Positions 1 to 64,000 of a stretch of 64,000 nt of DNA are shown here, piece after piece. Position 1 is the first letter of the stretch; each line of letters starts with the position of its first letter. A program made the translations under genes and the position numbers. The notes under the pieces were generated by a model. That model was not told the origin of the DNA. It made no database searches and saw nothing but the letters and a program-made list of their open reading frames with translations. The stretch comes from Halovenus rubra. Its GTDB lineage: Archaea; Halobacteriota; Halobacteria; Halobacteriales; Haloarculaceae. The stretch spans positions 124,001 through 188,000 of the forward strand of contig NZ_JAODIY010000013.1 of NCBI RefSeq assembly GCF_026586665.1. The letters run 5' to 3'.

Positions 1-1125
1 GTTTGCTACCATCTCCTCGATATCGTTTGCGTGTTCTTGGGACTCCTCTGCAAGGGATTTGACCTCATCAGCGACAACAGCGAACCCTTCACCGGCTTCA
101 CCGGCACGAGCGGCCTCAATAGAGGCATTCAGCGCCAGCATATTCGTTTGCTCGGCAATACTGTTGATAACCTCGACAACCTCGTCAATTTCTGCCACGC
201 GCTGTTTGAGTGTGTCAACATCACTAGCAACATTGTGTGCCGACTCGCCGACTGTTTCGATGGTTTCGACCGCGTCTTGGGCTGACTCGCTGCCAGCGGT
301 GGCAAGCTCTTCGGCACGTGTACTTGTTTGTTCGACCTCTTGGGCTGTTGAAGCAATTTCCTCGACAGTCGCGCTTAGATTGCTGACTTCTGCCGATATT
401 TGCTCGATATCGTTGACCTGTTCGGCAGTTAGGGCATTTATTTCCTGTGCGAAGTCAGCGACCTCATCGGCTGTATGGTCGAGCTCGGCAACGTCAAGTC
501 GGACCTCTTCAATGAGTGCTTCGACTTGTGTACCCATCGTCTCGACGCCTTCAATAATACGCAAAAGTTTGTCGTCAAGCAGAGTGTCCTCAGTATCGAA
601 GTCAACCTCTGCATCGAGGTTCCCTTGCTGGAACTCCGCCATCGTGTCGATGACTGCGTCGAACAGCTGTTCCAGTTCTTGCTGGTGGCGAGCGGAGTCC
701 GAAATGTCCTGTATGATTTCTATAACACCAGCTAATTCGTTGTTCTCGAAGATAGGTGCAGCGATAAACCAGATATCGCGGCCCTGGAACGTTGAATTAT
801 CCTCGTAGACGTTCGTCGAGTCAGCACTGAGTAGTGCATACTCTTCATCAGCAATACCGACTCCAGCATTGTGTTCATGAGCAGTATAGGGCGCTTCGAT
901 AACACGCTCGGCAAGCGTTTTTCGCGCCTCGTCCTCGTAGAGCATAGAACCCAGCTCCTCATTATCCAGTTCCCTGAAATCAACCCCGAGCAGTTCGATT
1001 GTCTGCGTATCTTGTGCGATAACTTTCCCGTCTGTGTCAAGAATAAACGACGGAAGATCAATCATGTTCAGAACTGATTCGACGCCAAACCCGTCCGTTG
1101 TGGTCTGTGTTACTGCCTCGCTCAT
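1..1125 (-). CDS. Soluble PAS-domain methyl-accepting chemotaxis transducer, C-terminus cut by window edge
   Basis: The minus-strand frame is open from an ATG at 1125 to base 1, giving about 375 residues without the C-terminal end. No membrane segment is visible. The first ~130 residues look like a PAS sensor domain ([27 protein letters not shown]). A long helical region follows, ending in the conserved tip of MCP signalling domains near residues 335-350 ([20 protein letters not shown]), where CheA and CheW bind. Glu/Gln-rich heptads fit methylation helices. I infer a cytoplasmic Htr-type transducer sensing an internal or redox signal through PAS. The ligand cannot be told. Family assignment is secure. 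Confidence 0.93.
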
Positions 1126-1302
1126 CAGGCTACGTGTTCTCACACCTTGGATTAAAAACTCCCCGTCTATTATCAATATTAAAAATGGAAGAGGGCGCGA
1201 GTGTTTTCGAACGGCTCGTTTGGGGACCGATAATACCAGCTCACCGGAGAAACTCGTTCCAAGCCCGCGGTAATTAAATACCCCACTGCATTACAGAGTG
1301 GT

Positions 1303-2205
1303 ATGGAGGTCTCGGTAGTAGTCCCGACACTCAACGCCCGTGATCAGCTTGCGGGCTGTCTGGATTCACTCACCGAGCACGCGCCCGATGCCGAGCGTAT
1401 CGTGGTCAACGGTCCGTCTTCAGATGGGACAACAGGTATGATTCAGGACCGAGACGACGTAGACGTGCTTGTGGAACTTGCGGACCGGCAAGTTACCGTG
1501 GCGCGAAACGCAGGAATCGATTATGCGACGGGAGACTGCATCGCATTTGTCGACCAAGCAGCGACTGTAACACCCACGTGGAGAGAAGCAATTGAGGACG
1601 GTCTTTCAACAGCCGATGCTGTCACTGGGCCAACAACTGCACAGGCAAACGGTGAGGCTGAGATGAGAGAGCCAGAGTCACGAACTATTGCAGGCCGAGA
1701 AGTCACGTATTTTAACCCCGGAAACGTCGCGTTCATGCGTGCTGTCCTCGATGAGTTTGACGGCTTCGATGAGTATCTCGAAACCGGTGGGTCACGTGAT
1801 ATGGCACACCGGATCGCTGGCCAGTCATACCGTGTTGATTGGGACGACAGAATGCGTCTCAAACGAGAAATTGGGACCGACGGCGGGGAGCGGACAACCA
1901 ATTGGAGCTCAAAATATCGGTCGCTTGCCTACCGTCTCGTGAAAAACTACAATCTCCGTCCGACTGTCGTTCGTCGATTGTTGGCGCATGCGGCCACTGA
2001 TTGTTATACCGAACTGCGGGCAATTGGAAACGGCGACACGCGACCATCAGAGTGGCTCCGGACAGGCAAAAACGTCCTGACGAATATTGGGGGCGGTCTG
2101 AAAGCGGGACTTGGTGCACGCCGGCGCGACCGGAGCGCGCGGCGAAATCCGAGCGGTCGGTCGACGCGTGGTGACCGGGTAGTGACTATCTACGACTGGC
2201 GCTGA
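1303..2205 (+). CDS. Family 2 glycosyltransferase
   Basis: 300 residues. The N-terminus has the GT-A opening of family 2 transferases (VSVVVPTLNARDQLAGCLDSL). An ARNAGIDYATGD segment near residue 70-80 and DQAATVTPTW near the usual DXD position follow. The C-terminal ~80 residues are basic and lack membrane helices, so it is probably a peripheral cytoplasmic enzyme using a nucleotide sugar. A TATA-like ATTAAATA lies about 27 bases before the ATG, which predicts a leaderless transcript and supports this start. It is transcribed alone and convergent with the next gene. The acceptor (N-glycan, lipid or other) cannot be inferred; no other glycosylation gene is adjacent. Confidence 0.82.
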   Translation: MEVSVVVPTLNARDQLAGCLDSLTEHAPDAERIVVNGPSSDGTTGMIQDRDDVDVLVELADRQVTVARNAGIDYATGDCIAFVDQAATVTPTWREAIEDGLSTADAVTGPTTAQANGEAEMREPESRTIAGREVTYFNPGNVAFMRAVLDEFDGFDEYLETGGSRDMAHRIAGQSYRVDWDDRMRLKREIGTDGGERTTNWSSKYRSLAYRLVKNYNLRPTVVRRLLAHAATDCYTELRAIGNGDTRPSEWLRTGKNVLTNIGGGLKAGLGARRRDRSARRNPSGRSTRGDRVVTIYDWR

Positions 2206-2209
2206 GTGC

Positions 2210-3016
2210 CTAAGGCGCGAGTGGTTCGATAACTCGTGACGTATTTTTCCAGAAGACCTTCCGCATTGCATCCTCTGGAACGTCGAGTGTCAGGATTTCC
2301 ATGACTGCGACGTTCGGGTGGGAAGCGGGCGCACCGCTGCCAAAGAAAACTCTATCAGGGTGCTCCATAACTGCTCGTTCGAGTGGGTCGCGGTACCTGA
2401 CGAAGCTCGTATCGACGTAACAAGACTCGTACCGATCTAACAGGTCGATAGTCTGGTTTGTCAGTTCCTCATCTAGTGGATATCCACCGCTGTGTGCAAT
2501 AATGAGCGGGAAGTCGTAGGTCAAAAGCGTCTCTGCGATGGTTTCTGGGGGAAAACCACGACCTCCGTAGGTGATGACGGGCCGGTCGACTGCTTCGAGA
2601 GCTTCGAGCACTGCCGCATCTGGAAGGCCGTCCGCGACGGGGTTGAGCGCAAACCCCTCGAAACGTTCTTCGTATGCGTACTGTTTAATCTCTTCAGGTG
2701 AGGTGTGATCGTCGCCGCGGGACCGCGCAACATTCCGGAGGCGAGAACCAGTTCCCGTCCCTGGTTCTCGGACGCCGTTGATGCGTGCAAACGCGATGAA
2801 CGGCCGGTCAACAGCGACACGCGCCACAGCGTTGTTTGCCCGGAGATAGTTCCCCTCACGCGTATCCGGGATTACAAGTGACTCGACGATGCCCGCCTGA
2901 TGCATCTCACGCTCGATTTGCTCCGGATCACCTATACCCCGAGGTCGCTTGCTTTCGTTTGGTTCCAACTCGACATGAACGTCAACAATCCGAAACCCAT
3001 GCTCCAACTCCAGCAT
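2210..3016 (-). CDS. Amidohydrolase-2-like TIM-barrel protein with altered metal motifs
   Basis: 268 residues with the overall pattern of amidohydrolase family 2: an N-terminal IVDVH strand, a central FEGFALNP strand, IIAHSGGYP, and a C-terminal block VFFGSGAPASHP followed by a conserved helix (MEILTLDVPEDAMRKVF). Two usual metal-site features look changed: the first motif has one histidine (VDVHVEL, not HxH), and the final motif has GSGAP where an Asp is usual (GSD/GTD). It may thus be a non-canonical or non-hydrolytic member. The tail ends 4 bases from the convergent glycosyltransferase. Substrate unknown. Confidence 0.7.
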   Translation of the reverse strand: MLELEHGFRIVDVHVELEPNESKRPRGIGDPEQIEREMHQAGIVESLVIPDTREGNYLRANNAVARVAVDRPFIAFARINGVREPGTGTGSRLRNVARSRGDDHTSPEEIKQYAYEERFEGFALNPVADGLPDAAVLEALEAVDRPVITYGGRGFPPETIAETLLTYDFPLIIAHSGGYPLDEELTNQTIDLLDRYESCYVDTSFVRYRDPLERAVMEHPDRVFFGSGAPASHPNVAVMEILTLDVPEDAMRKVFWKNTSRVIEPLAP

Positions 3017-3147
3017 CTATCGGTCGTAACGGCTGGGGGTACTTAATTCTCGCCGCCTGCAGCACCGTGCCATCAGATACCGTACCCTCATCGAGTGATA
3101 AGATTTATGTAGAACTGCAAACGACCTTTTAACCGAGGTAATACACA

Positions 3148-4731
3148 ATGTCACAGTCTGGACAGCGACGCATGGGCGGACAGCCGATGTTTATTCTGAG
3201 CGAAGATACGGAGCGAACCCGCGGCGACGACGCACAGTCGTCGAATATTGCAGCGGGGAAGGCAGTAAGCGAATCTGTACGAACCACACTGGGTCCACGC
3301 GGGATGGACAAAATGCTCGTTTCCGATGATGGTGACGTCGTTATTACGAACGACGGTGCCACTATCCTCGACGAAATGGATATCGAGCAACCCGCAGCCC
3401 AGATGCTCGTTGAAGTCGCCGAGACACAAGAAGAAGAAGTTGGCGACGGAACGACGACGGCTTCCATTCTTTCGGGCGAACTTCTCAAGCAGGCAGAGAC
3501 GCTGCTCGAGGACGACGTTCATCCTACAACAATCGTCGAAGGGTATCACGAGGCAGCCGCGCTCGCACAGGAAGCAATCGAAAACGAAATTATCGATGAC
3601 GACCTTGACGAGGACCAGCTTGTCAAGGTTGCCGAGTCGAGCATGACCGGCAAGGGAACCGGCGGCGTCACCGCCGAGGACCTTGCCCAGACTGTCGTCG
3701 ACACTATTGATTACGTCCAGACCGAGGGCGGTATCGACCGCGACAACGTGACGATTCACAGTCAGGTCGGCTCCGCATCGAGCGCGACCGAGCTTGTCGA
3801 GGGCGTTATCGTCGACGAAGAGCGCTCCAGTCAAGCGATGCCACACTCCGTTGAGGATGCCGATATCGCAGTTATCGACGACGACCTCGAAATTCAGGAG
3901 AGCAACATCGACGCGGAGTATCAAGTCTCTAACGTCGACCAGCTCAACGACGCTATCGAGGCCGAATCCGACCAGCTTCGTTCCTACGCCGAGGAAATCG
4001 TCGCGACTGGCGCTGACGTTGTCTTCGTCACCGGCGATGTTGATGACCAAGTTGTTGCGTACCTCGCCGACGAGAATGTTCTCACGTTCGACGACATCAG
4101 CTCCAGCGATGTTTCCTCCGTTTCGGCCGCAACCGGCGCAGCACGCGTTGGCTCCGTCGACACTCTCGAAACTGAGGACTTCGGCCACGCCGAAACCGTC
4201 AGCGTCGAGAAATTCGGCGACGACGAGTTGGCATTCATCGAGGGCGGCGCTGCCGCAGAGGCCGTGACGGTCTTTGCTCGCGGTGGCACCGACCACGTTG
4301 TCGACGAACTTGAACGCGCGCTGTCGGACTCACTCGATGTCGTCATCGCTGCGCTCGAAGAGGGTGGCGTCGTCTACGGTGCCGGCGCAACCGAGATTGC
4401 AGTCGCAAACTATGTCCGTGAAGGTGCCGCTGGCATTGAAGGTCGCCAGCAACTCGCCGCCGAGGCATTCGCCGACGCACTTGACGTGCTCCCACGCACG
4501 CTCGCCGAGAACACCGGAATGGACCCAATCGACGCACTTGTCGACCTCCGTAGTGAACACGAGGCAGACAACTTCTCTGGCATTATCGCCGCTGACGAAA
4601 CCGGCGTCATCGCCGACCCCGCCGAGTACGGCATTCTCGACCCCGCCGCCGTCAAACGCGAGGCCGTCCAGAGTGCGACCGAAGCCGCGACGATGATTGT
4701 TCGCATCGACGACGTCATCGCCTCGGAGTAA
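3148..4731 (+). CDS. Thermosome (group II chaperonin) subunit, CCT3-like
   Basis: 527 residues. It shows the group II chaperonin signatures: [30 protein letters not shown], and the nucleotide-binding EVGDGTT near residue 95. The usual GGGAxE segment reads [17 protein letters not shown], and the protein ends at DDVIASE without the Gly-Met-rich tail of the main haloarchaeal subunits. Short length and missing tail fit the CCT3-type paralogue. Unlike most genes here it has a short leader with a Shine-Dalgarno-like GAGGT about 8 bases before the ATG, and a TATA-like GATTTATG near 3105. It folds cytosolic proteins as part of a double-ring ATPase. GC and codon bias are strong, as in highly expressed genes. 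Confidence 0.95.
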
Positions 4732-4916
4732 CGACTCGCCGACGCTCTGTACCCAATTTCTTTTGAGCGGTACCCAGTGCGAGCAGAGAGTATCGAAATC
4801 TCAAACAGTGGTCTGTTACTGTGGCGTGCCAGTATCGTGAGGATGGGCCAACCAGCGATGATTGCAGCCTCGCTTCGCAATCTTATTGTCAGCCCCTTTC
4901 GAACACCTGACTGTTC

Positions 4917-5558
4917 GTGGAGTACGTTGCTGATACCGAGCGAAATCCGTTTGGACTTTCACCACCCTGTGACCAGGCAGTGCCCGGATACGGGGACGTG
5001 AACGCCGATTTTCACGTTATCGGCGACCATCCCGGCGTTCACGGAGGAACCGAGACTGGCGTCCCTTTCACCGGTACCCCGTGGTCCGAAGAGTTCTTCG
5101 AGGCGCTGGTGCGTGCTGACCTGCTTCAGAGCGCTGATACAGCGTCGGGACAGTTGGCTTGTTATCGGACCTTCCTCTCGTACCTACACATGTGTGACCC
5201 CGGGCCAGAGGGGCCAACGTCAGACTCCTACAGTCGGATGGAGCCGTTTTTTGATGCCGAGCTCCGAGCAATCACTGCCCACGTTCTGTTGCCAGTCGGG
5301 TCGCGGGCAACTGCACACGTACTAGAATCGTATACGGCAAACGTTCCAGAGGACCAACCGGAGATGGACGCACTCCACGCCAGCGAACAGCGTGGCTCAG
5401 GTTGGCTCGTCATTCCAATCAAAGACCCGGCAAACTGGAACGATGCTGACGCCGACCGGCTTGTCGACCGTTTCGAGAGACTCGATGATGCCGACTACCA
5501 CCAGATTACCGACCTTGGCCGGTTTATTCCGGGCAGTGACCCGTACCTTGTCAGGTAA
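4917..5558 (+). CDS. Uracil-DNA glycosylase superfamily protein
   Basis: 213 residues from a GTG start. The N-terminal half carries PCDQAVPGYGD and VIGDHPGVHGG, followed by VPFTGTPW; this arrangement recalls motif 1 of family 4/5-type uracil-DNA glycosylases (GEAPG...G.PFVG). The rest is acidic and typical of haloarchaeal proteins. A TATA-like TCTTATTG about 30 bases upstream supports the GTG, since no in-frame ATG precedes the conserved NPFGLSPPC. Expected role: excising uracil from deaminated DNA. No iron-sulphur cysteine set like that of family 4 is evident, so activity is inferred from fold resemblance only. Confidence 0.7.
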   Translation: MEYVADTERNPFGLSPPCDQAVPGYGDVNADFHVIGDHPGVHGGTETGVPFTGTPWSEEFFEALVRADLLQSADTASGQLACYRTFLSYLHMCDPGPEGPTSDSYSRMEPFFDAELRAITAHVLLPVGSRATAHVLESYTANVPEDQPEMDALHASEQRGSGWLVIPIKDPANWNDADADRLVDRFERLDDADYHQITDLGRFIPGSDPYLVR

Positions 5559-5574
5559 CTTCCTGCACTGTCGC

Positions 5575-6165
5575 TCACTCGACAAAGCCACTCGTATCGA
5601 GCCAGTTGTGTGCCACCGTAATCGCGTGGTCGGCGTGAAGTGGCTCCGGCCCCAGCGAAATCGAGTTGTCGCTCACATCAGTCAGTGTGTCCACGTACTG
5701 GGGCTGTAGCTCCTGATGATTCGAGAGGACGAAGACAGGGTCATCCGGCGGTTCCGCCGTAGTGGCCGGCTGGCCGTTCTCGTGTAGACGGCAGACTGTT
5801 CGCCCCTCAGCCGCCTTCTCAAGAACGGCCTTGAAGCCGAGCCGCGAGATAGAGACTCCCGGTGATGTTTCGACCGCCATGTGTCCAATAGCTTCCTCGC
5901 GCTCAGCGAGGGCAGTTTGTATCAACGCCGCCGTCGAGCGTTCATCGGGGTTAAGCTGTCGGAGTTTGCTCCCCTCAAACTCGACGGTGAACTCGTCGGC
6001 GAGTACAAGATGGGTTCGGACATCCTCGCGGATACCGTGTGAGAGCAGGAACGACGCCGTGACGCAGCGTGCAAGTAGGTCCATCCGACCTGCTCCGGTC
6101 AACGCGTCAAGCGAGAATTCCTCTGTCGTCGGTGCGTCCTGCCCGACAATGATAAACTGGCGCAT
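5575..6165 (-). CDS. trmY: tRNA (pseudouridine54-N1)-methyltransferase TrmY
   Basis: 196 residues, the usual length. The N-terminus MRQFIIVGQDAPTTEEFSLD and the segment GRMDLLARCVTASFLLSHGIR are characteristic of archaeal TrmY, a SPOUT-fold methyltransferase. The C-terminal block VFVLSNHQELQ...SLGPEPLHADHAIT corresponds to the trefoil-knot SAM site (SLGP near residue 172). It N1-methylates pseudouridine 54 in the tRNA T-loop, the archaeal counterpart of m5U54. It is convergent with the glycosylase-like gene with 16 bases between stops. Identification is firm. Confidence 0.95.
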   Translation of the reverse strand: MRQFIIVGQDAPTTEEFSLDALTGAGRMDLLARCVTASFLLSHGIREDVRTHLVLADEFTVEFEGSKLRQLNPDERSTAALIQTALAEREEAIGHMAVETSPGVSISRLGFKAVLEKAAEGRTVCRLHENGQPATTAEPPDDPVFVLSNHQELQPQYVDTLTDVSDNSISLGPEPLHADHAITVAHNWLDTSGFVE

Positions 6166-6521
6166 ATCCTCTACTGGTTGAAACGGCCCTTTAGCTGTGT
6201 CGAAGTGTCACGCCCCGAGAAACGTATTACTCGAAGAAACCGAGAAGATCGCCTACGAGGCAAGTCTTGTCGCCGACGCGTTCGAAGCCCGCCCAACAGA
6301 GAGAAACCGCTCTCGCATAGCCACTATTTGGGGATGCTGTACCTCTCTTGTATGCCAACACCACGATATTTGTCTACCCAGCAGCGATGACCGCAGGTGT
6401 CCCATGTTCTTGAGCAACTCGACCGATTGTCCGTTTTGAGTCGGTCGTACCGGATGACCTGACACAGACAGCCACCCAACTCGTGGAGCTACCCGACGAC
6501 GGCCACAGCGCAGGCGCTGTC
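6166..6521 (+). pseudogene. Gene-free stretch with possible frame-broken remnant
   Basis: No intact gene spans these 356 bases, but the plus strand has protein-like pieces in shifting frames: VLLEETEKIAYEASLVADAF from ~6218; PLFGDAVPLLYANTTIF and continuing YPAAMTAGVP around 6321-6400 in another frame; then VLEQLDRLSVLSRSYRMT near 6406 and PDDLTQTATQLVELPDDG after 6440. The acidic character and order suggest one decayed gene with at least two frameshifts and stops. I do not recognise the family. It may instead be chance in GC-rich intergenic DNA. Confidence 0.3.
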
Positions 6522-8942
6522 TCAGTCAGAGCAAGCAGACGGCGTCGCTGTCGGGTCAGGGGTGGTAGTCTGTGTCTCCAGTTGCGTCCATTCGAGATCA
6601 CTTTCGTAGTGGAATGCTCGGTGGTCTTGCTGTGGGTCGATGGCAGTGAGTGACAGCCAGTTGTTGTCCAGTAACTCCTGTAACTGCTGGTTTTCGGAAA
6701 GAATCTGGTTGATGAGTTTGACTGGTGCATGGATTACTGTCGAGAGACGCAACGGCTGGTGATACAGTTCGTTATCCGCACTCATGAGCGACTGAAGCGG
6801 AAGACCACTCATCAGGTCGCCGCCGTTGCCTTGATAGACGCCGATGTTGCCGACAGGATTGTGAGTTACTTTCGACCCACTCCCGTAGGTTGCGTTGTCG
6901 ATTGTGGCAAAGTAGTACTGGGTGTTAATCCACTGTGTAACAACCATCGGACCAGTCAGAATCGCTTCAAGCGCGTCGCCCTCCGAATCGGTACGCCAGT
7001 CATAGGAGTGGAGGAACGAGCGACCATCGAGGTCTACGCCATCAGTCAGTTCACGCGGCCCAATAACGAACCCGGCGTTCCCTGCCAGCCCCCACTCCGG
7101 GCGTGTCTCCGCCCAATCTGCTGCCCGACGCTCGGTTTCGCGGACGCCCGACTCCGTTTTGGCACCCATGTCACCGGCACGTTCACTTGCGGCACCGGCC
7201 CGAGCAGTCCCAAGGTCTGTACGAAGTTGGTCGATATCTGTCTGGTGTGATTCTGGCACATCGCCGGTGTACAGTTCGACCTCGTCAGTGGTCGTGTTGT
7301 GTTCACCGGCGATAAAGACAGTGTCGTCGGGAATATCGAAGCCACGTTCCCGAAGTTGTGCCTTGACGGCGTCCTCGTTTGCGATAGTTGCAAGGACACG
7401 AGCGCTTGGCCCACCGGGATTACCGGCACAGGCACCGCAGTCAAGACTTGAATCGAACGGGTTGTTCGCAGTCTGACTTGCATGGCCAGCGAAGACGACA
7501 ACGCGCGCGAACTGTTCCCAGCCCATGAGGTCGAAAGCTGTTGCCGCATAGTCGACTTTCTGTTCAAGCGTGAGTCCACTGGGAAGGTTGTGTGTAGCGT
7601 CCGGGTCGTGGTCAACAGACGGCTCACAGAACTCATCGTCATCAGGGACTGTCTCGTCTGTCCGGTCCAGCAGGTCATAGACGCGTCCGGGAAGAAGTGT
7701 CCGAGCGGCCAGCCCAGCCCCGTACCCAATGCCAGTGCTTTCGACGAAGCTGAACGCGGTAGCAGCGTTAGATTCAAGCCGACGGATTGTGGCTTTACCA
7801 GCCCCAAGCGCCGATTGCCAGCGGTCGTATTCGTCTTTGTTGCCTGCTTCCTGCTCCGTAGGCTGGTCAGCAATGTGATGTGTGGCGTCAAGAATCGGCG
7901 GACACGCATCCACTGTCACATCCGACCCGTACCCATCGTAGCGCATCGGGATACCGAAAAACCCGGCATACCCGTGTGTCTCGTAGTTGCCTGTGGCCTC
8001 GATATGCCGGCGAATTATCTCTGACCGCGTGTCGATACAGAAGACGAACTGTGCATCCGGGCGCTCGGTTTTGGACTGCTCAGCGAGCGCCTCAGAGCGG
8101 TTGGTGAGTGAGCCGACTAGCTCATTCCGATAGCTTGCCTCCCAGGCAGTTAGCCAGACCTCTGGAAGTGGCAAAGCACCATCCGGAGCTGCCCACGACT
8201 CATCATGTTCTGACGCGTTTGAAGGGACGACGGGGGCATCAAAACAGTGTACGAGCGTTAGCCGGGCTGCAAGATACCCGTGCAGCGTAATTGGATAGCT
8301 AGACTGCCACGCATCATTCTTGGAAGCACGTTGCTTGATAAATCCCGTCCAACCCGGAAGGGCTGTGAGGTGATACTCGAAGATATCGTTCCACCGGCCA
8401 AAAGCATACTCGTCAAGACAGTGCTGGATAGCTTCGATGGGTTTGTCGGGGATTTCCTTGACACCAGCTGGAATCTCACTATCGTGTGCTGCGACGGCCC
8501 GGAACGCCGCGTAAAAACCCTGCTCGCGGTTTGGCATCGACCACTTTGCCTGTCCCTGGTCGAGAAAGGCTGCAAGCCACTTCGTCAACACTGCGTCCAC
8601 ACGGTCCATCGTCGTCACAGATTCTGTCGGCCTGTCAGTTTCTGTGTCGGCCATACGGTCGAGTGCAGTTTCCGGGTCGATATTGTACCCGTGTGTGGTC
8701 AGTTCGTTTTGTAACACGTCCCTATCAATCCGTCCAGTCCCAACTGCGCGACGGAATACCTCAACACTCGGGTAGCCGTCACCACCGAGAAGCTGTTGGG
8801 CGTCTTCAACTGCCTCGTGAAACGGCTGGTCCTCAAAGCCCGCAAGCGGGTTGGCCGTCACAAACGAATGCAACGGCCAGACCGCGCCGACCGACTCTGC
8901 TGTGCTCTCGATACTTGCGTGGATTGAAGATTCAGTACTCAT
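6522..8942 (-). CDS. dabA: Inorganic carbon transporter subunit DabA (DUF2309/UPF0753)
   Basis: 806 residues. DabA is the zinc-containing, beta-carbonic-anhydrase-like subunit that, with membrane protein DabB, drives energy-coupled CO2 hydration and accumulates bicarbonate. The proposed zinc and catalytic residues are visible: C302 and D304 in FVFCIDTRSE, H487 in VVFAGHASQ and C502 in SLDCGACAGNPGG. The 15-residue H-to-C spacing equals that in the studied Halothiobacillus protein as I remember it. The start overlaps the end of dabB by 11 bases, so the two are co-transcribed and perhaps translationally coupled. The tail is convergent with trmY across ~350 bases. The role in a heterotroph is probably bicarbonate supply to carboxylases. 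Confidence 0.93.
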   Translation of the reverse strand: MSTESSIHASIESTAESVGAVWPLHSFVTANPLAGFEDQPFHEAVEDAQQLLGGDGYPSVEVFRRAVGTGRIDRDVLQNELTTHGYNIDPETALDRMADTETDRPTESVTTMDRVDAVLTKWLAAFLDQGQAKWSMPNREQGFYAAFRAVAAHDSEIPAGVKEIPDKPIEAIQHCLDEYAFGRWNDIFEYHLTALPGWTGFIKQRASKNDAWQSSYPITLHGYLAARLTLVHCFDAPVVPSNASEHDESWAAPDGALPLPEVWLTAWEASYRNELVGSLTNRSEALAEQSKTERPDAQFVFCIDTRSEIIRRHIEATGNYETHGYAGFFGIPMRYDGYGSDVTVDACPPILDATHHIADQPTEQEAGNKDEYDRWQSALGAGKATIRRLESNAATAFSFVESTGIGYGAGLAARTLLPGRVYDLLDRTDETVPDDDEFCEPSVDHDPDATHNLPSGLTLEQKVDYAATAFDLMGWEQFARVVVFAGHASQTANNPFDSSLDCGACAGNPGGPSARVLATIANEDAVKAQLRERGFDIPDDTVFIAGEHNTTTDEVELYTGDVPESHQTDIDQLRTDLGTARAGAASERAGDMGAKTESGVRETERRAADWAETRPEWGLAGNAGFVIGPRELTDGVDLDGRSFLHSYDWRTDSEGDALEAILTGPMVVTQWINTQYYFATIDNATYGSGSKVTHNPVGNIGVYQGNGGDLMSGLPLQSLMSADNELYHQPLRLSTVIHAPVKLINQILSENQQLQELLDNNWLSLTAIDPQQDHRAFHYESDLEWTQLETQTTTPDPTATPSACSD

Positions 8943-10419
8943 TGTACTCCTCCGTCGAAGTTAACAAGGCCTCTGTGGGGGGCTCGCTCGCGTTTATAAG
9001 GGTGACGTACAACCGATGACTCCGCTTGTAGACGCCGGTTTCAATTACCACATATGCGAGAACGAACGTGACAGTAACCAGCCCGTGAATGACCGTCAGC
9101 TCCGCAGGGGAGCCAACGGCGGGAAGCCCGGCTATCAGTTCAGTCACCGCACCGTAGGCTGCTGCGTACAGCACAATAGCCGGCAACGCAATGAGGGGGA
9201 CGGCACCGTACCGGACAGGGGTTGGAAGGGAAGCGTGTCCAGCAATGTCGCGCGCAGCATGCAAGACGGTCAAAACAACAAGCAGTGTGAGCAAGATACC
9301 AGTGTCAAACTTTGTTCCTTTTCCGGTGAGGAGCGCAAACAACCCGCCACCGGCGAGGCCGGTGACACCAATCACAACAGCGTCGACTAGACCCATCGAC
9401 ACCGATTCTGTGGACTGTCCGGGACTCTCGTGAGCGACCTGTCCACCAGTAGAGAGGAACTGATAGGCCTTGTAAAAGCCATGCAAGATGAGATGTGTAA
9501 GGGCAGCGGCGAAAAAGCCCAAGCCAGCTTGCATAATCATAAATCCCATCTGTCCAACTGTTGAACAGCCAAGTTCGCCTTTCACGTCCGTCTGGACAGC
9601 CTTTAAGAGTTTACCAAAGAGCGCGCTCGCCGCCCCGACAAGCACGACAACAAGCATAAATGCGGGTTCGACGGTGACGACAGGTGCAAACCGCACCAGC
9701 AGGACACCACCAGCGTTGACGAAACCGGCGTGCATCAGTGCCGAGGCCGGTGTCGGTGCTGTCATCGACGAAAGGAGCCACGTGTGAAACGGGACAAGCG
9801 CCGATTGAATCATTGCTGCGAGTAACAACCCTCCTGTTGCGATCAGGACAGTCGGTGTGGAGGCGTTCGAAATTGCCGGCGAGATGCCTGAGACAGTCGT
9901 GGCACCCGTCTCTAACCATAGCGTTAGGAGTGCGACCCCCAGAAACGTGGTGCTTGCGAGAAAGGCCTTACGCGCAACGGAGGCTGCGGCCTGTGCTTGT
10001 TTCCAGCCGTCGGCGTGTCCGATGAGTTCGGCCATTATAAGCCCCATCACAAGCCAGACAGCCCCGAAGAGTACGAAGTTGTTTGTGGCAACTAGCATCA
10101 TCACGACAAGCGTGAACGCGAACACCCGAACGAAAAACCGATTGATTGTCTCACTACCAGCCATGTACCGTTGGGAGTAGCTGTGGATGATTCCACTGAA
10201 AAACGTAACCGTCACCCACATCACAGTCGTCAACCCATCGACAGCAACCAACTCTGTCAGTGTCCAAGAAGTGTCCTGCCAAAGCTGCACGCCAGCTATG
10301 CCAATACACACAACCCACAACGTCCAGACAAGACCTGTCAAAACCGCCGGCAGTCGACCGCTTTCGTCGGTTGGGGTTGGCATTTGGCCAATCGTTTGCA
10401 TTCCTGTATCTCCACTCAT
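8932..10419 (-). CDS. dabB: DabB, proton/cation-conducting membrane subunit (NuoL/MrpA-like)
   Basis: 495 residues with about 13-14 hydrophobic segments and the antiporter-like core of complex I NuoL and Mrp subunits. Visible landmarks are IIHSYSQRYMAGSE, the segment ALVPFHTWLLSSMTAPTPASALMHAGFVNAGG (a proton-channel helix; quoted in parts: VPFHTWLL, PTPASALMHAG) and GCSTVGQMGFMIMQAGLG. It is followed immediately by dabA, the diagnostic pairing, so it is the energising partner in bicarbonate accumulation rather than a respiratory subunit. Upstream lies an 8-bp inverted repeat (10448-10472) that may regulate the pair. Confidence 0.92.
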   Translation of the reverse strand: MSGDTGMQTIGQMPTPTDESGRLPAVLTGLVWTLWVVCIGIAGVQLWQDTSWTLTELVAVDGLTTVMWVTVTFFSGIIHSYSQRYMAGSETINRFFVRVFAFTLVVMMLVATNNFVLFGAVWLVMGLIMAELIGHADGWKQAQAAASVARKAFLASTTFLGVALLTLWLETGATTVSGISPAISNASTPTVLIATGGLLLAAMIQSALVPFHTWLLSSMTAPTPASALMHAGFVNAGGVLLVRFAPVVTVEPAFMLVVVLVGAASALFGKLLKAVQTDVKGELGCSTVGQMGFMIMQAGLGFFAAALTHLILHGFYKAYQFLSTGGQVAHESPGQSTESVSMGLVDAVVIGVTGLAGGGLFALLTGKGTKFDTGILLTLLVVLTVLHAARDIAGHASLPTPVRYGAVPLIALPAIVLYAAAYGAVTELIAGLPAVGSPAELTVIHGLVTVTFVLAYVVIETGVYKRSHRLYVTLINASEPPTEALLTSTEEYNEY

Positions 10420-10447
10420 ATGTCCGTCCGTCCCCGGCTAGCTAGAA

Positions 10448-10472
10448 GAGAAACCGGATGCTTTGGTTTCTC
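10448..10472. promoter_or_regulatory. Perfect 8-bp inverted repeat upstream of dabBA
   Basis: GAGAAACC and GGTTTCTC flank a 9-base spacer. The palindrome ends about 28 bases before the dabB ATG, where the promoter should lie, so it could be an operator or a hairpin at the 5' end of the transcript. Only the symmetry is seen; binding is inferred. Confidence 0.45.
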
Positions 10473-10675
10473 GAAGCCCCTGTAATGAGTCATCAGTACT
10501 ATCTATTACGAACAGACTGCGTATTAAATCTATCTATATTACCAAACTGTTACCTATACCGATTTACAAGAACGTGTTACTAATTACCACGCAATTTCTT
10601 CGTCAACAACACGATTGGCAAGCACAGAATCTAAAAGATATAAAGACATTTCGTCGCAGGAACCCGGATATCAGT

Positions 10676-11692
10676 ATGGAGCAACTAGAGGGAACCGTTC
10701 TGGTGGGTGACTCATTCGAGCCAATCAGCGGCCGGGTGGTGGTGGAGGACGGACACATCGACGCAATCGAGGAAACAGAGACGGACTCAGCAAACATAAT
10801 TCTGCCTGCGTTCGTGAATGCGCACACACACCTTGGTGACTCGGTTGCCAAAGAAGCCGCAGTCGGGCTCTCGCTTGAGGAAGCGGTCGTACCGCCAAAC
10901 AGCCTGAAACATCGAAAGCTAACCGGTGCAGACCGGACAGAACTCGTGACGGCGATGCGACAGACCCTGCGATTTATGCAACAGACCGGCACAGTCTCGA
11001 CGCTTGATTTCCGCGAGTTTGGTGAGTCGGGTGCCAGTGCGCTTCGAGAAGCCGCCGAGCCGCTTGCTATCGAGCCATTCATTTTTGGTAGCGATGAACT
11101 CTCAGTACTCGATATCGCCGACGGCTACGGAGCCAGCGGCGCAAATGATGATACGTTTAGCGAGGAACGAGCCGCTTGCAAAGAACGTGGTGCTCCGTTC
11201 GCTATCCACGCTGGGGAGCCCGACGCGACAGATATTCATCCAGCTCTTGACTTGGAGCCAGACCTGCTCGTCCACATGGTACATGCCAAACAGGAGCATC
11301 TCGACAGGGTTTCCGACCAGTCAGTTCCGATTGCTGTCTGCCCACGAGCGAATGCCGTTCTCGACGTTGGCCGCCCCCCGATACCGGAGCTACTCGAACA
11401 CACAACAGTCGCACTGGGGACAGATAACGTGATGTTGAACCAACCCTCTCTGTTTCGTGAGATGGCATATACCGCCAAAACGTTCGACGTGACAGCCCGA
11501 GAAGTGCTCCGGATGGCAACAACAGCCGGTGCTGAGATTGCTGGACTGGACTGTGGGACAATTGTTCCGGGCAAGCGGGCCGCACTCACTGTGCTTAACG
11601 GCGGTTCTGACAATCTGGCTGGGTCAGTCGACCCGGTGGAAGCAGTTGTCCGGCGAGCAACAGCACGCGATGTCGACCGCGTAGTGTTCTAA
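10676..11692 (+). CDS. Amidohydrolase of the cytosine deaminase / TrzN-like (SsnA/Atz) family
   Basis: 338 residues from ATG 10676. The open frame extends upstream to 10463, but that part is AT-rich and not protein-like, and a TATA box (GATATAAAG near 10637-10645) sits ~30 bases before 10676. Metal-site motifs of the family are present: VNAHTHLGD (HxH), AIHAGE, DLLVHMVHA, and ALGTDNVMLNQPSLFREM with the catalytic Asp. The C-terminal beta-sandwich block (TIVPGKRAALTVLN) is typical. Expected reaction: hydrolytic deamination of a nucleobase, nucleoside or related heterocycle in the cytoplasm. The exact substrate cannot be read. Its stop overlaps the convergent Lrp gene by 4 bases. Confidence 0.82.
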   Translation: MEQLEGTVLVGDSFEPISGRVVVEDGHIDAIEETETDSANIILPAFVNAHTHLGDSVAKEAAVGLSLEEAVVPPNSLKHRKLTGADRTELVTAMRQTLRFMQQTGTVSTLDFREFGESGASALREAAEPLAIEPFIFGSDELSVLDIADGYGASGANDDTFSEERAACKERGAPFAIHAGEPDATDIHPALDLEPDLLVHMVHAKQEHLDRVSDQSVPIAVCPRANAVLDVGRPPIPELLEHTTVALGTDNVMLNQPSLFREMAYTAKTFDVTAREVLRMATTAGAEIAGLDCGTIVPGKRAALTVLNGGSDNLAGSVDPVEAVVRRATARDVDRVVF

Positions 11693-12162
11693 ACGTCGTC
11701 TGTTGAGTTAAGTTCGCCAAACGGTGTCGTCTCGTGGCTTCTGACAAGGACTTCATCGGCGACAGTTAACTCCATTTCGAGCAGTTCCTGTGCAACTGGT
11801 GTGATATCGTCGTCGGATTCCCCGACTGCTGTTACGAGAAGGTTCTGCTCGCCGGTGACCAACTCTTGTACCGAGACGACACCGTCGATATCGAGGATTT
11901 CGTCGATTATCTCGCCACGTCTTGGGATTGATGCAGTACAAAAGAGGAGCATTCGAAGCGGATAGCCGGACTGTTGATAATTGACCTCAGCACTATACCC
12001 CTTGATTACACCGGCAGATTCGAGCCGTTGAATCCGCTTGCGGACTGTGCTGTCGGAGGTTCCGGTTCGTTCGGCGATATCACCGGAAGACATGTCTCTG
12101 GCATCCTCTTGGAGGGCGTAGAGGATTGCTCGGTCCACGTCATCAATGGAGGCCTCGCTCAT
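11689..12162 (-). CDS. Lrp/AsnC-family transcriptional regulator
   Basis: 157 residues. The N-terminal winged helix is clear (DDVDRAILYALQEDARDMSS, DIAERTGTSDSTVRKRIQRL, GVIKGYSAEVN), followed by a RAM-like ligand domain (IDGVVSVQELVTGEQNLLVTAVG). A TATA-like CAATAAAG on the minus strand lies about 27 bases before the ATG, giving a leaderless message. Such proteins bind amino acids or other small effectors and regulate local or global targets. It lies between the deaminase-like gene and the ebo-like cluster and might control either; this is inference. Confidence 0.92.
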   Translation of the reverse strand: MSEASIDDVDRAILYALQEDARDMSSGDIAERTGTSDSTVRKRIQRLESAGVIKGYSAEVNYQQSGYPLRMLLFCTASIPRRGEIIDEILDIDGVVSVQELVTGEQNLLVTAVGESDDDITPVAQELLEMELTVADEVLVRSHETTPFGELNSTDDV

Positions 12163-12256
12163 ACATATGTCTGGGCAACAGAGCTACTTTATTGTTGTAC
12201 GTTGGTCAACAACTGGGGAAACGGTATGGCCTACAGCTCTCTCCGGTGTCACGTGA

Positions 12257-13105
12257 TTATCGGGTCGAATTCAGGTAATCGAGAGCCTCCCGGGCCGCAC
12301 GAGTTGGTTCACCGGGATACGTGTACAGCTCAAGTGTTGCGAATCCATCGTACCCAATCTGTTCGAGACTGTCGAATATGGCCTCGAAATCGAGATCTCC
12401 TTCCCCAGGGATTCGATGATAATGCTTGCCACGGCGTCCACCAACAATGTCTTCAAGATGAATTCCGGTGATATATCCGTCAGTTCGTGAAATCGTCTCC
12501 GGCAATGACTCACCGTAGACAGCAGCGTGCCCGAGGTCCAAATTGATGCCAAGCGAGTCGCGACCGATATCATCAATCAGGTCAAGGACCTCGCCGGTAG
12601 ATTCGACGAGTAACTCTGGCTCAAACTCGATACCGATATCGATACCTTTCGGTTCGGCGTCGTCGAGGATTTTGTGGAGCGAATCAACAAGGATGTCACG
12701 GGCCTGTTCAGGCGGGTTTCCGGGGAGAGACTGGCCAGTCGTAACGCTTACTGCTGGAGCACCGACCTGTTTTGCGAGGTCAATAGCATCTTTTGTGTAC
12801 TCGATTCGCCAACGGCGGTCATCCTCATTTGCGGTACAGAGACTCGGCTCGAAAAACGCAGATGGCGGAGCGTCGTCGTAGTACCCAGTTGCTGTGTTCG
12901 CGTTTATGTTCGAAACCTCAAGTCCCGTCTCTTCGAGATGGTCGACAACTGCTTTCCGGTCTTTGTGCCCAAACTCCGGGAAGAACGCATGCGGGTCGTC
13001 AGCGAGAATTTCAACACCGTCATACCCAACGTCTGCGATGCGCTCAACTGCCGCCGGGAGTGAAAATCGAGTGTATGCGTTCGTCGAAAAAGCGAGTTTA
13101 ACCAT
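12257..13105 (-). CDS. Xylose-isomerase-like TIM barrel, EboE-like paralogue A
   Basis: 282 residues from ATG 13105; an upstream in-frame start at 13222 would add an unrelated basic stretch and overlap the UbiA gene. AP-endonuclease-2/sugar isomerase fold: LAFSTNAYTRFSL, GYDGVEILADDPHAF, EVSNINANT, then probable metal ligands in IEFEPELLVE, NLDLGHAAV, GIHLEDI and ATLELYTYP. It is clearly paralogous to the protein at 14055-14888, with which it shares FSTNA, YDGVEIL, a GLE(V/I)SN segment, HLEDI and ELYxY. It is the last gene of the minus arm of the ebo-like cluster, 47 bases after the UbiA gene. Presumed role: isomerase/epimerase or lyase on a sugar or cyclitol phosphate. Confidence 0.82.
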   Translation of the reverse strand: MVKLAFSTNAYTRFSLPAAVERIADVGYDGVEILADDPHAFFPEFGHKDRKAVVDHLEETGLEVSNINANTATGYYDDAPPSAFFEPSLCTANEDDRRWRIEYTKDAIDLAKQVGAPAVSVTTGQSLPGNPPEQARDILVDSLHKILDDAEPKGIDIGIEFEPELLVESTGEVLDLIDDIGRDSLGINLDLGHAAVYGESLPETISRTDGYITGIHLEDIVGGRRGKHYHRIPGEGDLDFEAIFDSLEQIGYDGFATLELYTYPGEPTRAAREALDYLNSTR

Positions 13106-13152
13106 ATGTGAGCGTCTTCTTCCAGCGTAAAACAACTTCTTCTCCGTGCCCT

Positions 13153-14058
13153 TTAGGAGATATCGAACAACGTAGCGAGTCCGACCGCCGGGAGCAGGAA
13201 ACAGAGAACGGCAAATCCCCACAAAGGAGTTACCGTAGCTGCGAATGCAGCGTCAAGAACAACCTGTGCAAGCACACAGGTTCCGATAGCTGAGCCGATA
13301 ACGCTGGGTTGTAGAGTCACATACGCTCGGCGAAGCGCCCTGCCCGTCCAGAGCAAAAATCCAAACGCAAGCGTGAGTGAAAGTATGATTCCAGCGGTTG
13401 ACGGCGGTTTTGCACCCACACGCCACACAACCGCGAGTGATGCAAGCACAACGGCCCCGCTTGCGATGCCAATGGCTTTGGGGTTACCGCCGCCGGTTTC
13501 ACCCTCGGCCAGATACGTGACGGCGGCAATGTAAGTAAGTACAACCGCTGGGACGGCCAACGTTGCAGCCGGTTGGTCGACTACGGGGCCAGCCAGTGAG
13601 ACGCCAAGAAGGACGTTTAAACCCCGTGCCCCGCCCATAAACAGAAAGCCAACTGCACCACCTTTGAACACACCGTCATAGAGCAGTATGCAGACAGCAA
13701 GTCCACCTGCGATACCTCCAGACCAGCGACCGCCGGCCACTGCTGAAATGGCAATACCACCGACTAACAACACGAGACCGAACGCGAACGCGCTGGGTTG
13801 TGAAATGTCACCAGCCGGAATCGGACGCCCAGGACGTTCTCGTGTATCTTCAGCAACGTCGAAATAATCATTCAGGGTCGTCCCCGCAGCGTAGAGGCAT
13901 ATCGAGCCAAAAGCAAGCACGGCCAGCACTCCGCCATCGATGTCAGTCCCAGCCCCCGCAACAAGTGCACCACCAAGCAAGACATCAGGCGGCGCAGTAA
14001 AGAGGTTCGGAGCTCGAACAAGCCTCGCGTACGAAGTAACCGTCCGGACGATTCTCAT
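13153..14058 (-). CDS. UbiA-family membrane prenyltransferase, EboC-like
   Basis: 301 residues with about nine hydrophobic helices. The first Asp-rich motif of UbiA enzymes is intact (NDYFDVAEDTRERPGRPIP), which binds the prenyl diphosphate through Mg2+. The second half has LLYDGVFKGGAVGFLFMGG followed by ARGLNVLLGVS, a pattern I associate with EboC-type members rather than UbiA, MenA or the geranylgeranylglyceryl-phosphate enzymes of lipid synthesis. It overlaps the upstream TIM-barrel gene by 4 bases (ATGA), so they are co-translated. Neighbours (TatD hydrolase, two TIM barrels, cyclitol synthase, phosphatase) support an ebo-type pathway in which this protein attaches a polyprenyl chain to a polar, perhaps cyclitol, acceptor in the membrane. 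Confidence 0.86.
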   Translation of the reverse strand: MRIVRTVTSYARLVRAPNLFTAPPDVLLGGALVAGAGTDIDGGVLAVLAFGSICLYAAGTTLNDYFDVAEDTRERPGRPIPAGDISQPSAFAFGLVLLVGGIAISAVAGGRWSGGIAGGLAVCILLYDGVFKGGAVGFLFMGGARGLNVLLGVSLAGPVVDQPAATLAVPAVVLTYIAAVTYLAEGETGGGNPKAIGIASGAVVLASLAVVWRVGAKPPSTAGIILSLTLAFGFLLWTGRALRRAYVTLQPSVIGSAIGTCVLAQVVLDAAFAATVTPLWGFAVLCFLLPAVGLATLFDIS

Positions 14059-14888
14059 TCTGTCCAGCCGTGTTCAGAAAGGTATGCCATCGCCTGCTGG
14101 GCCGTCTGCTGGGCAGTCTCCTCGTAGGGGTATAGCTCGATAGTAACAAACCCATCATATCCGTCGGCTTCGACCGCTTCGAGAAAGGCTTGAATGTCCA
14201 TCCCGCCATCACCGAGTTGTGTATGTTCGTGGTCCCTGTTTTGGGGGATGTCTTCAAGATGATAATGGGTGGTGTACGACGAGAGTTTTTCAACGAGTGC
14301 CGCCGGGTCCTCACCAACACAGAAGAAGTGACCCGCATCGAAGTTGCATTTTAGCCGTGGCGAGTCAAACCGGTCTGCAAGTTCGAGAAACTCGTTTGCT
14401 GTCTCTATCAGCAGATCGGGTTCGGGTTCGACCATCACGTCGACGCCAACCTCCTCAGCCGTTTCGAGAACGTCATCGAGTCCAGTCTCGAAGGTGTCGA
14501 GTGCCCACTCTCGTGACCGGCCGTCCGGAATCGGTCCACCTGGTTCGATAGAGATATGACTCATCTCAAGTGTATCCGCGACTTCCAGCGCACGAATCGT
14601 GTAGTCGATACGGCGCTGCCGGTAGGACTCATCTTCCTCGATAAACGATGGATGGTGGAAGTCCTCGATAGCAGTGAGCATAAACGCGTTCCCGTTACTG
14701 ATTTCTAGGCCTGCGTCGTCGAGGGCATCGCGGACGCGTTCGATATCTGCTTCCGTTGTGTCTGGCGGATACAGGTGTGGAGAATCGAGCAGTATCTCGA
14801 CGCCGTCGTACCCCACCTCGCCAAGAGCCGCTATTGCTGCTTCGAGGTCGTACTGCCGGAACGCGTTAGTTGAGAATCCAAAATCCAT
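14055..14888 (-). CDS. Xylose-isomerase-like TIM barrel, EboE-like paralogue B
   Basis: 277 residues. Same fold and motifs as the 12257-13105 protein: FGFSTNAFRQYDL, GYDGVEILLDSPHLYPP, LEISNGNAF, and probable metal ligands in VEPEPDLLIE, CNFDAGHFF, HYHLEDIP and VTIELYPYEE. In place of the glycine-rich RRGKHYH loop of paralogue A it has NRDHEHTQLGDGGMD, suggesting a different substrate. It begins 3 bases after the TatD-like gene and overlaps the UbiA gene by 4 bases, so it sits inside the operon. Function in sugar or cyclitol metabolism is inferred; it resembles the 'metabolite traffic protein EboE' class. Confidence 0.83.
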   Translation of the reverse strand: MDFGFSTNAFRQYDLEAAIAALGEVGYDGVEILLDSPHLYPPDTTEADIERVRDALDDAGLEISNGNAFMLTAIEDFHHPSFIEEDESYRQRRIDYTIRALEVADTLEMSHISIEPGGPIPDGRSREWALDTFETGLDDVLETAEEVGVDVMVEPEPDLLIETANEFLELADRFDSPRLKCNFDAGHFFCVGEDPAALVEKLSSYTTHYHLEDIPQNRDHEHTQLGDGGMDIQAFLEAVEADGYDGFVTIELYPYEETAQQTAQQAMAYLSEHGWTE

Positions 14889-14891
14889 GGC

Positions 14892-15698
14892 TCACAGTTC
14901 GTACTCGAAGTTCGGAGACTGGCTGAAAAACTCTCGTGGGTTGTCGAAGACGACTTTGCGGACGGTGTCGCGGTCCCAGCCCCTATCGAGCATCTTGTCG
15001 CGAGCTTTTGGGACGGCAAGTGGGTCCGACGGGTCCCAGTCTGCTGCGCTGTTGAGCAACATCTTATCAGTGCCGTACTCTTCTAGCAGGTCGATAGTCG
15101 TCTCGTCGTCAATTTTGCCAGGATACAGTGTGAATCCGACCCAGCAGTCAGTCTGCAATGAAATATCGACTGTGTTCTCGGTGTTGTGGTCGATGACGAT
15201 TCGTTCCTCGGTAACGTCTTCGTCCTGAATGAGTTCAACCAAGCGCTCTGTACCCTCTGGTTTGTTTGTGTGTGGCGTGTGAACGATTACTGGCAGTTCG
15301 CGCTCCTCGGCCATCTGCAACTGACGACGGAACGCTTTTTCTTCGGCTTCCGTGCCCTGGTCAAGACCGATTTCGCCGACGCCGACGACGTTATCGCGGT
15401 CGAGATACTCCGGGATACGGTCCATCACGCGTTCGGCCATCTCTGGGTAGTTCGCTTCTTTCGGTTCCAGCGCAATCGTCACGTAGTGGTCGATACCAGC
15501 AGCCCTCTCGGCACGCTTCGTTTCGAAGTCGATTATTTGTTCGAAATAGTCAAAGAACGACTCCGCGTGTTGTTTGTCTGTTCCACTCCAAAATGCGGGT
15601 TCGATACAGCACTCGATCCCCGACAGTCGTGCTCGGTCGTAGTCGCTTGTCGAGCGGGAGACCATGTGCATGTGCGGGTCAATAATTGGAATCGACAT
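14892..15698 (-). CDS. TatD-family metal-dependent hydrolase, EboB-like
   Basis: 268 residues. TatD/amidohydrolase metal ligands are present: PIIDPHMHM (HxH), VVGVGEIGLDQ (Glu), LPVIVHTPH, RIVIDHNTEN, and an Asp in LLNSAADWDPSDP. ATG 15698 is chosen over ATG 15710 because a TATA box (15723-15730) predicts transcription start near 15700 and because IPIIDPHMHM should be close to the N-terminus. It is the first gene of the minus-strand operon. TatD proteins are often nucleases, but in ebo clusters the EboB member accompanies EboC and EboE, so a metabolic hydrolase role (ester or phosphodiester of a small molecule) seems as likely. Confidence 0.85.
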   Translation of the reverse strand: MSIPIIDPHMHMVSRSTSDYDRARLSGIECCIEPAFWSGTDKQHAESFFDYFEQIIDFETKRAERAAGIDHYVTIALEPKEANYPEMAERVMDRIPEYLDRDNVVGVGEIGLDQGTEAEEKAFRRQLQMAEERELPVIVHTPHTNKPEGTERLVELIQDEDVTEERIVIDHNTENTVDISLQTDCWVGFTLYPGKIDDETTIDLLEEYGTDKMLLNSAADWDPSDPLAVPKARDKMLDRGWDRDTVRKVVFDNPREFFSQSPNFEYEL

Positions 15699-15722
15699 GC
15701 ATGCTGTCATTTGTAGAGCAGA

Positions 15723-15730
15723 TATTAATA
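15723..15730 (-). promoter_or_regulatory. TATA box of the minus arm of the ebo-like cluster
   Basis: TATTAATA on the minus strand is centred ~28 bases before ATG 15698, the expected spacing for an archaeal promoter with a near-leaderless message. Confidence 0.6.
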
Positions 15731-15786
15731 CTCTCTTTCTTTGGTGGACTGTTCAGTTTCGTTGACGCCTTTGGACAAGAGAAGTA

Positions 15787-15794
15787 GATATATC
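15787..15794 (+). promoter_or_regulatory. TATA box before the zinc-ribbon gene
   Basis: GATATATC is centred ~28 bases before the GTG at 15819 and lies only ~60 bases from the opposing promoter, so the two arms of the cluster could share control elements. Confidence 0.5.
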
Positions 15795-15818
15795 CTATCA
15801 GAGGGCTCACCTCCGCCT

Positions 15819-16028
15819 GTGCCCGAAACCTGCCCTCACTGTGACGAACCAATTGAATCAGAGCGACGGAATCCTGACGACCAACGGCCGTATGAAGTGT
15901 GGCGCTGTTTGAGCTGTGAGAATGAATGGCGCCACCCCGAGGAGACAGTTCTCGACAGCACACTGGATTTCAGTGAGTGCAACGACCAACTCTCCCGTCG
16001 CCAATCCGACACAAACCTGAGCTGGTAA
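15819..16028 (+). CDS. Small zinc-ribbon protein
   Basis: 69 residues from GTG 15819; the frame is open back to an ATG at 15741, but TATA spacing and the conserved start of the ribbon favour the shorter form. Two CxxC knuckles (ETCPHCDEP and WRCLSCENEWRHPEE) about 25 residues apart form a single zinc ribbon, followed by an acidic tail. It lies between the two divergent arms of the ebo-like cluster. It could be a regulator or an accessory protein of the cluster, or an unrelated small haloarchaeal protein; I do not recognise a named family. Confidence 0.68.
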   Translation: MPETCPHCDEPIESERRNPDDQRPYEVWRCLSCENEWRHPEETVLDSTLDFSECNDQLSRRQSDTNLSW

Positions 16029-16176
16029 TCTCTCAGTTCTATTCAGTTGATATAAACTATTCTTTAGTTTTTTCAACTATGCAGGCGAAAGCAAACGTAC
16101 CGGCAACTGACTGTAGGGAGAATTTAGCGTCTAAAAGGGCGACAGTAGCCGTTTCTAGGCAGATAACTGAGCCGCA

Positions 16177-16186
16177 CAATATAATA
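16177..16186 (+). promoter_or_regulatory. TATA box of the plus arm of the ebo-like cluster
   Basis: CAATATAATA is centred ~28 bases before ATG 16210, predicting a leaderless mRNA for the inositol-phosphate-synthase-like gene and the phosphatase gene behind it. Confidence 0.6.
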
Positions 16187-16209
16187 CTGTACAGCCATAA
16201 TTTCGACGT

Positions 16210-17406
16210 ATGAAGACAGGTGTGTGGCTGATTGGCGCGAGAGGAAACGTGGCAGCAGTTTCTATCGTCGGTGCGAAGGCAGTCGCCAGTGGCATTACAG
16301 AGACGACAGGGATGGTCACTGCGCGTGAGCCGCTGTCAGACCTTGCGCTGCCAGAGGTCGACGACCTCGTTTTTGCTGGGCACGATATTAGGTCACAGAG
16401 TATCGTCGAAACAGCAGAGGCAGCATCCGCATCTGGCGGTGTCCCACCACAGTCGACAATCGAGGCTGTCAGAAGCGACGTTGAAGCCGTCGACAGTCGT
16501 ATCAAGACGGGAACAGCAATCAACTGCGGGCAGGTCGTTGGTGACATCGCAGAGGGGAACGCTGCCGTCAACCAGACCGTTCCCGACCTTGTCTCGGCAA
16601 TTCGAGATGATTACGAATCGTTTGTCGCGGAACATGATCTCGACCGTCTTGTTGTTCTCAATGTCGCATCAACGGAGCCCCCGCTGGAAAACACCGATGC
16701 CTACGCGACAGCCGACGAACTCGAAGCTGCAATCGAGAATGATGACCGAGCACTTCCAGCCAGTGTCCTTTATGCATATGCGGCAGTCAGTGAGGGACAC
16801 CCGTACATCAACTTCACACCCAGCACGGGAAGTGATCTCGGCGGAGTACGTGAGGTCGCGAGGCGCAACGACGTCCCTCACATGGGACAAGATGCCAAAA
16901 CGGGAGAGACACTGGTAAAGTCTGCGCTTGCACCGATGTTCGCAGGCCGAAACCTCCGTGTCCTCTCGTGGGAAGGACACAATATTCTCGGCAACACAGA
17001 CGGGCTCGTTCTGGATGACGAAGCGAACAAAGCAGGCAAAGTCAAGAGTAAAGACGGACTCCTCGAAGAGATTCTTGGCTACGAGACACAGAGCCGGGTT
17101 CGTATCGATTACACACCGTCACTCGGAGACCGCAAGACTGCATGGGACCATATCCACTTCAAGGGCTTCCTCGGAACGGAGATGAAACTCCAGTTCACAT
17201 GGGAAGGCTCTGATTCAGCCCTTGCTGCACCGCTGGTTCTTGACCTCGTTCGGCTCGTTGCACACGCAGATGCAAACGGCGAATCTGGGGTGCAACCACA
17301 GCTTGCTTCGTTTTTCAAATCACCGATGGCGTATGAAACACATGACCTCTCCCAACAGTTCGAGCAACTGCGGGAGTACGCACACACATACCTACCTGAG
17401 ACATGA
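16210..17406 (+). CDS. Myo-inositol-phosphate synthase family enzyme
   Basis: 398 residues. The N-terminal Rossmann motif (GVWLIGARGNVAAVSIVGAK) binds NAD. Family landmarks follow: LVVLNVASTEPP, YINFTPSTGSD, GQDAKTGETLVKS, RVLSWEGHNILGNTDG, KVKSKDGLLEEILG and RIDYTPSLGDRKTAWDHI. Members convert glucose-6-phosphate to inositol-phosphate by internal oxidation, aldol cyclisation and reduction. It heads the plus arm of the ebo-like cluster, overlapping the next gene by 4 bases. In bacterial ebo clusters the cyclase is EboD, related to dehydroquinate synthase; here this enzyme may fill that position. No CDP-alcohol phosphotransferase lies nearby, which argues against a simple archaetidylinositol route. 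Confidence 0.9.
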   Translation: MKTGVWLIGARGNVAAVSIVGAKAVASGITETTGMVTAREPLSDLALPEVDDLVFAGHDIRSQSIVETAEAASASGGVPPQSTIEAVRSDVEAVDSRIKTGTAINCGQVVGDIAEGNAAVNQTVPDLVSAIRDDYESFVAEHDLDRLVVLNVASTEPPLENTDAYATADELEAAIENDDRALPASVLYAYAAVSEGHPYINFTPSTGSDLGGVREVARRNDVPHMGQDAKTGETLVKSALAPMFAGRNLRVLSWEGHNILGNTDGLVLDDEANKAGKVKSKDGLLEEILGYETQSRVRIDYTPSLGDRKTAWDHIHFKGFLGTEMKLQFTWEGSDSALAAPLVLDLVRLVAHADANGESGVQPQLASFFKSPMAYETHDLSQQFEQLREYAHTYLPET

Positions 17407-18785
17407 CAGACCAACGCCCTCAAACAGAGACAGCACAGCGTATAATTGTCCTCGACGTGGTTGGGCTCGAAACCAAGCACATCGATGCAGGACTGGCACC
17501 AAATATCGCAGCTTTCCTTGAAGGCCACCCGACAGCTCCGCTTACCCCTCCGTTTCCTGCAGTTACGCTTTCTTCACAAACGACACTTGCGACAGGACAG
17601 TCACCGGCGACACACGGTGATGTTTCTAACGGAGAGTACAACCGGACTGATGACAGCGTTGCATTCTGGGAGCGCGACCGCGCTGACCGAACCCGTCTCT
17701 GGGACGCAGCGAGTAGCGACACAGGCCTGACAACGGGCGCGCTATTCTTCCAGCATCTTATTGGGACAGCCGCTGACGTTGCAGTGACACCATCCCCAAT
17801 CGAGGACGAGAACAATAATCTCCTTGAGATGGACTGTTGGACGAACCCGGACGGGTTCTATGAGACCCTAGAAGAAGAATATGGCCACTTCCCGCTGCAT
17901 AACTACTGGGGACCAACAGCGAACGAGCAAAGCAGCGAGTGGATACTCTCTGCCGCACGCGAGTCGATTACACGACACGACCCGGATTTACTTTGGGTTT
18001 ATCTCCCCCACCTCGACTACGATGCACAGCGCCATGGCCCGGATTCCTCGGAGATGCAAGACGCTGTTGGCGTTATTGACGAACTCGTCGGGGAGTTCCT
18101 TGAGTGGCTTCGCGACAGTCATCGATGGGACGAAACGGCAGTAAACGTCGTCAGCGAGTATGGGTTTCATGCTGTTGACACGCCAGTATTTCCCAACCGT
18201 GCGCTCCGAGAAGCTGGTCTGTTGTCTATTGAAAAGGGACGTGAAGGCGGAGAAGTGGTCGATATTCCTGGCTCAGCTGCGTTCGCTATGGTCGATCACC
18301 AAGTGGCACACGTCTATACCGATGACGACGTGACGGGAAACGCCCGCGACGTGCTTGGGGCTCTCGACGGGGTTGAAACAGTCGTCACTGACACAGCAAA
18401 GGAGTCATACGGGGTTTCCCATCCTAACAGCGGAGATCTAGTCCTCGTTCCAGAGCAAGATGCGTGGTTCCAGTACTACTGGTGGGCCGACGACGCGGAT
18501 GCCCCCTACTACGCGAGAGATATGGACATCCACGAAAAGCCCGGATACGATCCGTGTGCGCTCTTTTTCGGTGACGATGGACTTATCTCTCTCGACGCGA
18601 CGAAGATCAGCGGGTCACACGGGCGCGTCGACGCTCCCGGCTTCTACGGGATCGGTGGGCCTGCGGCGCCTACCGTGGAGTTCGATGAGATAGACGCACA
18701 GACAGTTGCTCCCACGATTGCGGACCTACTCGGTATCACGAGTGACCTCTCGATGACGTTCGAGGGGAACTCTATTCTTGAATAG
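17403..18785 (+). CDS. Alkaline-phosphatase-superfamily phosphodiesterase/pyrophosphatase, EboF-like
   Basis: 460 residues, no signal peptide. Two-metal motifs of the nucleotide pyrophosphatase/phosphodiesterase branch are readable: VLDVVGLE (metal Asp), the nucleophile region PFPAVTLSSQTTLATGQSPA (Thr), WVYLPHLDYDAQRHGPDS (Asp and His), VVSEYGFHAV (where DHG is usual; here SEYG, an apparent change) and ISGSHGRVDAPGF (His). The ATGA overlap with the inositol-phosphate-synthase-like gene shows one operon. EboF proteins of bacterial ebo clusters belong to this superfamily. Likely role: removing phosphate or cleaving a phosphodiester or pyrophosphate from the cluster's intermediate. Confidence 0.84.
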   Translation: MTDQRPQTETAQRIIVLDVVGLETKHIDAGLAPNIAAFLEGHPTAPLTPPFPAVTLSSQTTLATGQSPATHGDVSNGEYNRTDDSVAFWERDRADRTRLWDAASSDTGLTTGALFFQHLIGTAADVAVTPSPIEDENNNLLEMDCWTNPDGFYETLEEEYGHFPLHNYWGPTANEQSSEWILSAARESITRHDPDLLWVYLPHLDYDAQRHGPDSSEMQDAVGVIDELVGEFLEWLRDSHRWDETAVNVVSEYGFHAVDTPVFPNRALREAGLLSIEKGREGGEVVDIPGSAAFAMVDHQVAHVYTDDDVTGNARDVLGALDGVETVVTDTAKESYGVSHPNSGDLVLVPEQDAWFQYYWWADDADAPYYARDMDIHEKPGYDPCALFFGDDGLISLDATKISGSHGRVDAPGFYGIGGPAAPTVEFDEIDAQTVAPTIADLLGITSDLSMTFEGNSILE

Positions 18786-19079
18786 TTGGCCACCTATTCG
18801 GAGTACATGTCCGTTATTTCGGACCGGTAGAACACAGTTACCGGTGTCGCTACGTTCTGAGAAGGGTGACAGACGTTCTCAACAATGCGTGAGTTCGACG
18901 ACGAACTCAAGTTGCGTTCCAGAGTCGGCCGAGAGCCACGTTCCCAGCAAATTAGCTACTGCGATAACAACACCAATCGCCGACACACAAAGAGCGTTGT
19001 ATATAGCAACATACGATATATTAGTGTATTAATCTCGACGCGCTGGTCTTAAACAAGTCCGGCGATAACAGCGGGTAGG
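18786..19079. other. Intergenic spacer before rio2
   Basis: 294 bases without a convincing gene. A minus-strand frame from GTG 18986 to 18879 encodes a 35-residue peptide with one hydrophobic stretch (SAIGVVIAVANLLGTWLSA), open further upstream without a start codon; it could be a tiny membrane peptide. AT-rich DNA at 18995-19035 and CTTAAAC near 19048 probably belong to the rio2 promoter. Confidence 0.4.
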
Positions 19080-19991
19080 ATGGTTCGCAACGTTGCAGAG
19101 GAGATGGCCGAACTCGAGCCTGAGGATTTTTACCTGCTGTCCGGGGTCGAGCACGGGATGCGGTTCTCGGAGTACGTCAACCGGGAGAAGCTGCCGGAAT
19201 TTTCCAGACTGACTGTTGAAGATGTGGACTACCGCCTCGACCGCTGTGAGCGCCGAGAGTTAATTGAGCGCAAAACAATTCAGTACGAGGGATTCCGCCT
19301 CACGTTCGAGGGGTACGACGCCCTCGCGTTGCACACCTTCGCCGAGCGAGAGACCATCGACGGGATGGGATCGTCCCTCGGCGTTGGAAAAGAGAGTGAC
19401 GTGTACGAGGTGGAATCATATCGACCGTTCGCTCTCAAATTCCACCGCGAAGGGTACACTGATTTCCGCGAAGTCAACCGCGAACGAGAGTATACGTCTG
19501 ACCGGGAGCACGTCTCTTGGATGTACACGGCACGCAAAGCAGCCGAGCGAGAACATGAGGCACTCGAAGCATTGTACCCCGCGGTTTCAGTTCCACAACC
19601 AATCGACCACAACAGGCACGCAATCATCATGGAACGGCTCGACGGCGTCGAGCTCGAGCGAACAAAGCTCGAACCCAAGCAAGTCATCCCAGTGCTTGGA
19701 CTGGTCCTCTCGGAGATGGCGACTGCCTACCAAGAGGGGTACGTACACGCGGACATGAGTGAGTACAATCTGTTCATCGATACTGACGGAGTCACGCTGT
19801 TCGACTGGCCACAGGCTGTCCCGACGACTCACGAACACAGCGACGAGTTGCTCGAACGAGATGTCGAAAATATTGTTGGCTACTTCCAACGCAAACATCC
19901 CGGACAAATTGATGATGCCGACACCAGTGCGATTACCGCAGCTATCATCGATGGGATGTTCGACGACGTGACCGACTATCTCGAAAGCTGA
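19080..19991 (+). CDS. rio2: RIO2 atypical serine kinase/ATPase
   Basis: 303 residues. The N-terminal winged helix specific to RIO2 (residues 1-90) is followed by the kinase domain: nucleotide loop LGVGKESDVYEVE, catalytic lysine in FALKFHREG, hinge IIMERLDGVEL, catalytic loop YVHADMSEYNLF and metal-binding LFDWPQAV. RIO2 acts in late maturation of the small ribosomal subunit. A TATA-like TTAAAC lies ~27 bases upstream. It stands alone on the plus strand. Identification is firm from the winged helix plus the STGKESD-like loop. Confidence 0.95.
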   Translation: MVRNVAEEMAELEPEDFYLLSGVEHGMRFSEYVNREKLPEFSRLTVEDVDYRLDRCERRELIERKTIQYEGFRLTFEGYDALALHTFAERETIDGMGSSLGVGKESDVYEVESYRPFALKFHREGYTDFREVNREREYTSDREHVSWMYTARKAAEREHEALEALYPAVSVPQPIDHNRHAIIMERLDGVELERTKLEPKQVIPVLGLVLSEMATAYQEGYVHADMSEYNLFIDTDGVTLFDWPQAVPTTHEHSDELLERDVENIVGYFQRKHPGQIDDADTSAITAAIIDGMFDDVTDYLES

Positions 19992-20304
19992 GGTGTACGG
20001 TTATACTCTGTTGTTCCGCTCCGTTTTAAAAAGCCCATACCCTGTACAGGTGTTTTCTGAGTAGTGACCAGTAGAGCGACGTACCCATGATATATCATAT
20101 ATTGCTATATCAAATGAGAGTTCGTGGCCAATGCTCGTAGTAAACGAGTGGCTTAATTCAGAACCGACGTGCCCATGGGCATTGAAAAGTACTTGGGCAG
20201 TGATTCGCTCTGGGGGTGCCTGTAGAAAAGTAACCGACGAACAATCAGTTTCTTCAGAGAAAGAAGATAATCAAACAGGGACCAAGACGTACCGTAGGAG
20301 ACAC
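19992..20304. other. Gene-free spacer with AT palindromes
   Basis: 313 bases between two convergent genes. Around 20088-20115 there is a very AT-rich patch with the perfect palindrome TGATATATCA followed by TATATTGCTATATCA. Otherwise I see no coding pattern, RNA fold or repeat. It may hold terminators for both flanking genes. Confidence 0.45.
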
Positions 20305-21552
20305 TCACTCAACAAAGACAACTCCTTTTTGATTTTGGGACTGGTGGGGAGTGCAGCAGTACTTGTATACACCCGGATTTTCGAAGGTATAGCTCCATGT
20401 CTTCCCATCTCCGACGAGGACACCGCTGTCGAATGCCTCATCGACGTGCGTAACCGAGTGTGGGACCTCCCCGCCAACCCATTCCCACTCGACTGTTGTC
20501 CCTGCCTCGATGCGAACTGCCGGTGGCTCGAAGACAAACGTTCCGTCGACGCCAATTTCAGTTGCATCGCCTGTAAGTACGGGCTCTCCGTCTAGCGAAA
20601 CGATATCGTCGTCGTAGTTCGGGATATCCGAGAGGAAAGCCTCGACTCCGGTGTCCGTCTCCCGCTGTGTCGACTCACTGCCATCGAGGGGACCTGTCAC
20701 GACGACGCTGACGCCGGGAAAGCCGACGAGAAATCCTTCAGCGATATCGGCTGCCTCCGCCGTTGTCCAGAAACTGACCACAGCAGTCCACTCGTTGCGC
20801 TGTGTGACGGTCGTTTTGACGTGGGAGTCATACCGCTCAACATCACCCCGGAACCCCTCAGCCTCAGCTTCTATCTCGTCGACAGGAGAGTCAGAGTAAA
20901 CAATAACACCGTACTGTTTGGGCTTGTAGTCTTCACCCGCGGTGAAACCCAATGTATCGAGATGTTCTGTGATAGTTGCTGTTGGGATACCGCTGTTATC
21001 ATCGTCAGTGTCTCCATCAGTGAGTGGGCCAGCAACCATATCGAATACACCATCGACCTCCGCGAAATAGCCTTTTGCAGTGTTTGCTGTGTCTTTGGCA
21101 CTCCAGACAGTCGCAATTGCTGCTAACTCCTCGTGTTCTTTTACCACAGTCATCTTGTGGGAGTCGTATCCAGAAAAGTTACCTCGCAAGTCGTCAATTT
21201 CTGTCTTGACTGTGCTGTACTCGCTTGTAGAGTAGAGAATAACGCCGTACTGGCCCGACTCGTAGTCGGCCCCGGCCTCGAATCCGAGTGCATTGAACTG
21301 CTCGATAATCGACTCCTCAGGAATTTTAGGCGTTTCTTTCGCAGGTGTTTCAGTGGAGTCATCGCTTTTTTCGGTCTGTTTGGGCGTCTCAGTTGCGGTT
21401 GCCGTCTGTGTTGGCTCAACCGTCTCCTGGTCACCCTCATCAGAATTACTGAGACAACCAGCTATCGCGGCCATCGCAATGGTGCCACTGGCAAGGAATG
21501 TACGTCGTGTGCTATTGGTACTTCGAGACACGCCTCTCTCATCACCATCCAT
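20305..21552 (-). CDS. Tat-exported blue-copper (halocyanin-like) lipoprotein with duplicated domain and Gln at the axial position
   Basis: 415 residues. The leader has a twin-arginine motif (TRRTFLASG) and lipobox (AIAGC), so it is a lipid-anchored exported protein. A Thr/Glu-rich linker leads to two tandem ~95-residue repeats (QYGVILYS...AGPL and QYGVIVYS...TGPL), then a type I copper domain (VEWEWVGGEVPHSVTHVDEAF ... YKYCCTPHQSQNQKG; quoted in parts). Cu ligands His, Cys and His are present, but the residue 5 after the second His, normally Met (PHKALGMKG in the halocyanin at 34660), is Gln, as in stellacyanins. The promoter carries a DtxR-type palindrome shared with the divergent haem monooxygenase, suggesting iron control. 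Confidence 0.88.
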   Translation of the reverse strand: MDGDERGVSRSTNSTRRTFLASGTIAMAAIAGCLSNSDEGDQETVEPTQTATATETPKQTEKSDDSTETPAKETPKIPEESIIEQFNALGFEAGADYESGQYGVILYSTSEYSTVKTEIDDLRGNFSGYDSHKMTVVKEHEELAAIATVWSAKDTANTAKGYFAEVDGVFDMVAGPLTDGDTDDDNSGIPTATITEHLDTLGFTAGEDYKPKQYGVIVYSDSPVDEIEAEAEGFRGDVERYDSHVKTTVTQRNEWTAVVSFWTTAEAADIAEGFLVGFPGVSVVVTGPLDGSESTQRETDTGVEAFLSDIPNYDDDIVSLDGEPVLTGDATEIGVDGTFVFEPPAVRIEAGTTVEWEWVGGEVPHSVTHVDEAFDSGVLVGDGKTWSYTFENPGVYKYCCTPHQSQNQKGVVFVE

Positions 21553-21554
21553 AT

Positions 21555-21568
21555 TTAGGTATGCCTAA
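21555..21568. promoter_or_regulatory. DtxR/IdeR-type operator (TTAGG-N4-CCTAA)
   Basis: TTAGGTATGCCTAA is a near-perfect palindrome just upstream of the copper protein start; a TTAGG half-site recurs at 21596-21600. The pattern matches the site recognised by DtxR-family metal regulators (SirR/Idr type in haloarchaea). It lies between two divergent genes, one a haem-degrading monooxygenase homologue, so metal-dependent repression is likely. Confidence 0.7.
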
Positions 21569-21647
21569 AAATCAAACCCTGTTAAGAATTTTGTTTTAGG
21601 CCCGCCAAAAAATATAACCACAGGTAGCGTGTTATCCCAAACGCGGC

Positions 21648-21974
21648 ATGATTGTAGTTGCTAACAGATTCGATGTCGACGACGAGCACAGTGCTGCGTT
21701 TGTCGAACAGTTCAAAGAGACCAGTGATCATCTTACCGAGCATGAAGGGTTTCGTGGATTCAAGGTTCTGACACCGGAGAAAGCTGATACGCATGTCTCA
21801 CTGACGTTCTGGCGGTCGCGCGACGATTTTGACGCATGGGTAAACAGTGAAGACTTCGCGGAGGCACATGAAGGCGACAGCCTCTCTGACATGATGAACG
21901 CTCATCCGGAACTCGAAATCCACGAAGTAGCGTTCGAACGAGAGTCGACTGAAGTGATACCAACAGCAGAGTAA
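21648..21974 (+). CDS. IsdG/HmoA-like haem-degrading monooxygenase (ABM fold)
   Basis: 108 residues with the dimeric ferredoxin-like ABM fold. The catalytic triad of IsdG-type enzymes can be placed: N6 (MIVVANRF), W64 (DDFDAWVNS) and H74 (FAEAHEGD); the W-H spacing of 10 equals that in IsdG. The FKVLTPEKAD and VSLTFWRSRDDF segments are typical. It would cleave haem and release iron in the cytoplasm. AAAAATATAA lies ~35 bases upstream, and the DtxR-type operator sits just beyond. Distinguishing it from other ABM monooxygenases rests on the triad and the operator. Confidence 0.82.
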   Translation: MIVVANRFDVDDEHSAAFVEQFKETSDHLTEHEGFRGFKVLTPEKADTHVSLTFWRSRDDFDAWVNSEDFAEAHEGDSLSDMMNAHPELEIHEVAFERESTEVIPTAE

Positions 21975-22106
21975 GCCAACTGTAGACCGGGTAAACTCAT
22001 ACCACGTACGCGGCATATTCGCCGCTACACCCACGTGTGGCTCCCATCGGTATGATTGTCCCGGCTTTTTGATGGTAGAATAGAGACTGTGCCGTAACAG
22101 CTTTCG

Positions 22107-23330
22107 TTAATCGTCGGTTTCTACAACCGGAGTTTCCCAGAGAAAAATTACTATTGAGCCAGCGACAAGTGCAACACCAGAGACGGCCAAGGCAAACAGC
22201 GGGGAGACATAATCTGAGATGACGCCGCTGCCGAGTTGAAACGGGATAACAGCAAGTCCGCTGACCATTGCCATCGCGCTCAACACCGTTGCACGACCCA
22301 GCGAGCCAATCCGAGCGTTAACGTACTGACCGGCAAACGACCGAGTGACATCTGACAGTCCGCGAGCGACAAGGAATGTCGGGAGAGCTAAGAGCGGGAC
22401 AAAGTACATCCCAACAAGTGCCCCGCCCAAAACGAACGGCAAGACAAGAAACCACGTCTGGATACCCAGATGCGTCTTGATAGCGCCAGTAAAGTAACTC
22501 ATCACGGAGCCAACAAGGCTGTACGCCGCATAGAACCACCCGAGCAGAGACTCAATACGGTCGGGCGAAATGCCGGCATCGACAACAACTGTCTCAAAAA
22601 TTGGCTGGAGAAACACAAAGACCAGATACGCAACAGCAGCGTACAGGACATAGTAGTACAGAATAAATGCGCGTATATTTCGTTGTGACAGTGCATCTCG
22701 AACGATAACAACAGTCTTCTCGAAGCGTAGCTGCTCGGTATCACTTTCTTTGTACGTCGCTGGTTCGTCCATCGTCCCCAACACAAGCGCTCCAATTCCT
22801 GTGACAACAGCGGCGACAAACCATGGGTACGAGAGATTAAGACTTCCAAGATATCCGCCAGTAATTGCAGCACCAGCACCGACAGCAAGCGATGCGGCCT
22901 CTCCTCGGCCACGGACACTGGCGAACTCGTCTTCGGAGAGATCATCGGTTAACGTATCGTACAGCCAAGCATCCTCGCTCCCTGATCGGAAATTATAGCC
23001 CGCAGACCAGCAGATATAGAGTACTGCTAACATCGGAAAAGACTCCGCGAGACCGATCCCAAACAGTGTGAGAGAAATCAAGACTGTCCCAATGAGGAGA
23101 CTGTTCCGACGGCCGATACGGTCCCCAATATAGCCCGTCGGTATTTCTCCAACCAGCGTCGTCACGTTGTAGAGCACTTCGAGGACAGCAATCTGTGTGA
23201 ATGTTAGGCCTTGTGCCAGAAAGAAGAGATACATTATTGGCCGGTAAAACTCGACAGCCTTCGTCGATTTATAGAGATAGTACCGGAGAACCGGGCTAGG
23301 CGCTGACTGGAGCCAGCGAGAGACAGCCAT
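22107..23330 (-). CDS. Major facilitator superfamily transporter
   Basis: 407 residues with 11-12 hydrophobic segments. The loop 2-3 MFS signature GEIPTGYIGDRIGRRNSLLIG is present (quoted as GEIPTGYIGDRIGRR), as in drug/metabolite exporters. ATG 23330 is used rather than 23339 because a GTTAAG box on the minus strand lies ~27 bases before it. The gene is divergent from nikR across ~100 bases, so a link to nickel is possible but unsupported by any metal-binding motif in the protein. Substrate unknown. Confidence 0.85.
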   Translation of the reverse strand: MAVSRWLQSAPSPVLRYYLYKSTKAVEFYRPIMYLFFLAQGLTFTQIAVLEVLYNVTTLVGEIPTGYIGDRIGRRNSLLIGTVLISLTLFGIGLAESFPMLAVLYICWSAGYNFRSGSEDAWLYDTLTDDLSEDEFASVRGRGEAASLAVGAGAAITGGYLGSLNLSYPWFVAAVVTGIGALVLGTMDEPATYKESDTEQLRFEKTVVIVRDALSQRNIRAFILYYYVLYAAVAYLVFVFLQPIFETVVVDAGISPDRIESLLGWFYAAYSLVGSVMSYFTGAIKTHLGIQTWFLVLPFVLGGALVGMYFVPLLALPTFLVARGLSDVTRSFAGQYVNARIGSLGRATVLSAMAMVSGLAVIPFQLGSGVISDYVSPLFALAVSGVALVAGSIVIFLWETPVVETDD

Positions 23331-23431
23331 CACCTCCAACTCGCAGACGACCCCTTAACTGCGTTCTCTTATTTCGGGTGCGCGATATCGTAATAACGGA
23401 GTCCTAAGTTCCCCGCCATCCAAGAGGACGT

Positions 23432-23824
23432 ATGCGAACAAGCCTCAACGTCCCCCAAGAAGTACTCGACTCGTTCGACGAGACCTGGAACGAGGAAGGG
23501 CTCGAATCGCGGTCCCGAGCCGTCCGTGAAGCAATGCAAGAGTACATCGAGCGCCACAACCGACTAGAGGAAATCGAGGGCGAAACCGTCGCAGCGGTTG
23601 CCTTCGATTACGAGCATACGCTTGTTATTGAGGAGCTACATACGGTCCAACATACCTTTGAGGACGTAATCGGGACGACACAGCACATGCATCACGGAGA
23701 CTGGTGTCTGGAGACAGTCTTCTGTACAGGACCCGCAAAACGGATTCGAGAACTGGTGTACCAGCTGCGGGATTTCGACGCTGTCGGGCGGGTAAACGTG
23801 ATGTTCCTCTTGCCCGTCTCGTGA
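23432..23824 (+). CDS. nikR: NikR-like nickel-responsive regulator (ribbon-helix-helix plus ACT)
   Basis: 130 residues. The N-terminal ribbon-helix-helix (MRTSLNVPQEVLDSF, SRSRAVREAMQEYIE) is followed by an ACT-like C-terminal domain. Putative nickel ligands are H74, H85, H87 and C92 (TVQHTF, TQHMHHGDWCLE). The H-x-H to Cys spacing is one residue shorter than in the E. coli protein as I recall. It would repress nickel uptake genes when nickel binds. No nickel transporter is adjacent; an MFS gene is divergent. Metal specificity could differ. Confidence 0.85.
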   Translation: MRTSLNVPQEVLDSFDETWNEEGLESRSRAVREAMQEYIERHNRLEEIEGETVAAVAFDYEHTLVIEELHTVQHTFEDVIGTTQHMHHGDWCLETVFCTGPAKRIRELVYQLRDFDAVGRVNVMFLLPVS

Positions 23825-23915
23825 TCAACAATCCGACAGTGTGGTATCACGTTTTAACACAAGCGACTATCAAGACTGCCGGAGAGACTTTACACCAGCC
23901 CCACGTTAACTGGAT

Positions 23916-24470
23916 ATGGGATTTCACACGTTTGATGCGGACAGTGCCGACCGCCTCGAAGACACAGACCGATATCAGTGGTGTTCACGCGAAGAGCTAC
24001 TCACGCTCGTCGCTCCACACGAGGCAACAACAGTCGCCGACCTCGGCAGCGGAACGGGATTCTATACTGATATTGTCGCTCCTCACGTAGAACTGGTCTA
24101 CGCAGTCGATGTCCAGTCTGAGATGCACGAGTATTACGAACAGAAGGGGCGGCCAGCAAACGTAAAGCCGGTAAACGCCTCCATCGAAGACCTTCCACTG
24201 GAAGACGAGACACTAGATGCAGCGTTTTCGACGATGACCTACCACGAATTCTCCGGTACCGAGAGTATGGCTGAACTCGCTCGTGTACTTAAGCCGGGCG
24301 GGCAGCTCGTAACTGTTGATTGGAGTGTGAATGGTCCGGGTGAAGCTGGTCCACCGAGTGGCGAACGCCACAGCCTCAGTCACGCTGTCTCTGCACTCAC
24401 TGAAGCAGGGTTCAGCGTTGACCATGCTGTGAGCCGGAGCGAGACGTTTGTCTGCCGAGGGCGAAAGTAA
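23916..24470 (+). CDS. Class I SAM-dependent methyltransferase
   Basis: 184 residues. Motif I VADLGSGTGFYTDIVAP binds SAM; the acidic residue in YAVDVQSEM, the IEDLPLEDETLDAAFSTMTY segment and RVLKPGGQLVTVDW complete the UbiE/COQ5-like core. A C-terminal GERHSLSHAVSALTEAGF helix is typical of small methyltransferases. It is convergent with nuoI. The substrate is not predictable; small-molecule or arsenite methylation are alternatives, but no conserved Cys set for arsenite is seen. Confidence 0.85.
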   Translation: MGFHTFDADSADRLEDTDRYQWCSREELLTLVAPHEATTVADLGSGTGFYTDIVAPHVELVYAVDVQSEMHEYYEQKGRPANVKPVNASIEDLPLEDETLDAAFSTMTYHEFSGTESMAELARVLKPGGQLVTVDWSVNGPGEAGPPSGERHSLSHAVSALTEAGFSVDHAVSRSETFVCRGRK

Positions 24471-24513
24471 CTGTCAGCTAACAACGACGAAAACAGGAGT
24501 GACCAGACGCGAA

Positions 24514-24975
24514 TTACTGATAGTCGACTTCGCCGTCGCCTTCACCAACCCATGCACTCCGGTCTGGTTCACGTGATTCCAATGGGTCAATATCCTTGTA
24601 CCACGGAACGTTCTTGAGTTGTTCTTTGTTGTAGGCGAGTTCGTCTTTGGTGTCGCCGACAAACTCGAAGTTCTGGGTCAAGAGAATAGCGTCAACCGGG
24701 CAGACTTCCTCACACAGCCGGCAGTAAATACACTGCCCGATATGGAGGTTGTACTGTTCGCCGTTGCGCTTGTCATCCATCACAATCTGTATCGTGTCGT
24801 TTGGACACACATTTTCGCACTGACGACACCAGATACAACGTTCTTGACTGAACTTGTGAACGCCACGGAACCGGGGAGAAACCTCTGGCTCCTCTTCTGG
24901 GTACTTCACAGTGAATGTTTCGCCGTCAAGCGCGTGTTTCATCGTCGTTGCCATGCCTTTGAGGATTCCTAGCAT
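24514..24975 (-). CDS. nuoI: NADH dehydrogenase-like complex subunit I (2x[4Fe-4S])
   Basis: 153 residues. Two CxxCxxCxxxCP clusters (RCIWCRQCENVCPNDT and CIYCRLCEEVCPVDAI) bind the N6a/N6b iron-sulphur centres that carry electrons toward quinone in the complex I peripheral arm. It is the last nuo gene here: the next gene downstream is a methyltransferase on the opposite strand, so the usual nuoJ-N genes do not follow. 40 bases separate it from nuoH. Confidence 0.95.
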   Translation of the reverse strand: MLGILKGMATTMKHALDGETFTVKYPEEEPEVSPRFRGVHKFSQERCIWCRQCENVCPNDTIQIVMDDKRNGEQYNLHIGQCIYCRLCEEVCPVDAILLTQNFEFVGDTKDELAYNKEQLKNVPWYKDIDPLESREPDRSAWVGEGDGEVDYQ

Positions 24976-25015
24976 CGTGTCTCACCTCGATTGTTGCTTG
25001 TGGTTGTGGTACGAT

Positions 25016-26071
25016 TCATGCGGCAAACACCCCGACAAGACCGGCAGTCAGGAACAGGTTGAAAAACGCCAATACGAGCAGTCCTTTCCAACCAATCTCA
25101 ATAAGTTGGTCAATACGGACCCGGGGCACCGCCGAACGGAGCCACTGGGTCAACAGGAACATCGCCCAAATCTTGATGAGGAACCACACCAGCCCCGGCA
25201 AGACAGGTCCAGCTGGCCCACCAAGGAAGACGGTCGCTACGATAGCACCGCCAAGGAAGATGTGAACGAACTCACCGAGATAGAGCAAGACGAAATAAAC
25301 CGACGAATACTCCGTCTGGTGGCCCGCGACGATCTCCGTCGGGGCTTCGGGAATGTCGAACGGATTTCGCCCGACTTCGGCCATATTTGCGACAAGAAAC
25401 AGGAAGAACGCGAACGGATTGAGGATAGCGAACCATGACGGAATCGCTAACGGTCCAAGTTCAAAGAGCGTCTCCTGCTGTGCAGCGACAATCTCACTGG
25501 TCCGTAAGGACCCAGAAAAGAGGACTACCGAGATACCGACAACAATGAGCGGAATCTCGTACGCCAAGTTCTGTGCCACCGCACGAAGCCCACCAAGGAA
25601 CGAATACTTGTTGTTCGACGCATAGCCCGCCATAACGAGTGCAATCGATGCAATGGAGGCAACAGCAAAGACGAACACAAGTCCAACTTCGGGGTCAGCA
25701 AGCTGGAAGTTGACCGGCCCAAGGCTTCCCATCGGGATGACAGCAAACCCGAGCAACGCAGATGACGCGAGAATAATTGGAGCGATATCCCACGCCGGTC
25801 GGTCGACGCCTTCGGGGACGATGAGTTCTTTGGAGATAAGCCTGACTGCGTCAGGAATGATGATTCCAACACCAAGCGGGCCGAATTTGTTGACTGAAAT
25901 CCGGTCAGTAAATGCCGCGGTAATCTTTCGTTTTGCCCATGGGCCAGCGAGTGCAGACTGAATAAGGATAAGCGTCCCAACGAGGCCAGCACCAATGATA
26001 GCCGCGAAGATATCGACAAAGACGCTGTCGATACCAATCACGTCGGCAATCTTTTGAGGGAGCAGTGTCAT
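25016..26071 (-). CDS. nuoH: Complex I membrane subunit NuoH
   Basis: 351 residues, about eight hydrophobic helices. Conserved quinone-cavity loops are visible: ALAGPWAKRKITAAFTDRIS-NKFGPLG near residue 45-70, NKYSFLGGLRAVAQNLAYE, and EVGRNPFDIPEAPTEIVAG (quoted in parts) and VPRVRIDQLIEIGWK. It forms the quinone channel linking the peripheral and membrane arms. Its start overlaps the end of nuoCD by one base. Confidence 0.95.
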   Translation of the reverse strand: MTLLPQKIADVIGIDSVFVDIFAAIIGAGLVGTLILIQSALAGPWAKRKITAAFTDRISVNKFGPLGVGIIIPDAVRLISKELIVPEGVDRPAWDIAPIILASSALLGFAVIPMGSLGPVNFQLADPEVGLVFVFAVASIASIALVMAGYASNNKYSFLGGLRAVAQNLAYEIPLIVVGISVVLFSGSLRTSEIVAAQQETLFELGPLAIPSWFAILNPFAFFLFLVANMAEVGRNPFDIPEAPTEIVAGHQTEYSSVYFVLLYLGEFVHIFLGGAIVATVFLGGPAGPVLPGLVWFLIKIWAMFLLTQWLRSAVPRVRIDQLIEIGWKGLLVLAFFNLFLTAGLVGVFAA

Positions 26072-27747
26072 TACCGGTCTACCTCCCCAAGTACGATATC
26101 GAGGCTTCCAAGTGCGGCGACCATATCTGGCACGTATTCACCCTCAGCCATCACTTCGAGCGTCTGAAGGTTGCAGTACGAGGGGCTTCGTATCTTGAAC
26201 CGAGCGGGCTTGTCGGTGCCGTCGGACCGAATGTAGATACCAAGCTCGCCTTTTGCCCCCTCGACAGCACGGTAGACTTCAGTATCCGGTTCTGGTTTGA
26301 GGGTTCGTGGGACATTCGCCTGAATATCACGTTCGTCTTCGGGCCAGTCTTCGAGCAAGTCGACACACTGCTCGATAATACGCGCAGACTGGCGCATCTC
26401 CTCAAGACGGACGTACGCACGTGAGAAGTTATCACAGCCATCATCAGTGATGACATCGAACTCTAGTTCATCGTAGTAGCCGTAGGGGTCGTCGCGTCGG
26501 AGGTCATAATCGACACCTGAACCACGAGCGACTGGTCCTGTTGCACCGTAATCCTTGGCCACATCGGTCGGGAGAACTCCCGTGTCAATAACTCGGCTCT
26601 GGAACAGCTCGTTGCTCGTGAGCAGATTGTGATACTCTTCGAGGCGTTCTGGGATGTACTCACAGAAGCTCCGGACGTTCTCGAAGAACTCTGCACGCGG
26701 TTCCGGCAGGTCCCAGGCGACCCCGCCAAGCCGGAAGTAGTTGAACATCAACCGCTGCCCCGAGAGGTCTTCCAACAGGTTTTGGACCTTCTCGCGGTCG
26801 GTGATGGCGTACATGAAAATCGCCGTGAAGTCGCCGTAGATGTCGAGTGCGAAGGTCCCCACAGCAAGTAGGTGAGCGGCAATTCGGCTCATCTCCGCAG
26901 ACATCGTCCGGATAATCTGGGCGTAGTCAGGAACGTCAACATCTGCGAGGTCCTCGGCAGCGCGTGCGTACGACCATTCGTTGAGCATTCCTGCCGAGAT
27001 GTAGTCCCACCTGTCTGGGTAGGGCATAATCTGGTGACGGTAGGTCGACTGCTGACACATCTGCTCCTCACAGCGGTGTAGATACCCGACATCTGGGTCC
27101 ACATCGACGACCTGTTCACCGTCAAGTACGGTCTTGAGGTGCAAGACACCGTGGGTTGCCGGATGGTGTGGCCCAATGTTAATGAACATCGTGTCCTGTT
27201 CCTCGGGCACTTCTGTCCGGTGTTCCATCGGGTCGGCGTGTTCTCGGAGCGGAACAATCTGTGGCTGGTCCTGGTTATAATCCTTCGAGAGGGGATGACC
27301 TTGCCACGTTTCTGGCAGGAGAATCCGACGCAGGTCCGGGTGGTCCTCGTACTCGATTCCAACGAGGTCGTAGGCCTCCCGTTCGTGCCAGTCTGCCGTA
27401 TCAAACACCGATGCAGCGCTTTGGCTAACAGGGTCGTCACGGGTCGTTGGGACGACAAGTGACAGTTCTTGTGTCGGGTCCTTGTACTTTTTGAGGTGAT
27501 AAATCGACTCGTATCGGTCCTGATACTCCTGTGACGTAACCAGCGAGAGATGGTCAAAGCCAGCCTCCTGTTTGAGCGTCTGGAGAACCGTGGACACCTC
27601 GTCAGGCCGGATGACGAACCCTTCGGCGTTTTCGTGTTGCTCGCGGTCGATAACGTGCCCATCGAGCAACTCGGCCAACTCGTCGTAGTTGAGTTCCCCA
27701 TCGGGAGTGACGCCAACGTCGGGGCGTTGTGGTTGTTCTAGGCTCAT
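26071..27747 (-). CDS. nuoCD: Fused complex I subunit NuoCD
   Basis: 558 residues. The N-terminal ~180 residues are the NuoC part (WHEREAYDLVGIEYEDHPDL, LLPETWQGHPL) joined directly to the NuoD 49-kDa part (NIGPHHPATHGVLHLKTVLD, DVGYLHRCEEQMCQQSTY, FNYFRLGGVAWDLP; C-terminal GELGIYIRSDGT and ALGSLDIVLGEVDR). NuoD descends from the hydrogenase large subunit and lines the quinone site. The fusion is usual in haloarchaea. Start overlaps the end of nuoB by 4 bases. Confidence 0.95.
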   Translation of the reverse strand: MSLEQPQRPDVGVTPDGELNYDELAELLDGHVIDREQHENAEGFVIRPDEVSTVLQTLKQEAGFDHLSLVTSQEYQDRYESIYHLKKYKDPTQELSLVVPTTRDDPVSQSAASVFDTADWHEREAYDLVGIEYEDHPDLRRILLPETWQGHPLSKDYNQDQPQIVPLREHADPMEHRTEVPEEQDTMFINIGPHHPATHGVLHLKTVLDGEQVVDVDPDVGYLHRCEEQMCQQSTYRHQIMPYPDRWDYISAGMLNEWSYARAAEDLADVDVPDYAQIIRTMSAEMSRIAAHLLAVGTFALDIYGDFTAIFMYAITDREKVQNLLEDLSGQRLMFNYFRLGGVAWDLPEPRAEFFENVRSFCEYIPERLEEYHNLLTSNELFQSRVIDTGVLPTDVAKDYGATGPVARGSGVDYDLRRDDPYGYYDELEFDVITDDGCDNFSRAYVRLEEMRQSARIIEQCVDLLEDWPEDERDIQANVPRTLKPEPDTEVYRAVEGAKGELGIYIRSDGTDKPARFKIRSPSYCNLQTLEVMAEGEYVPDMVAALGSLDIVLGEVDR

Positions 27748-28442
27748 GGCGAGTCAACCCAGTTGTAGCGCATGACGAGGTCATCCTCGTTGATTTCGGT
27801 GGCCAACTCCTTGACGAGTTCGTCGGGTTCCAAGTCACCGAACTGTTCGAGTTCGTAGGGTTTGACCGTTACGGGCGCACTCTCACCGTTCCGAATCTGC
27901 TCTTGGAGCTTGAGAACACCATAAACAAGTGCTTCGGGACGAGGCGGACAGCCCGGAACGTGGATATCACACGGAATAATCTCTTCTGCGCCTTTGATGA
28001 CGTTGTACCCTTCTTGGAACGGTCCGCCGGAGACGGTACACGACCCCATGGAGACGACGAACTTGGGTTCCGGCATCTGGTCGTAGACCCGCTTGAGACG
28101 CGGTCCAAACTTGGAAACAATCGTTCCGGGGACGATAATAACATCGGCTTGGCGGGGTGATGCTCGGGGCACACCTGCACCGAAGCGGTCGAGGTCGTGC
28201 TTTGCGGCATAGGTGTGCATCATTTCGATGCTACAGCAGGCGATTCCAAAGAGGAGAATGAACATCGAATTGCCCCTCACCCAGTTCATGAACTTATCGA
28301 GTTTGGTGAGAATAAACGGGCTTGACCCGAACGCCTGCCGGAGCCGCGAATTAAACCGCTCGTCGGTGGCTGACCCCATACGAGCTTCCTGTGTAGTCTG
28401 TGCCTGTTCCAGCGTGTCGTGTAGTTCCTGTTCTTTGCTCAT
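27744..28442 (-). CDS. nuoB: Complex I subunit NuoB
   Basis: 232 residues from ATG 28442; an in-frame ATG at 28514 would overlap nuoA by 70 bases. The [4Fe-4S] N2 ligands are in FGIACCSIEMMHTYAAKHDL, SMGSCTVSGGPF and IPCDIHVPGCPPRPEAL, including the adjacent-cysteine pair typical of NuoB. N2 passes electrons to quinone. The N-terminal ~55 residues are an acidic/Gln-rich haloarchaeal extension. Two bases separate it from nuoA. Confidence 0.95.
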   Translation of the reverse strand: MSKEQELHDTLEQAQTTQEARMGSATDERFNSRLRQAFGSSPFILTKLDKFMNWVRGNSMFILLFGIACCSIEMMHTYAAKHDLDRFGAGVPRASPRQADVIIVPGTIVSKFGPRLKRVYDQMPEPKFVVSMGSCTVSGGPFQEGYNVIKGAEEIIPCDIHVPGCPPRPEALVYGVLKLQEQIRNGESAPVTVKPYELEQFGDLEPDELVKELATEINEDDLVMRYNWVDSP

Positions 28443-28444
28443 GG

Positions 28445-28849
28445 TTAGTCCACCCGCTGGCTGTTGGCCCGCGGACTGCGGACCCAGCTCACTGCACCGT
28501 TTCGCCACGCCCACGCGAGACCGAAAAGGAGAATCCCGATAAACAGTGCCATCGGTGCAAAGGCCTCAACGAAACCAAGTTCACCAACGGCCTCCTCGTA
28601 GATGACGGTCCACGGGATGATAAACACCGTCTCGACGTCGAAGACGACGAACAGCAGTGCGACCATATAGTATTGTATGTTGAATTTAATGGCCCGGCTG
28701 CTTCCCACGGGAACCTCCCCACTCTCGTAGGTAGCGCGCTTTCCCTGTTCGGGAACACTCGGGCGTAGCAGCCACGATACAAACATCATCGTCAGCGGGA
28801 TGAGTATCGCGACAAACGCGAGTGCCCCGATGGCTATCCAGTCACTCAT
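28445..28849 (-). CDS. nuoA: Complex I membrane subunit NuoA
   Basis: 134 residues, three hydrophobic helices. The loop KRATYESGEVPVGSSRAIKF contains the conserved E-S/C-G segment, followed by YYMVALLFVVFDVETVFIIPW, the acidic helix of NuoA (quoted as VVFDVETVFIIPW). First gene of the nuoA-B-CD-H-I operon; promoter at 28881-28887. Confidence 0.94.
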   Translation of the reverse strand: MSDWIAIGALAFVAILIPLTMMFVSWLLRPSVPEQGKRATYESGEVPVGSSRAIKFNIQYYMVALLFVVFDVETVFIIPWTVIYEEAVGELGFVEAFAPMALFIGILLFGLAWAWRNGAVSWVRSPRANSQRVD

Positions 28850-28880
28850 TGCTAGTCATCGTTTGGTTCGAATCCTGAGC

Positions 28881-28887
28881 ATATAAG
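28881..28887 (-). promoter_or_regulatory. TATA box of the nuo operon
   Basis: CTTATAT on the minus strand, centred ~35 bases before the nuoA ATG, gives a predicted leader of about 8 bases. Confidence 0.55.
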
Positions 28888-28979
28888 GGTTGATTGTTCG
28901 TGTGACGCCTCTATCCTGCCTTGTTCGGCATGGTTCAGCAATGTGTGTCGCTGGGAGACTGTGGCGCACAGATACCGGG

Positions 28980-29663
28980 CTATTCGTCTTGTCGGTCGTT
29001 GAATGATTCTACGCCCATCGAGTGCAGGTCCTCGGAAACATGTGCAACTGACTCCTGGAGCCCGTCGTGGTACTCTTCAAGAGCATTACGGAGTTCCTCG
29101 TGCTGGCGCGAAAGCATCTGCACGGCCGAAAGTGCCGCATTAAACGACTTCCCGGCGTCGACAGCGACGAGTGGCGCGCCCTGTGGCATCCCAATAACCG
29201 ACGCGACTGATTTCTCCTGAACTGGAACACCAATAACCGGTAAGGGATAGGCAATCGAGGCGGTCATGTTTGGCAGGTCTGCACTCTTGCCACCGGCCCC
29301 GGCAATAATGACATCCAGTCCGCGGTCTTCGGCCGTCTCGGCGTAGGTGTACATGAGCTCCGGCGTCCGGTGAGCCGAGACGACGTACGTCTCGAAGGTG
29401 AATCGGGCCTCCGGCGGGTCGTCGTAGTCGGTCTGTTCGGCAAATCCTAGGTCAGTCAGGGCGTCGTATGCCCCAGGCCGCCCCGTTTCCGAGCCCATCA
29501 TTACGTCGAGGTCGGAATCTGACCCCATAATTATCCCCACTTCAGGGGTTTCAGCGGGTGAGTTATCGGCAGACGCTTCCTTCTGGAGTCGGTCCTGAAG
29601 GTTCGCTAACGGATCAGAGTTCATATCGAGGAGTGGGTCCGCACCCGCCCTAAGCGTTGCCAT
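28980..29663 (-). CDS. purE: 5-(carboxyamino)imidazole ribonucleotide mutase PurE
   Basis: 227 residues from ATG 29663; ATGs at 29672 and 29624 are alternatives, the latter giving a length nearer to relatives. Core motifs: EVGIIMGSDSDLDVM (phosphate loop), ETYVVSAHRTPELM, VIIAGAGGKSADLPNMTAS and PVIGVPV, all typical of PurE. It moves the carboxyl group from N5-CAIR to C4 in purine synthesis. An insertion (GSETGRPGAYDALTDLGFAEQ) lies between the first two motifs. PurK is not in the window. Confidence 0.93.
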   Translation of the reverse strand: MATLRAGADPLLDMNSDPLANLQDRLQKEASADNSPAETPEVGIIMGSDSDLDVMMGSETGRPGAYDALTDLGFAEQTDYDDPPEARFTFETYVVSAHRTPELMYTYAETAEDRGLDVIIAGAGGKSADLPNMTASIAYPLPVIGVPVQEKSVASVIGMPQGAPLVAVDAGKSFNAALSAVQMLSRQHEELRNALEEYHDGLQESVAHVSEDLHSMGVESFNDRQDE

Positions 29664-29958
29664 CCCTCTCAAGAGAGTCTACGTTGAGTGGGCAGAACAC
29701 CCATGTCAACAGCCTCCGTCGTAGATAGCTGTGTTTCGCACAAACATGGGGAATCCAAGTTAAACGGAGGAGAAACCGGGTGAAAAGAGAGTGTTTGCTA
29801 CTGAAGCCTTTTGTTCGACAGTGCCGGAGTGTCCAGCTCGTTTTTCCCTCGCGAAACGTTACGTCAAAAGGTTCCATACCACGAACGGAGGTAGCGCATC
29901 GATACTGTGGTTACGGTCACTCGGTACTGATTTTATGGGGGCACACAGACGGTACATT

Positions 29959-30972
29959 ATGCTTGAAGTCGACGGCGATGCAGGCGGTGGCCAACTTCTT
30001 CGGTCGAGTCTCTCGCTTGCGGCGGTTACAGACCGGTCTGTTACAGTAACCAATATCCGTGGCTCACGCCCAGAAACCGGCCTCAAGCCCCAGCATCTGA
30101 CTGCGATTGAGGTGTTGGCTGATATCTGTGATGCAACCGTTGACGGTGTGGAACGTGGCTCTGATGAGATTGTCTTTCGACCAGCAACCCCAGAGGGCGG
30201 TGAGTTCGAGGCTGCTGTGGGAACAGCAGGGAGTGTTACACTAATTTTCGACACTGTGCTTCCGCTTGCCATTGCACTCGAAGAGTCACTCTCGCTAACA
30301 GTCAGCGGTGGCACTGCTGTCAAGTGGTCGCCACCGTTGTCTGCGTACCAGAGAGTCAAGCTCCCACTGTGTCGGGAGGCAGGCATTGCTGCTTCGGTCG
30401 AGCGCCACAGAACCGGCTTCTACCCAGCTGGTGGTGGCATGGCGACACTCACGATTAATCCCTCGTCGTTATCGCCGCTCTCGCTTGGAGAGCGCGGAGC
30501 GTTGCAGGGTGCTCGCCTCTACTCACAAGCGTCACTGGACCTCGAAGCGGACGACGTTGCTCGACGACAAGCCGGAGCCACAACAAAGCAACTTGAGGCT
30601 GCTGGTATTGACATTCTGGACAAAGAAATACTGTCGACTGCAGCCGATTCAACCGGCTCAGCTCTGACAATCGAGCTTCGCTACGAAAACAGCAGGGCAG
30701 GCTTTGCTGCGCTTGGCGAGCCAGAAACGTCTGCGGGGTCAGTAGCGACCGAAGCTGTCTCCAACGCAGTTGCTTTCAACGAAGGGTCGGCCGCTGTCGA
30801 CCGTTACCTTGGCGACCAACTGCTGGTCTTCCTTGCTCTTGGTGGTGGGGAACTTACAGTGCCAGAGCAGACAGCCCACATCGAGACAAGTTTGGCACTG
30901 TTAGAGACGTTCGGGTTCGACCTGTCAGTAACGAGTGAAACAGGACGGGTACGTATCAGGAACGACCAATGA
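29959..30972 (+). CDS. rtcA: RNA 3'-terminal phosphate cyclase
   Basis: 337 residues from ATG 29959. An upstream in-frame start is open to 29791, but MLEVDGDAGGGQLLRSSL is the normal N-terminus and a GATTTTAT box ~27 bases before 29959 predicts a leaderless start. Family motifs: TNIRGSRPETGLKPQHLT, FYPAGGG, and the C-terminal QTAHIETSLALLETF containing the His that becomes adenylylated. It converts RNA 3'-phosphate to 2',3'-cyclic phosphate with ATP. It ends 3 bases from the convergent small gene. Confidence 0.93.
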   Translation: MLEVDGDAGGGQLLRSSLSLAAVTDRSVTVTNIRGSRPETGLKPQHLTAIEVLADICDATVDGVERGSDEIVFRPATPEGGEFEAAVGTAGSVTLIFDTVLPLAIALEESLSLTVSGGTAVKWSPPLSAYQRVKLPLCREAGIAASVERHRTGFYPAGGGMATLTINPSSLSPLSLGERGALQGARLYSQASLDLEADDVARRQAGATTKQLEAAGIDILDKEILSTAADSTGSALTIELRYENSRAGFAALGEPETSAGSVATEAVSNAVAFNEGSAAVDRYLGDQLLVFLALGGGELTVPEQTAHIETSLALLETFGFDLSVTSETGRVRIRNDQ

Positions 30973-30975
30973 CAG

Positions 30976-31179
30976 TTACAACAAATCGAGGTCCTCGGCA
31001 ACAAGGTTGGCCAGTTCGTCGGCGATAGCGGGATCAACCTGTGCTACCTCTTTGCCATCATGTTGTTTGTTATTGTGCCCTTCAACTGTTTCGGCCACCT
31101 CGGAGAGTCGAAGTTGCGTCTCGGTTCCACAGTCCTCACAGAGAATTGGCACCGTCAGTTCGCTATCGGATTCGGTCAT
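30976..31179 (-). CDS. Small conserved haloarchaeal protein with one CxxC
   Basis: 67 residues from ATG 31179 (an upstream start at 31251 would add a non-acidic stretch). It has a single knuckle VPILCEDCGTETQLRLSEV and an acidic C-terminal half ending IADELANLVAEDLDLL, typical of small haloarchaeal zinc-knuckle proteins. With only two cysteines it may bind zinc as a dimer. No function is assigned. Confidence 0.68.
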   Translation of the reverse strand: MTESDSELTVPILCEDCGTETQLRLSEVAETVEGHNNKQHDGKEVAQVDPAIADELANLVAEDLDLL

Positions 31180-31284
31180 GTGCGGTGGATAGCTCACCAT
31201 CCCCCTTGAACGCCACGTTTCTTGCATGATATCTAACAACAGACAGGTCACAACGCTTTTTTCGTGACCGGGAGAGTGGTGAAC

Positions 31285-32379
31285 ATGTACTCGGTCCTGG
31301 GGACTAGCCTGCTCACGCAGGCAAACGACACTGCAATCGGTAACAAGACAGGTGTGTTCCGACTAGGTATTGTCCCCGATTCTTGGACCGAATTCTACCG
31401 GAGTTCTATGGCAGGTGTGTTCCCACCAGGTATTGTCCCCGATGGTGTCCCAATCTGGAGTCTCGAAGTCGTCTCCGCTATCCTTGTCCTTGTCCTCGCG
31501 TGGGGTGTCGCCCAGGTCATTGTTAACTTGATTGGTCGCCGGATTGCGCAGTACTTTGAGCGCCCGAGCCTGACTCGGGTTGCACTCGGGGCGATCCGGA
31601 GTGGTGTCTATATTTTTGCGCTGCTGACTATTCTCCGCATATTTGGACTTGATCTTGGAAGCATCGCGCTGTCGGTCACTGTCTTCTCAGCAGTCGTCGG
31701 TGTGATTCTCGCTCCGATTGTCGGCAGCATCGTCAGCGGCGTCTTTTTGCTTGCCGACCAACCCTACGAAATTGGCGATATGATAGCGTTCGATGCAGAG
31801 AATAGACGCGGCTTCGTCGAAGATATTACGCTTAGATATACCAAGATATTTACCCTTGATAACACGTTTCTGGTCGTGCCAAACGGCGAAATGCGCTCAC
31901 GAGATGTCACTAACTATTCAGCGGAGGATACCCGCGTTCGGCTCCGGCTCGACGTGCTAATAACGTACGAGAGTGAGCTCGCCAAAGCACGTGATAAAAT
32001 TGAGCGGAGTGCAAGAGCCGTCGATGGTGTTATCTCAGGTGGGCCGGGCATCCGTATCGGCGGCGCACGGTATCCTGCGGCTCCAGACTGTCTTATCAAC
32101 GACTTCGCCGATAGTGGTATCAAACTCCGTCTTCGCTATTGGACACAAGAGCCATACCGAATCCAAGCACTCAGCTCCGAGGTGCGAACAAATATCTGGG
32201 AGGCATTCGACGGCGAAGACATCGAAATCGCCTACCCACACTCACAGATTATCTTTGACGACACCAGCGGCGAGGTCCAGTTTTCGGTAGATAACGCTGC
32301 CGGGATGAATGCAAGCGAGACCAAACGGGACATCCGCGGCGATTCCTCTCATTCCAACGAGGAACTCTCGGATAACTAA
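31285..32379 (+). CDS. MscS-family mechanosensitive channel
   Basis: 364 residues from ATG 31285; a GTG at 31264 is possible. A T-rich box ends ~22 bases before 31285. The N-terminal ~55 residues are extracytoplasmic-like with a short duplicated motif (GVFRLGIVPD / GVFPPGIVPD), followed by helices and the pore segment IALSVTVFSAVVGVILAPIV-GSIVSGVFLLADQPYEIGDMI and the beta domain (FVEDITLRYTKIFTLDNT, VVPNGEMRSRDVTNYS). It would open on membrane tension and release solutes after hypo-osmotic shock. Confidence 0.9.
   Translation: MYSVLGTSLLTQANDTAIGNKTGVFRLGIVPDSWTEFYRSSMAGVFPPGIVPDGVPIWSLEVVSAILVLVLAWGVAQVIVNLIGRRIAQYFERPSLTRVALGAIRSGVYIFALLTILRIFGLDLGSIALSVTVFSAVVGVILAPIVGSIVSGVFLLADQPYEIGDMIAFDAENRRGFVEDITLRYTKIFTLDNTFLVVPNGEMRSRDVTNYSAEDTRVRLRLDVLITYESELAKARDKIERSARAVDGVISGGPGIRIGGARYPAAPDCLINDFADSGIKLRLRYWTQEPYRIQALSSEVRTNIWEAFDGEDIEIAYPHSQIIFDDTSGEVQFSVDNAAGMNASETKRDIRGDSSHSNEELSDN
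31351..31443 (+). repeat. 30-bp direct repeat within the MscS gene
   Basis: Bases 31351-31380 and 31414-31443 match at 28 of 30 positions, 63 bases (21 codons) apart in frame. They encode the paired GVFxxGIVPD motifs in the N-terminal extracytoplasmic part. Confidence 0.8.
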
Positions 32380-32447
32380 AAGAGGGCTATATCGGATGGG
32401 TACCCCGTCGAGGATACTCCGACAAGAACTCAGCAGAGAAGCACCAA

Positions 32448-32855
32448 TTAGGCGTTTGGCGTGACAGTAATAAGCTGACAGTCCAGTTTGCCACGGAGGA
32501 ACTGCTCGATATCAGGGTCATCAGCGAGCCGTCGTATCATCTTGCGCCATCTGCTCGCCTGTTTTTTGCCGATGACGACGATATCAGCCTCGTCGGCTGC
32601 AATCTCTTCGAGAATTGATTCCTCGACAAGCAGTCCGCTTCGGATGGTATACCGTACGTTTGGAAGCACGCCAAACTCGGCCTCGACGCTTGTTTTGAGG
32701 TCTCGGCGTGTCACCTGTCGGTTTTGCTGATAGAGGTTAACGTGGAGAACCGTTAGGGAGGCATCCTCGCTCTTGGCAACCTCAATTGCTTCGGCGAGCG
32801 TCGCACGAGAGTGGTCGGTCAGGGGATATCTGACTGGAACCACGACCTGTTTCAT
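32448..32855 (-). CDS. UspA-family universal stress protein
   Basis: 135 residues from ATG 32855; the frame is open further upstream but MKQVVVPVRYPLTDHSRATL is the normal beginning. The alpha/beta fold shows LTVLHVNLYQ, ADIVVIGKKQASRWRKMIRR and LDCQLITVTP. The ATP-binding G-2x-G-9x-G(S/T) motif is not intact (IGKKQASRW), so it probably belongs to the non-ATP-binding group. Divergent from the DNA ligase gene. Confidence 0.85.
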   Translation of the reverse strand: MKQVVVPVRYPLTDHSRATLAEAIEVAKSEDASLTVLHVNLYQQNRQVTRRDLKTSVEAEFGVLPNVRYTIRSGLLVEESILEEIAADEADIVVIGKKQASRWRKMIRRLADDPDIEQFLRGKLDCQLITVTPNA

Positions 32856-32974
32856 TTGGAAGTCGTTTGTCTTGGGCACACCTGAGCGTTTCCACTCTGC
32901 TTTCGGCCTGTGATATCCCCACATCCCGAGGGGCGACCACCGGTATTTTTTCGACCCGCTCACCAACACGATTC

Positions 32975-34633
32975 ATGGAGTTCGTCGTATTCGCTGACCA
33001 CGTCGGAACTATCGAGTCTATCGACGCGGATATCGAACGATGTGAACGTGTCGCCGAGTTGCTCGCCGAGGCTGAGGATGAACTCTCCGTCGTCGTCCGG
33101 TTTCTGCTGGGGCGGGTTTTCCCGGCTCACGAATCTACCAAACTTGACGTCGGTCCCAGACTGTGCTACGAGGCACTCGCCCGTGCCGCAGGCCACAACG
33201 TCACAGCGAGCGACGTCGAGGAGCGTGTCGCTAGCGAGGGAGACATTGGGCAGGTGGCAGAGAGCTACGACCTCGGAGGTCAGCAGGGACTGGGGGCGTT
33301 CGGCGGGGGTGGGCCTGAGACGCTCACGGTAAACGAGGTACGCGACAGTCTCGAAACGCTGGCTGGCGCGACAGGCGAGGGGAGCCAGGAAACCAAACGG
33401 GACATTCTCTTCGACCTGTTCAACCGCGCTGAACCGGAGGAGGCCCGGTATCTCGTCAGGCTTGTTCTCTCGGAGATGCGCATCGGCGTCGGGGAGGGGG
33501 CCATCAGGGATGCTATCGCCAGTGCGTTCGACGTTCCGGTTGACGCTGTCGAGTCTGCACTCCAAGTATCGAATGACTACGGACTGGTCGCAGAAGTCGC
33601 CCGCAGCGACGGCGAAGACGGACTCGGAACCATCCAGTTAGAAATCGGGCGGCCAGTACAAGCGATGCTCGCCCAGAGTGGGGCGGTAACCGACGCCGTT
33701 CAGGATTGGGATACCGTTGCCGTCGAGCGGAAGTACGACGGAGCACGCGTCCAGGCACACTACGACGGCGACACAGTCTCACTCTATTCCCGGAACATGG
33801 AGGACGTAACCAACCCGCTCCCAGAGGTCGTTTCGGGTATCGACGCGAGTCTCCAGGCACCCGCGATTCTCGACGGGGAGGTCGTCGCCATCGGCGAGGA
33901 CGGCGACCCGCGTCCGTTCCAGGAGGTGTTGCGGCGGTTTCGCCGGAAGCACGACGTCGCCCGAGCACGTGAGAACGTCGAGGTGCGCTTTCACGCCTTC
34001 GATTGCTTCCACGCTGACGGGGACGATCTGCTCGATGAGCCGCTTGTGGACCGCCACGACCGCCTGACAGCGGTCGTTGACCCAAGCGACCACATCGAAG
34101 TCTCACAGCTCTGGACGACCGACGACCCCGACAAGATTGCCGACATCGAGGCCGAGTCGCTGGAAGCCGGCCACGAAGGAATCATGCTCAAAAATCCCGA
34201 ATCCGGGTACACGCCAGGCAACCGTGGCCAGAACTGGTTGAAACGGAAACCCGACGTGGAGACCATCGACTGCGTGGTAACCGGAGCCGAGTGGGGCGAG
34301 GGCCGCCGTGCGAACCTGCTCGGGAGCTTCGAACTCTCCGTTCGGGACGGCGACGGGTACGCGACCGTGGGCAAGGTCGCCACCGGAATCACTGACGAGG
34401 AACTCGATTCCTTGACCGAGCGGCTGACCGAGTACATCCTGACCGAGGACGGTGCCGACGTGGACATCGAGCCGGCTGTCGTCTTCGAGGTTGGATACGA
34501 GGAAATCCAGGAGTCGCCGACGTACTCCGCAGGCTACGCGCTTCGGTTTCCGCGTTTTCTGGGAGTCCGTGAGGACAAATCACCGGCCGATGCCGATTCG
34601 CTCGAACGGCTCGAACGGCTGGCCGAAGCGTAG
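32975..34633 (+). CDS. ligA: ATP-dependent DNA ligase
   Basis: 552 residues from ATG 32975, which follows GGTATTTTTT by ~27 bases; the open frame upstream (32867) overlaps the uspA promoter. The N-terminal DNA-binding domain (1-220) precedes the nucleotidyltransferase with the AMP-accepting lysine in VERKYDGARVQAHYDG, motif III VRFHAFDCFHADGDD-like (quoted), motif IV EGIMLKNPES and motif V WLKRKPDVETIDCVV; an OB-fold ends the protein. It seals nicks in replication and repair. GC is visibly higher than in most neighbours (sampled lines 63-70%). Confidence 0.96.
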   Translation: MEFVVFADHVGTIESIDADIERCERVAELLAEAEDELSVVVRFLLGRVFPAHESTKLDVGPRLCYEALARAAGHNVTASDVEERVASEGDIGQVAESYDLGGQQGLGAFGGGGPETLTVNEVRDSLETLAGATGEGSQETKRDILFDLFNRAEPEEARYLVRLVLSEMRIGVGEGAIRDAIASAFDVPVDAVESALQVSNDYGLVAEVARSDGEDGLGTIQLEIGRPVQAMLAQSGAVTDAVQDWDTVAVERKYDGARVQAHYDGDTVSLYSRNMEDVTNPLPEVVSGIDASLQAPAILDGEVVAIGEDGDPRPFQEVLRRFRRKHDVARARENVEVRFHAFDCFHADGDDLLDEPLVDRHDRLTAVVDPSDHIEVSQLWTTDDPDKIADIEAESLEAGHEGIMLKNPESGYTPGNRGQNWLKRKPDVETIDCVVTGAEWGEGRRANLLGSFELSVRDGDGYATVGKVATGITDEELDSLTERLTEYILTEDGADVDIEPAVVFEVGYEEIQESPTYSAGYALRFPRFLGVREDKSPADADSLERLERLAEA

Positions 34634-34659
34634 CCCATTGAAAAGTCGAGAAAACAGTT

Positions 34660-35859
34660 TTATTCGACGACGACAGCGCCTTTCATGCCGAGGGCCTTGT
34701 GTGGCTTACAGTAGTAGAGATACGTCCCGCTCTCGTCGAACGTGTGACTGAACTCAGCTCCCTCGCTGTCGAGGATTTCGCTGTCGAACTCGCCGTCCTC
34801 GTGGGTCACGGAATGTGCACCGCCACCGACCCACTGCCAGGTCACTTCGGTGCCCTGGTCGATACGGATAGCTGGCGGGTCGTACGCGTAGTCTGGTTCG
34901 TCGACACCGGTCTCGATAGTGACGGAGTCCTGACCGGTGAAATCCTCGACTGTCCCGTCGTAGTTGTTGGCGTCTGCGAGATAGTTTTCGACAGGAGACT
35001 CACCCGCTGACTCGCTGGCGCTGGCACCGCCTGCAGACGAGAGTGTGGCCGAGTACTCGCCGTTATCCCAGACGACGCTGACGGTGTACTCGTTTTCGAC
35101 AGCGATTGTGAGGCTGTGACCAGCCTTCACGTCATCGTTCTCTCCGAGTTCGTCGGAGAGTTCGTACCACACACCGGTCCGGTCGAGTCCCTTACCACGG
35201 ACGAACAGTTCGTCTGCGGGCACGGCGTCGCCATCGGTGTGTGTGAGGGTCATGGTTCCGTCGTCCACGTCTGGATCGAAGTTGACAGACGGAGCGATTT
35301 TCTGTCCGGTCGGCAGGAGGTCATGGATGCGCCACTCGCCGTCGACAGCGACAAGTTCGAACGTACCAGAACGGGGTACCTCAGCGTCCGGAAGCACTAA
35401 CAGCGCCTCGACCGAGGCGGATTCTTCTCCCTCGTCGACAGTTTCCACCTCCTCGATGGTCGGTGCCTGTGAGCTAACCTCCTCGACATCAGCCTCCTGC
35501 ACCTGTCCGAAGTTGCCGTCTTCGGCAGCGAGGAAATTCATCGTCTCGATATTCCCGTCCTGCCAGGCAGTGACGAAGGCCTTGACAGTCTCGACTGGGT
35601 CAGTGTAATCGAACTCTCCGGAAGCGCCGTTTTCCCCTCCAGACTCTTCTTCACCAGTTCCCTCATCGTCGCTCGATTCAGTTGTCGAAGTCGGTTCAGG
35701 TGTCGAAGTCGGTTCAGGTGTCGAAGTCGGTTCGGCTGTCGGTGTGGACCCATCGCCCTCTCCGCTCGTGTCGTCAGTCCCGTCGTCATCAGAGATACAT
35801 CCTGCAACTGCCAGGGCACTGGCCATGCCGGTCCAGCGCAGTACGTCGCGTCTTTTCAT
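34660..35859 (-). CDS. Halocyanin-domain Tat lipoprotein
   Basis: 399 residues. A short Tat leader (MKRRDVLRW) ends in a lipobox (LAVAGC), then an acidic Thr/Pro linker containing three 6-residue PEPTST-type units. A middle ~100-residue domain (VKAFVTAWQDGNIETMNFLA) resembles NTF2-like folds. A ~75-residue beta domain and a C-terminal blue-copper domain follow, with all four expected ligands: GGAHSVTHEDG, YLYYCKPHKALGMKG (His, Cys, His, Met). It should act as an extracellular electron carrier anchored in the membrane. It is convergent with ligA. Confidence 0.9.
   Translation of the reverse strand: MKRRDVLRWTGMASALAVAGCISDDDGTDDTSGEGDGSTPTAEPTSTPEPTSTPEPTSTTESSDDEGTGEEESGGENGASGEFDYTDPVETVKAFVTAWQDGNIETMNFLAAEDGNFGQVQEADVEEVSSQAPTIEEVETVDEGEESASVEALLVLPDAEVPRSGTFELVAVDGEWRIHDLLPTGQKIAPSVNFDPDVDDGTMTLTHTDGDAVPADELFVRGKGLDRTGVWYELSDELGENDDVKAGHSLTIAVENEYTVSVVWDNGEYSATLSSAGGASASESAGESPVENYLADANNYDGTVEDFTGQDSVTIETGVDEPDYAYDPPAIRIDQGTEVTWQWVGGGAHSVTHEDGEFDSEILDSEGAEFSHTFDESGTYLYYCKPHKALGMKGAVVVE
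35683..35736 (-). repeat. Three 18-bp tandem repeats in halocyanin linker
   Basis: Copies start at 35683, 35701 and 35719; the first two are identical and the third differs in its last bases. They encode the PEPTST units of the lipoprotein linker, a place where copy number can vary by slippage. Confidence 0.85.
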
Positions 35860-36077
35860 ATTTCTGTCTATTCAAGAGTAGATGATAAAATCATCGAAGA
35901 GATAAACGAGCGTTTTACTGTCGAACAGTAGCATGAGGCTCCCAGACCACCTATATTTCATCGACGTCGAGGGGCGGTTGACACCTGACCGGTAGCCGGA
36001 ATCACTCGCTTTCCCAGCCCCAATTAATTGCAGTTACCATCTGACAGACTTATCCTCGTGGCCGTCAACAACCAAAT

Positions 36078-36533
36078 ATGGGACTGCACGTCGAAACCCC
36101 CGACCCTCCCGAGCTAGAGGAAGTCGATCCAAACGAGTACGAGGACGCCGAAATTGTCGGTGAGACAGATTATCGACGCAATGAGTTAGAGGAGTTTCTC
36201 AGGGAGGGCGCATGGGAAGAAGCATTCGCCCAATGGTCTAAGGACGCAGACCTCAGCGAAAAGGGGTTTCAGATTATCATGGATTTAGAGATGATACAGC
36301 AGTTCGACTTCTTCTGGGATTCGTTCGCTGAGCGCGTCGGCTACCACGCGCCAGGAATTCCCGAAGACTGGAAAGAACGCGAGTACCACCCAGACATCGA
36401 TTCCTGGGGGACTGTTTCAGGTATTAACGCCGGCATCACAGAGCTCGGACAGGTTGTTTGTGACGTGCTCAAAGACGAGTATATCGACTGGGAGGGTGAC
36501 TACGACGCGCCTGATGACCTGCCGGATTTCTGA
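36078..36533 (+). CDS. Conserved acidic haloarchaeal protein of unknown function
   Basis: 151 residues, no signal peptide or membrane helix. Strongly acidic N-terminus (PPELEEVDPNEYEDAEI), then an aromatic, helical core (EEFLREGAWEEAFAQWS, QIIMDLEMIQQFDFFWDSFA) and an invariant-looking HAPGIPEDWKERE. Codon use fits the neighbours. I do not recognise the family. It stands alone and convergent with the S9 peptidase gene. Confidence 0.75.
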   Translation: MGLHVETPDPPELEEVDPNEYEDAEIVGETDYRRNELEEFLREGAWEEAFAQWSKDADLSEKGFQIIMDLEMIQQFDFFWDSFAERVGYHAPGIPEDWKEREYHPDIDSWGTVSGINAGITELGQVVCDVLKDEYIDWEGDYDAPDDLPDF

Positions 36534-36546
36534 CCTCCGCCGGGCG

Positions 36547-38376
36547 TCAGGGGTCTACGTGTTCGTCGAGGAACGAACCGATACGTTCGAACTGTTCGAT
36601 TCGGTTTTCGAGTTTCGTCGTGTGGTGACCTTCATCCTCGAAGAAACAGGTCTCTACAGGAACGTCACGAGCTTCCAGCGCCGAGGCAATCTGTCGCGCT
36701 TCGTCGACCGGGACGCGGGGGTCGTTTTCCCCGTGCTGGATAAACAGTGGACACTCTATCTCCTCGACAGAGTGAATTGGGCTAATTTCTTCGAGTAACT
36801 CGCGGTCCTCGGTGAGTGAGCCGTACTCGGCCTCTCGGTGTGAGCGCCGCCAGTCGCCGGTGTTTTCGAGGAACGTTACCCAGTTTGCGATACCGACGAA
36901 ATCGACAGCGGCAGTCCAGAGGTCGGGGTATTCAGTGATTGCTGACAGTACCATGAACCCGCCGTATGAGCGGCCGTAGGCGACAGCCGCGTCGGCGTCG
37001 ATAGCAGGGTGGTCGGCGAGCCACTCCACCCCAGCACGGATGTCTCGCACGGAGTCCATCCGGTTTTCCACATCGTCCAGCGCGGCGTACTCGCGACCGT
37101 AGCCAGAGGACCCACGGACGTTCGGTTCGAAGACCGCGTACCCCTGGTCGAGGAAGTACTGTCGAATCGGGCGAAACCACGGGCGGCGCTGATGGTGGGG
37201 ACCGCCGTGGATGTCGACGATGACCGGTGCAGTCTTGCCCGGTTCTGCACGCTCGGGGAGGGTGACGTAGGCGGGTATCTCCTGTCCGTCGAAGGATTCG
37301 TAGCGGACGAGGTCGGGCGTGGCGAGTTCGGACAGCCGAAGCCCTCCGGTCGATGGCGTCGTCCACCGCTCCGTCCTCGGAACGCCGTAGTCGTCGACGT
37401 TACCTGGTTCGACGACGAAGAGAGAATGATTCAGGTCGGTCGACGAGACGATGAGAGCGAGTCGAGTTCCGTCGGGGCCAAACGTCAGCACGTGAACGAC
37501 CCCATCGTCGAAGTCGCCGGGAGGAATATCAACACTCGTTGTCGCAACTTCCGTCGCCGCGGCGAGCCGACCGACGTGACAGTCGGCGTAGCCGTCGACG
37601 TTTCGTGTCAGAGCGATGCGGCGGGTGTCTGTGTCGAGTTCGAACTGCTCGATGCTCCACTCGTCACCGGATTCGACAGTCTCCTCGTCGAGGGTACCGA
37701 GGTCGATACGCAACAGTTCTTTCGTGTCAGCGTTGGCATCGCTGGCACAGTAGATTGCTTCACCGTCCGGTCCGAACGTGGGATTTCGATAGCGCACGTC
37801 GCCATCATGTGGCGTGACGTGCCGTTGTTCGCCAGTTTCTACGTCAACGACAGAGAGGTCTTCGTCGGAACTCGAATGAGAATCGCGAACGAGCAGGCGG
37901 TCCCCGGACGGGCTCCAGCCAGTGACATCGAGCCAGCCATCTCCCTCGGAGACGAGCGAAACCTCACCGTCGGTGAGGTCTATCACGTAGACGTCGAAGT
38001 TCGATTGCTCACGGCGGTTGGCCGCGAACGCGATGCGGTCTCCATTGGGACCCCAGCCGCCCCAGGCGTGGATGGCGTCGGGGCGCTCAGTCAGCTGTTC
38101 GATGTCGCCGGTCTTGGGGTCGAGGGCGAACAGCTGATCGTGTTCGTCCGCACCGCTGTCCTTCCCGAAGGCAATTCTGTCGCCCGCAGGGGACCACGAG
38201 ACGAACGAGACGCGTTCGTCGTAGAAAGTCCGTTGCTCGGGCCACTGGCGCGGGCCGTCGACCGTCCAGACCTGGGTCGTTCCCGTGATATCAGACAGAA
38301 ACGCCAGCCGGCCATCCGGTCCGCAGGTCGGAGAGACTGTCCGGCGCGCACTCAGGTAGTGTCGTACGTCAGTCAC
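36547..38376 (-). CDS. S9-family (prolyl oligopeptidase/acylaminoacyl) serine peptidase
   Basis: 609 residues. The N-terminal ~350 residues form a TolB/DPP-IV-like beta-propeller with repeated blades (SPAGDRIAFGKDSG, GPNGDRIAFAANRRE, SPSGDRLLVRDSH). The C-terminal alpha/beta hydrolase has VDIHGGPHHQRRPWF, the nucleophile in AVAYGRSYGGFM, the acid region QHGENDPRVPVDEA and the catalytic His in EDEGHHTTK. No signal peptide is seen, so it is probably a cytoplasmic peptidase of short peptides. GC is high (sampled lines 57-67%). An IS6-type remnant lies right upstream. Confidence 0.92.
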   Translation of the reverse strand: MTDVRHYLSARRTVSPTCGPDGRLAFLSDITGTTQVWTVDGPRQWPEQRTFYDERVSFVSWSPAGDRIAFGKDSGADEHDQLFALDPKTGDIEQLTERPDAIHAWGGWGPNGDRIAFAANRREQSNFDVYVIDLTDGEVSLVSEGDGWLDVTGWSPSGDRLLVRDSHSSSDEDLSVVDVETGEQRHVTPHDGDVRYRNPTFGPDGEAIYCASDANADTKELLRIDLGTLDEETVESGDEWSIEQFELDTDTRRIALTRNVDGYADCHVGRLAAATEVATTSVDIPPGDFDDGVVHVLTFGPDGTRLALIVSSTDLNHSLFVVEPGNVDDYGVPRTERWTTPSTGGLRLSELATPDLVRYESFDGQEIPAYVTLPERAEPGKTAPVIVDIHGGPHHQRRPWFRPIRQYFLDQGYAVFEPNVRGSSGYGREYAALDDVENRMDSVRDIRAGVEWLADHPAIDADAAVAYGRSYGGFMVLSAITEYPDLWTAAVDFVGIANWVTFLENTGDWRRSHREAEYGSLTEDRELLEEISPIHSVEEIECPLFIQHGENDPRVPVDEARQIASALEARDVPVETCFFEDEGHHTTKLENRIEQFERIGSFLDEHVDP

Positions 38377-38426
38377 GGTCGCCGACTGGGGGGGCAGGCC
38401 TGTTGAATCTGTGGGTCGGCCTGCTT

Positions 38427-39174
38427 GGCGGTGTTCAGATCCGGATTACAGAGTACGGCGTCGCGTTTTCTGAGTTTCTATGCCCGAAAACGCTAGCCTC
38501 AGCGGTATTCTCGGCCAGATCGAGTTAGCCGTTATTGAACCCGAAGCGACACCGCGATTGCTGATGAAGGTCAGCATTTAGTTGCCTCTTGCTGGACTGT
38601 CGCTTTCGAATACTGTTCTTATTCTTTAAATAATTGGTCTCGACCAAGCACGTACGACTGTTCACAATTGGGCTCAAAAGCCGATCTACAGCCAGACACC
38701 GGTCCATCTCCGAATTAGGTTGCGCTCGACGAGAGCGTGATTCGCATCAATGACCAGCAGTACTGGCTGTCTGCTGCCGCCGATCCCGAGACAAACGTCT
38801 TTCTCCAGATCCGTCTCTTTTCTACGTACACAACCGGATTAACCGAAACCTTTCTCCGAGAACTCCGCGAAAAACACGACGTTGACGACGTCCCGAGAAC
38901 TACTCGCAGTTCTCGTGGGCTCGCAAGACACGTCTTGCAAACGCCGTGTTTCTCGTCGATGATGCAGACTGGCTCCAAACAACACTGCAACGACACGAGC
39001 TCGATTTCAGATACGAACGCCATTGAAATCGGAAGAGCGTCGAACGTGTTTTTACAGAGGTAAAACGACGAATCCGTCATTTTCAAACTGTTTCGGTCAT
39101 GTCGAGCTGGGGACCGCTGAAACGTGGTTACAAACCTTCGCCCGCTGGCACAATGCTACTAACTAAACACTACC
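38427..39174 (+). mobile_element. Decayed IS6-family insertion sequence
   Basis: About 750 bp bounded by imperfect terminal inverted repeats: GGCGGTGTTCAG at 38427 and the complement of CTAAACACTACC at 39163-39174 (9 of 12 match). It contains a broken transposase reading from 38480. No target duplication is evident. It fills most of the otherwise gene-free stretch between the S9 peptidase and tfs genes. Confidence 0.75.
38480..39166 (+). pseudogene. IS6-family transposase pseudogene
   Basis: The frame opens with MPENASLSGILGQIEL and EATPRLLMKVSI, matching the N-terminus of haloarchaeal IS6 transposases, then hits a stop. Later pieces are in several frames: IRINDQQYWLSAAADPETN with LRELREKHDVDDV, VFLVDDADWLQTTLQRHELD, FRYERH, a stop, then NRKSVERVFTEVKRR and finally WLQTFARWHNATN before TAA. 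At least two stops and two frameshifts make it inactive. The DDE core is only partly preserved. Confidence 0.88.
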
Positions 39175-39223
39175 GCCTGCCGAATCCAGTAGTTTAACTT
39201 GGCGCACGGACATACTCGTTGAC

Positions 39224-39544
39224 ATGGAATTCTGTGACGAATGTGGTTCGATGATGAAGACTGAAGACGGTGTATGGGTCTGTGGCAGCTGTGGCTACGA
39301 GAAAGGTCGCGACGAGGAAGCCGAAGAACAAATGGTAACAACGACCGGACAACAAGAGAGCGAAATCGTCGACATTAGTGACGCCGAAGACCAGGGTCGC
39401 CCGACAACGAACGCGCAGTGCCCCAAGTGTGATAATGATAAAGCGTACTGGTATATGCAACAAATTCGTGCCGCAGATGAGAGCGAAACACGGTTTTTCG
39501 TCTGTACCGAGTGTGAGCACAAGTGGCGGGAAGACGACCACTAA
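39224..39544 (+). CDS. tfs: Transcription elongation factor TFS
   Basis: 106 residues. The N-terminal zinc ribbon (FCDECGSMM...WVCGSCGYE) and the C-terminal ribbon (AQCPKCDNDKAYWYMQQIRA, FFVCTECEHKW) flank an acidic linker. The catalytic acidic dipeptide is in RAADESETRFF. TFS, like TFIIS, inserts into stalled RNA polymerase and stimulates transcript cleavage. AGTTTAAC ~27 bases upstream gives a nearly leaderless start. It begins just after the IS6 remnant, so the element may have brought or disrupted upstream signals. Confidence 0.95.
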   Translation: MEFCDECGSMMKTEDGVWVCGSCGYEKGRDEEAEEQMVTTTGQQESEIVDISDAEDQGRPTTNAQCPKCDNDKAYWYMQQIRAADESETRFFVCTECEHKWREDDH

Positions 39545-39547
39545 GCT

Positions 39548-40168
39548 GTGGCAACTGACCCATCTCCCCCATCGATGCCAAGAGAGATGCTCGAATCAGG
39601 GGGATGGGTAGCGACCGAAACGACTGTCCAGACCGTGTTTTCGTTGCCGACAATAGAGGTTCGGACTGCGACAGCCCAGTATGAGGACGAAGCGACTAGA
39701 GATGCGCTCGCCGAGGTCACGGGCCATAGTACCGAGATATCTCCCCGGTTTTTCGCTGGGACACGGCTCACCTTCCAGCCACCGCTCCCGCCGGGCGTCT
39801 CGCCAACGATGGTCGCGCCGATGCTCCGGACAGAGTCCCAGTCAACGTTTACAGAACGGCTGCGGGAGCGAGGGGTAGTCGACATCAGCCGCGACGGGAG
39901 CCAGCGAATGCGTGGCGGAGGCGGTAACCGCGCAACTGTAACGAGATACGACGCAGCTATCGAGATGGCAGACCTCAACCACACAGTTCCACTTGCTTGC
40001 TGGGTCGCGTTCTGGACAACCAGAACGGCAACAACAATTGTTACCGGCGGCCACCCACAAACGAGTCTGGCGAAATCGCTGTCGCTTGAGACTACTGACA
40101 ACACGCTCACTCGTTCGAGTGAGTCGTACCGTGATGAGTTCTTCCGGTTGCTTCGGGCTGTCAACTAG
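39548..40168 (+). CDS. Conserved haloarchaeal protein of unknown function
   Basis: 206 residues from GTG 39548, 3 bases after tfs, so probably co-transcribed; ATG 39575 is an alternative. No membrane helix or signal. Features: TVQTVFSLPTIEVRTATAQYED, a Gly-rich RMRGGGGNRATVTRYDA, and PLACWVAFWTTRTATTIVTGGHP with a hydrophobic strand pattern (quoted in parts). The fold looks alpha/beta. I do not recognise the family; pairing with tfs suggests a possible link to transcription, which is only inference. Confidence 0.75.
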   Translation: MATDPSPPSMPREMLESGGWVATETTVQTVFSLPTIEVRTATAQYEDEATRDALAEVTGHSTEISPRFFAGTRLTFQPPLPPGVSPTMVAPMLRTESQSTFTERLRERGVVDISRDGSQRMRGGGGNRATVTRYDAAIEMADLNHTVPLACWVAFWTTRTATTIVTGGHPQTSLAKSLSLETTDNTLTRSSESYRDEFFRLLRAVN

Positions 40169-40228
40169 TGTGACACAGCTGTGTAAATTTCGTTAGCTTG
40201 ATTCACGCTGCTCAACTGTGTTTCGAAC

Positions 40229-41602
40229 ATGACTGTTCGTCTTCTACACTATTCGGATATGGAGACTGCACTTGACGAGCCACAGCAGTGTGGAGCACTC
40301 GTGGGGACACTCGCTGCCCTCTCAGACGAGGAGACCGTTGTCATCGGGAGCGGTGACAACACTGCACCCGGTGCACTTTCGCTCGCGACAAATGGTCGAG
40401 TCTCGCTGCCCGTATTCGAGGCAATCCAGCCTGATGTCGACACGTTTGGAAACCACGACTTCGATTTCGGCTCGGAGACTGCCCGTGAGCTAGCCGGGGC
40501 CGCGCCCCAGCAGTGGCTCTGTGCGAACGCCAAGCAAAACGGCGGCCGCTTCGCCAGTGACGTGACCCAACCAAGAACACTTGTCGACGCCGGCTCTGAC
40601 CGTATTGGTATCGTCGGCGTCGCCCATCCCAAAACAGCAGTGATGAATCCAGCCGCAACAGACGTTGAGTTCGAGGATCCTGTCTCACATATCCAAAAAG
40701 AGGCCAAGCAACTCCGAGAGAACGGCGCTGATTTCGTGGTTGTTACCTCCCACTGTGGCCGTATTGACGAGCAAATCGCTAAAGAGACCAATGTCGACGC
40801 CATCTTCGGCGGCCATGTTCACGATGTTTACGAGTCGGTTATTGCTGGGACAGCCGTCGTCCGGCCGGGTCGTGCCGGACGGTACATCGCTGAAGTCGTT
40901 CTTGATAAGACCACCTCGACGGCTATCCATCAGGTTGACGACGGCCATGTCGACCAAGAGATTGTCGAGACGTTGCAAGCAAAACGTGCCGAGCACGGAC
41001 TCGACGAAGTTGTTACGACTGTCGAGACACCAATCCCGCGAACCGAGGAAGCCGCGACGACCGCCGGGAGTCGGCTGGGAAACCTTGTCACCGATGCACT
41101 TCGGTGGAAAGCTGGTGCCGACGTGGCACTCAGTCCACCTGGCGGCATCCGTTCCGGTGACCCGCTTGTAGGAGAGATAACCGTCGCTGATATCGTTGGG
41201 CTCGCACCCTACGACGACGACCTGGCAGTAGTCGAACTCCCCGGGCACCGGCTCCGAGATGCGTTCTTTGCTGTGCCCTTTGGCTATCACGATGATGGGT
41301 ATCCGGAGAGCCACTGCACGCACGTCAGCGGCGCGCGACTCATCTGGGACGACAAAAGCGGAGAGATACGGCAGGTCACAGTCGGCGGTGAGCCGCTCGA
41401 TTCAGAACAGACGTACACTCTTGCAGTGGACGATTATCTCATTGAGACGGACCATGTCAACGACGCGTTTGACGAGGGTGACGTGGTTAAGCGACAGGGC
41501 GTCGCACGGGACGCAATCGTGGAGTTTGCACGAGAAGTCGGATTCGACGGGAGCTCCGAGCGACGGGTAGAGCGTCCGCGACTGACAACAGCGGCTGAGT
41601 GA
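40229..41602 (+). CDS. Cytoplasmic 5'-nucleotidase/UshA-like metallophosphatase
   Basis: 457 residues, no export signal. The metallophosphoesterase domain has LLHYSDMETALD (usually xDxH), GSGDNTAPGAL, TFGNHDFDFG, VVTSHCGRID and IFGGHVHDVY, covering the two-metal site with Glu replacing the first-motif His. The 5'-nucleotidase C-terminal domain follows (TAGSRLGNLVTDALRW, SPPGGIRSGD, APYDDDLAVVELPGH). Probable substrates are nucleotides or cyclic nucleotides. A group of haloarchaeal proteins shares the HYSD(x)E start. Confidence 0.88.
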   Translation: MTVRLLHYSDMETALDEPQQCGALVGTLAALSDEETVVIGSGDNTAPGALSLATNGRVSLPVFEAIQPDVDTFGNHDFDFGSETARELAGAAPQQWLCANAKQNGGRFASDVTQPRTLVDAGSDRIGIVGVAHPKTAVMNPAATDVEFEDPVSHIQKEAKQLRENGADFVVVTSHCGRIDEQIAKETNVDAIFGGHVHDVYESVIAGTAVVRPGRAGRYIAEVVLDKTTSTAIHQVDDGHVDQEIVETLQAKRAEHGLDEVVTTVETPIPRTEEAATTAGSRLGNLVTDALRWKAGADVALSPPGGIRSGDPLVGEITVADIVGLAPYDDDLAVVELPGHRLRDAFFAVPFGYHDDGYPESHCTHVSGARLIWDDKSGEIRQVTVGGEPLDSEQTYTLAVDDYLIETDHVNDAFDEGDVVKRQGVARDAIVEFAREVGFDGSSERRVERPRLTTAAE

Positions 41603-41616
41603 CCTCAAAACAGTAG

Positions 41617-42372
41617 TTACTGCTTCCGGGCGAACGTCAGATAGCCGGTGTGGCCGACACCGGCTGTCGACGGCCGGGAACCACGGTCATCGAAATCCAT
41701 CCGCCGCTGTATTGTCTCGAACGTTCGGATATCTTCGAGCTCTTCCTCACGAGCGGCTTCGACTGTCTCGCGTGTGTCTTCGATGAACGGGGAGTACACT
41801 GCAATAAATCCGCCGTCAACGAGTAAGCCCGAAGCGTTGGCAACGACAGTCGGTGCATCAGCCGTATCTAATGTTACAACATCGAACTTTCCGGTGTCGT
41901 CAGTCGATTCACTTGCACGCAACTCAGTCAACTCTTCGGTAACGTCACCGGTCCGTACGTCAACGCTGTCACGTACACCAGCCAGTTCCATGTTCTCCCG
42001 GGCGACATCGGCAAACTCAGAATTAACTTCATACGTCGTGACTGTCGCCCCAGCACGCGCCATCGACGCCGAGAGGACACCTGTCCCAGTTCCCGCATCG
42101 AGCACGTGGTCGCCCCCGGCGATACCGGTGTGCCCGATAATAAGTCCCAGGTCACGGGGCATCATCGGCGCGCCAGTACGTTCGAAGTGGTTGAACAGGT
42201 CCGGACCACGGAGTTTGCGGACTCTAAAGGCTGTCCCTAGATGTGTCTCGACAGTATCACCCGGCGAGACATCCTCGGGCACTTCGAGGATTCCCAGATC
42301 CGACTCCAGACGTTCGCCGGGCGAGAGAAGATACTCTCGGTCCTCGCGGACGAACAGGTACGCTACGCTCAC
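41617..42372 (-). CDS. trmI: tRNA (adenine-57/58-N1)-methyltransferase TrmI
   Basis: 251 residues. The N-terminal beta domain ([19 protein letters not shown]) and the SAM-binding core ([54 protein letters not shown]) match archaeal TrmI. It makes m1A at position 58 (and 57 in archaea), stabilising the tRNA elbow, alongside TrmY at 5575. The start overlaps the nac stop by 4 bases. Confidence 0.92.
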
Positions 42373-42746
42373 TTTAGCTGAGTGACAGCAGCAGCGAGGT
42401 CGCCGTCTGTCGCTTCCAGTGCCTCACGAGCTGCATCCTCACTCGCGCCAGCCCGCTCGGCAACGAGTTCGATGTCGTCCTGTGGGATGCCATCATTACT
42501 ATCGTCAGCACCGTCATCACTCACAGTAGTCGAGCCGGGGTCACGGCGCTCCGGTTCGCCGACGATATTGTACGTTTCCTGTCCCTGAGCATCCATACGC
42601 TGGACGTCAGCATCGCTGAACACGAGTTCTTCGTCAGAGGTTCGAATGATAACCTCCTCAGCATCGAGTTCATCGATGTCGATACCCATCTGTTTCATCA
42701 TCTGTTGCATCTTACTCGGGTCGAGACCGCCTCCGCCTCCAAACAT
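42369..42746 (-). CDS. nac: Archaeal nascent polypeptide-associated complex protein
   Basis: 125 residues from ATG 42746 (an in-frame ATG at 42773 precedes the family start [13 protein letters not shown]). [20 protein letters not shown] precedes the NAC beta domain ([31 protein letters not shown]), and a UBA domain closes the protein ([20 protein letters not shown]). It binds nascent chains at the ribosome exit. Operon with trmI. Confidence 0.95.
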
Positions 42747-42817
42747 ACGCTGGACTTCTCGCCTTGGAGTCAAAAACGCTACGTTGCACGATTTTGCCAG
42801 AGCACCCGTTTGTCACC

Positions 42818-43114
42818 TCAGAAAGGGAACCAGTCGCGGATTCGGTCGGCCACATCATCGTCTTCCGTGGGGTCGGTGCCGTTGGTGACTACATGAGACT
42901 GTGGAAGAATAACAGTCTGTCCACGTTCTTTGTTCACCTCGATGAGATTGTCACGCTTTAGACGGGCGAGTGATGTCTCGATAGTATCAATGTTCGCATC
43001 GACTTCAGCCCTGAGCTCGAATATCGTCATCCCTTCCTCAGGCCGGTCAGACAGGGTCCCCAACACTGCGACATCAGTGTCATCGCGGTCGCGATACTCC
43101 GGCTTAACTGTCAT
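42818..43114 (-). CDS. Winged-helix DNA-binding protein (DUF6432-like)
   Basis: 98 residues. Helix-turn-helix with wing: VAVLGTLSDRPEEGMTIFEL, RAEVDANIDTIETSLARLKR and a wing GQTVILPQSHVV, then an acidic tail ending DRIRDWFPF. This resembles a small haloarchaeal winged-helix family. A TATA box shared with the divergent gene (43139-43147) gives a leaderless start. Targets unknown; the divergent neighbour may be one. Confidence 0.8.
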   Translation of the reverse strand: MTVKPEYRDRDDTDVAVLGTLSDRPEEGMTIFELRAEVDANIDTIETSLARLKRDNLIEVNKERGQTVILPQSHVVTNGTDPTEDDDVADRIRDWFPF

Positions 43115-43138
43115 TAGTCTATTGTAGGGAAGGACAGC

Positions 43139-43147
43139 CCTTATACT
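43139..43147. promoter_or_regulatory. Bidirectional TATA box
   Basis: CCTTATACT reads AGTATAAGG on the other strand. It sits ~27 bases before the ATG of the minus gene (43114) and ~30 bases before ATG 43176 in the plus gene's frame, so one AT patch may serve both directions. Confidence 0.45.
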
Positions 43148-43202
43148 TTGAGCGGTTGGGGCAAACAGTACGCTTATGTGTCATAGCTGGGAACTCATGG
43201 CA

Positions 43203-44027
43203 ATGAGTTACAAGTGCTCCATTTTCGGTCACAAGTATGCCGACTCCGAGGTTGAGCGCGAGCGCCAGGAAGACGGAAACGAGGTCATTATTACTGTCAG
43301 AGAGACAGAAAGCTGCAAACGGTGTGAAGAGACACGAGTTGTCTCGGAGAACAAAGAAGTGACGACACTGGAGACAGCTGCTGATATCGTCGGTACCGAT
43401 ATCGAAGACGATAACGAATCGCCAGAGCCGACTGCCAACAGTGATGTCGCGTCACCATCGTCTCCATCTGAGACAGGACAGGAATCGACAGTTACCGACA
43501 CGGGTGATACTACTCAACACACTCAGGGAACGGGAGCGACAGTCTCAGAAGAGATTGACCCCGAAGAGGACGATGCAGTAATTCTTGAACAGGAGAGTGA
43601 TGACGAGGACGACGAAGATCGTGAGCCGGGTGAATGGCCCGAAGAGTCGACAGGAGACGACAACAGTGACGAGGATGACACAGATTGGCCCGAAGAATCG
43701 ACAGAAGACCACAACAGTGACGAGGATGACACAGATTGGCCCGAAGAGTCGACAGAAGACGACAACGGTGACGAAGAAGACATAGATTGGCCCGAAGAAT
43801 CGACAGGAAGTGGCGACCCGGATTGGGAGTTACCAACAGATATCGAGCCACACCCCGAGACGGAAGGTCCGACCCGTGGGTCAGGTAGCGAAACACTCAC
43901 AATCCCCGAAGGAGAGTTCTTCTGTTCCGAGTGTGAGTTCACGACGTCAGTCGAGTCCTCGTCGCTGCGTGCCGGTGACTTCTGTCCAGAGTGTCACAAA
44001 GGCACACTCGGACACGAGCGGGATTAA
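43203..44027 (+). CDS. Haloarchaeal zinc-ribbon protein with acidic 17-residue repeats
   Basis: 274 residues from ATG 43203; in-frame ATGs at 43176 and 43197 are alternatives. The conserved N-terminus MSYKCSIFGHKYADSE has GxC/H and a later CKRCEETRVVSENKEVTTLE knuckle. The middle is an extremely acidic Ser/Thr-rich region with four WPEEST-type repeats. The C-terminus has a complete ribbon (FFCSECEFTTSV, DFCPECHKGTLGH). No membrane segment. It may be a nucleic-acid-associated protein with a flexible acidic linker; function is unknown. Confidence 0.82.
   Translation: MSYKCSIFGHKYADSEVERERQEDGNEVIITVRETESCKRCEETRVVSENKEVTTLETAADIVGTDIEDDNESPEPTANSDVASPSSPSETGQESTVTDTGDTTQHTQGTGATVSEEIDPEEDDAVILEQESDDEDDEDREPGEWPEESTGDDNSDEDDTDWPEESTEDHNSDEDDTDWPEESTEDDNGDEEDIDWPEESTGSGDPDWELPTDIEPHPETEGPTRGSGSETLTIPEGEFFCSECEFTTSVESSSLRAGDFCPECHKGTLGHERD
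43635..43808 (+). repeat. 51-bp coding tandem repeat, about 3.4 copies
   Basis: Units begin at 43635, 43686, 43737 and 43788, each with TGGCCCGAAGA(A/G)TCGACAG, exactly 51 bases apart; the last unit is cut short. Each encodes 17 residues (WPEEST then Asp/Glu/Asn/Ser). It is in frame, so copy changes leave the protein intact. Confidence 0.92.
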
Positions 44028-44072
44028 CTCGCTCCGATAGAGGTAAAAACATCGCCCAGTAATACTCCTTCC

Positions 44073-44465
44073 ATGCGCGAATACAAAATGCGACGGGGAG
44101 AGTACCTCGAAGAGCGAGTAGAGGATATGGAAGAGTTCATTCACGAATACTTCGGTCCAGTTACCGATACAGAATCGTACAACGACACCGATTTGCAGGT
44201 CGTCGAGGACCCCAAAAATCCCGTGTTCAAACGTGTCACTGCAGGCACTGTCGAATACGGCAGCAAGAAAGACAAAATTGCGCTCGACATCGAAGAGCGG
44301 CCAGCAGAGGAAGTTATCGAAGAGGGGCACTTTGATGCCGCAGAAGACGCAGTCGCAGTCAAAAACAACTTCCTTGAAGCGGCCACTGGGCGTGACGCCA
44401 AAGCACGGCGCGAGTCAATGAAACGCGATGTCGAGGACGACGAGACGCCAGATAACGTTGCCTGA
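44073..44465 (+). CDS. Conserved archaeal protein (DUF5611-like)
   Basis: 130 residues, acidic, no membrane helix. MREYKMRRGEYLEERVEDME at the start and FDAAEDAVAVKNNFLEAATG near the end match a small conserved haloarchaeal family that I associate with DUF5611. The centre is a beta-rich KRVTAGTVEYGSKKDKIALD. It lies convergent with sepF. Function unknown; no catalytic motif is evident. Confidence 0.82.
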   Translation: MREYKMRRGEYLEERVEDMEEFIHEYFGPVTDTESYNDTDLQVVEDPKNPVFKRVTAGTVEYGSKKDKIALDIEERPAEEVIEEGHFDAAEDAVAVKNNFLEAATGRDAKARRESMKRDVEDDETPDNVA

Positions 44466-44483
44466 CGACGCCGTTATTCTTTA

Positions 44484-44840
44484 TTAGTGGCCGATCCGTT
44501 CGCGGCTGATGCGGACTCCGGACGGAGTAATGATAAGCTGGTCGTCGTCTTTCTGGACGATATCACCGCCGACTTCTCTCGCAACCTGTTTGAGCTCGTC
44601 GGTAATGTGTTCCATTGTCCGGTCTTTCGTACTGTGTCGTGTGATATCCGCGAGAACCACATTTCCGTCGTACACTTCATCTTTGATATCAATGACATCA
44701 GTCTTCTCGCCAATGTTTGCGATACAAATCTCGGTGCTCGGAGACACATCCTCGACAGCCAGCCCGTCGGCCGAAAGCTCGACGTAGTCACCGGTCTGCC
44801 GTGCGGTACCTTCCCCGAAGATCTTGCTCATGAGACCCAT
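44484..44840 (-). CDS. sepF: Archaeal SepF cell division protein
   Basis: 118 residues from ATG 44840, ~27 bases after a TAAGAAT box; the frame is open to 44885. The N-terminal MGLMSKIFGEG forms the amphipathic membrane-targeting helix, then a short linker and the SepF core: DVIDIKDEVYDGNVVLADIT, TMEHITDELKQVAREVGGDI, VQKDDDQLIITPSGVRI. In haloarchaea SepF anchors FtsZ to the membrane and is essential for division. No ftsZ is in the window. Confidence 0.93.
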   Translation of the reverse strand: MGLMSKIFGEGTARQTGDYVELSADGLAVEDVSPSTEICIANIGEKTDVIDIKDEVYDGNVVLADITRHSTKDRTMEHITDELKQVAREVGGDIVQKDDDQLIITPSGVRISRERIGH

Positions 44841-45062
44841 GTAAAGTGAGCGTATCCCCGCATTCTTAGGCTTTACGTCAGACACGGGTTGGCCTACCCA
44901 GTATCCCGGGATGACTCACGGCTCTGGGTGAACGTTTCGAGTTGCTGGATATACTCGTCGATAAGCTGCTACTTGATATCGCTGTCTGAGGTTGTAAACC
45001 AAATGCTTGTGATCGCTCAGACACCGACGAACAGTAACCAGCGGTAAAATAGCGTCGGCAAC

Positions 45063-45542
45063 TCAGGCCGAAAATTCGTAGAGTTCGTCGCCGACGTGAT
45101 GGATTGAGTCGACAACTCGGCCCTCTTGACCCGCCATCTCATCACCGTCGACGAGTGCTTTCCCGACAGCGAGGAACTTGCCGTGATTCTCTTCGTTTAT
45201 AACGACAAAATCACCCGATTCGATTCGGTCACCTGCCTCGACAATACCAGGACGCATCACGTCAGCCCCATCGGAGACAAACTGAATTGCACCTGAATCG
45301 ACGGTTACAATGTGTTTTGTCGGGTTGTAGGCGTTTGCACCGTCGACAGTCAGAAACGGTTCCTCGTCGAGATACAGCACGTGTGGATCACCATCGACGA
45401 GGACCACATCCCATGTGTCGCTAGTTAGCTCAACTTTCTCGACGGTTTCGGCGTCAAGCTCGACACTGAGATTTTCGGCCAGCGCCTCCTCAATCTCGCT
45501 GATTGCGTCCGAGCGAAGGTGATGCCGTGATTTGATCTCCAT
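45063..45542 (-). CDS. PUA-domain RNA-binding protein (MCT-1/Tma20-like)
   Basis: 159 residues. The N-terminal MCT-1-like part (KSRHHLRSDAISEIEEALAE, DVVLVDGDPHVLYLDEEPFL) is followed by a PUA domain (HIVTVDSGAIQFVSDGADVM, RPGIVEAGDRIESGDFVVI, GKFLAVGKALVDGDEM). Eukaryotic relatives act in translation re-initiation and ribosome recycling; the archaeal role is less known. It stands alone with ATG at 45542. Confidence 0.87.
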   Translation of the reverse strand: MEIKSRHHLRSDAISEIEEALAENLSVELDAETVEKVELTSDTWDVVLVDGDPHVLYLDEEPFLTVDGANAYNPTKHIVTVDSGAIQFVSDGADVMRPGIVEAGDRIESGDFVVINEENHGKFLAVGKALVDGDEMAGQEGRVVDSIHHVGDELYEFSA

Positions 45543-45933
45543 ACGTGGGCCTCGACTGCATGAAAAATAAACGCCTCGTTCTCGCCTATCGGCACAGTAT
45601 CGGTCTGCTGACGTTGGACAGTTAGAGAGTGATTAAATAGACCTGTGTAGAGACACCGACTGCAGAGGACTGTTGGCCAACAAGAGTCTGCTATCTCTCT
45701 GGGAAACCGCAGACAAAACATGCATCCCAGCAGTTGAATTGCCTTCCCGCGGTATTACTGTCCAGTTAGAGATTCCCGAGTACAGCATAGATATCACCGA
45801 AGAGCTTGCAAAGCAATCTGAGCCGACGGGTAATCAAGCGTAGCGGGACCGCTTGAAATCGAGCATGCACATCTCGAAGAGCGATAGCAGGAGGCTACTC
45901 GATTCAGCCAGAGTATCCTGCAGTAGCACTGAG
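45543..45933. other. Gene-free spacer with a possible gene remnant
   Basis: 391 bases. A plus-strand frame from TTG 45673 to 45843 reads as a plausible 56-residue peptide (CIPAVELPSRGITVQLEIPE, YSIDITEELAKQSEP) ~35 bases behind GATTAAATAG, but lacks a good start and matches no family I know. The rest (45844-45933) shows nothing. It may be the tail of a deleted gene. Confidence 0.4.
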
Positions 45934-46413
45934 TTAGGCCGCTGCTTCGACGGCGGCCACAACCTCGTCATAATCGGGTTCGACGCCTGCGTTCTCGCCT
46001 ACCCAGGCGTAGCTAATCGTGCCAGAATCGTCGATGACGAAGACAGCACGCTCGGCGATATCTTCGACGCCTATATCCTCGAAGTCAGTCGCAACATCGT
46101 AGGCATGGACGAGGTCGCGGTTCGTATCGCTCACAAGCCCAAAAGATAAATCCAGTTCCTCGCGGAACTCATTAAGCGAAAAGGGGGTGTCGATACTGAC
46201 ACCGAACAGCGTCGCGCCCCGGTCGGTAAGCCCGTCGAGACGCTCCTCAAATGTATTCATCTCGTGACTGCAGACACTTGTGAATGCACCGGGGAAGAAA
46301 GCAAGGACGACAGGTGCGTCGTCCGGAAGTCGCTGGGAGAGCGTCAATGTCTCCACGTCGCCGTTGGCAAGCGGTGCAGTGAAATCTGGTGCGTCGTCGC
46401 CGTCAGAAACCAT
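45934..46413 (-). CDS. 1-Cys peroxiredoxin (AhpE/Bcp type)
   Basis: 159 residues from ATG 46413; the frame is open to 46539 but MVSDGDDAPDFTAPLANGD is the normal beginning. Active-site loop VLAFFPGAFTSVCSHEMNTF carries the only cysteine, in the PxxxTxxC setting, so there is no resolving cysteine. FGVSIDTPFSLNEFREELDL and RAVFVIDDSGTISYAWV are family landmarks. It reduces peroxides in the cytoplasm with an external thiol. Confidence 0.92.
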   Translation of the reverse strand: MVSDGDDAPDFTAPLANGDVETLTLSQRLPDDAPVVLAFFPGAFTSVCSHEMNTFEERLDGLTDRGATLFGVSIDTPFSLNEFREELDLSFGLVSDTNRDLVHAYDVATDFEDIGVEDIAERAVFVIDDSGTISYAWVGENAGVEPDYDEVVAAVEAAA

Positions 46414-46633
46414 AATGCTGCTTGAGCGCGCCCGAATAAGATAATTATGACTTTGCAACGTGTGGTATGGGCGGCCGAAGTTGCCTGTATATCCCGGAAA
46501 TTCTGGGTTTTTCTCCCTATTCAGACCCTCTAAATACATTCTGTTGTCTCAAGAGCTGGCCGATGGGTGAGGTCGTGGGGCAGTAAATAGAGCAAAAAGA
46601 CTATAATCGGCAGTTGGCAAGGTATGGATAGAA

Positions 46634-46948
46634 ATGGCAAGTACACTCGTACCGTTGTTTGGTCCAGTTCCTGGCGGCATGGAAATGGTCGTCATCCTAC
46701 TAATCGCGGTTCTGCTGTTCGGCGCAAACAAAATTCCAAAGCTCGCACGGTCGACGGGTCAGGCAATGGGTGAGTTCAAGCGTGGTCGTCAGCAAGTCGA
46801 AGAAGAACTTCAGGAGCTTGAAGAGGTCGCTGACCCCGAAGCTGAAATTGCAGACGATGAAGACGACGAATACATGGACCTCAATGACGACGACACGACA
46901 ACCACGACGACAACAAGTAGTCAGAGCGAGACTGAAACCGAAGGGTAA
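46634..46948 (+). CDS. tatA: Twin-arginine translocase TatA
   Basis: 104 residues: one N-terminal membrane helix (GGMEMVVILLIAVLLFGANK), the hinge with conserved FGANKIPKLARS, an amphipathic helix (GQAMGEFKRGRQQVEEELQE) and an acidic Thr-rich tail. TatA forms the protein-conducting part of the Tat pathway, heavily used in haloarchaea; the two halocyanin lipoproteins here have Tat leaders. ACTATAAT ~27-30 bases upstream is the promoter. Confidence 0.93.
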   Translation: MASTLVPLFGPVPGGMEMVVILLIAVLLFGANKIPKLARSTGQAMGEFKRGRQQVEEELQELEEVADPEAEIADDEDDEYMDLNDDDTTTTTTTSSQSETETEG

Positions 46949-47313
46949 TCCATCGAATTGACGCGAGCGTAGGCAGAGTTTTTTCGTGAGAAAAATATCG
47001 CGTCGCTGTTTCTCGAAAGGACGTGTCACAGTCAGATTACTCCCGAACCAGCTCAGAGTAGCCGTACAATTAATCGCGCTACGTACGTTACCAGAAACCT
47101 CTTATCGAACTCTCCGGACCACATGAGAGTCCGGTCTGTTCGACTGTCTGTCAGACAAGACCGCGTCTTTACCAACCTCACCAACCCCGGCCCAAGAACT
47201 GGGGTGGATGAGTGACGATATAGTATACAGCATGAGAATAGGTCGAGTCCGAGAGATTACCGTCTTAGGCGTGATATTTCTCTTTTCGTGAGATTGCCAA
47301 TGGTCGGTTTGTT
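46949..47313. other. Gene-free spacer with two short hairpins
   Basis: 365 bases between convergent tatA and mscS. It holds a 6-bp stem (CCGGAC 47114-47119 with GTCCGG 47129-47134) and a second stem around 47183-47207 (ACCCC...GGGGT). No coding frame is convincing. The hairpins could belong to 3' ends or to a small RNA; neither is shown. Confidence 0.4.
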
Positions 47314-48102
47314 TCAGTCTCGAATTCTGACAACGCCGTCACGGAGAATTTGCTGGTTTGGAATAATATACTCCTCACCGTCCGTCTCGACGTGCGTGAC
47401 GAACATATCCACCTCTTGTACAATGCCGCGCGTCTCTTCGATACGGACCTCGTCACCAATGCTGTAAGGTTCATGTAACAAGAGGTAGACACCCGCCGCC
47501 GCACCGGCAAGCAAGTCTCTGAACGCGAGGCCGCCAAGGAAGACAAGCCCGAACGCGTAGGCCCCAAGCAAGACAAGTAACGCTGCAGTCGCAACGCCCA
47601 ACTGGGCAAGCGAAATCAGACCTGCGATATAGTAGATACTGTACTTGACAAGGACCGGGATTATCGCAGCTTCAGGTAGTTTAATCGACTGAAGCCGTTC
47701 CTGAACGAGCAGTTGGCCCTTCTCACCGGCCAGCAAACCGACGATAATAGCAACGAGCGCAATAAACAGGCGTGGGAGATAGTTTGCCACCCTCGCCCAG
47801 AACAGCGCTGTATCGGATATTTGGGCAACGTTGAACGCAATAATAAGCGCAAGTATGTACGCAAAGGCAGCGAGCATCGAGCCGATAATACCCGCTGTCG
47901 AGGTTCCCATGCCCTGTGCGGTGCGTTCGAATGATGTCCCCTCGACGGCGTCATTGATATCCATCCGCTCAAAGAATCTGTGTGTCCATCGCCAGACAAG
48001 ATACGAAACAACCAGCCCAATGAGGAGAATACCGACAGCGAATGTAAACGCGGTCTCCTTGGAGAACACGTCCCGAATAGCGTTAGCAACGTCGCCAATC
48101 AT
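47314..48102 (-). CDS. Short MscS-family mechanosensitive channel
   Basis: 262 residues with about five hydrophobic helices, the pore-like ALLVLLGAYAFGLVFLGGLA followed by FRDLLAGAAAGVYLLLHEPY and the beta domain SIGDEVRIEETRGIVQEVDM, ending right after IPNQQILRDGVVRIRD. It lacks the C-terminal cytoplasmic vestibule of full-length MscS. It starts one base after the dacZ stop codon, so they form an operon; c-di-AMP from DacZ may tune osmotic release, a coupling known in outline for osmotic control elsewhere. Confidence 0.9.
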   Translation of the reverse strand: MIGDVANAIRDVFSKETAFTFAVGILLIGLVVSYLVWRWTHRFFERMDINDAVEGTSFERTAQGMGTSTAGIIGSMLAAFAYILALIIAFNVAQISDTALFWARVANYLPRLFIALVAIIVGLLAGEKGQLLVQERLQSIKLPEAAIIPVLVKYSIYYIAGLISLAQLGVATAALLVLLGAYAFGLVFLGGLAFRDLLAGAAAGVYLLLHEPYSIGDEVRIEETRGIVQEVDMFVTHVETDGEEYIIPNQQILRDGVVRIRD

Positions 48103-48915
48103 CTAATACTCCTCCGGGTCCAGTTCGAGCACGATGTCGCCTGCCTTGAACGCTCGTACCATCCCATCACTTTCCGAGAGAACGACAGCGATTGCGTTGG
48201 TGTCCCGCGTGATTGCGCCAGCCGCCATATGTCGTGCGCCGAGACCTTTCGGGATGTCTACCCCTTCGGCTGCCGGTTCAAGATAGCGGTATGCTGAGAC
48301 GATTTTCCCGCTGTCAGAGATAACGAACGCGCCATCAAGACGAGAGAACTCCTTGAGCATCACGTTCACAATCGGGTCACCGACATGGACGTGGGATTTC
48401 TCGAAGGGGTTGTACGATAGCGGCCGGGATTTGTTCATTACTTTGCCAGCGTCACCGACAACAAACAGCGCACCAACAGGTTTCCCTTTCTGTCCTTTCT
48501 TGCCGAGTTCGATTGCTACTTCGAGTACATCACGAACAACGTCAGCGTCCGGTCGTGAGTTGGTAAACAGGCTGTAGACGCCCGTCTGTGTGAACTCATC
48601 GGCCCGAATACGAATGATAGTATCGACGTCGTTTTCCTCGAACGACCGGGTGAGACAGACGACTTCGTCATCCTCCGTAATAAGTTCCTGACCGAGTGCT
48701 CCCTCGATACCGAATCTGATACGACCACCGACATCGGTAAAGTCGAGTGGTAACTCGACAAACTCGTCTGCGTCGACGGTGTTCTCTTTTGCCACCACAA
48801 CTGTGGAGACATCTGGCTCGTTGAATGTCTCGAATGCTGACCCATCTTGTGAAAAGAGGAGGAGCGCATCGATATCGGCGACAAGTTCGTCCAGTAGATC
48901 ACCCAGCCCAGTCAT
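48103..48915 (-). CDS. dacZ: Diadenylate cyclase DacZ (c-di-AMP synthase)
   Basis: 270 residues. The DisA_N-type catalytic domain lies in the C-terminal half: PVGALFVVGDAGKVM, the DGA motif in SRLDGAFVISDSGKIVS and the RHxxA motif in GLGARHMAAGAITRDTNAIA, followed by VLSESDGMVRAF. The N-terminal half is the archaeal-specific domain. It joins two ATP into c-di-AMP, a regulator of osmotic homeostasis in haloarchaea. Directly abutting mscS. Confidence 0.95.
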   Translation of the reverse strand: MTGLGDLLDELVADIDALLLFSQDGSAFETFNEPDVSTVVVAKENTVDADEFVELPLDFTDVGGRIRFGIEGALGQELITEDDEVVCLTRSFEENDVDTIIRIRADEFTQTGVYSLFTNSRPDADVVRDVLEVAIELGKKGQKGKPVGALFVVGDAGKVMNKSRPLSYNPFEKSHVHVGDPIVNVMLKEFSRLDGAFVISDSGKIVSAYRYLEPAAEGVDIPKGLGARHMAAGAITRDTNAIAVVLSESDGMVRAFKAGDIVLELDPEEY

Positions 48916-49046
48916 TATTGAACACTGTCATGGCACGCTAAAAGGTGTTGTGCACCGTCTGCCAGTCGTCTGCTGTTTGTCTTTCGCCTGTCAGCCAAGA
49001 ACGTCTAAGAGAATAGAACGCGTCACTAGAAGAATCTGTACTCGAC

Positions 49047-50255
49047 ATGCTTAATGGACGGCCAGTCGTCATCAGAACTGTGAGCGAACTGTTACTCGGA
49101 CTCGGCATTATTGTTGTCCTTTTTGTAGGGTATAATATCGGTGGCTCGACGACTGGCCCTGCATTCGGACCGGCTGTCGGTGCAAATACGATTTCTAAAG
49201 CGTTTGCTGCCGGCCTGTTTGCAGTATTTTTCTTCCTCGGCGCGTTCAGCATCGGTCGTCGAGTCGTCGAAACGCTGGGCGGAGACCTCGTTCAGACGAC
49301 CGCAATATTTACGCTTCAAGCAAACGTTGTCGTTTTGTTTTTCATCGGCGGTGCGCTGTTTATTGGCAACTACGCTGGTGTCCCAGCGTCGACGTCGATG
49401 ACTGCCGTGGGCGCAATCGCGGGGCTAGCACTGGCCGCTGGAGAGCTTAAATGGAGCGTGATGGGGCAGATCATGACGTGGTGGGTTGTTGCCCCGATTA
49501 TCGCGTTCTGGATTTCTGGCGTCATCGGTCGATACTTCTATGCGCGACTCAACCGTCGTGTCGCACTCGTCCAGACAAAGGGCGCTCTGGTAGAACTTGA
49601 CAGGTCTGGCCGGATACCGCGGGTCGTTTCCGGGCCAAACACGACACGGCGAGAGTTTCTTGGGACTGTTACTGTGATCGTCATTGGTTGTCTTATGGCG
49701 TTTTCTTCAGGAACCTCAAATATCGCGAATGCAATTGCGCCCCTCGTTGGAAGCAACGACATTGGCATGAATGAGGGAATTATCATTGGTTCATTCGCCG
49801 TCGGTGTCGGTTCATTTACTATCGGACGACGGACGCTTGATACACTCGGTAACGACTTGACATCGCTTCCGCTGACAGCCTCTATCGTCGTAGCCAGTGT
49901 GAGTGCAACTATTGTGGTTGTTCTCTCTGCAATTGGCATTCCAGCCAGCTTCGTCATCATCGCAACAATGAGCATTATCGGCCTCGGCTGGGGTCGAGCA
50001 ACCAGAACAGCAACCGTCTCTGATATTCGTCAAGAGCAGACACCTGCTGTTTCGGTTGGCTCCCTCGCCGGTGACGAAGGTGGTGAGGAGTTGCCATCTA
50101 TTGGCGAGGAAAAGCCAGAAGACATACCGACTGCGAGCGAACTTTTCAACCCATCGACAACCGCTCGTGTCGTCATTATGCAAAATGTTGTTCCGGTTAT
50201 CGCTACTGTTGGTTCCTATCTCACGTTTCAGTTCCTCCCGGTCTTTTCGTTTTGA
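49047..50255 (+). CDS. pit: PiT-family inorganic phosphate transporter
   Basis: 402 residues with about ten helices and two inverted halves. The second-half signature is FSSGTSNIANAIAPLVGSND; the first half reads FVGYNIGGSTTGPAFGPAVG, lacking the canonical GANDxxN, a form I have seen as usual in haloarchaeal PiT proteins. A hydrophilic acidic loop (EEKPEDIPTASELF) precedes the last helix. It imports phosphate (possibly as metal phosphate) with cations. Divergent from dacZ. Confidence 0.88.
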   Translation: MLNGRPVVIRTVSELLLGLGIIVVLFVGYNIGGSTTGPAFGPAVGANTISKAFAAGLFAVFFFLGAFSIGRRVVETLGGDLVQTTAIFTLQANVVVLFFIGGALFIGNYAGVPASTSMTAVGAIAGLALAAGELKWSVMGQIMTWWVVAPIIAFWISGVIGRYFYARLNRRVALVQTKGALVELDRSGRIPRVVSGPNTTRREFLGTVTVIVIGCLMAFSSGTSNIANAIAPLVGSNDIGMNEGIIIGSFAVGVGSFTIGRRTLDTLGNDLTSLPLTASIVVASVSATIVVVLSAIGIPASFVIIATMSIIGLGWGRATRTATVSDIRQEQTPAVSVGSLAGDEGGEELPSIGEEKPEDIPTASELFNPSTTARVVIMQNVVPVIATVGSYLTFQFLPVFSF

Positions 50256-50374
50256 GCGTCACTGTTTCACGAGCAAAAGGAGTACACGTACGACACAGCG
50301 TGGCAGTTTCAGAAGGGTACGGACAGCTAGATCTTCCCGAGGGATATTAGTGGTTGGCTATATGAGAGTTGATA

Positions 50375-51436
50375 ATGGTTTCATCTGACTCGTCCAGTGA
50401 GTTACAAATATCGACTGCTGACCTCGATACACCGATACAGAGTACGGAGTTTTTTCGCTCACTGGTCGAAAACGGCTCGGACGCGATTGTTTCAATCGAT
50501 CAAAACAGTTCGATTCTCTATGCGAATCAGTCAGTTGAGCGTGTATTCGGATACAGGCCCGAAGAACTCATTGGTGAGAAGTTGACGGTGTTGATACCTG
50601 ACCGATATCACGACGCTCATTTCAAGAGTGTCGACGACTATCTCGAAAGTGGCGAACGGAGCATTGACTGGAACGGTATCGAGCTTCCCGGAGAGCACAA
50701 GAACGGGCACGAAGTCCAGCTTTCGATTACGTTCGAAGAGCACAGTTACGATGGCCAACAGGTGTTTTCGGGAATTATGCGCGATGTCACAGCACAAGTA
50801 GAGCGTGCGGACCAATTGGAACGACAGAACGAACGACTCGAACGGTTCGCCAGCATCGTCTCGCATGACCTTCGGGAGCCACTACAGACCGCACGGGCAA
50901 CGCTTGCAGTTGCACAGGCAGGTAACGAGGAAGCGCTGGACGAGCTTGATGAGGTTTTCGACCGGATGGACGCACTCATTGGGGACGTTCTGACTCTTGC
51001 AAAGCAAGGACAGACTGTCGGAGAACCCCAAGAAGTAGCTCTTCAGGATATCGTCGAGGATTCATGGTCTATCGTGGGGACTGAAGCTGCGACCCTCGAG
51101 ACGACCCCAACGCTCTCGACAGTCGACGCAGACCCCGAACGGCTGCGGACCGTGTTTGAAAACCTGTTTCGTAATGCAATCGAGCACGGCGGTGAGAATC
51201 TAACAGTCCGGGTTGGCACACTCAGCGACACGGCAGGGTTTTACATCGAGGATGATGGTTCCGGATTCGAGGATTCTGCAACCGAAACACTGTTCGATTA
51301 CGGCTACAGTACGAAAAAAGAGAATACTGGATTCGGATTGAGTATCGTCGAAGATATTGTTCGAGCACACGGCTGGTCGCTCACCGCAATGACAGGAGCT
51401 GATGGCGGTGCACGATTTGAGGTTGAGACCCAATGA
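50375..51436 (+). CDS. PAS-domain sensor histidine kinase
   Basis: 353 residues from ATG 50375 (a TTG at 50369 is possible); GGATATTAG ~29 bases upstream. One PAS domain (FFRSLVENGSDAIVSID ... VFSGIMRDVTAQ), a phosphoacceptor helix with H-box FASIVSHDLREPLQTARATL, then the ATPase: N-box LFRNAIEHGG, G1 IEDDGSGF and G2 TGFGLSIVEDIV. No membrane helix, so it senses an internal signal. The stop overlaps the response regulator start by 4 bases. Confidence 0.92.
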   Translation: MVSSDSSSELQISTADLDTPIQSTEFFRSLVENGSDAIVSIDQNSSILYANQSVERVFGYRPEELIGEKLTVLIPDRYHDAHFKSVDDYLESGERSIDWNGIELPGEHKNGHEVQLSITFEEHSYDGQQVFSGIMRDVTAQVERADQLERQNERLERFASIVSHDLREPLQTARATLAVAQAGNEEALDELDEVFDRMDALIGDVLTLAKQGQTVGEPQEVALQDIVEDSWSIVGTEAATLETTPTLSTVDADPERLRTVFENLFRNAIEHGGENLTVRVGTLSDTAGFYIEDDGSGFEDSATETLFDYGYSTKKENTGFGLSIVEDIVRAHGWSLTAMTGADGGARFEVETQ

Positions 51437-52020
51437 CAGACAAAGAGTCGGATGCTACTGAGACAGAGTCTCCAGTGGTGCTGGCAGTCGATAACGAAAA
51501 ACGGGTTGTTCAAGCGTTCGAGCTATGGCTCAATGACGATTACAGCGTGGAAACAGCAACGAGTGGCCAAGAGGCCCTCAACCAGATGCATGATGGGGTC
51601 GATGTTGTTCTCCTTGACCGTCACATGCCAGGCCTCTCCGGAGAAGATGTACTCGAAGGCATCCGCAAACAGGGATACGATTGCCATGTTGCGATGGTGA
51701 CAGCTGTCGATCCTGACTTCGATATCGTCGAGATGCCGTTTGACTACTACGTGTCGAAGCCGGTCGACGAGCCCACGCTTCAGTCAATCATCACAGAATT
51801 GCTCGAACTCAGGGAGTACGAGGATAAGGTATCCGAGCTATACCGGGTTTGCCAGAAGATTACGACACTTGAAGCGAAGAAGCCCCGACAGCGCCTGAAC
51901 GAAGACGAGCGGTATCAGGAGCTTCTGGAAGCGCGCGAAACGCTACAGGCAACAACACGCGAACTTGTCACAACACGAGAGATGAGTGCCTTCGAGGATA
52001 TCTTCGAGGCAAAACAGTAG
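51433..52020 (+). CDS. HalX-domain response regulator
   Basis: 195 residues. Receiver domain: acidic pocket in VVLAVDNEKRVVQAF, phospho-Asp in DVVLLDRHMPGLSGEDVL, Thr/Ser switch MVTAVDPD and Lys in YYVSKPVDE. A HalX helical coiled-coil domain follows (YEDKVSELYRVCQKITTLEA, QELLEARETLQATTREL). Receiver-HalX proteins are haloarchaeal outputs of unclear mechanism. The ATGA overlap with the kinase marks a cognate pair. Confidence 0.93.
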   Translation: MTDKESDATETESPVVLAVDNEKRVVQAFELWLNDDYSVETATSGQEALNQMHDGVDVVLLDRHMPGLSGEDVLEGIRKQGYDCHVAMVTAVDPDFDIVEMPFDYYVSKPVDEPTLQSIITELLELREYEDKVSELYRVCQKITTLEAKKPRQRLNEDERYQELLEARETLQATTRELVTTREMSAFEDIFEAKQ

Positions 52021-52040
52021 CTCTCGTACGATACAGCCAG

Positions 52041-52973
52041 TTACTGCGTCACGTGGCGTTCTTGAGTGAGTGTTTCGACGAACTGTTCAGGATGTTCGGT
52101 ATGTGGGAGCAGTTTTGCGCGGTCGAAAACAACGAATCCAGCGTCAACTTCTTTTGCGAGCTGGCGACCACGAGACAAGGGGAGAAGATCGCTATTGCGG
52201 CCCCAGAACAGTGTCACCGGCACGTCAACTGTTGACAGCATGTCACCAAGATCCTCGTCCGGGTCAAGAAAGCCACTAACGAACGATGCCGGCGCAAAGC
52301 GAGCACCGGGCTGGTGGGCTGACAGCCACTCGTACTGCTTGACATCGTCGGTATATTGTTCCATATTGTAGTAGCCGTGATCGGACTGGAAGTATTCCAG
52401 CCCTCGATTGCTGACCATGAGGTTAAATAACCCTTGTCCGAGGATAGGAGAGCGCGCGAGCCCCCGTAGCCAGACTTGTCTGTCGCCCATCGTCGTATCG
52501 GTGGGGCAAGCCAGCAGTAGCTCATCGACTGCAACCGTCTGCGCTGCTTTGGCCACATAGCTTCCTGAGAGCCCGGATGCGACGACGAGCGGTTCGTCAC
52601 CGAACTCTTCGAGGACATCAGTGACAAACGTCGTATACAGTGACTCCGAGTACATCAGCGGAGGCCGGTCAGATTGTCCAAACCCAGGCAGGTCAGGCGC
52701 GATGACGTGATACTGCTCAGCAAGCTCTTGAGCCACACCGGCGAACTCGTGATTTGAGCTGGCTGCGTTGATACCGTGAAAGAGAATGATATCGTCGTCT
52801 TCGGGGTCGCCGAGTTCAGTGTAGGCAACATCGAAGCCGCGCCAACGGTACGTTCCGTGGTCGCCGTCGAGAAACGGCGTGAACTGTTCGGCACGGGATG
52901 CGAGCAGTCGGTTCGCGAGTGCCGTAGCGCCAACCGACCCTGCAACCGCCGCAAGTGTATTCCGGAGTTTCAT
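52041..52973 (-). CDS. Alpha/beta hydrolase
   Basis: 310 residues from ATG 52973, ~27 bases after TTTATAAA; the frame extends upstream to 53075. A hydrophobic N-terminus (LAAVAGSVGATALANRLLAS) may act as a weak membrane anchor. Core: oxyanion loop ILFHGINAASSNHEF, VIAPDLPGFGQSDRPPLMYS, nucleophile elbow VVASGLSGSYVAK, FWGRNSDLLPLSRG (acid) and LLPHTEHPEQFVETL (His). Resembles esterases/epoxide-hydrolase relatives. Substrate unknown. Confidence 0.88.
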   Translation of the reverse strand: MKLRNTLAAVAGSVGATALANRLLASRAEQFTPFLDGDHGTYRWRGFDVAYTELGDPEDDDIILFHGINAASSNHEFAGVAQELAEQYHVIAPDLPGFGQSDRPPLMYSESLYTTFVTDVLEEFGDEPLVVASGLSGSYVAKAAQTVAVDELLLACPTDTTMGDRQVWLRGLARSPILGQGLFNLMVSNRGLEYFQSDHGYYNMEQYTDDVKQYEWLSAHQPGARFAPASFVSGFLDPDEDLGDMLSTVDVPVTLFWGRNSDLLPLSRGRQLAKEVDAGFVVFDRAKLLPHTEHPEQFVETLTQERHVTQ

Positions 52974-53203
52974 ACAGGCAATTTCGACCGCGGCGTGTTT
53001 ATAAATTTGTGAGTCTTGCTGGCATCCACCCCTCGAACTGCTAGAACGGTCTATTTTCGATAACTCAAAGCCCACCTATCGAAGAGAGCGACTGCGACGC
53101 AAGGCAAGCAAAGACGGGAGAGTCATAAAAGAAAACAACCGCAACCAGCCCCAATCAGACGGCATGTAATGGGCGGCTGGTTGGCAGCGTCAATCCCCAG
53201 AAA

Positions 53204-54244
53204 TTACTTTTCACGGCGCTCGCGAACGCAGTCGGCAAGTGGCCCGACCAAGTCATCAGACACAGTGTAGGGGTCGGTCTCGCGTGCGACAACGTCATCG
53301 ACGTACGCCTCCATCCCACCCTGGTTATTAATTTCAGCAGTGAGGAGTTCGTTGACGTCCTCGCGGACAAGCGTGCGAATCTCTTCTGCGTAGCGGGTTC
53401 GGCTCTGTTGCTCACGCTCGCCGCTTTCGTCGAGATACGTTGCATGCTCTTCGAGCGAGTCGAGGACATCAGCAACGCCTTCGTCACGCTTGGCGACTGT
53501 CTCGACGATATCAGGGTCCCAGCCCTCGGCTTCGCTTTCCAGTTGTAGACCCTCTGTCTCGTCCATCGAACCAGCACCGTGGTGACCACCAGTGCTCGGG
53601 ATATCACCATCGCCGTATTGAAGCATCTCACGGAGTTCCTGAACTGTCCGGCTCGATCCATCTAGGTCGGCCTTGTTGACGACGAACACGTCGCCAATTT
53701 CGAGAATACCAGCTTTGAGCATCTGGACATCGTCGCCGCTCCCCGGCGGTACCAACACCATCACCGTGTCCGCGGTCTTGACGATATCAATCTCGTTTTG
53801 CCCGGCACCGACTGTTTCAATGATGACCTTATCCTTGCCAAATGCATCAAGTGCCTTGACCGCATCAGTGGTCGCTGTCGAGAGGCCACCAAGCGAGCCA
53901 CGGGCCGACATCGAACGGAAGAACACATCCATGTCACCGATGTTTGAACCCATCCGAATACGGTCACCAAGCACCGCACCGCCGGTAAATGGCGAGGAGG
54001 GGTCGATAGCGATGACACCGACAGTCAACCCACGGTCACGGTACGTCGCTGCCATCTTGTCGACCAACGTGGATTTTCCCGACCCCGGTGAACCGGTGAC
54101 GCCGATAACATCAGCGTTGCCGGTATGCTGGTGGATCTGTGAGACGAGGTCTCGGTAGCCGGCCCGACGGTCCTCAATCTTTGTGATGACGCGGGCGAGC
54201 GCTCGGTGCTTGCCCGACAGCAACTCGTCGATGAGGTCGCTCAT
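53204..54244 (-). CDS. meaB: Methylmalonyl-CoA mutase-associated GTPase MeaB
   Basis: 346 residues. G-domain motifs: P-loop GVTGSPGSGKSTLVDKMA, VGVIAIDPSSPFTGGAVLGD (with RIRM following), switch II-like VIIETVGAGQNEIDI and FVVNKADLDG. MeaB/ArgK G-proteins protect and reload the B12 cofactor of methylmalonyl-CoA mutase. It overlaps the B12-binding mutase subunit by 4 bases, confirming the role. A ~30-residue low-conservation insert follows the NKAD motif (PSTGGHHGAGSMDE). Confidence 0.95.
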   Translation of the reverse strand: MSDLIDELLSGKHRALARVITKIEDRRAGYRDLVSQIHQHTGNADVIGVTGSPGSGKSTLVDKMAATYRDRGLTVGVIAIDPSSPFTGGAVLGDRIRMGSNIGDMDVFFRSMSARGSLGGLSTATTDAVKALDAFGKDKVIIETVGAGQNEIDIVKTADTVMVLVPPGSGDDVQMLKAGILEIGDVFVVNKADLDGSSRTVQELREMLQYGDGDIPSTGGHHGAGSMDETEGLQLESEAEGWDPDIVETVAKRDEGVADVLDSLEEHATYLDESGEREQQSRTRYAEEIRTLVREDVNELLTAEINNQGGMEAYVDDVVARETDPYTVSDDLVGPLADCVRERREK

Positions 54245-54660
54245 TCTTTGTCAGGGGCGTTTTCTCGCACGAACTCGACCATCTGCTCCATTGATGCGCC
54301 GGGACCGAACACTTCTGAGACGCCGATTTCCTTCAACTCTTTCTCGTCGTCGTCAGGAATGATACCGCCGACGAGAATCAGCGTATCCGAAAACGCGTCG
54401 TACTCCTTGAGACCGTCAATAATCTCGGGAATAAGTGTGTCGTGTGCACCCGAAAGAATCGAGATACCAAGGACATCAACGTCCTCCTGAACGGTCGCCT
54501 GCACAATCTCTTCCGGTGCACGGTGGAGTCCGGAGTAGATAACTTCGAACCCGGCGTCACGTAGTGCACGCGAAATGACGTGTGCACCACGGTCGTGCCC
54601 GTCCAGCCCAACTTTGGCTACAAGACACCGTATCGTCTGCTGTTCCTGGTCTGCGCTCAT
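54241..54660 (-). CDS. Methylmalonyl-CoA mutase, B12-binding (small) subunit
   Basis: 139 residues made only of the cobalamin-binding domain: AKVGLDGHDRGAHVISRAL holds the DxHxxG motif (His is the lower cobalt ligand), then SGLHRAPEEIVQATVQEDVD, GISILSGAHDTLIPEI, and LVGGIIPDDDEKEL. It pairs with a separate catalytic subunit not in this window. The reaction interconverts methylmalonyl-CoA and succinyl-CoA, used in propionate metabolism and haloarchaeal acetate pathways. First gene of the meaB operon. Confidence 0.94.
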   Translation of the reverse strand: MSADQEQQTIRCLVAKVGLDGHDRGAHVISRALRDAGFEVIYSGLHRAPEEIVQATVQEDVDVLGISILSGAHDTLIPEIIDGLKEYDAFSDTLILVGGIIPDDDEKELKEIGVSEVFGPGASMEQMVEFVRENAPDKE

Positions 54661-54809
54661 ATCCCTCTATTTGACCGGTTACTGTTTGGCTTTTTCGGCT
54701 GCTGTTTTCTGTCCCCAAGCTGTTAGGTTGGCCGACTTCCCGGCAAAGACAGCCACAACTGGCTGTGGACACCCTACAAAAAGCGTTCACTCCCTGCAAA
54801 CAGTCGCGG

Positions 54810-55814
54810 CTACGATCCCAGTACCGTGGTAATCTGCTCGATTTGGTTGCTATCAAATGCAGTATAGTAGAGCCGAAGCTCACAGAGTGCCCCGTCGAAA
54901 TACTGTGACGAACTTTCGAAATCACGGCCCAATCGCAGATCACCCATCCCCACAGAAGCAGAGTGGCTTCCACTCGCGATACGGTTGCCATCGACATAGA
55001 GGTCGTAACTGTTCCCGTCAAATGTCCCGACAACAACATGGGTCGTATTCGTCGACACCGCCCCAGACGCGACTACCTCATCCGGGAACTCAACTGCGTA
55101 ATCAATTGTATACCCACCGTTATTACTGGGACTTGTTTCGAAAAACCACTCGTTTCCACCCGAGAATTGGTGTTCGATGAGTTGGTTGATACTCCCTTTC
55201 TTGCCGGTCTGAGTGTATTTGACGACGACTGTGAACTCTGAGACGTTGACTGGTGCACTAATATCGGTGATGTCGACGCGGTCGTTTACCCCATCAAACT
55301 GCAGTCCACAGCCTCCCCACTCCGGCCCGTTTCCACCACCCTCATCAACAAGTGTACCGTCATTACCATTTCCTGAGAGGTCTTGTAGTGTGTCAGAGTC
55401 GGCTCCTTGCTCGAATGTGTAGTAGGCGGTAAAATCGCCAAGTCGGTCGCGGTCGTCGACTTCTTCACGGAGTAACACCGACTGCTGTTCATCCTGTGAG
55501 ACAACCGTAATCTGGCTCCCGGGAGCGGTTGGTAACAGTATTGACGTGCCCACCTCGTCGGACGCTAGCCGTTCAATTTCGGTGCCATCGAGCTTGACGA
55601 CAATATCTGTCCCGAGTGCCTGTGGCTGCAAGACCAGCCCAGCCGGCGACTGTGTGAACTCGAAGGCTGCGTCCGCAGTCGGCGTTCCGTATCCATTGAG
55701 AAAGGTAGCGCTGACGGTAAATATCACAGTCCCCAGAACAAGAATGATTGCGACTAGCAATAAATTGCCAATAACGGGTGACGCAGAGCGGCTGTCGGTC
55801 CGGAATCCAGACAT
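54810..55814 (-). CDS. Type IV pilin-like protein with C-terminal LamG/concanavalin domain
   Basis: 334 residues. The N-terminus is an archaeal class III signal: SRSASPVIGNLLLVAIILVL, a prepilin peptidase site before a hydrophobic assembly helix. A ~75-residue pilin-like beta part follows (FEFTQSPAGLVLQPQALG, IVVKLDGTEIE), then a LamG-like lectin domain (FTAYYTFEQGADSDTLQDLS, GLQFDGVNDRVDI, GTFDGNSYDLYVDGNRIASG, LRLYYTAFDSNQIEQI). A pilin with a lectin-like head suits a tip adhesin. It stands alone; pilB/pilC are ~3-8 kb away. Confidence 0.88.
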   Translation of the reverse strand: MSGFRTDSRSASPVIGNLLLVAIILVLGTVIFTVSATFLNGYGTPTADAAFEFTQSPAGLVLQPQALGTDIVVKLDGTEIERLASDEVGTSILLPTAPGSQITVVSQDEQQSVLLREEVDDRDRLGDFTAYYTFEQGADSDTLQDLSGNGNDGTLVDEGGGNGPEWGGCGLQFDGVNDRVDITDISAPVNVSEFTVVVKYTQTGKKGSINQLIEHQFSGGNEWFFETSPSNNGGYTIDYAVEFPDEVVASGAVSTNTTHVVVGTFDGNSYDLYVDGNRIASGSHSASVGMGDLRLGRDFESSSQYFDGALCELRLYYTAFDSNQIEQITTVLGS

Positions 55815-55996
55815 GCTATACAGAGATAGTCAAACGCGACAGAAGAGAATAGTGGAGAAAATATCAGTTTTGATAAAACAGGACAACGGTAGTTGTCGGT
55901 CCGGTATCACAACAGTTCCGGAGTGGTGTCGACGTTCCAACGTGACTGCCCTGAAGCGCCGATAGAGTAAAACGACAGAAGGGAGAAAGAAAAGCT

Positions 55997-57205
55997 ATGG
56001 CCCCGTTCGAAGATGGCGACGAGTCCCAGTCGGTTGAGTACGAGCCTGTCGGTGTCAAGCAGCTTCTCATCTCGATGAAGGATGCCTCCGAACTCATTGT
56101 CGATCTTGCGTATTCGGCGTTATTACACAACAGCGACCCACTCGCTGAGGAGGTTTTAGAACTCGAATCTCGGATGGACGTGTTACAGATGCAGGCACGA
56201 ATGAATACCCTGATGGCAGCGCGGACGACAGACGGAGCTAGACAACTCGCGCCCGTGCTGGGAATCATCGGTGCCGCCGAGAAGATTAGCGAGGCCGCTG
56301 GGGATATCGCGCAGGTGGTTCTGGGCGAAGAAGAGCTGCCGGGTTCGATACGTGCGGCTCTTCCAGAGGCCACAGAAGTCCTTGCAAGAGCAACGCTCAG
56401 TTCGGATTCACCGTACAATGGCCGGACACTCGGCGACATAAACCTCGAAACCGAAACCGGTGTCAGGGTTATCGCGCTCCGTCACGACAGGACGGAGTGG
56501 GAGCTGACTCCGGGTTACGACACGACACTGGATGAGGGTGACGTGTTGTTGCTCCGAGGAAGCGAACACGGTCTCGATTCGGTCTATGAAACGGTCACCG
56601 GAGAACGGTACGAGCGGAACGAGCCAGTTGATCACGATATTACGGACCTGACGCGGGCCGTCGACACAATTGTCCTGATGAAAAACGTGAGTGAGCTCTC
56701 AGTCGACCTCGCGTATGCGAGTGTGTTGCTCGACGATACTGCCCTTGCCGAGGAAGTCCATGCACTGGAGGTAGAGGTCGACGGGCTCCAGTCGAGACTT
56801 GAGGCATGGGTACTCCGTGCCGCAAGCGAGGTTACCGACCCAGTTCGTCTCCGTGGGTTGTTCCATCTCGCTAACAGTACTGAACTGATAAGCGATGCCG
56901 CGCTTGAAATCACAGAGGGAATTCTCCGCGATATCGACACGCATCCCGTCATCGCGGAGTCAGTCAAGGAAAGCGAAATCGGTGTTCGCCGCGTCGCAGT
57001 CGAGACAGGGAGTCCGCTTGCTGGGGAGACAGTCACCACTGTGCGCGAGACCAATCCCGGTGTCTCCGTTATCGCCATCCACCGTGTTGATGACGAGTGG
57101 GTGTTTTATCCCGACAGCGACGACGCCGTGAACGAAGGAGATATGCTCATTGCCCGTGGGACGTGGAACGCGACCGAACAGTTGGTTGCTACCGCAGGGT
57201 CCTGA
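55997..57205 (+). CDS. Tandem PhoU/TrkA_C regulator of cation transport
   Basis: 402 residues with two copies of a PhoU-like helical half plus TrkA_C domain. Copy 1: ISMKDASELIVDLAYSALLH, LEEVLELESRMDVLQMQAR, TrkA_C GRTLGDINLETETGVRVIAL. Copy 2: LMKNVSELSVDLAYASVLLD, EEVHALEVEVDGLQSRLEAW, TrkA_C GETVTTVRETNPGVSVIAI. TrkA_C domains bind nucleotides such as c-di-AMP in other proteins. It is convergent with two MgtE-like genes and probably regulates them or a K+ system. No membrane segment. Confidence 0.88.
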   Translation: MAPFEDGDESQSVEYEPVGVKQLLISMKDASELIVDLAYSALLHNSDPLAEEVLELESRMDVLQMQARMNTLMAARTTDGARQLAPVLGIIGAAEKISEAAGDIAQVVLGEEELPGSIRAALPEATEVLARATLSSDSPYNGRTLGDINLETETGVRVIALRHDRTEWELTPGYDTTLDEGDVLLLRGSEHGLDSVYETVTGERYERNEPVDHDITDLTRAVDTIVLMKNVSELSVDLAYASVLLDDTALAEEVHALEVEVDGLQSRLEAWVLRAASEVTDPVRLRGLFHLANSTELISDAALEITEGILRDIDTHPVIAESVKESEIGVRRVAVETGSPLAGETVTTVRETNPGVSVIAIHRVDDEWVFYPDSDDAVNEGDMLIARGTWNATEQLVATAGS

Positions 57206-57257
57206 GCGACGATACAACGGCCGACGTGTGTCTTTGTACTGGCACCACGAGCCGTGG

Positions 57258-57833
57258 CTACCCAAGGACAAGACGAGACATCCCAAGAAAGATAACCATC
57301 CCGAAGACGTCGACCACGTTCGTCACAATAGGGATGGTCGTATCGTCGGGATCGATTCCAAATCGGTATGAGAGATAGGTCGTCACGAAACTGAAAACAA
57401 TAGCGATGACCGCTAAGGACAATCCGCTTGCAAGCGAAATAAAAAGCAGTTGGCCAACGCCAACCTGCGACTCGACAAAGAGCCCAAGCACCGCCACACC
57501 CAAGGCAAGTGCGGTAAACAGCGTCGCTGCGAGGGCGAGTATCGCGAGAATATTTGCCCATAGCACACGGTCTCGCAGGTCGAGTGTCGTCGTTCCGAGA
57601 TGAAACCGCGTGGTCAAGCGTGCACTGAGAATAGAGCCGAGGTTCCCCCCCATAGCAACCATTGTCGGAATCATCACCGACAAAATTGGATACTCAGAGA
57701 GAAACGACCGGGCGTCTTCCAACCGAATCCCCGCGAGAAGCACGATGACAATCAGGACAACGAGCAGTGGGAACATATGCTTAACAATCGTTTTCCAGCC
57801 CCACGAGCCGAGCGAACTAGGTTCCGTCTTCAT
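57258..57833 (-). CDS. MgtE-type membrane domain protein (half-size), second copy
   Basis: 191 residues, five helices. It is only the integral membrane domain of MgtE/SLC41: IPTMVAMGGNLGSILSARLT and the cation-site loop GIDPDDTTIPIVTNVVDVFG with its conserved Asp. The N and CBS regulatory domains of full MgtE are missing. Second gene of a pair with 57868-58440, 34 bases apart. Presumed role: Mg2+ or other divalent cation channel, as a heterodimer with its partner. Confidence 0.88.
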   Translation of the reverse strand: MKTEPSSLGSWGWKTIVKHMFPLLVVLIVIVLLAGIRLEDARSFLSEYPILSVMIPTMVAMGGNLGSILSARLTTRFHLGTTTLDLRDRVLWANILAILALAATLFTALALGVAVLGLFVESQVGVGQLLFISLASGLSLAVIAIVFSFVTTYLSYRFGIDPDDTTIPIVTNVVDVFGMVIFLGMSRLVLG

Positions 57834-57867
57834 TCAGGATGGCCCTCTGTTGTACAGCTACGGGTCT

Positions 57868-58440
57868 TCATCCAATCACCACGTCGACGAGCCAGACCGA
57901 GAAGAACAGAAAAATCATGCCGAAAATATCTCCAAGAGTCGTCACGATTGGGCCAACGAGGTTGTCGGGATTGTAGCCACGTTTGAAGCCAGCGAACAAG
58001 AGCCCAAGCAGGCCAAAAATCATCACGACCGAAGTCAACAGTCCCGAGACCAACATGATAAGGACAAATTCGATAAGCAGTGCGTGTTCCCAACCCATCA
58101 CAAGAAGCGCAGCCCAAGTTACGACGCCGATAATCACAGAAACACCGATTCCGTTGACAAAGGAGGCAAGCGCGGCATTGATGAGACGGTCATCCCACTT
58201 GAACTGTGGGTCAATCAGCCCTTGATGAAGCCCGCTGGCGATACGGCCACCAAGAGCCCCGTAGACGTTCCCACGGGTCGCCAAGAAGACCGGCACCATG
58301 ACCAGCAGTCCCGGGAAGCGCTCGACGCTTGCGACAAGTTCCTCCAACACGAGTCCCGAAAACAGTCCGCCGACAAGCGCAATCAACAGCACAGGAAGAG
58401 ATTCACGATAGATGCGCCAGAACACCTCGCGTGTCTCCAT
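57868..58440 (-). CDS. MgtE-type membrane domain protein (half-size), first copy
   Basis: 190 residues, five helices. Membrane domain landmarks: LVMVPVFLATRGNVYGALGG (where MGGN is usual, here TRGN) and YNPDNLVGPIVTTLGDIFGM with the conserved Asp. Like its partner it lacks CBS domains. The two differ in both key loops, which suggests a fixed heterodimer. First gene of the operon, facing the tandem PhoU-TrkA_C gene. Confidence 0.88.
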   Translation of the reverse strand: METREVFWRIYRESLPVLLIALVGGLFSGLVLEELVASVERFPGLLVMVPVFLATRGNVYGALGGRIASGLHQGLIDPQFKWDDRLINAALASFVNGIGVSVIIGVVTWAALLVMGWEHALLIEFVLIMLVSGLLTSVVMIFGLLGLLFAGFKRGYNPDNLVGPIVTTLGDIFGMIFLFFSVWLVDVVIG

Positions 58441-58549
58441 ATCTGGGTGTCGGATACTCTACGGTTAAGTCTACCGGGCACCGCTGTGACATCAAAAAAA
58501 AGCCGACATAAAGCCAGTGGCTTAACTGTCGAGACCCTTCCGTTCTAGT

Positions 58550-58720
58550 ATGGCAGAACAAAAGTACGTCTATACCACCCACGCGACAGAAGCACGGAGT
58601 GGGAAAATCTCTAATATCGAATCAGTTATCAACGAACACGCGAGCGAGGGGTGGCGGCTCGCAGAAACACTCTCTCGCGAGGGAACGACTATTGGACTGG
58701 TCTTCGAGCGGGAGCTGTGA
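58550..58720 (+). CDS. Small DUF4177-like protein
   Basis: 56 residues: MAEQKYVYTTHATEARSGKI, ESVINEHASEGWRLAETLSR, EGTTIGLVFEREL. The pattern Y...T...G.....IE..INE.A.EGWRL fits the short DUF4177 fold (beta-alpha-beta). It has acidic haloarchaeal composition. Function unknown. It is divergent from the mgtE-like pair and convergent with the next small gene. Confidence 0.78.
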   Translation: MAEQKYVYTTHATEARSGKISNIESVINEHASEGWRLAETLSREGTTIGLVFEREL

Positions 58721-58733
58721 CAGTGCCCTCCAG

Positions 58734-59009
58734 TTACATCCCCATATCGTCGGCTCCATCCGGAACAGGCAGGTCATGGACTGAGACACCAAGCAACTCA
58801 GCGGCGTGGTCCAGCGCCATGTCGAAACCGTAGTACCGTTCCAGTTCGTCGCCAGAGCCGTCCCGAACTTTGAGCATTGCGTACCCCTCTACGTTCTGTG
58901 CAACCGTTGCTTCTAGCCCACCAGCAGTAAACGTCAGCAGGCGCTCGGTCTCGGTTTCGTTATACGTGGCACGAACTCCGTCCGTACTCGCCGTCTCCTC
59001 TGTGGTCAT
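58734..59009 (-). CDS. Conserved haloarchaeal protein of unknown function
   Basis: 91 residues, acidic. Core: RATYNETETERLLTFTAGGL, EATVAQNVEGYAMLKVRDGS, GDELERYYGFDMALDHAAEL, then DLPVPDGADDMGM. It looks like a small beta-sheet protein of a family confined to haloarchaea. No motif suggests activity. It precedes the pilus genes on the same strand by ~60 bases but is downstream in direction, so co-transcription with pilC is possible. Confidence 0.75.
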   Translation of the reverse strand: MTTEETASTDGVRATYNETETERLLTFTAGGLEATVAQNVEGYAMLKVRDGSGDELERYYGFDMALDHAAELLGVSVHDLPVPDGADDMGM

Positions 59010-59069
59010 CGTGTTGAAATAGGACTCAGGATACCCAAAGTTACCGGTTCCAAAGAGAGAGAGACGGTC

Positions 59070-61559
59070 TTACTCATCGGAGTTACCGATATACGTCACA
59101 TCAACAGTGACACCGGGTGTCCCGCGGTCCGAGAGGCTTTGATACGGACTGTCGGACTGGGAGTTAGTACCGACAGACTGAAGCTGGAAGTCAAAGGCAT
59201 TATTTCCGTTGGTGTCTCGATGAGCAACCAGAAGAACAGACCGGTCGCTGTTGATTGTTCCGTCTTGTAGGGGGACAAAGAAATTGCTGTGAGAGCCAGG
59301 CGGAATATACTCTGTATGCCCCAATAGTTCTGCTTGGTCGGAGTCAAGAGTATCCGCGGCATAGACCGCAATATATCCACCCTCAGAGAGAGAGGCCGAC
59401 TCAACAAACACTGACTCACCATCACTCGTCGTGTCAAGCGCTGAGATGGAGGCGACGGGTGAGGACAACAGCACAAACGCAATGTAAGCGATTGTGAGCA
59501 TGATAGCCGCGTGTTTGGCTCCGTCACGAAGCGACCCTGCTCCAAGCTGACCAGCGATGAAGCCAGCAGCGACAGCCTGAATCAGCGCAGCATGGAAAAA
59601 TACCAGCGTGTATGCAGCCTTGTCAACATCACCAAAGCGAGCGAAGGCATCTGGACTCGCCCCGAGCCGCCCCAGTTCGTTGCTATCCGGGAGGGCAACA
59701 CTGTCGGGGAGACTCGGAACTAGCACCTCGTTGACTGCACCGATAATAACCAAGAAGACAACAAACGAGACGTAGATGACGACGAGATAGGTAAACATCT
59801 GCTGGCGACGCTGTCGCCTAAGCTTGACCTCCGCGCGGGCCTGTTGGGCAGCTATTCGAAGCACCGGTCCCATCTCACCGCTGGCGCGCATCGCGTTCGT
59901 CAGCAACGTCACAACGCGGGTAATCGCGGTGGTCCGAACGCGGCGACCAAACCTGATAAGAGCGTCATCAATGTTCGCACCGTACTGTATGTCCCGCCAG
60001 ATACGCTCGATTTCTGGCGAGAGAACGCCAAGGTCGCTTCCTCGAATCCGGTCGAACCCTTCGATAACGGACATCCCAGCCTCGTTGAGACTCGCGAGCC
60101 GTTCAAGCATTTCAGGAGTTGCGGCCTCAATGCGGTCGATACGGCGTTTGTACACCTCGCGGAAAAGAGCATACGAAATTAGTACGAACAGGACAGACTG
60201 AATGAGCAAGTCGTCAAGAGTACGGATAGCGATACTTTCTCCCCGAAGCGCAGTCGGAGCACGGATCAAAAGTGCAAGCAATGCAATAGGCACAGTGAGC
60301 CAGAGCAGTTTGGCTGGGTCCCAAAAGAAGACGCGAAGTGGGCTCTTGAGTATCGACTTGACTCTACTACTGTAGTCATACAGTACGAGCATCCGCCGGC
60401 TATCATGCTCATACTCGTCGACGAACCCACCATCGGCTCTGTGTGAGTCGGTCGCTGTGACTGGTGCACTCGGCGTTGCAGCTCGCATCTTGTCAAGCAC
60501 TTCACCGCCGCTCCGTCTAGCGATACCAAGCTGGTCGAGCCGCTGCTGGAGGAACACTGCGAACCCAGCATTGGCTAGCGGTATTATCAGGTAAATAATT
60601 AGCTTGAGAATCCAGAGCGTATCTGTTGTTGTCAACCCAAAGACAAGCAGGATGGTGATAAGAAACAGAACACCAGCGACAAGTACTGTGACATATCCTT
60701 CGGCAATTGTCGCAAGCACATCCAACACTTCTTCCTGACGTTCCTCTGCGTCCTCGCGGAACCGCTCGTACTGTTCTTCCAGAAAGCCCGAGAGCTCCCG
60801 TCCGCTCTGGAGCACACTGGTAAGGTTTTCCGAATACGTTTTAAACTGCTCACTTGGCGTCCGGGTCGACATCCGGCGCATCGCAGATATCATGTCGGTC
60901 CCGAACAGCGTCATCTCACGGATTGCGACGCTAAATTCCCGTGCCGGCTCACCGTACACCGCCTGATTATCGGTCAGTACCTCTAGGATTTGAGGAAACT
61001 CCATTCCGCCCCGTGACAACGCAAACATGAACGCCGTCGCACGGGGAAGTCCTTCTTCGATACCTCGGCGGCGGACTTCCGCGTCGCTTGCAGGGAGTTG
61101 CCAGCGGAAAATGTATGCCAACGTCGCTGTCAGTATCCCGCTGACCGTGCCCCCACCGAGGTAGATGAGCCACCGTGTACTGTTCGAGAACTCGTGTTGC
61201 CAGTCCGAGGTAATGCCAAACGGCGCGGTAATCGTCCGGGGAAGGCCTGCAAGCATCTGAACGATGCTGTCGAGGACGACCAACACCCCGGCAAGCAGGT
61301 ATGCGCCTGCGATGCTCCCAGCGATAAGTCCTAACAGCGCAAAGAAATAGCTCTTGGCTGCGTAGGTCCGGTAACTCGTCTCGATAAACGCCGAATAAAT
61401 ACGCTGCTCACGGTCGGTGCTCGCTGAAACCAAGCCGCCGAACAACACTCTTGCAAGACGGTCAGTCCACCGTTTGATTTTTTTGTTGACTTTCCCACCG
61501 ATGTAGACACCCACGATGAGGACAACGAGAATCGGTGGAAGAAACCAGGCTGGGTTCAT
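59070..61559 (-). CDS. PilC/TadC-like membrane protein with extra C-terminal exported domain
   Basis: 829 residues. Two T2SSF domains (GLPRATAFMFALSRGGMEFP ~residue 180; EMLERLASLNEAGMSVIEGF ~500) alternate with about nine helices and form the pilus assembly platform. After the last helices, residues ~700-829 form an exported beta-rich domain (GGYIAVYAADTLDSDQAELL, GHTEYIPPGSHSNFFVPL, VLLVAHRDTNGNNAFDF) that resembles the DUF7282-type domain of haloarchaeal surface proteins. Such an addition is not part of the basic PilC. It follows pilB by ~114 bases in one operon. Confidence 0.9.
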   Translation of the reverse strand: MNPAWFLPPILVVLIVGVYIGGKVNKKIKRWTDRLARVLFGGLVSASTDREQRIYSAFIETSYRTYAAKSYFFALLGLIAGSIAGAYLLAGVLVVLDSIVQMLAGLPRTITAPFGITSDWQHEFSNSTRWLIYLGGGTVSGILTATLAYIFRWQLPASDAEVRRRGIEEGLPRATAFMFALSRGGMEFPQILEVLTDNQAVYGEPAREFSVAIREMTLFGTDMISAMRRMSTRTPSEQFKTYSENLTSVLQSGRELSGFLEEQYERFREDAEERQEEVLDVLATIAEGYVTVLVAGVLFLITILLVFGLTTTDTLWILKLIIYLIIPLANAGFAVFLQQRLDQLGIARRSGGEVLDKMRAATPSAPVTATDSHRADGGFVDEYEHDSRRMLVLYDYSSRVKSILKSPLRVFFWDPAKLLWLTVPIALLALLIRAPTALRGESIAIRTLDDLLIQSVLFVLISYALFREVYKRRIDRIEAATPEMLERLASLNEAGMSVIEGFDRIRGSDLGVLSPEIERIWRDIQYGANIDDALIRFGRRVRTTAITRVVTLLTNAMRASGEMGPVLRIAAQQARAEVKLRRQRRQQMFTYLVVIYVSFVVFLVIIGAVNEVLVPSLPDSVALPDSNELGRLGASPDAFARFGDVDKAAYTLVFFHAALIQAVAAGFIAGQLGAGSLRDGAKHAAIMLTIAYIAFVLLSSPVASISALDTTSDGESVFVESASLSEGGYIAVYAADTLDSDQAELLGHTEYIPPGSHSNFFVPLQDGTINSDRSVLLVAHRDTNGNNAFDFQLQSVGTNSQSDSPYQSLSDRGTPGVTVDVTYIGNSDE

Positions 61560-61673
61560 CAGGTACCCCCGGTGTTTTGCGGGCAGATAGACCCCACAGC
61601 GAAGACAACAACCATTACCAGCGCTGTGTTCTGTGGCAGGCGACGTATTTGTTGTCCCCTGCTACACATGCCC

Positions 61674-63329
61674 TCAGTCCTCCACATCGGTTTTGGCATC
61701 GATGCGTTCCATGACTTCCGCCGAGTCCGCGTAGTACTTGTTGACCATGGCGGTGAACCGGCGGTAGTCAGTCACATCGTTGTCTTGGAGGTACTGAAGG
61801 AAACGCTGACGGTTTCTGAGCTCGGTAAGTAGTTCGGATTCACTCCAGCCTCGTTCTTCTTGAATTTCGTCGAGCAGTTCCGAACCCTGTTCGCTGAACT
61901 CATCAGAGTGAGAATCCCATGAGTATGTATTTGAGTAGTCGAGTTCACCGGTTCGCTGGTCGATACCCTCAATCTCTGCGACAGTTGTGGCCCGCCGGAC
62001 GCGTTCGCCGTCGGAACGACCGAGAACCTGAACCCACAGAATATCGAGCGACGTGACCATCGGGCGCGGAACGTTGATTGGCTCGTTTTCGAGCCGGTTG
62101 ATGACTGTCTGGACGGAGTCGGCGTGCATCGTCGAAAATGTCGTGTGGCCTGTATTCATCGCCTGGAACAGCGTTATTGCCTCTTCACCACGAACCTCCC
62201 CAACGACGATATACTCGGGCCGATGGCGCAGTGCGGACCGCAACAGGTCGTACATAGAGATATCGGCGTCACCCATCCGTTCGCGGGTGACAGAAGAAAG
62301 CCAGTTCTCGTGATACAACGAGAGTTCTTTGGTATCCTCGATAGTGATAACCTTCGACCGCGGTGGGAGAAACATCGAGACAGCGTTCATCGATGTGGTC
62401 TTTCCAGCTGCTGTTCCGCCGGCAAAAATGATTGATTTGTTGCTCTCGATTGCTAACCACATGAACGCAAGTATCTCCGCGTCAGCAGTGCCGTAGTTAA
62501 GCAGGTCGATTGGCGTGAACGGCTCGTCAGCGTATTTCCGAATCGTAAACGCCGAACCCTTCGGCGTGACTTCTTCACCGAGTGCAAGTTCGATACGGGA
62601 GCCATCCGGAAGTGTGGTCGAGACAACTGGGTCAGAAACCGAGACGTGCCGCCCGGAGCGCTGGGCCAGTTGAATGACGAAGTTTGCTAGTTCCTGTGGG
62701 TCATACCGCACGCTCGTTTCAATATCGGTGTACTCGTCGTGATAGACAAACACAGGGAGGTCTGGCCCGTCGCATGAGATGTCCTCGATGTGTGGGTCGT
62801 GCATCAGAGGGTCAAGCTTGCCATAGCCCTGGAAAGACCGATAGAGGTAGTAAAACAGCCGGTAGAACATCTCGTCGGTGACCTGTATCCCATACTCTTC
62901 AATTCGGGATTCGAGTTCCTCGCGCAAGGCCTGTTCGGGGTCGTCCGCAACCGAGTCACGGTAGAGTAAGGGTCCACGGACATCCTCGAACAGCCGGTCG
63001 AGCAGGTCTTGCTCCAGTTCCGTGAGCGTTGGCTCGACGACATAATAGTAGTGTTTGGTGTCTTCAGGGTCGTAGTTGATGGAAATAAACGAGAACGGCA
63101 CGTTCACCCAGTAGCGGTCGACCTCTTCGTAGCCTGAGAGGCCGTCGAAGGTGACCAGTGGGTCGTGGCGTGCAGGGTCGTAGTCCGTCAACGTCACTGT
63201 CGACCCCGTCAACATTCTGGCCGTCCTGGAGAGCCAGCCCCGAATTCCTGATAGCGATTCGCCCCCGTTTTGCACCCCGGGATGCTGATGCCCCGACTCG
63301 GTACGCCCGCCATCACTCTGTTCTGACAT
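61674..63329 (-). CDS. PilB-type secretion/pilus assembly ATPase
   Basis: 551 residues from ATG 63329; the frame is open to 63383 without an acidic haloarchaeal start. Walker A FAGGTAAGKTTSMNAVSMF, Asp box TIEDTKELSLYHENWL, Walker B YIVVGEVRGEEAITLFQA and His box GHTTFSTMHADS mark a type II/IV secretion ATPase. The N-terminal domain (YWVNVPFSFISINYDPE) is typical of haloarchaeal PilB proteins. It powers pilin polymerisation with the PilC-like protein downstream. Confidence 0.95.
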   Translation of the reverse strand: MSEQSDGGRTESGHQHPGVQNGGESLSGIRGWLSRTARMLTGSTVTLTDYDPARHDPLVTFDGLSGYEEVDRYWVNVPFSFISINYDPEDTKHYYYVVEPTLTELEQDLLDRLFEDVRGPLLYRDSVADDPEQALREELESRIEEYGIQVTDEMFYRLFYYLYRSFQGYGKLDPLMHDPHIEDISCDGPDLPVFVYHDEYTDIETSVRYDPQELANFVIQLAQRSGRHVSVSDPVVSTTLPDGSRIELALGEEVTPKGSAFTIRKYADEPFTPIDLLNYGTADAEILAFMWLAIESNKSIIFAGGTAAGKTTSMNAVSMFLPPRSKVITIEDTKELSLYHENWLSSVTRERMGDADISMYDLLRSALRHRPEYIVVGEVRGEEAITLFQAMNTGHTTFSTMHADSVQTVINRLENEPINVPRPMVTSLDILWVQVLGRSDGERVRRATTVAEIEGIDQRTGELDYSNTYSWDSHSDEFSEQGSELLDEIQEERGWSESELLTELRNRQRFLQYLQDNDVTDYRRFTAMVNKYYADSAEVMERIDAKTDVED

Positions 63330-63710
63330 CGTTGTGTACTCAGTCTTGCCCGCTAGCTGATATTCTGTTGAGGACCCACACACTTAAATGGCACTCGGCT
63401 ATCCGGTGCTTCTCAAAACAGGACCTACATGAACAGAATCGCTGCCCCTAACTGCCCCTATTGGCGACCGAGCCGACAACTGCTATAGTCTGACCGCGTC
63501 CAGGACACCCCAGTAATCAACAGGTTTATATACACAGGCTACCTAAGTGTAAGTAGGAAGTAAAGTAAACTTTTTTCACAAGTTTTAATGCGGAGTCTCA
63601 GCTACTGATTACTCCCGGCAGAGCAGCCCTGGGTGTAAGATACGGTTAGCTGAACCGATAGCAATCGAACACTGGATAGTACGGTATATCAAATAAATCA
63701 CACATAAATC
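63330..63710. other. Intergenic region between pilB and a Nudix-like gene
   Basis: 381 bases. It has ACACACTTAAATGG around 63380 (probable minus promoter for pilB), a strong plus TATA at 63525, a run of AAGT-like repeats at 63545-63565, and a GGTATATCAAATAAAT patch near 63682 that suits a leaderless start of the gene at 63711. No coding frame is convincing. Confidence 0.5.
63525..63532 (+). promoter_or_regulatory. Strong TATA box far upstream of the Nudix-like gene
   Basis: TTTATATA, the best TATA match in the region, predicts a start near 63555, about 155 bases before the next gene. It would give a long leader or a separate small RNA. A run of T and A follows at 63570-63596. Confidence 0.45.
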
Positions 63711-64000
63711 ATGTCACGTAAATACCACTACGGCGGACAGGAAAGCGACATCGACACGCAACTTTCGCTCGCGGACCCCCAGGACGTACGTTCTCGCGAG
63801 AACGTCGTTTTCGCTACCGAGACACAGGAACATGAGACGTTCGACTACTGCGCTAGCGACATCGCTGGCAATACTGTACTCGAACTCAGAAACGATGATG
63901 ACAAGCTCTTGTTGTTGATACACGATGGACACGGTATCGCGGTAGCCCCACACGGCGACGTAGAGGAGGGCGAGGATTGGGCGGCCGCGGCACGCCGAGA
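63711..64000 (+). CDS. Nudix-hydrolase-like protein, 3' part cut by window edge
   Basis: The first 96 residues are visible from ATG 63711. The end reads APHGDVEEGEDWAAAARR followed by a partial codon GA, the beginning of a Nudix box (GX5EX7RE) with Gly, Glu and Arg in place. The N-terminal half (SRKYHYGGQESDIDTQLSLA, FDYCASDIAGNTVLELRND) leads into KLLLLIHDGH, a usual first strand. It would hydrolyse a nucleoside-diphosphate-linked compound. Full assignment needs the rest of the gene. Confidence 0.72.
   Translation, partial: MSRKYHYGGQESDIDTQLSLADPQDVRSRENVVFATETQEHETFDYCASDIAGNTVLELRNDDDKLLLLIHDGHGIAVAPHGDVEEGEDWAAAARR

Follow-up and report, generated by a model that had tools for sequence, protein, structure and literature searches.

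Many bacterial phyla, and even algal plastids, carry ebo gene clusters, which are required for a sunscreen pigment. We know of no reaction assigned to any ebo pathway, and the literature found names no ebo product. Does a compact locus of Halovenus rubra belong to this family, and if so, what is the place in it of a myo-inositol-1-phosphate synthase (MIPS)? The window analyzed is a stretch of 64,000 nt (assembly GCF_026586665.1, contig NZ_JAODIY010000013.1, positions 124,001-188,000 of the forward strand). The cluster occupies positions 12257-18785, where a TatD-TIM2-UbiA-TIM1 series on the minus strand stands divergent to a MIPS-phosphodiesterase pair on the plus strand (Table 1).

Table 1. 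Features of the H. rubra cluster in window coordinates, with the basis of each assignment.
Feature	Position	Strand	Basis
TIM1, xylose-isomerase-like TIM barrel (keto-sugar epimerase/isomerase superfamily)	12257-13105	-	PF01261 1.7e-46
UbiA prenyltransferase, EboC/SCO3242-type	13153-14058	-	NF035940, NF045897 scores and tree
TIM2, second xylose-isomerase-like TIM barrel	14055-14888	-	PF01261 2.2e-43
TatD-superfamily metal hydrolase, EboB-type	14892-15710	-	EboB homology and motifs
Small CxxC...CxxC (zinc-ribbon-like) protein	15741-16028	+	ORF and homologues at equivalent place
MIPS	16210-17406	+	PF07994 and PF01658
Alkaline-phosphatase-superfamily phosphodiesterase, EboF-type	17403-18785	+	PF01663 5.6e-50

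Open reading frames, profile matches and Pfam matches with E-values of 1e-18 to 1e-50 (AP_endonuc_2 twice, UbiA, TatD_DNase, NAD_binding_5 with Inos-1-P_synth, and Phosphodiest) recovered every gene that a sequence-only reading of this DNA had named. UbiA and TIM2 overlap by 4 bp, TIM2 and TatD are separated by 3 bp, and the 4-base overlap of MIPS with the phosphodiesterase described in that reading is borne out by a start at 17403 and an end at 17406. The TIM1 start, previously placed at 13222, had to be moved: that position is an upstream GTG, and conservation points to ATG 13105 as the start. The conserved part of the TatD protein begins near 15695. For the small CxxC...CxxC protein, which ends at 16028, there are two candidate starts, TTG 15741 and the likelier GTG 15819; a family search gave no match for it, and homologues 47-64% identical to it occupy the equivalent position in loci L044, L054, L055 and L063 and also precede an unlinked MIPS in L110.

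The UbiA protein scored 187.5 bits against the EboC model NF035940 (cut-off 250) and 158.6 bits against the SCO3242 model NF045897 (cut-off 260), its next-best family being DGGGP synthase at 62.7 bits. In a tree of UbiA proteins, which has long branches and an unsure exact root, a haloarchaeal clade (SH-aLRT 98) was nested inside the Ebo-type (EboC/SCO3242) clade, and the six other UbiA paralogues of the genome were separate from the cluster protein (SH-aLRT 93). The earlier description of this protein as EboC-like holds for its place inside the EboC/SCO3242 clade, but its score stays under the EboC cut-off. A DGGGP synthase or menaquinone enzyme, which would have undone the ebo assignment, was ruled out by the family scores and by the tree, which splits off the genome's other UbiA proteins.

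Judged by sequence, the TatD protein and the phosphodiesterase are true relatives of EboB and EboF, as had been proposed. The TatD protein aligns over 261 aa with the Aureibacter protein in the EboB position at 44% identity (1e-84) and has the motifs EPAFW, HTPH and SAADW in common with EboB; it reached only 43 bits against the TatD model, and this score and the EboB homology ruled out an ordinary TatD nuclease. Aligned with EboF-position proteins over >420 aa, the phosphodiesterase shows identities of 34% and 41%, and it carries the EboF signatures SEYG and YxPHLDY, where NPP has SDHG.

For the cyclase position, the MIPS of the window matched Archaeoglobus fulgidus MIPS (1u1i) at 293 bits, and all nine residues examined in the alignment are kept (D225, N255, D261, K274, K278, K306, D310, D332 and K367, A. 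fulgidus numbering). No EboD was found at the locus and no protein of PF01761 (the DHQS/EboD family) in the whole genome; among the haloarchaeal loci examined there was no EboE, nor any match to a small three-sequence profile of EboA, in agreement with the absence of EboA and EboD noted earlier. An extra sugar-isomerase TIM barrel is present in 9 of 9 bacterial MIPS loci versus 0 of 35 EboD loci, and therefore MIPS probably fills the cyclase slot of the ebo cluster. The H. rubra locus has the features of this MIPS type, namely a MIPS tied to an EboC/SCO3242-type UbiA and an extra sugar-isomerase TIM barrel. The core of the original proposal, an archaeal ebo-like cluster with MIPS as its cyclase, is supported, but such clusters are not restricted to archaea: MIPS also lies inside ebo clusters of Streptomyces, other Actinomycetota and Gemmatirosa.

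The two TIM barrels had been read as EboE-like, and this was rejected: TIM2 reached only 22.7 bits against NF035939 (cut-off 250), and TIM1 was not listed. They are instead a distinct pair common to bacterial two-TIM ebo clusters, with identities of 48-49% for TIM1 and 41-47% for TIM2 (41-49% for the pair). TIM1 fell below the cut-offs of the IolO, IolE and 3-dehydroshikimate dehydratase models, and the nearest folds to its predicted AF2 structure (pLDDT 88.5) were MJ1311 (3wqo), D-tagatose 3-epimerase and Art22, for which no literature was found. The AF2 model of TIM2 has a pLDDT of 93.9, and the profile relatives of this protein include AsbF, IolI and IolE.

Compared to the classical bacterial operon EboA-F (Yurchenko et al., 2016, PMC5133447), as found on an Aureibacter plasmid (L074), the haloarchaeal cluster has the same EboB (44%) and EboF (34%) orthologues, an EboC-clade UbiA, xylose-isomerase-like TIM barrels, compactness and the logic of a cyclase with a prenyltransferase. 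It is without EboA, EboE and the DHQS-like EboD, which MIPS replaces, and it has two short TIM barrels where the classical operon has an EboE of ~390 aa. In actinobacterial MIPS-SCO3242 clusters (Streptomyces plasmids L071 and L076; Nonomuraea L073), MIPS (46%) likewise adjoins UbiA, and a sugar-isomerase TIM barrel, EboB (46%) and EboF (41%) are also in common; those clusters, however, retain EboA and EboE, have a single short TIM barrel, and encode a UbiA of a separate SCO3242 clade. The SCO3242-SCO3243 genes of S. coelicolor are located in the CDA cluster region (PMC3610822). Two-TIM clusters were surveyed over 80 loci among the matches listed; those of Paenibacillus phytorum (L150), a Proteobacteria MAG (L186) and bacterium R3-B46 (L149) have a core order EboB-TIM2-UbiA equal to that of haloarchaea, with TIM1 adjoining and EboF present; two of these three clusters also contain MIPS. 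TIM1 comes first in these bacteria (TIM1-EboB-TIM2-UbiA) and last in haloarchaea, and their UbiA proteins fall on other branches of the EboC tree than the haloarchaeal ones. The P. phytorum cluster, whose EboC scores 269 bits (over the cut-off of 250), is followed downstream by an IolE-like inosose dehydratase and an AroB-like cyclase, with no MIPS within the 12.8 kb covered. Literature searches with the names SCO3242 and EboA yielded nothing functional, and term look-ups in PMC5133447, PMC6282210 and PMC9235831 gave no mention of inositol or of an archaeal ebo cluster.

The arrangement is not due to chance, because it recurs in 33 haloarchaeal neighborhoods of 32 other genomes at protein identities of 40-90%; the genes, whose rarity as neighbors in other genomes would have spoken against a cluster, are nearly always adjacent there. 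The cluster-type UbiA is carried by 33 of 243 haloarchaeal genomes, and in every carrier TIM2 and TatD adjoin it; TIM1 is close by in nearly all, and MIPS-phosphodiesterase is linked in most. By counts uncorrected for kinship, MIPS is present in 31 of the 33 carriers versus 3 of the 210 other haloarchaeal genomes (Fisher 2e-33), and one of those three has a truncated cluster at a contig end. Carriers without a linked MIPS usually have it elsewhere in the genome, in several cases with the phosphodiesterase adjoining; two carriers (G078 and G194) have neither MIPS nor EboD. Two further candidate partners, a DHPS/Mur-ligase fusion (c3) and an FAA hydrolase (c17), were set aside, each seeming limited to the synteny of one lineage.

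Secreted glucose/sorbosone-dehydrogenase-like (GSDH) propellers lie inside the cluster or within 0.2 kb of it in 13 of the 33 haloarchaeal loci, the identity being confirmed by Pfam for a sample of loci, and they also occur near several bacterial ebo clusters. In the window, no GSDH adjoins the cluster. Carriers have 4.6 GSDH genes per genome versus 1.6 (p 4e-12, uncorrected for kinship), a number that may follow genome size or lifestyle. In Nostoc, five ebo genes were deleted one at a time, and every mutant tested was blocked in exporting the scytonemin monomer, upstream of the periplasmic ScyE (Klicki et al., PMC6282210).

These observations on gene identity, conservation, co-occurrence, the exchange of cyclase and TIM barrels, and propeller linkage are best explained by an archaeal version of the two-TIM ebo variant in which MIPS takes the place of the DHQS-like EboD as cyclase; we favor this reading, on balance, as a route to a prenylated cyclitol-type membrane product with an extracellular role. 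MIPS, with its conserved active-site residues, would convert glucose-6-phosphate to a cyclitol phosphate; the TIM barrels and the EboB hydrolase, going by their families, may reshape the cyclitol by isomerization or dehydration, and EboF may remove or transfer phosphate. The EboC-type UbiA would then add an isoprenoid, giving a membrane-bound prenylated cyclitol or derived product. Such chemistry of cyclization, modification and prenylation is a plausible proposal. The product would probably be used in an extracellular oxidation or export step, since secreted GSDH-like propellers are embedded in many clusters and cyanobacterial ebo acts just before the secreted ScyE. Relatives of the TIM barrels act on ketoses, whereas the product of MIPS is a polyol, and the cluster in the window holds no oxidase; all three points count against the proposed route. 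The UbiA score under the EboC cut-off, the two carriers with neither cyclase and the GSDH-less window locus also count against the explanation, as does the one in vitro study of EboC that was found, in which quinolines and not cyclitols were farnesylated (PMC9235831).

Could the inositol simply serve ordinary inositol phospholipids (archaetidylinositol), with UbiA and the TIM barrels as bystanders or in ether-lipid tailoring? The MIPS is canonical at all catalytic residues, and DGGGP synthase follows EboC and SCO3242 among the families of UbiA. The lack of a CDP-alcohol phosphotransferase, previously raised against phospholipid synthesis, is true of the locus but fails as an argument genome-wide, where three are present. 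The better argument is that MIPS is nearly limited to cluster-bearing genomes: it follows the UbiA cluster, and most haloarchaea are without it. Bacterial kin, moreover, surround MIPS with EboA/EboE and not with lipid genes, and we regard this alternative as improbable.

Nor does a catabolic locus seem likely, in which the epimerases, hydrolase, phosphodiesterase and secreted GSDH would act on environmental sugars or inositol and UbiA would be incidental. The resemblance of TIM1/TIM2 to IolO, IolI, IolE and ketose epimerases is consistent with it, as are the GSDH linkage and the Gfo/Idh/MocA-like oxidoreductases seen by eye near the MIPS-less clusters L049 and L054. However, MIPS is biosynthetic, UbiA always flanks TIM2 and TatD in the carriers, the hydrolase and phosphodiesterase are EboB/EboF relatives, and the haloarchaeal neighborhoods show no recurring family of sugar transporters. 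The Nostoc export phenotype (PMC6282210) would suit a lipid carrier of the kind proposed there, the prenylated cyclitol ferrying another small molecule over the membrane and not being the end product; we give this equally little credence, as haloarchaeal neighborhoods show no evidently conserved flippase or transporter and no common cargo gene set apart from GSDH.

A further reading, which we consider rather unlikely, is that the ebo pathway of bacteria and archaea starts from a cyclitol and yields a prenylated polyphenol or quinone-like redox lipid, with which secreted propeller oxidoreductases work as a partner or cofactor. Ring closure would be followed by dehydration by AsbF/IolE-like TIM barrels and then by prenylation, and the membrane lipid would partner GSDH (with or without plastocyanin) and ScyE; in that case, the 'export' phenotype of cyanobacteria would be an indirect effect. 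With an enzyme as well understood as MIPS at the cyclase position, the compound from which the pathway likely starts is set (glucose-6-phosphate to inositol phosphate), and labeled inositol could therefore be used to trace it. One of the actinobacterial relatives is found in a model organism, S. coelicolor (SCO3242-SCO3243). The secreted GSDH/propeller proteins that recur with the cluster suggest a testable idea of what the product is used for and may be a first clue to the role of ebo products.

Two tight, divergently oriented gene groups occupy positions 12257-18785 of the window, in a haloarchaeal genome of 3.57 Mb (48 contigs, 98.7% complete). This layout agrees with the sequence-only reading, which had described a packed minus-strand operon, divergent plus-strand genes and an overlapping pair of myo-inositol-1-phosphate synthase (MIPS) and phosphodiesterase (PDE) genes. 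Family profile searches gave strong matches for every large cluster gene.

Genes of the cluster, with TIM1 and TIM2 denoting xylose-isomerase-like TIM barrel proteins
Gene	Position	Strand	Remark
TatD	15710-14892	-	first gene transcribed of minus-strand group
TIM2	14888-14055	-	second gene of minus-strand group
UbiA	14058-13153	-	4 bp overlap with TIM2
TIM1	13105-12257	-	last gene of minus-strand group
small CxxC protein		+	first in plus-strand group, precedes MIPS
MIPS	16210-17406	+	
PDE	17403-18785	+	4 bp overlap with MIPS

Elsewhere in the window, an 806 aa protein overlaps a NuoL-like membrane protein of 495 aa (6522-10419, minus strand); by eye the pair resembles the DabA-DabB inorganic-carbon uptake pair, NCBIfam NuoL-like matches were obtained for the second protein only, and the pair is syntenic in the congener G182. 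A RIO-type kinase relative lies at 19080-19991 (plus strand; 79 bits, where the haloarchaeal Rio1 model requires 480), and a protein at 20305-21552 (minus strand) combines a region similar to heme-binding proteins (199 bits, cut-off 446) with a C-terminal halocyanin domain.

Among the family models, EboC matched the UbiA protein best (187.5 bits), followed by SCO3242 (158.6 bits), with DGGGP synthase far lower (62.7 bits). A tree was built together with EboC and SCO3242 proteins of bacteria and the six other UbiA proteins of the genome; the window protein fell in a haloarchaeal clade (SH-aLRT 98) within the Ebo-type set and the six paralogues branched apart (SH-aLRT 93); because this was a quick tree with long branches, its deep branching order is unsure. 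The earlier description as EboC-like thus holds for tree placement and best score, although both leading scores lie below the curated cut-offs, and the separation from the paralogues argues against a place in the GGGP synthase or menaquinone clades. TatD shares 44% identity with a Bacteroidota protein in the EboB position, has its motifs, and received just 43 bits from TatD nuclease models; the PDE shares with proteins in the EboF position 34-41% identity and the signature SEYG, where classical NPP enzymes have SDHG. These data uphold the EboB-like and EboF-like assignments. Neither TIM1 nor TIM2 is EboE, as had been proposed for both, since family scores ruled this out. As already noted for EboA and EboD, no EboA, EboD or EboE was found in the haloarchaeal loci examined, and a genome-wide look at the window genome found no EboD-family cyclase.

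The closest solved structure for the window MIPS was that of Archaeoglobus fulgidus (293 bits). By alignment it keeps nine positions that we take to form the catalytic site (D225, N255, D261, K274, K278, K306, D310, D332 and K367; letters follow the A. fulgidus enzyme, from the structure match), all of which are kept in all 37 haloarchaeal copies and, except for one D310N, in seven Actinomycetota/Gemmatirosa proteins. Because these positions are kept, genuine MIPS activity would be expected. A second haloarchaeal MIPS subfamily, in L119 (G066), L120 (G152) and L121 (G081), all without the cluster UbiA, was matched by Pfam and missed by the window MIPS query at E 1e-15.

The cluster is real, conserved and patchily distributed. 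Its UbiA occurs in 33 of 243 genomes of the order (15 of 77 genera, several families), but it is missing from the window's congener G182, and just one other member of the window's family has a match; cluster-type TatD occurs only in haloarchaea in a wider phylum sample (4/247). G182 is syntenic with the window between 6.6 kb and 12.2 kb; the match ends just before TIM1, a pattern that gain or loss of a block would produce. The 32 other carriers supplied 33 neighbourhoods of ~20 kb. In every one, TIM2 and TatD adjoin UbiA (TatD displaced by 4 kb in L043); TIM1 is present in 32, sometimes displaced (absent from L058), and MIPS-PDE adjoins in most. The predicted co-occurrence was thus recovered, and the genes nearly always lie next to each other. 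Window-type MIPS occurs in 34 of the 243 genomes, and 31 of these also have the UbiA (Fisher p 2e-33, uncorrected for kinship); the other three include G139, with TatD-MIPS-PDE on a short contig. Since a Pfam search added MIPS-family genes in just three further genomes, MIPS is not a general haloarchaeal gene and travels with the cluster. It is placed elsewhere in some carriers, and PDE adjoins it in G077, G093, G061 and G166. Two carriers have neither MIPS nor EboD and may therefore import a cyclitol. Gfo/Idh/MocA-like oxidoreductases were seen by eye near the clusters of these two carriers, which are without MIPS (L049:13150-14247 and L054:15527-16648).

Searching for EboB relatives yielded 80 named loci. 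Those that have UbiA together with either a cyclase or a short TIM barrel were sorted into three plans: EboD-type (35 loci, in all of which the short TIM barrel is absent), MIPS accompanied by EboE and a single short TIM barrel (7 loci), and two-TIM, ordered TIM1-EboB-TIM2-UbiA without EboE or EboA (3 loci: bacterium R3-B46 and a Proteobacteria MAG, both with MIPS, and Paenibacillus phytorum). None of the 9 MIPS loci lacks a short TIM barrel. Streptomyces plasmids have the order MIPS-SCO3242 UbiA-sugar isomerase-EboA-TatD-EboE-phosphodiesterase, with similar gene sets in Nonomuraea and Gemmatirosa. The haloarchaeal proteins are 48-49% (TIM1) and 41-47% (TIM2) identical to the bacterial two-TIM pair, so this plan is common to both domains. 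In the P. phytorum cluster (L150:1152-12808), the UbiA exceeds the EboC cut-off (269 bits). Further genes follow there: one for an inosose dehydratase resembling IolE (226 bits against a cut-off of 290), one for an AroB-like cyclase, and one for a ThuA-GSDH-CBM protein that is secreted (GSDH, glucose/sorbosone dehydrogenase). Among bacterial loci, this one may tell most about the pathway; its gene content supports a putative ketocyclitol chemistry and a swappable cyclase slot. Planctomycete and related loci (L125-L132, L135-L137) have an EboB-like gene 46-63% identical to that of Gemmatirosa; only in L130 was a further ebo gene detected within the stretch covered. In Aureibacter (L074:3174-6234), genes for a 587 aa hypothetical protein and a ferritin-like protein immediately precede a classical ebo operon.

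The window cluster is an archaeal, two-TIM variant of ebo systems with MIPS as the predicted cyclase; the placing of MIPS is in line with the sequence-only reading. Judged by gene content it would work as ebo systems do, but it is classed as a variant and not a classical member because three defining features, EboA, EboD and EboE, are missing.

A GSDH gene, for a putative secreted partner, lies inside the cluster or at most 0.2 kb away in 13 of 33 haloarchaeal loci, between UbiA and TIM1 in five of these; we estimate that chance would give fewer than one (20 kb of ~3.7 Mb, 0.02 per locus, at ~4.6 GSDH genes per carrier genome). Carriers have 4.6 GSDH genes per genome versus 1.6 in non-carriers (p 4e-12, uncorrected). 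Three of four cluster GSDH proteins checked have a plastocyanin-like domain, and one a recognised Tat signal. None lies beside the window cluster; the genome has three. GSDH/ScyE-type proteins also occur near ebo genes, as occurrences without a background rate, in Paenibacillus, Gemmatirosa, Microvirga, Siccirubricoccus, Geminicoccaceae, a Myxococcales MAG, an Alphaproteobacteria MAG, Dyadobacter and S. camelliae. In Nostoc, ebo genes act directly upstream of periplasmic ScyE (PMC6282210).

Confident fold models of TIM1 and TIM2 matched keto-sugar epimerases, IolI and Art22, and profile searches added AsbF and IolE as relatives. Such TIM barrels require a ketone as substrate and the window cluster has no oxidase, so the route would call either for a MIPS that releases inosose phosphate or for an enzyme encoded outside the cluster. 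In the proposed pathway, MIPS would convert glucose-6-phosphate to a cyclitol phosphate, TIM1, TIM2 and EboB would reshape the cyclitol, EboF would handle the phosphate and UbiA would carry out prenylation, and the prenylated product would then be used outside the cell with GSDH-type proteins.

Follow-up and report, generated by a model that had tools for sequence, protein, structure and literature searches.

The initial annotation and the question it raises

What role could be played by a predicted haloarchaeal lipoprotein in which a copper domain with a glutamine at the axial position follows two tandem repeats? The question is raised by a gene in the window (the whole stretch of 64,000 nucleotides that was analysed), whose product of 415 residues the initial annotation had read as a blue copper lipoprotein with a stellacyanin-like ligand and two duplicated domains absent from ordinary halocyanins. 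The features that it noted are confirmed, and its interpretation, taken as a whole, is partly supported. The gene and its parts are as follows.

20305..21552, reverse strand: open frame of the fusion lipoprotein gene, 415 aa (two PitA-type repeats and a Gln-halocyanin domain)
21454..21552, reverse strand: Tat signal peptide and lipobox, residues 1-33 (RRTFLAS...AIAGC in the sequence)
21022..21309, reverse strand: PitA-type repeat 1, residues 82-177 (profile match; invariant YDxH and Trp)
20686..20973, reverse strand: PitA-type repeat 2, residues 194-289 (profile match; invariant YDxH and Trp; AF2 model)
20308..20643, reverse strand: halocyanin-type cupredoxin domain, residues 304-415 (TIGR03102 and Copper-bind; His365, Cys400, His403, Gln408)
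20329..20331, reverse strand: codon CAA for the axial residue Gln408 (the five best-scoring relatives compared also have Gln in this column)

The twin arginines read from the sequence are residues 16-17 and the lipobox AGC contains Cys33; a weak match to UCR_Fe-S_N TAT, under its cut-off, agrees with a Tat signal. The protein thus has the Tat/lipobox combination of halocyanins, and its lipidation is predicted. A Thr/Glu-rich stretch separates the lipobox from the first repeat. It is the fusion of a PitA repeat pair to a halocyanin, in a setting of haem and iron genes, that is remarkable.

The copper domain and its axial glutamine

Residues 336-415 match Pfam Copper-bind (PF00127) at 45.9 bits (cut-off 21.2), and residues 304-415 match TIGR03102 (halo_cynanin) at 88.3 bits, slightly under the cut-off of 93.8, for which reason we refer to the domain as a halocyanin-type variant. 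It has the cupredoxin ligands His365, Cys400 and His403, the latter two within a CxPH loop, and, as the initial annotation had stated, the place of the axial Met of halocyanins is taken by a glutamine, Gln408. Residues 173-415 are devoid of Met. As the only Met residues of the protein are at positions 1, 27, 134 and 172, none within the copper domain can stand in for Gln408, which rules out the alternative Met ligand that the initial annotation had itself considered; since related domains have Gln at the same column, a sequencing error at this codon is also unlikely. The Met-type halocyanin with which the protein had been contrasted is indeed present elsewhere in the window (34660-35859, reverse strand; PHKALGM).

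With halocyanins (TIGR03102, PF00127) the protein shares a C-terminal cupredoxin domain, the Tat lipoprotein signal, the His-Cys-His ligands and the CxPH loop; it differs from them in Gln408, in an extra Cys399 beside the ligand Cys, and in the repeats in front. With stellacyanin, auracyanin and umecyanin it shares Gln at the fourth ligand position (auracyanin 132 and stellacyanin 99 in the tables of PMC517927). However, its copper-domain sequence is of halocyanin type, and its Cys-to-His spacing equals that of halocyanin (3), against 5 for the Gln cupredoxins listed in that source, where auracyanin already exemplifies Gln ligands in prokaryotes. By analogy with stellacyanin, Gln408 would be expected to lower the redox potential relative to Met halocyanins. 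The AF2 model of the copper domain is of low confidence because the underlying alignment contained just one other copper domain.

Across the class the glutamine is rare: of 194 Halobacteria-class genomes, 10 matched the DNA pattern for Y-x-C-x-P-H-x4-Q-x-G, at a total of 16 places that all translate to cupredoxin domains, while the same pattern with Met was matched, at the DNA level, in 184 of the 194. Six of the 16 places, along with four Met places, lie in the source genome, where one further Gln copper domain, part of a protein whose PQQ-like repeats were recognised by eye, escapes the DNA pattern; at least six copper domains of this genome other than the one studied here have Gln. The five best-scoring copper domains compared all have Gln and come from two genomes that are congeneric with the source (probably Halovenus). 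Among 29 aligned copper domains from 20 loci, hand-picked from whole-protein family matches and therefore not a random draw, 19 have Met, eight Gln, one His and one Gly, and all eight Gln domains are from the genus of the source. Being common to the nearest halocyanins of the genus and to other domains of the source genome, the glutamine does not set this gene apart; it seems to have been inherited within a Halovenus halocyanin clade and is rare elsewhere.

The family holds further variants. A lipoprotein of the source genome (C34:327128-328606) consists of four tandem halocyanin domains, all with axial Gln, and a related Gln domain is encoded at another locus. A halocyanin domain of Halovenus aranensis (name inferred) has an axial His (PHAALEHKG).

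The repeats are a PitA domain

In haloarchaea, the final step of aerobic haem synthesis is assigned to PitA. The two tandem repeats of about 95 residues noticed in the initial annotation are matched by a repeat profile at 82-177 (E 3e-32) and 194-289 (E 6e-33). Although this profile was built partly from the protein's own repeats, an independent check is provided by NCBIfam NF007124 (PitA family, 'heme-binding protein'), which matches residues 41-281 with positions 288-536 of its 637 (2.3e-58, 199.1 bits). A complete PitA contains a ChdC domain, the repeat and an ABM domain, and the score remains under the whole-protein cut-off of 446 because only part of PitA is present. Hence the repeats are real and foreign to halocyanins, as had been proposed, but they are not an unfamiliar domain. 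Searched on their own in other genomes, they proved not to be confined to the source, matching 388 of 391 genomes of the class.

Among the matches listed, the repeat-bearing open frames, apart from the one studied here, are about 470 to 1260 aa long. Of 80 loci retained out of 186 relatives, 70 match a ChdC pattern, and the frames of the remaining 10 are 529-1257 aa long. In an alignment of 88 repeats that includes both copies, the Y, D and H of YDxH, a Trp and two Ala are invariant. This Trp, the last residue of an SxW motif, is found in 88 of 88, the first repeat of the 415-residue protein reading TVW there. Both copies are accordingly PitA repeats by homology and by these residues, with at most 45% identity to those of PitA.

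In other respects the protein departs from PitA (the haloarchaeal ChdC-ABM haem protein; NF007124; PMC5746218), with which it shares the repeat domain with YDxH and Trp: it has neither the ChdC nor the ABM domain, it is exported as a lipoprotein whereas PitA is cytoplasmic, and it is fused to a cupredoxin. Moreover, unlike the repeat pair of PitA, both copies fall beside PitA repeat 1 in a tree of 88 repeats, and the clade of second repeats (support 100/99) does not include them. Copying of the pair from PitA was rejected on this basis, with the proviso that the branches of the two copies are long (0.92 and 0.84) and that the tool warns of long branches. PitA itself has two repeat domains in many genomes of the family and in some others, while other haloarchaea have a single one; the extra repeat domain is probably what lies behind the 'inserted region' published for the PitA ABM domain.

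These observations bear on a rival account of the protein, an ordinary membrane-anchored electron-transfer halocyanin in which the PitA-derived repeats form a spacer or a protein-protein docking module and the glutamine adjusts the potential to suit a different partner. Halocyanin domains commonly occur with a range of partners, the source genome encoding many in differently sized frames and the window a second one. Yet unselected spacers would lose the YDxH and Trp residues, and both copies keep them despite their divergence. We regard this account as a real possibility, but a doubtful one, and as second to a role in haem or iron acquisition, to which we return below.

The fusion was seen in one genome and lies in a variable spot

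We observed the fusion of PitA repeats with a copper domain in a single genome. None was found elsewhere among the matches listed when 391 genomes of the class were searched with the repeats, nor, among the matches listed, did any protein outside the source match both parts when 146 genomes of the family were searched with the whole protein at a threshold of E 1e-20. The copper motif was absent, by pattern, from all 80 loci retained out of 186 relatives; among 78 plasmid records with a match, no place covered 80% of the query; and a single-protein scan of genome contigs for relatives of the protein returned no matches. Consequently, no argument for the function of the fusion can be drawn from its conservation.

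In H. salina (name inferred) the flanks of the locus, a RIO2 kinase gene on one side and an MFS-NikR-methyltransferase group on the other, are kept, while the pair formed by the lipoprotein gene and its ABM-family neighbour (see below) is replaced by about 5 kb of other genes, one of them transposase-like by eye. Of these features, the stretches extracted at nine further loci showed only the RIO2 gene; three of the stretches are short contig ends. The kept flanks and differing contents indicate that the gene pair occupies a variable spot. The NikR-like regulator (RHH and NikR_C; 23432-23824) adjoins the MFS transporter gene, in an order kept in H. salina.

Such a setting would suit a recent chimera without a settled function, formed when a PitA repeat 1 was captured and duplicated in a variable chromosomal spot, as would the restriction of the fusion to one genome and the transposase-like frame between the same flanks in H. 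salina. What speaks against this is the state of the gene: 415 codons are open, all of the copper ligands and the invariant repeat residues have been kept, and a palindrome stands at the start codon. The long branches, in combination with the conserved motifs, are more suggestive of an old protein under selection than of a recent accident. We give the chimera only a slim chance.

A divergent gene encodes a putative haem-degrading monooxygenase

The lipoprotein gene has a divergently transcribed neighbour.

21648..21974, forward strand: ABM-family, IsdG/HmoB/HmuQ-like putative haem-degrading monooxygenase (Pfam ABM; N6, W64, H74)

Its product matches Pfam ABM at 1.6e-18 and HmuQ at 1.3e-17, the latter below cut-off, and reaches none of the NCBIfam haem-oxygenase cut-offs. 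Compared with solved structures of HmoB, IsdI and IsdG it gives values from 3e-8 to 8e-3, the HmoB-type chains scoring 3e-8 to 9e-8. Residues N6, W64 and H74 are spaced like the IsdG triad, given as N7, W67 and H77 in PMC5746218. With an ABM fold and an Asn, Trp, His triad, the protein is, as judged from its sequence, a putative haem monooxygenase of the IsdG/HmoB type. The gene has a match in three of 18 genomes of the genus, the source counted. The repeats of the lipoprotein, for their part, keep at most the Trp of this triad and have no matching His, as would be expected of a spacer or docking module.

A palindrome at the start codon is shared with iron-uptake-type genes

Between the two divergent genes lie two related palindromes.

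21554..21569: proposed operator, the palindrome TTTAGG-TATG-CCTAAA (1 bp separates it from the ATG downstream)
21595..21610: imperfect second copy of the palindrome (1 mismatch); tandem sites occur at other genes too

The first, TTTAGGTATGCCTAAA, is located 1 bp before the start codon of the lipoprotein gene. In the source genome we counted 28 TTAGGN4CCTAA palindromes as compared to one for the reversed control. Of 18 genomes of the genus, 17 have more palindromes than control matches (2 versus 8 in the one exception). At 10 of the 18 Peripla_BP_2 genes, which encode binding lipoproteins of the iron-siderophore type, the 14-bp core ends 3-5 bp before the ATG; at the gene studied here the distance is 2 bp. 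Conversely, a site abuts 16 genes at 0-18 bp (a count that includes the 415-residue lipoprotein gene and omits three short doubtful frames), and 10 of them are Peripla_BP_2 genes, a hypergeometric probability of about 1e-20 if 3000-4200 genes are assumed. The palindromes are often in tandem, 34-37 bp apart, at the start codons of the binding-lipoprotein genes, and one cluster of the source genome comprises FecCD, an ABC ATPase, two binding lipoproteins and a DtxR-like gene.

The palindrome is therefore shared with genes of the iron-uptake type, as would be expected of a DtxR-type iron regulon, and the types of genes that bear it suggest that iron is the signal and the regulator of DtxR type. 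DtxR-family proteins have been linked to haloarchaeal iron homeostasis, as reported in PMC11349517. Palindromes also abut genes without an obvious iron role (PrpD-like, RGP-like). None was found near two other IsdG-like loci of the genus, nor at any of the six loci of related Gln halocyanins that were checked. An FAD-oxidoreductase gene also has a TTTAGG-N4-CCTAAA palindrome. For the spacer or docking account, the operator-like site and the haem-monooxygenase neighbour would both have to be coincidence.

A lipoprotein of 845 aa (C36 locus, 1018-3555) contains DUF5059 and a Met-type copper domain, and its gene has two TTTAGG-N4-CCTAAA palindromes at the start, which makes it another copper protein of the presumed iron regulon. 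Such DUF5059-Copper-bind lipoproteins (PF16502) resemble the fusion protein in being lipoproteins with a C-terminal copper domain and, in the source genome, the same start-codon palindrome, but have an unrelated N-terminal domain and an axial Met (PHEAAGM). Copper domains can thus be drawn into the regulon without PitA repeats, which favours a haem-free member of this regulon that works with copper or another metal: a cupredoxin helper, similar to P19/FetP, whose oxidation or reduction of iron would serve ABC uptake while the repeats bind a siderophore or a partner lipoprotein. Nevertheless, the likeness to P19/FetP is a proposed analogy, and the haem-degrading-type neighbour and the PitA origin of the repeats favour haem over siderophore iron, so that we consider a helper of this kind distinctly unlikely.

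Structure and the case for haem

AF2 predicts the repeats of the protein as confident ferredoxin-like folds. In the model of the PitA tail of Halovenus aranensis, both the repeats and the ABM domain have comparable folds, and the best Foldseek matches of this tail are tandem ABM-type monooxygenases, including HmoB with haem. For the 415-residue protein, however, Foldseek and VIA-align return a generic ferredoxin-like fold: chlorite dismutase and ABM proteins are mixed with unrelated hits, NikR, ACT and designed proteins have similar Z, and the repeat profile gives chance-level matches only against solved structures. A fold this generic would also suit a spacer or docking module.

In limited proteolysis of H. 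volcanii PitA, as described in PMC5746218, haem was retained by a fragment starting with AGKPH at residue 322. In the PitA of relatives, AGKPH or AGQPH starts the second repeat, from which it follows that the haem-holding fragment has one repeat and the ABM domain. The putative haem ligand named by the authors of that study is His444 (PMC5746218), which, counting 58 residues from the conserved C-terminus in a relative PitA, is the His of the DGH motif in the ABM domain. The YDxH-SxW of the repeat aligns to the DGH-SxW of ABM weakly (profile comparison: P 0.003, probability 10%). With the putative ligand in the ABM domain and the match between repeat and ABM weak, haem binding by the repeat alone is a hypothesis, by analogy with PitA.

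A tentative role in haem or iron acquisition

Of the readings considered, we find it most likely that the protein is a cell-surface lipoprotein involved in haem or iron acquisition, with a low-potential Gln halocyanin passing electrons; we propose this tentatively, at somewhat short of even confidence. Directly established are the domain make-up and ligand residues, the fact that the repeats are homologous to PitA, the shared palindrome and the presence of a divergent gene resembling haem monooxygenases. The points that lead us to an acquisition role are (i) the NF007124 match, the haem-holding PitA fragment with its repeat, the invariant YDxH and Trp, and the ferredoxin-like repeats of the AF2 model; and (ii) the divergent IsdG/HmoB-type gene, the start-codon palindrome and the iron-type cluster. 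Against it we count the generic fold, the position of His444 in the ABM domain, the palindrome-free relatives and the palindrome-bearing genes of no obvious iron role. No haem ABC importer was identified beside the lipoprotein gene.

The acquisition role could be played out in four steps. Firstly, the Tat pathway would export the folded lipoprotein, which a lipid on Cys33 would anchor. Secondly, to judge from PitA, the two ABM-like ferredoxin-fold repeats may pair into one alpha/beta barrel or form two half-barrels, either of which arrangements may bind haem or a related iron ligand via the invariant His of YDxH and the Trp. Thirdly, the Gln halocyanin domain, with its expected lower potential, might exchange electrons with the bound ferric centre or the respiratory chain, thereby easing the release of iron or haem. 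Finally, when iron is short, a DtxR-family repressor would leave the start-codon palindrome, the lipoprotein would be made together with the siderophore-type binding lipoproteins, and the divergent IsdG/HmoB-type enzyme would open haem in the cytosol.

A more specific version of the acquisition role, which we regard as unlikely though worth stating, is surface haem capture with a built-in copper centre: a PitA-derived barrel would hold haem, the Gln-halocyanin would reduce it, and iron-responsive control would couple capture to the intracellular haem-degrading enzyme. In the portions of the literature that our search returned, we met with no account of an archaeal scheme of this kind.

The fusion suggests haem or iron acquisition at the haloarchaeal surface by a protein of a so far undescribed kind, and its start-codon palindrome, like that of the DUF5059 lipoprotein, would bring blue copper proteins into an iron-type regulon. 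As a natural, duplicated and exported protein in which the repeat occurs without the other domains of PitA, it also provides a small test object for what the extra domain of PitA binds.
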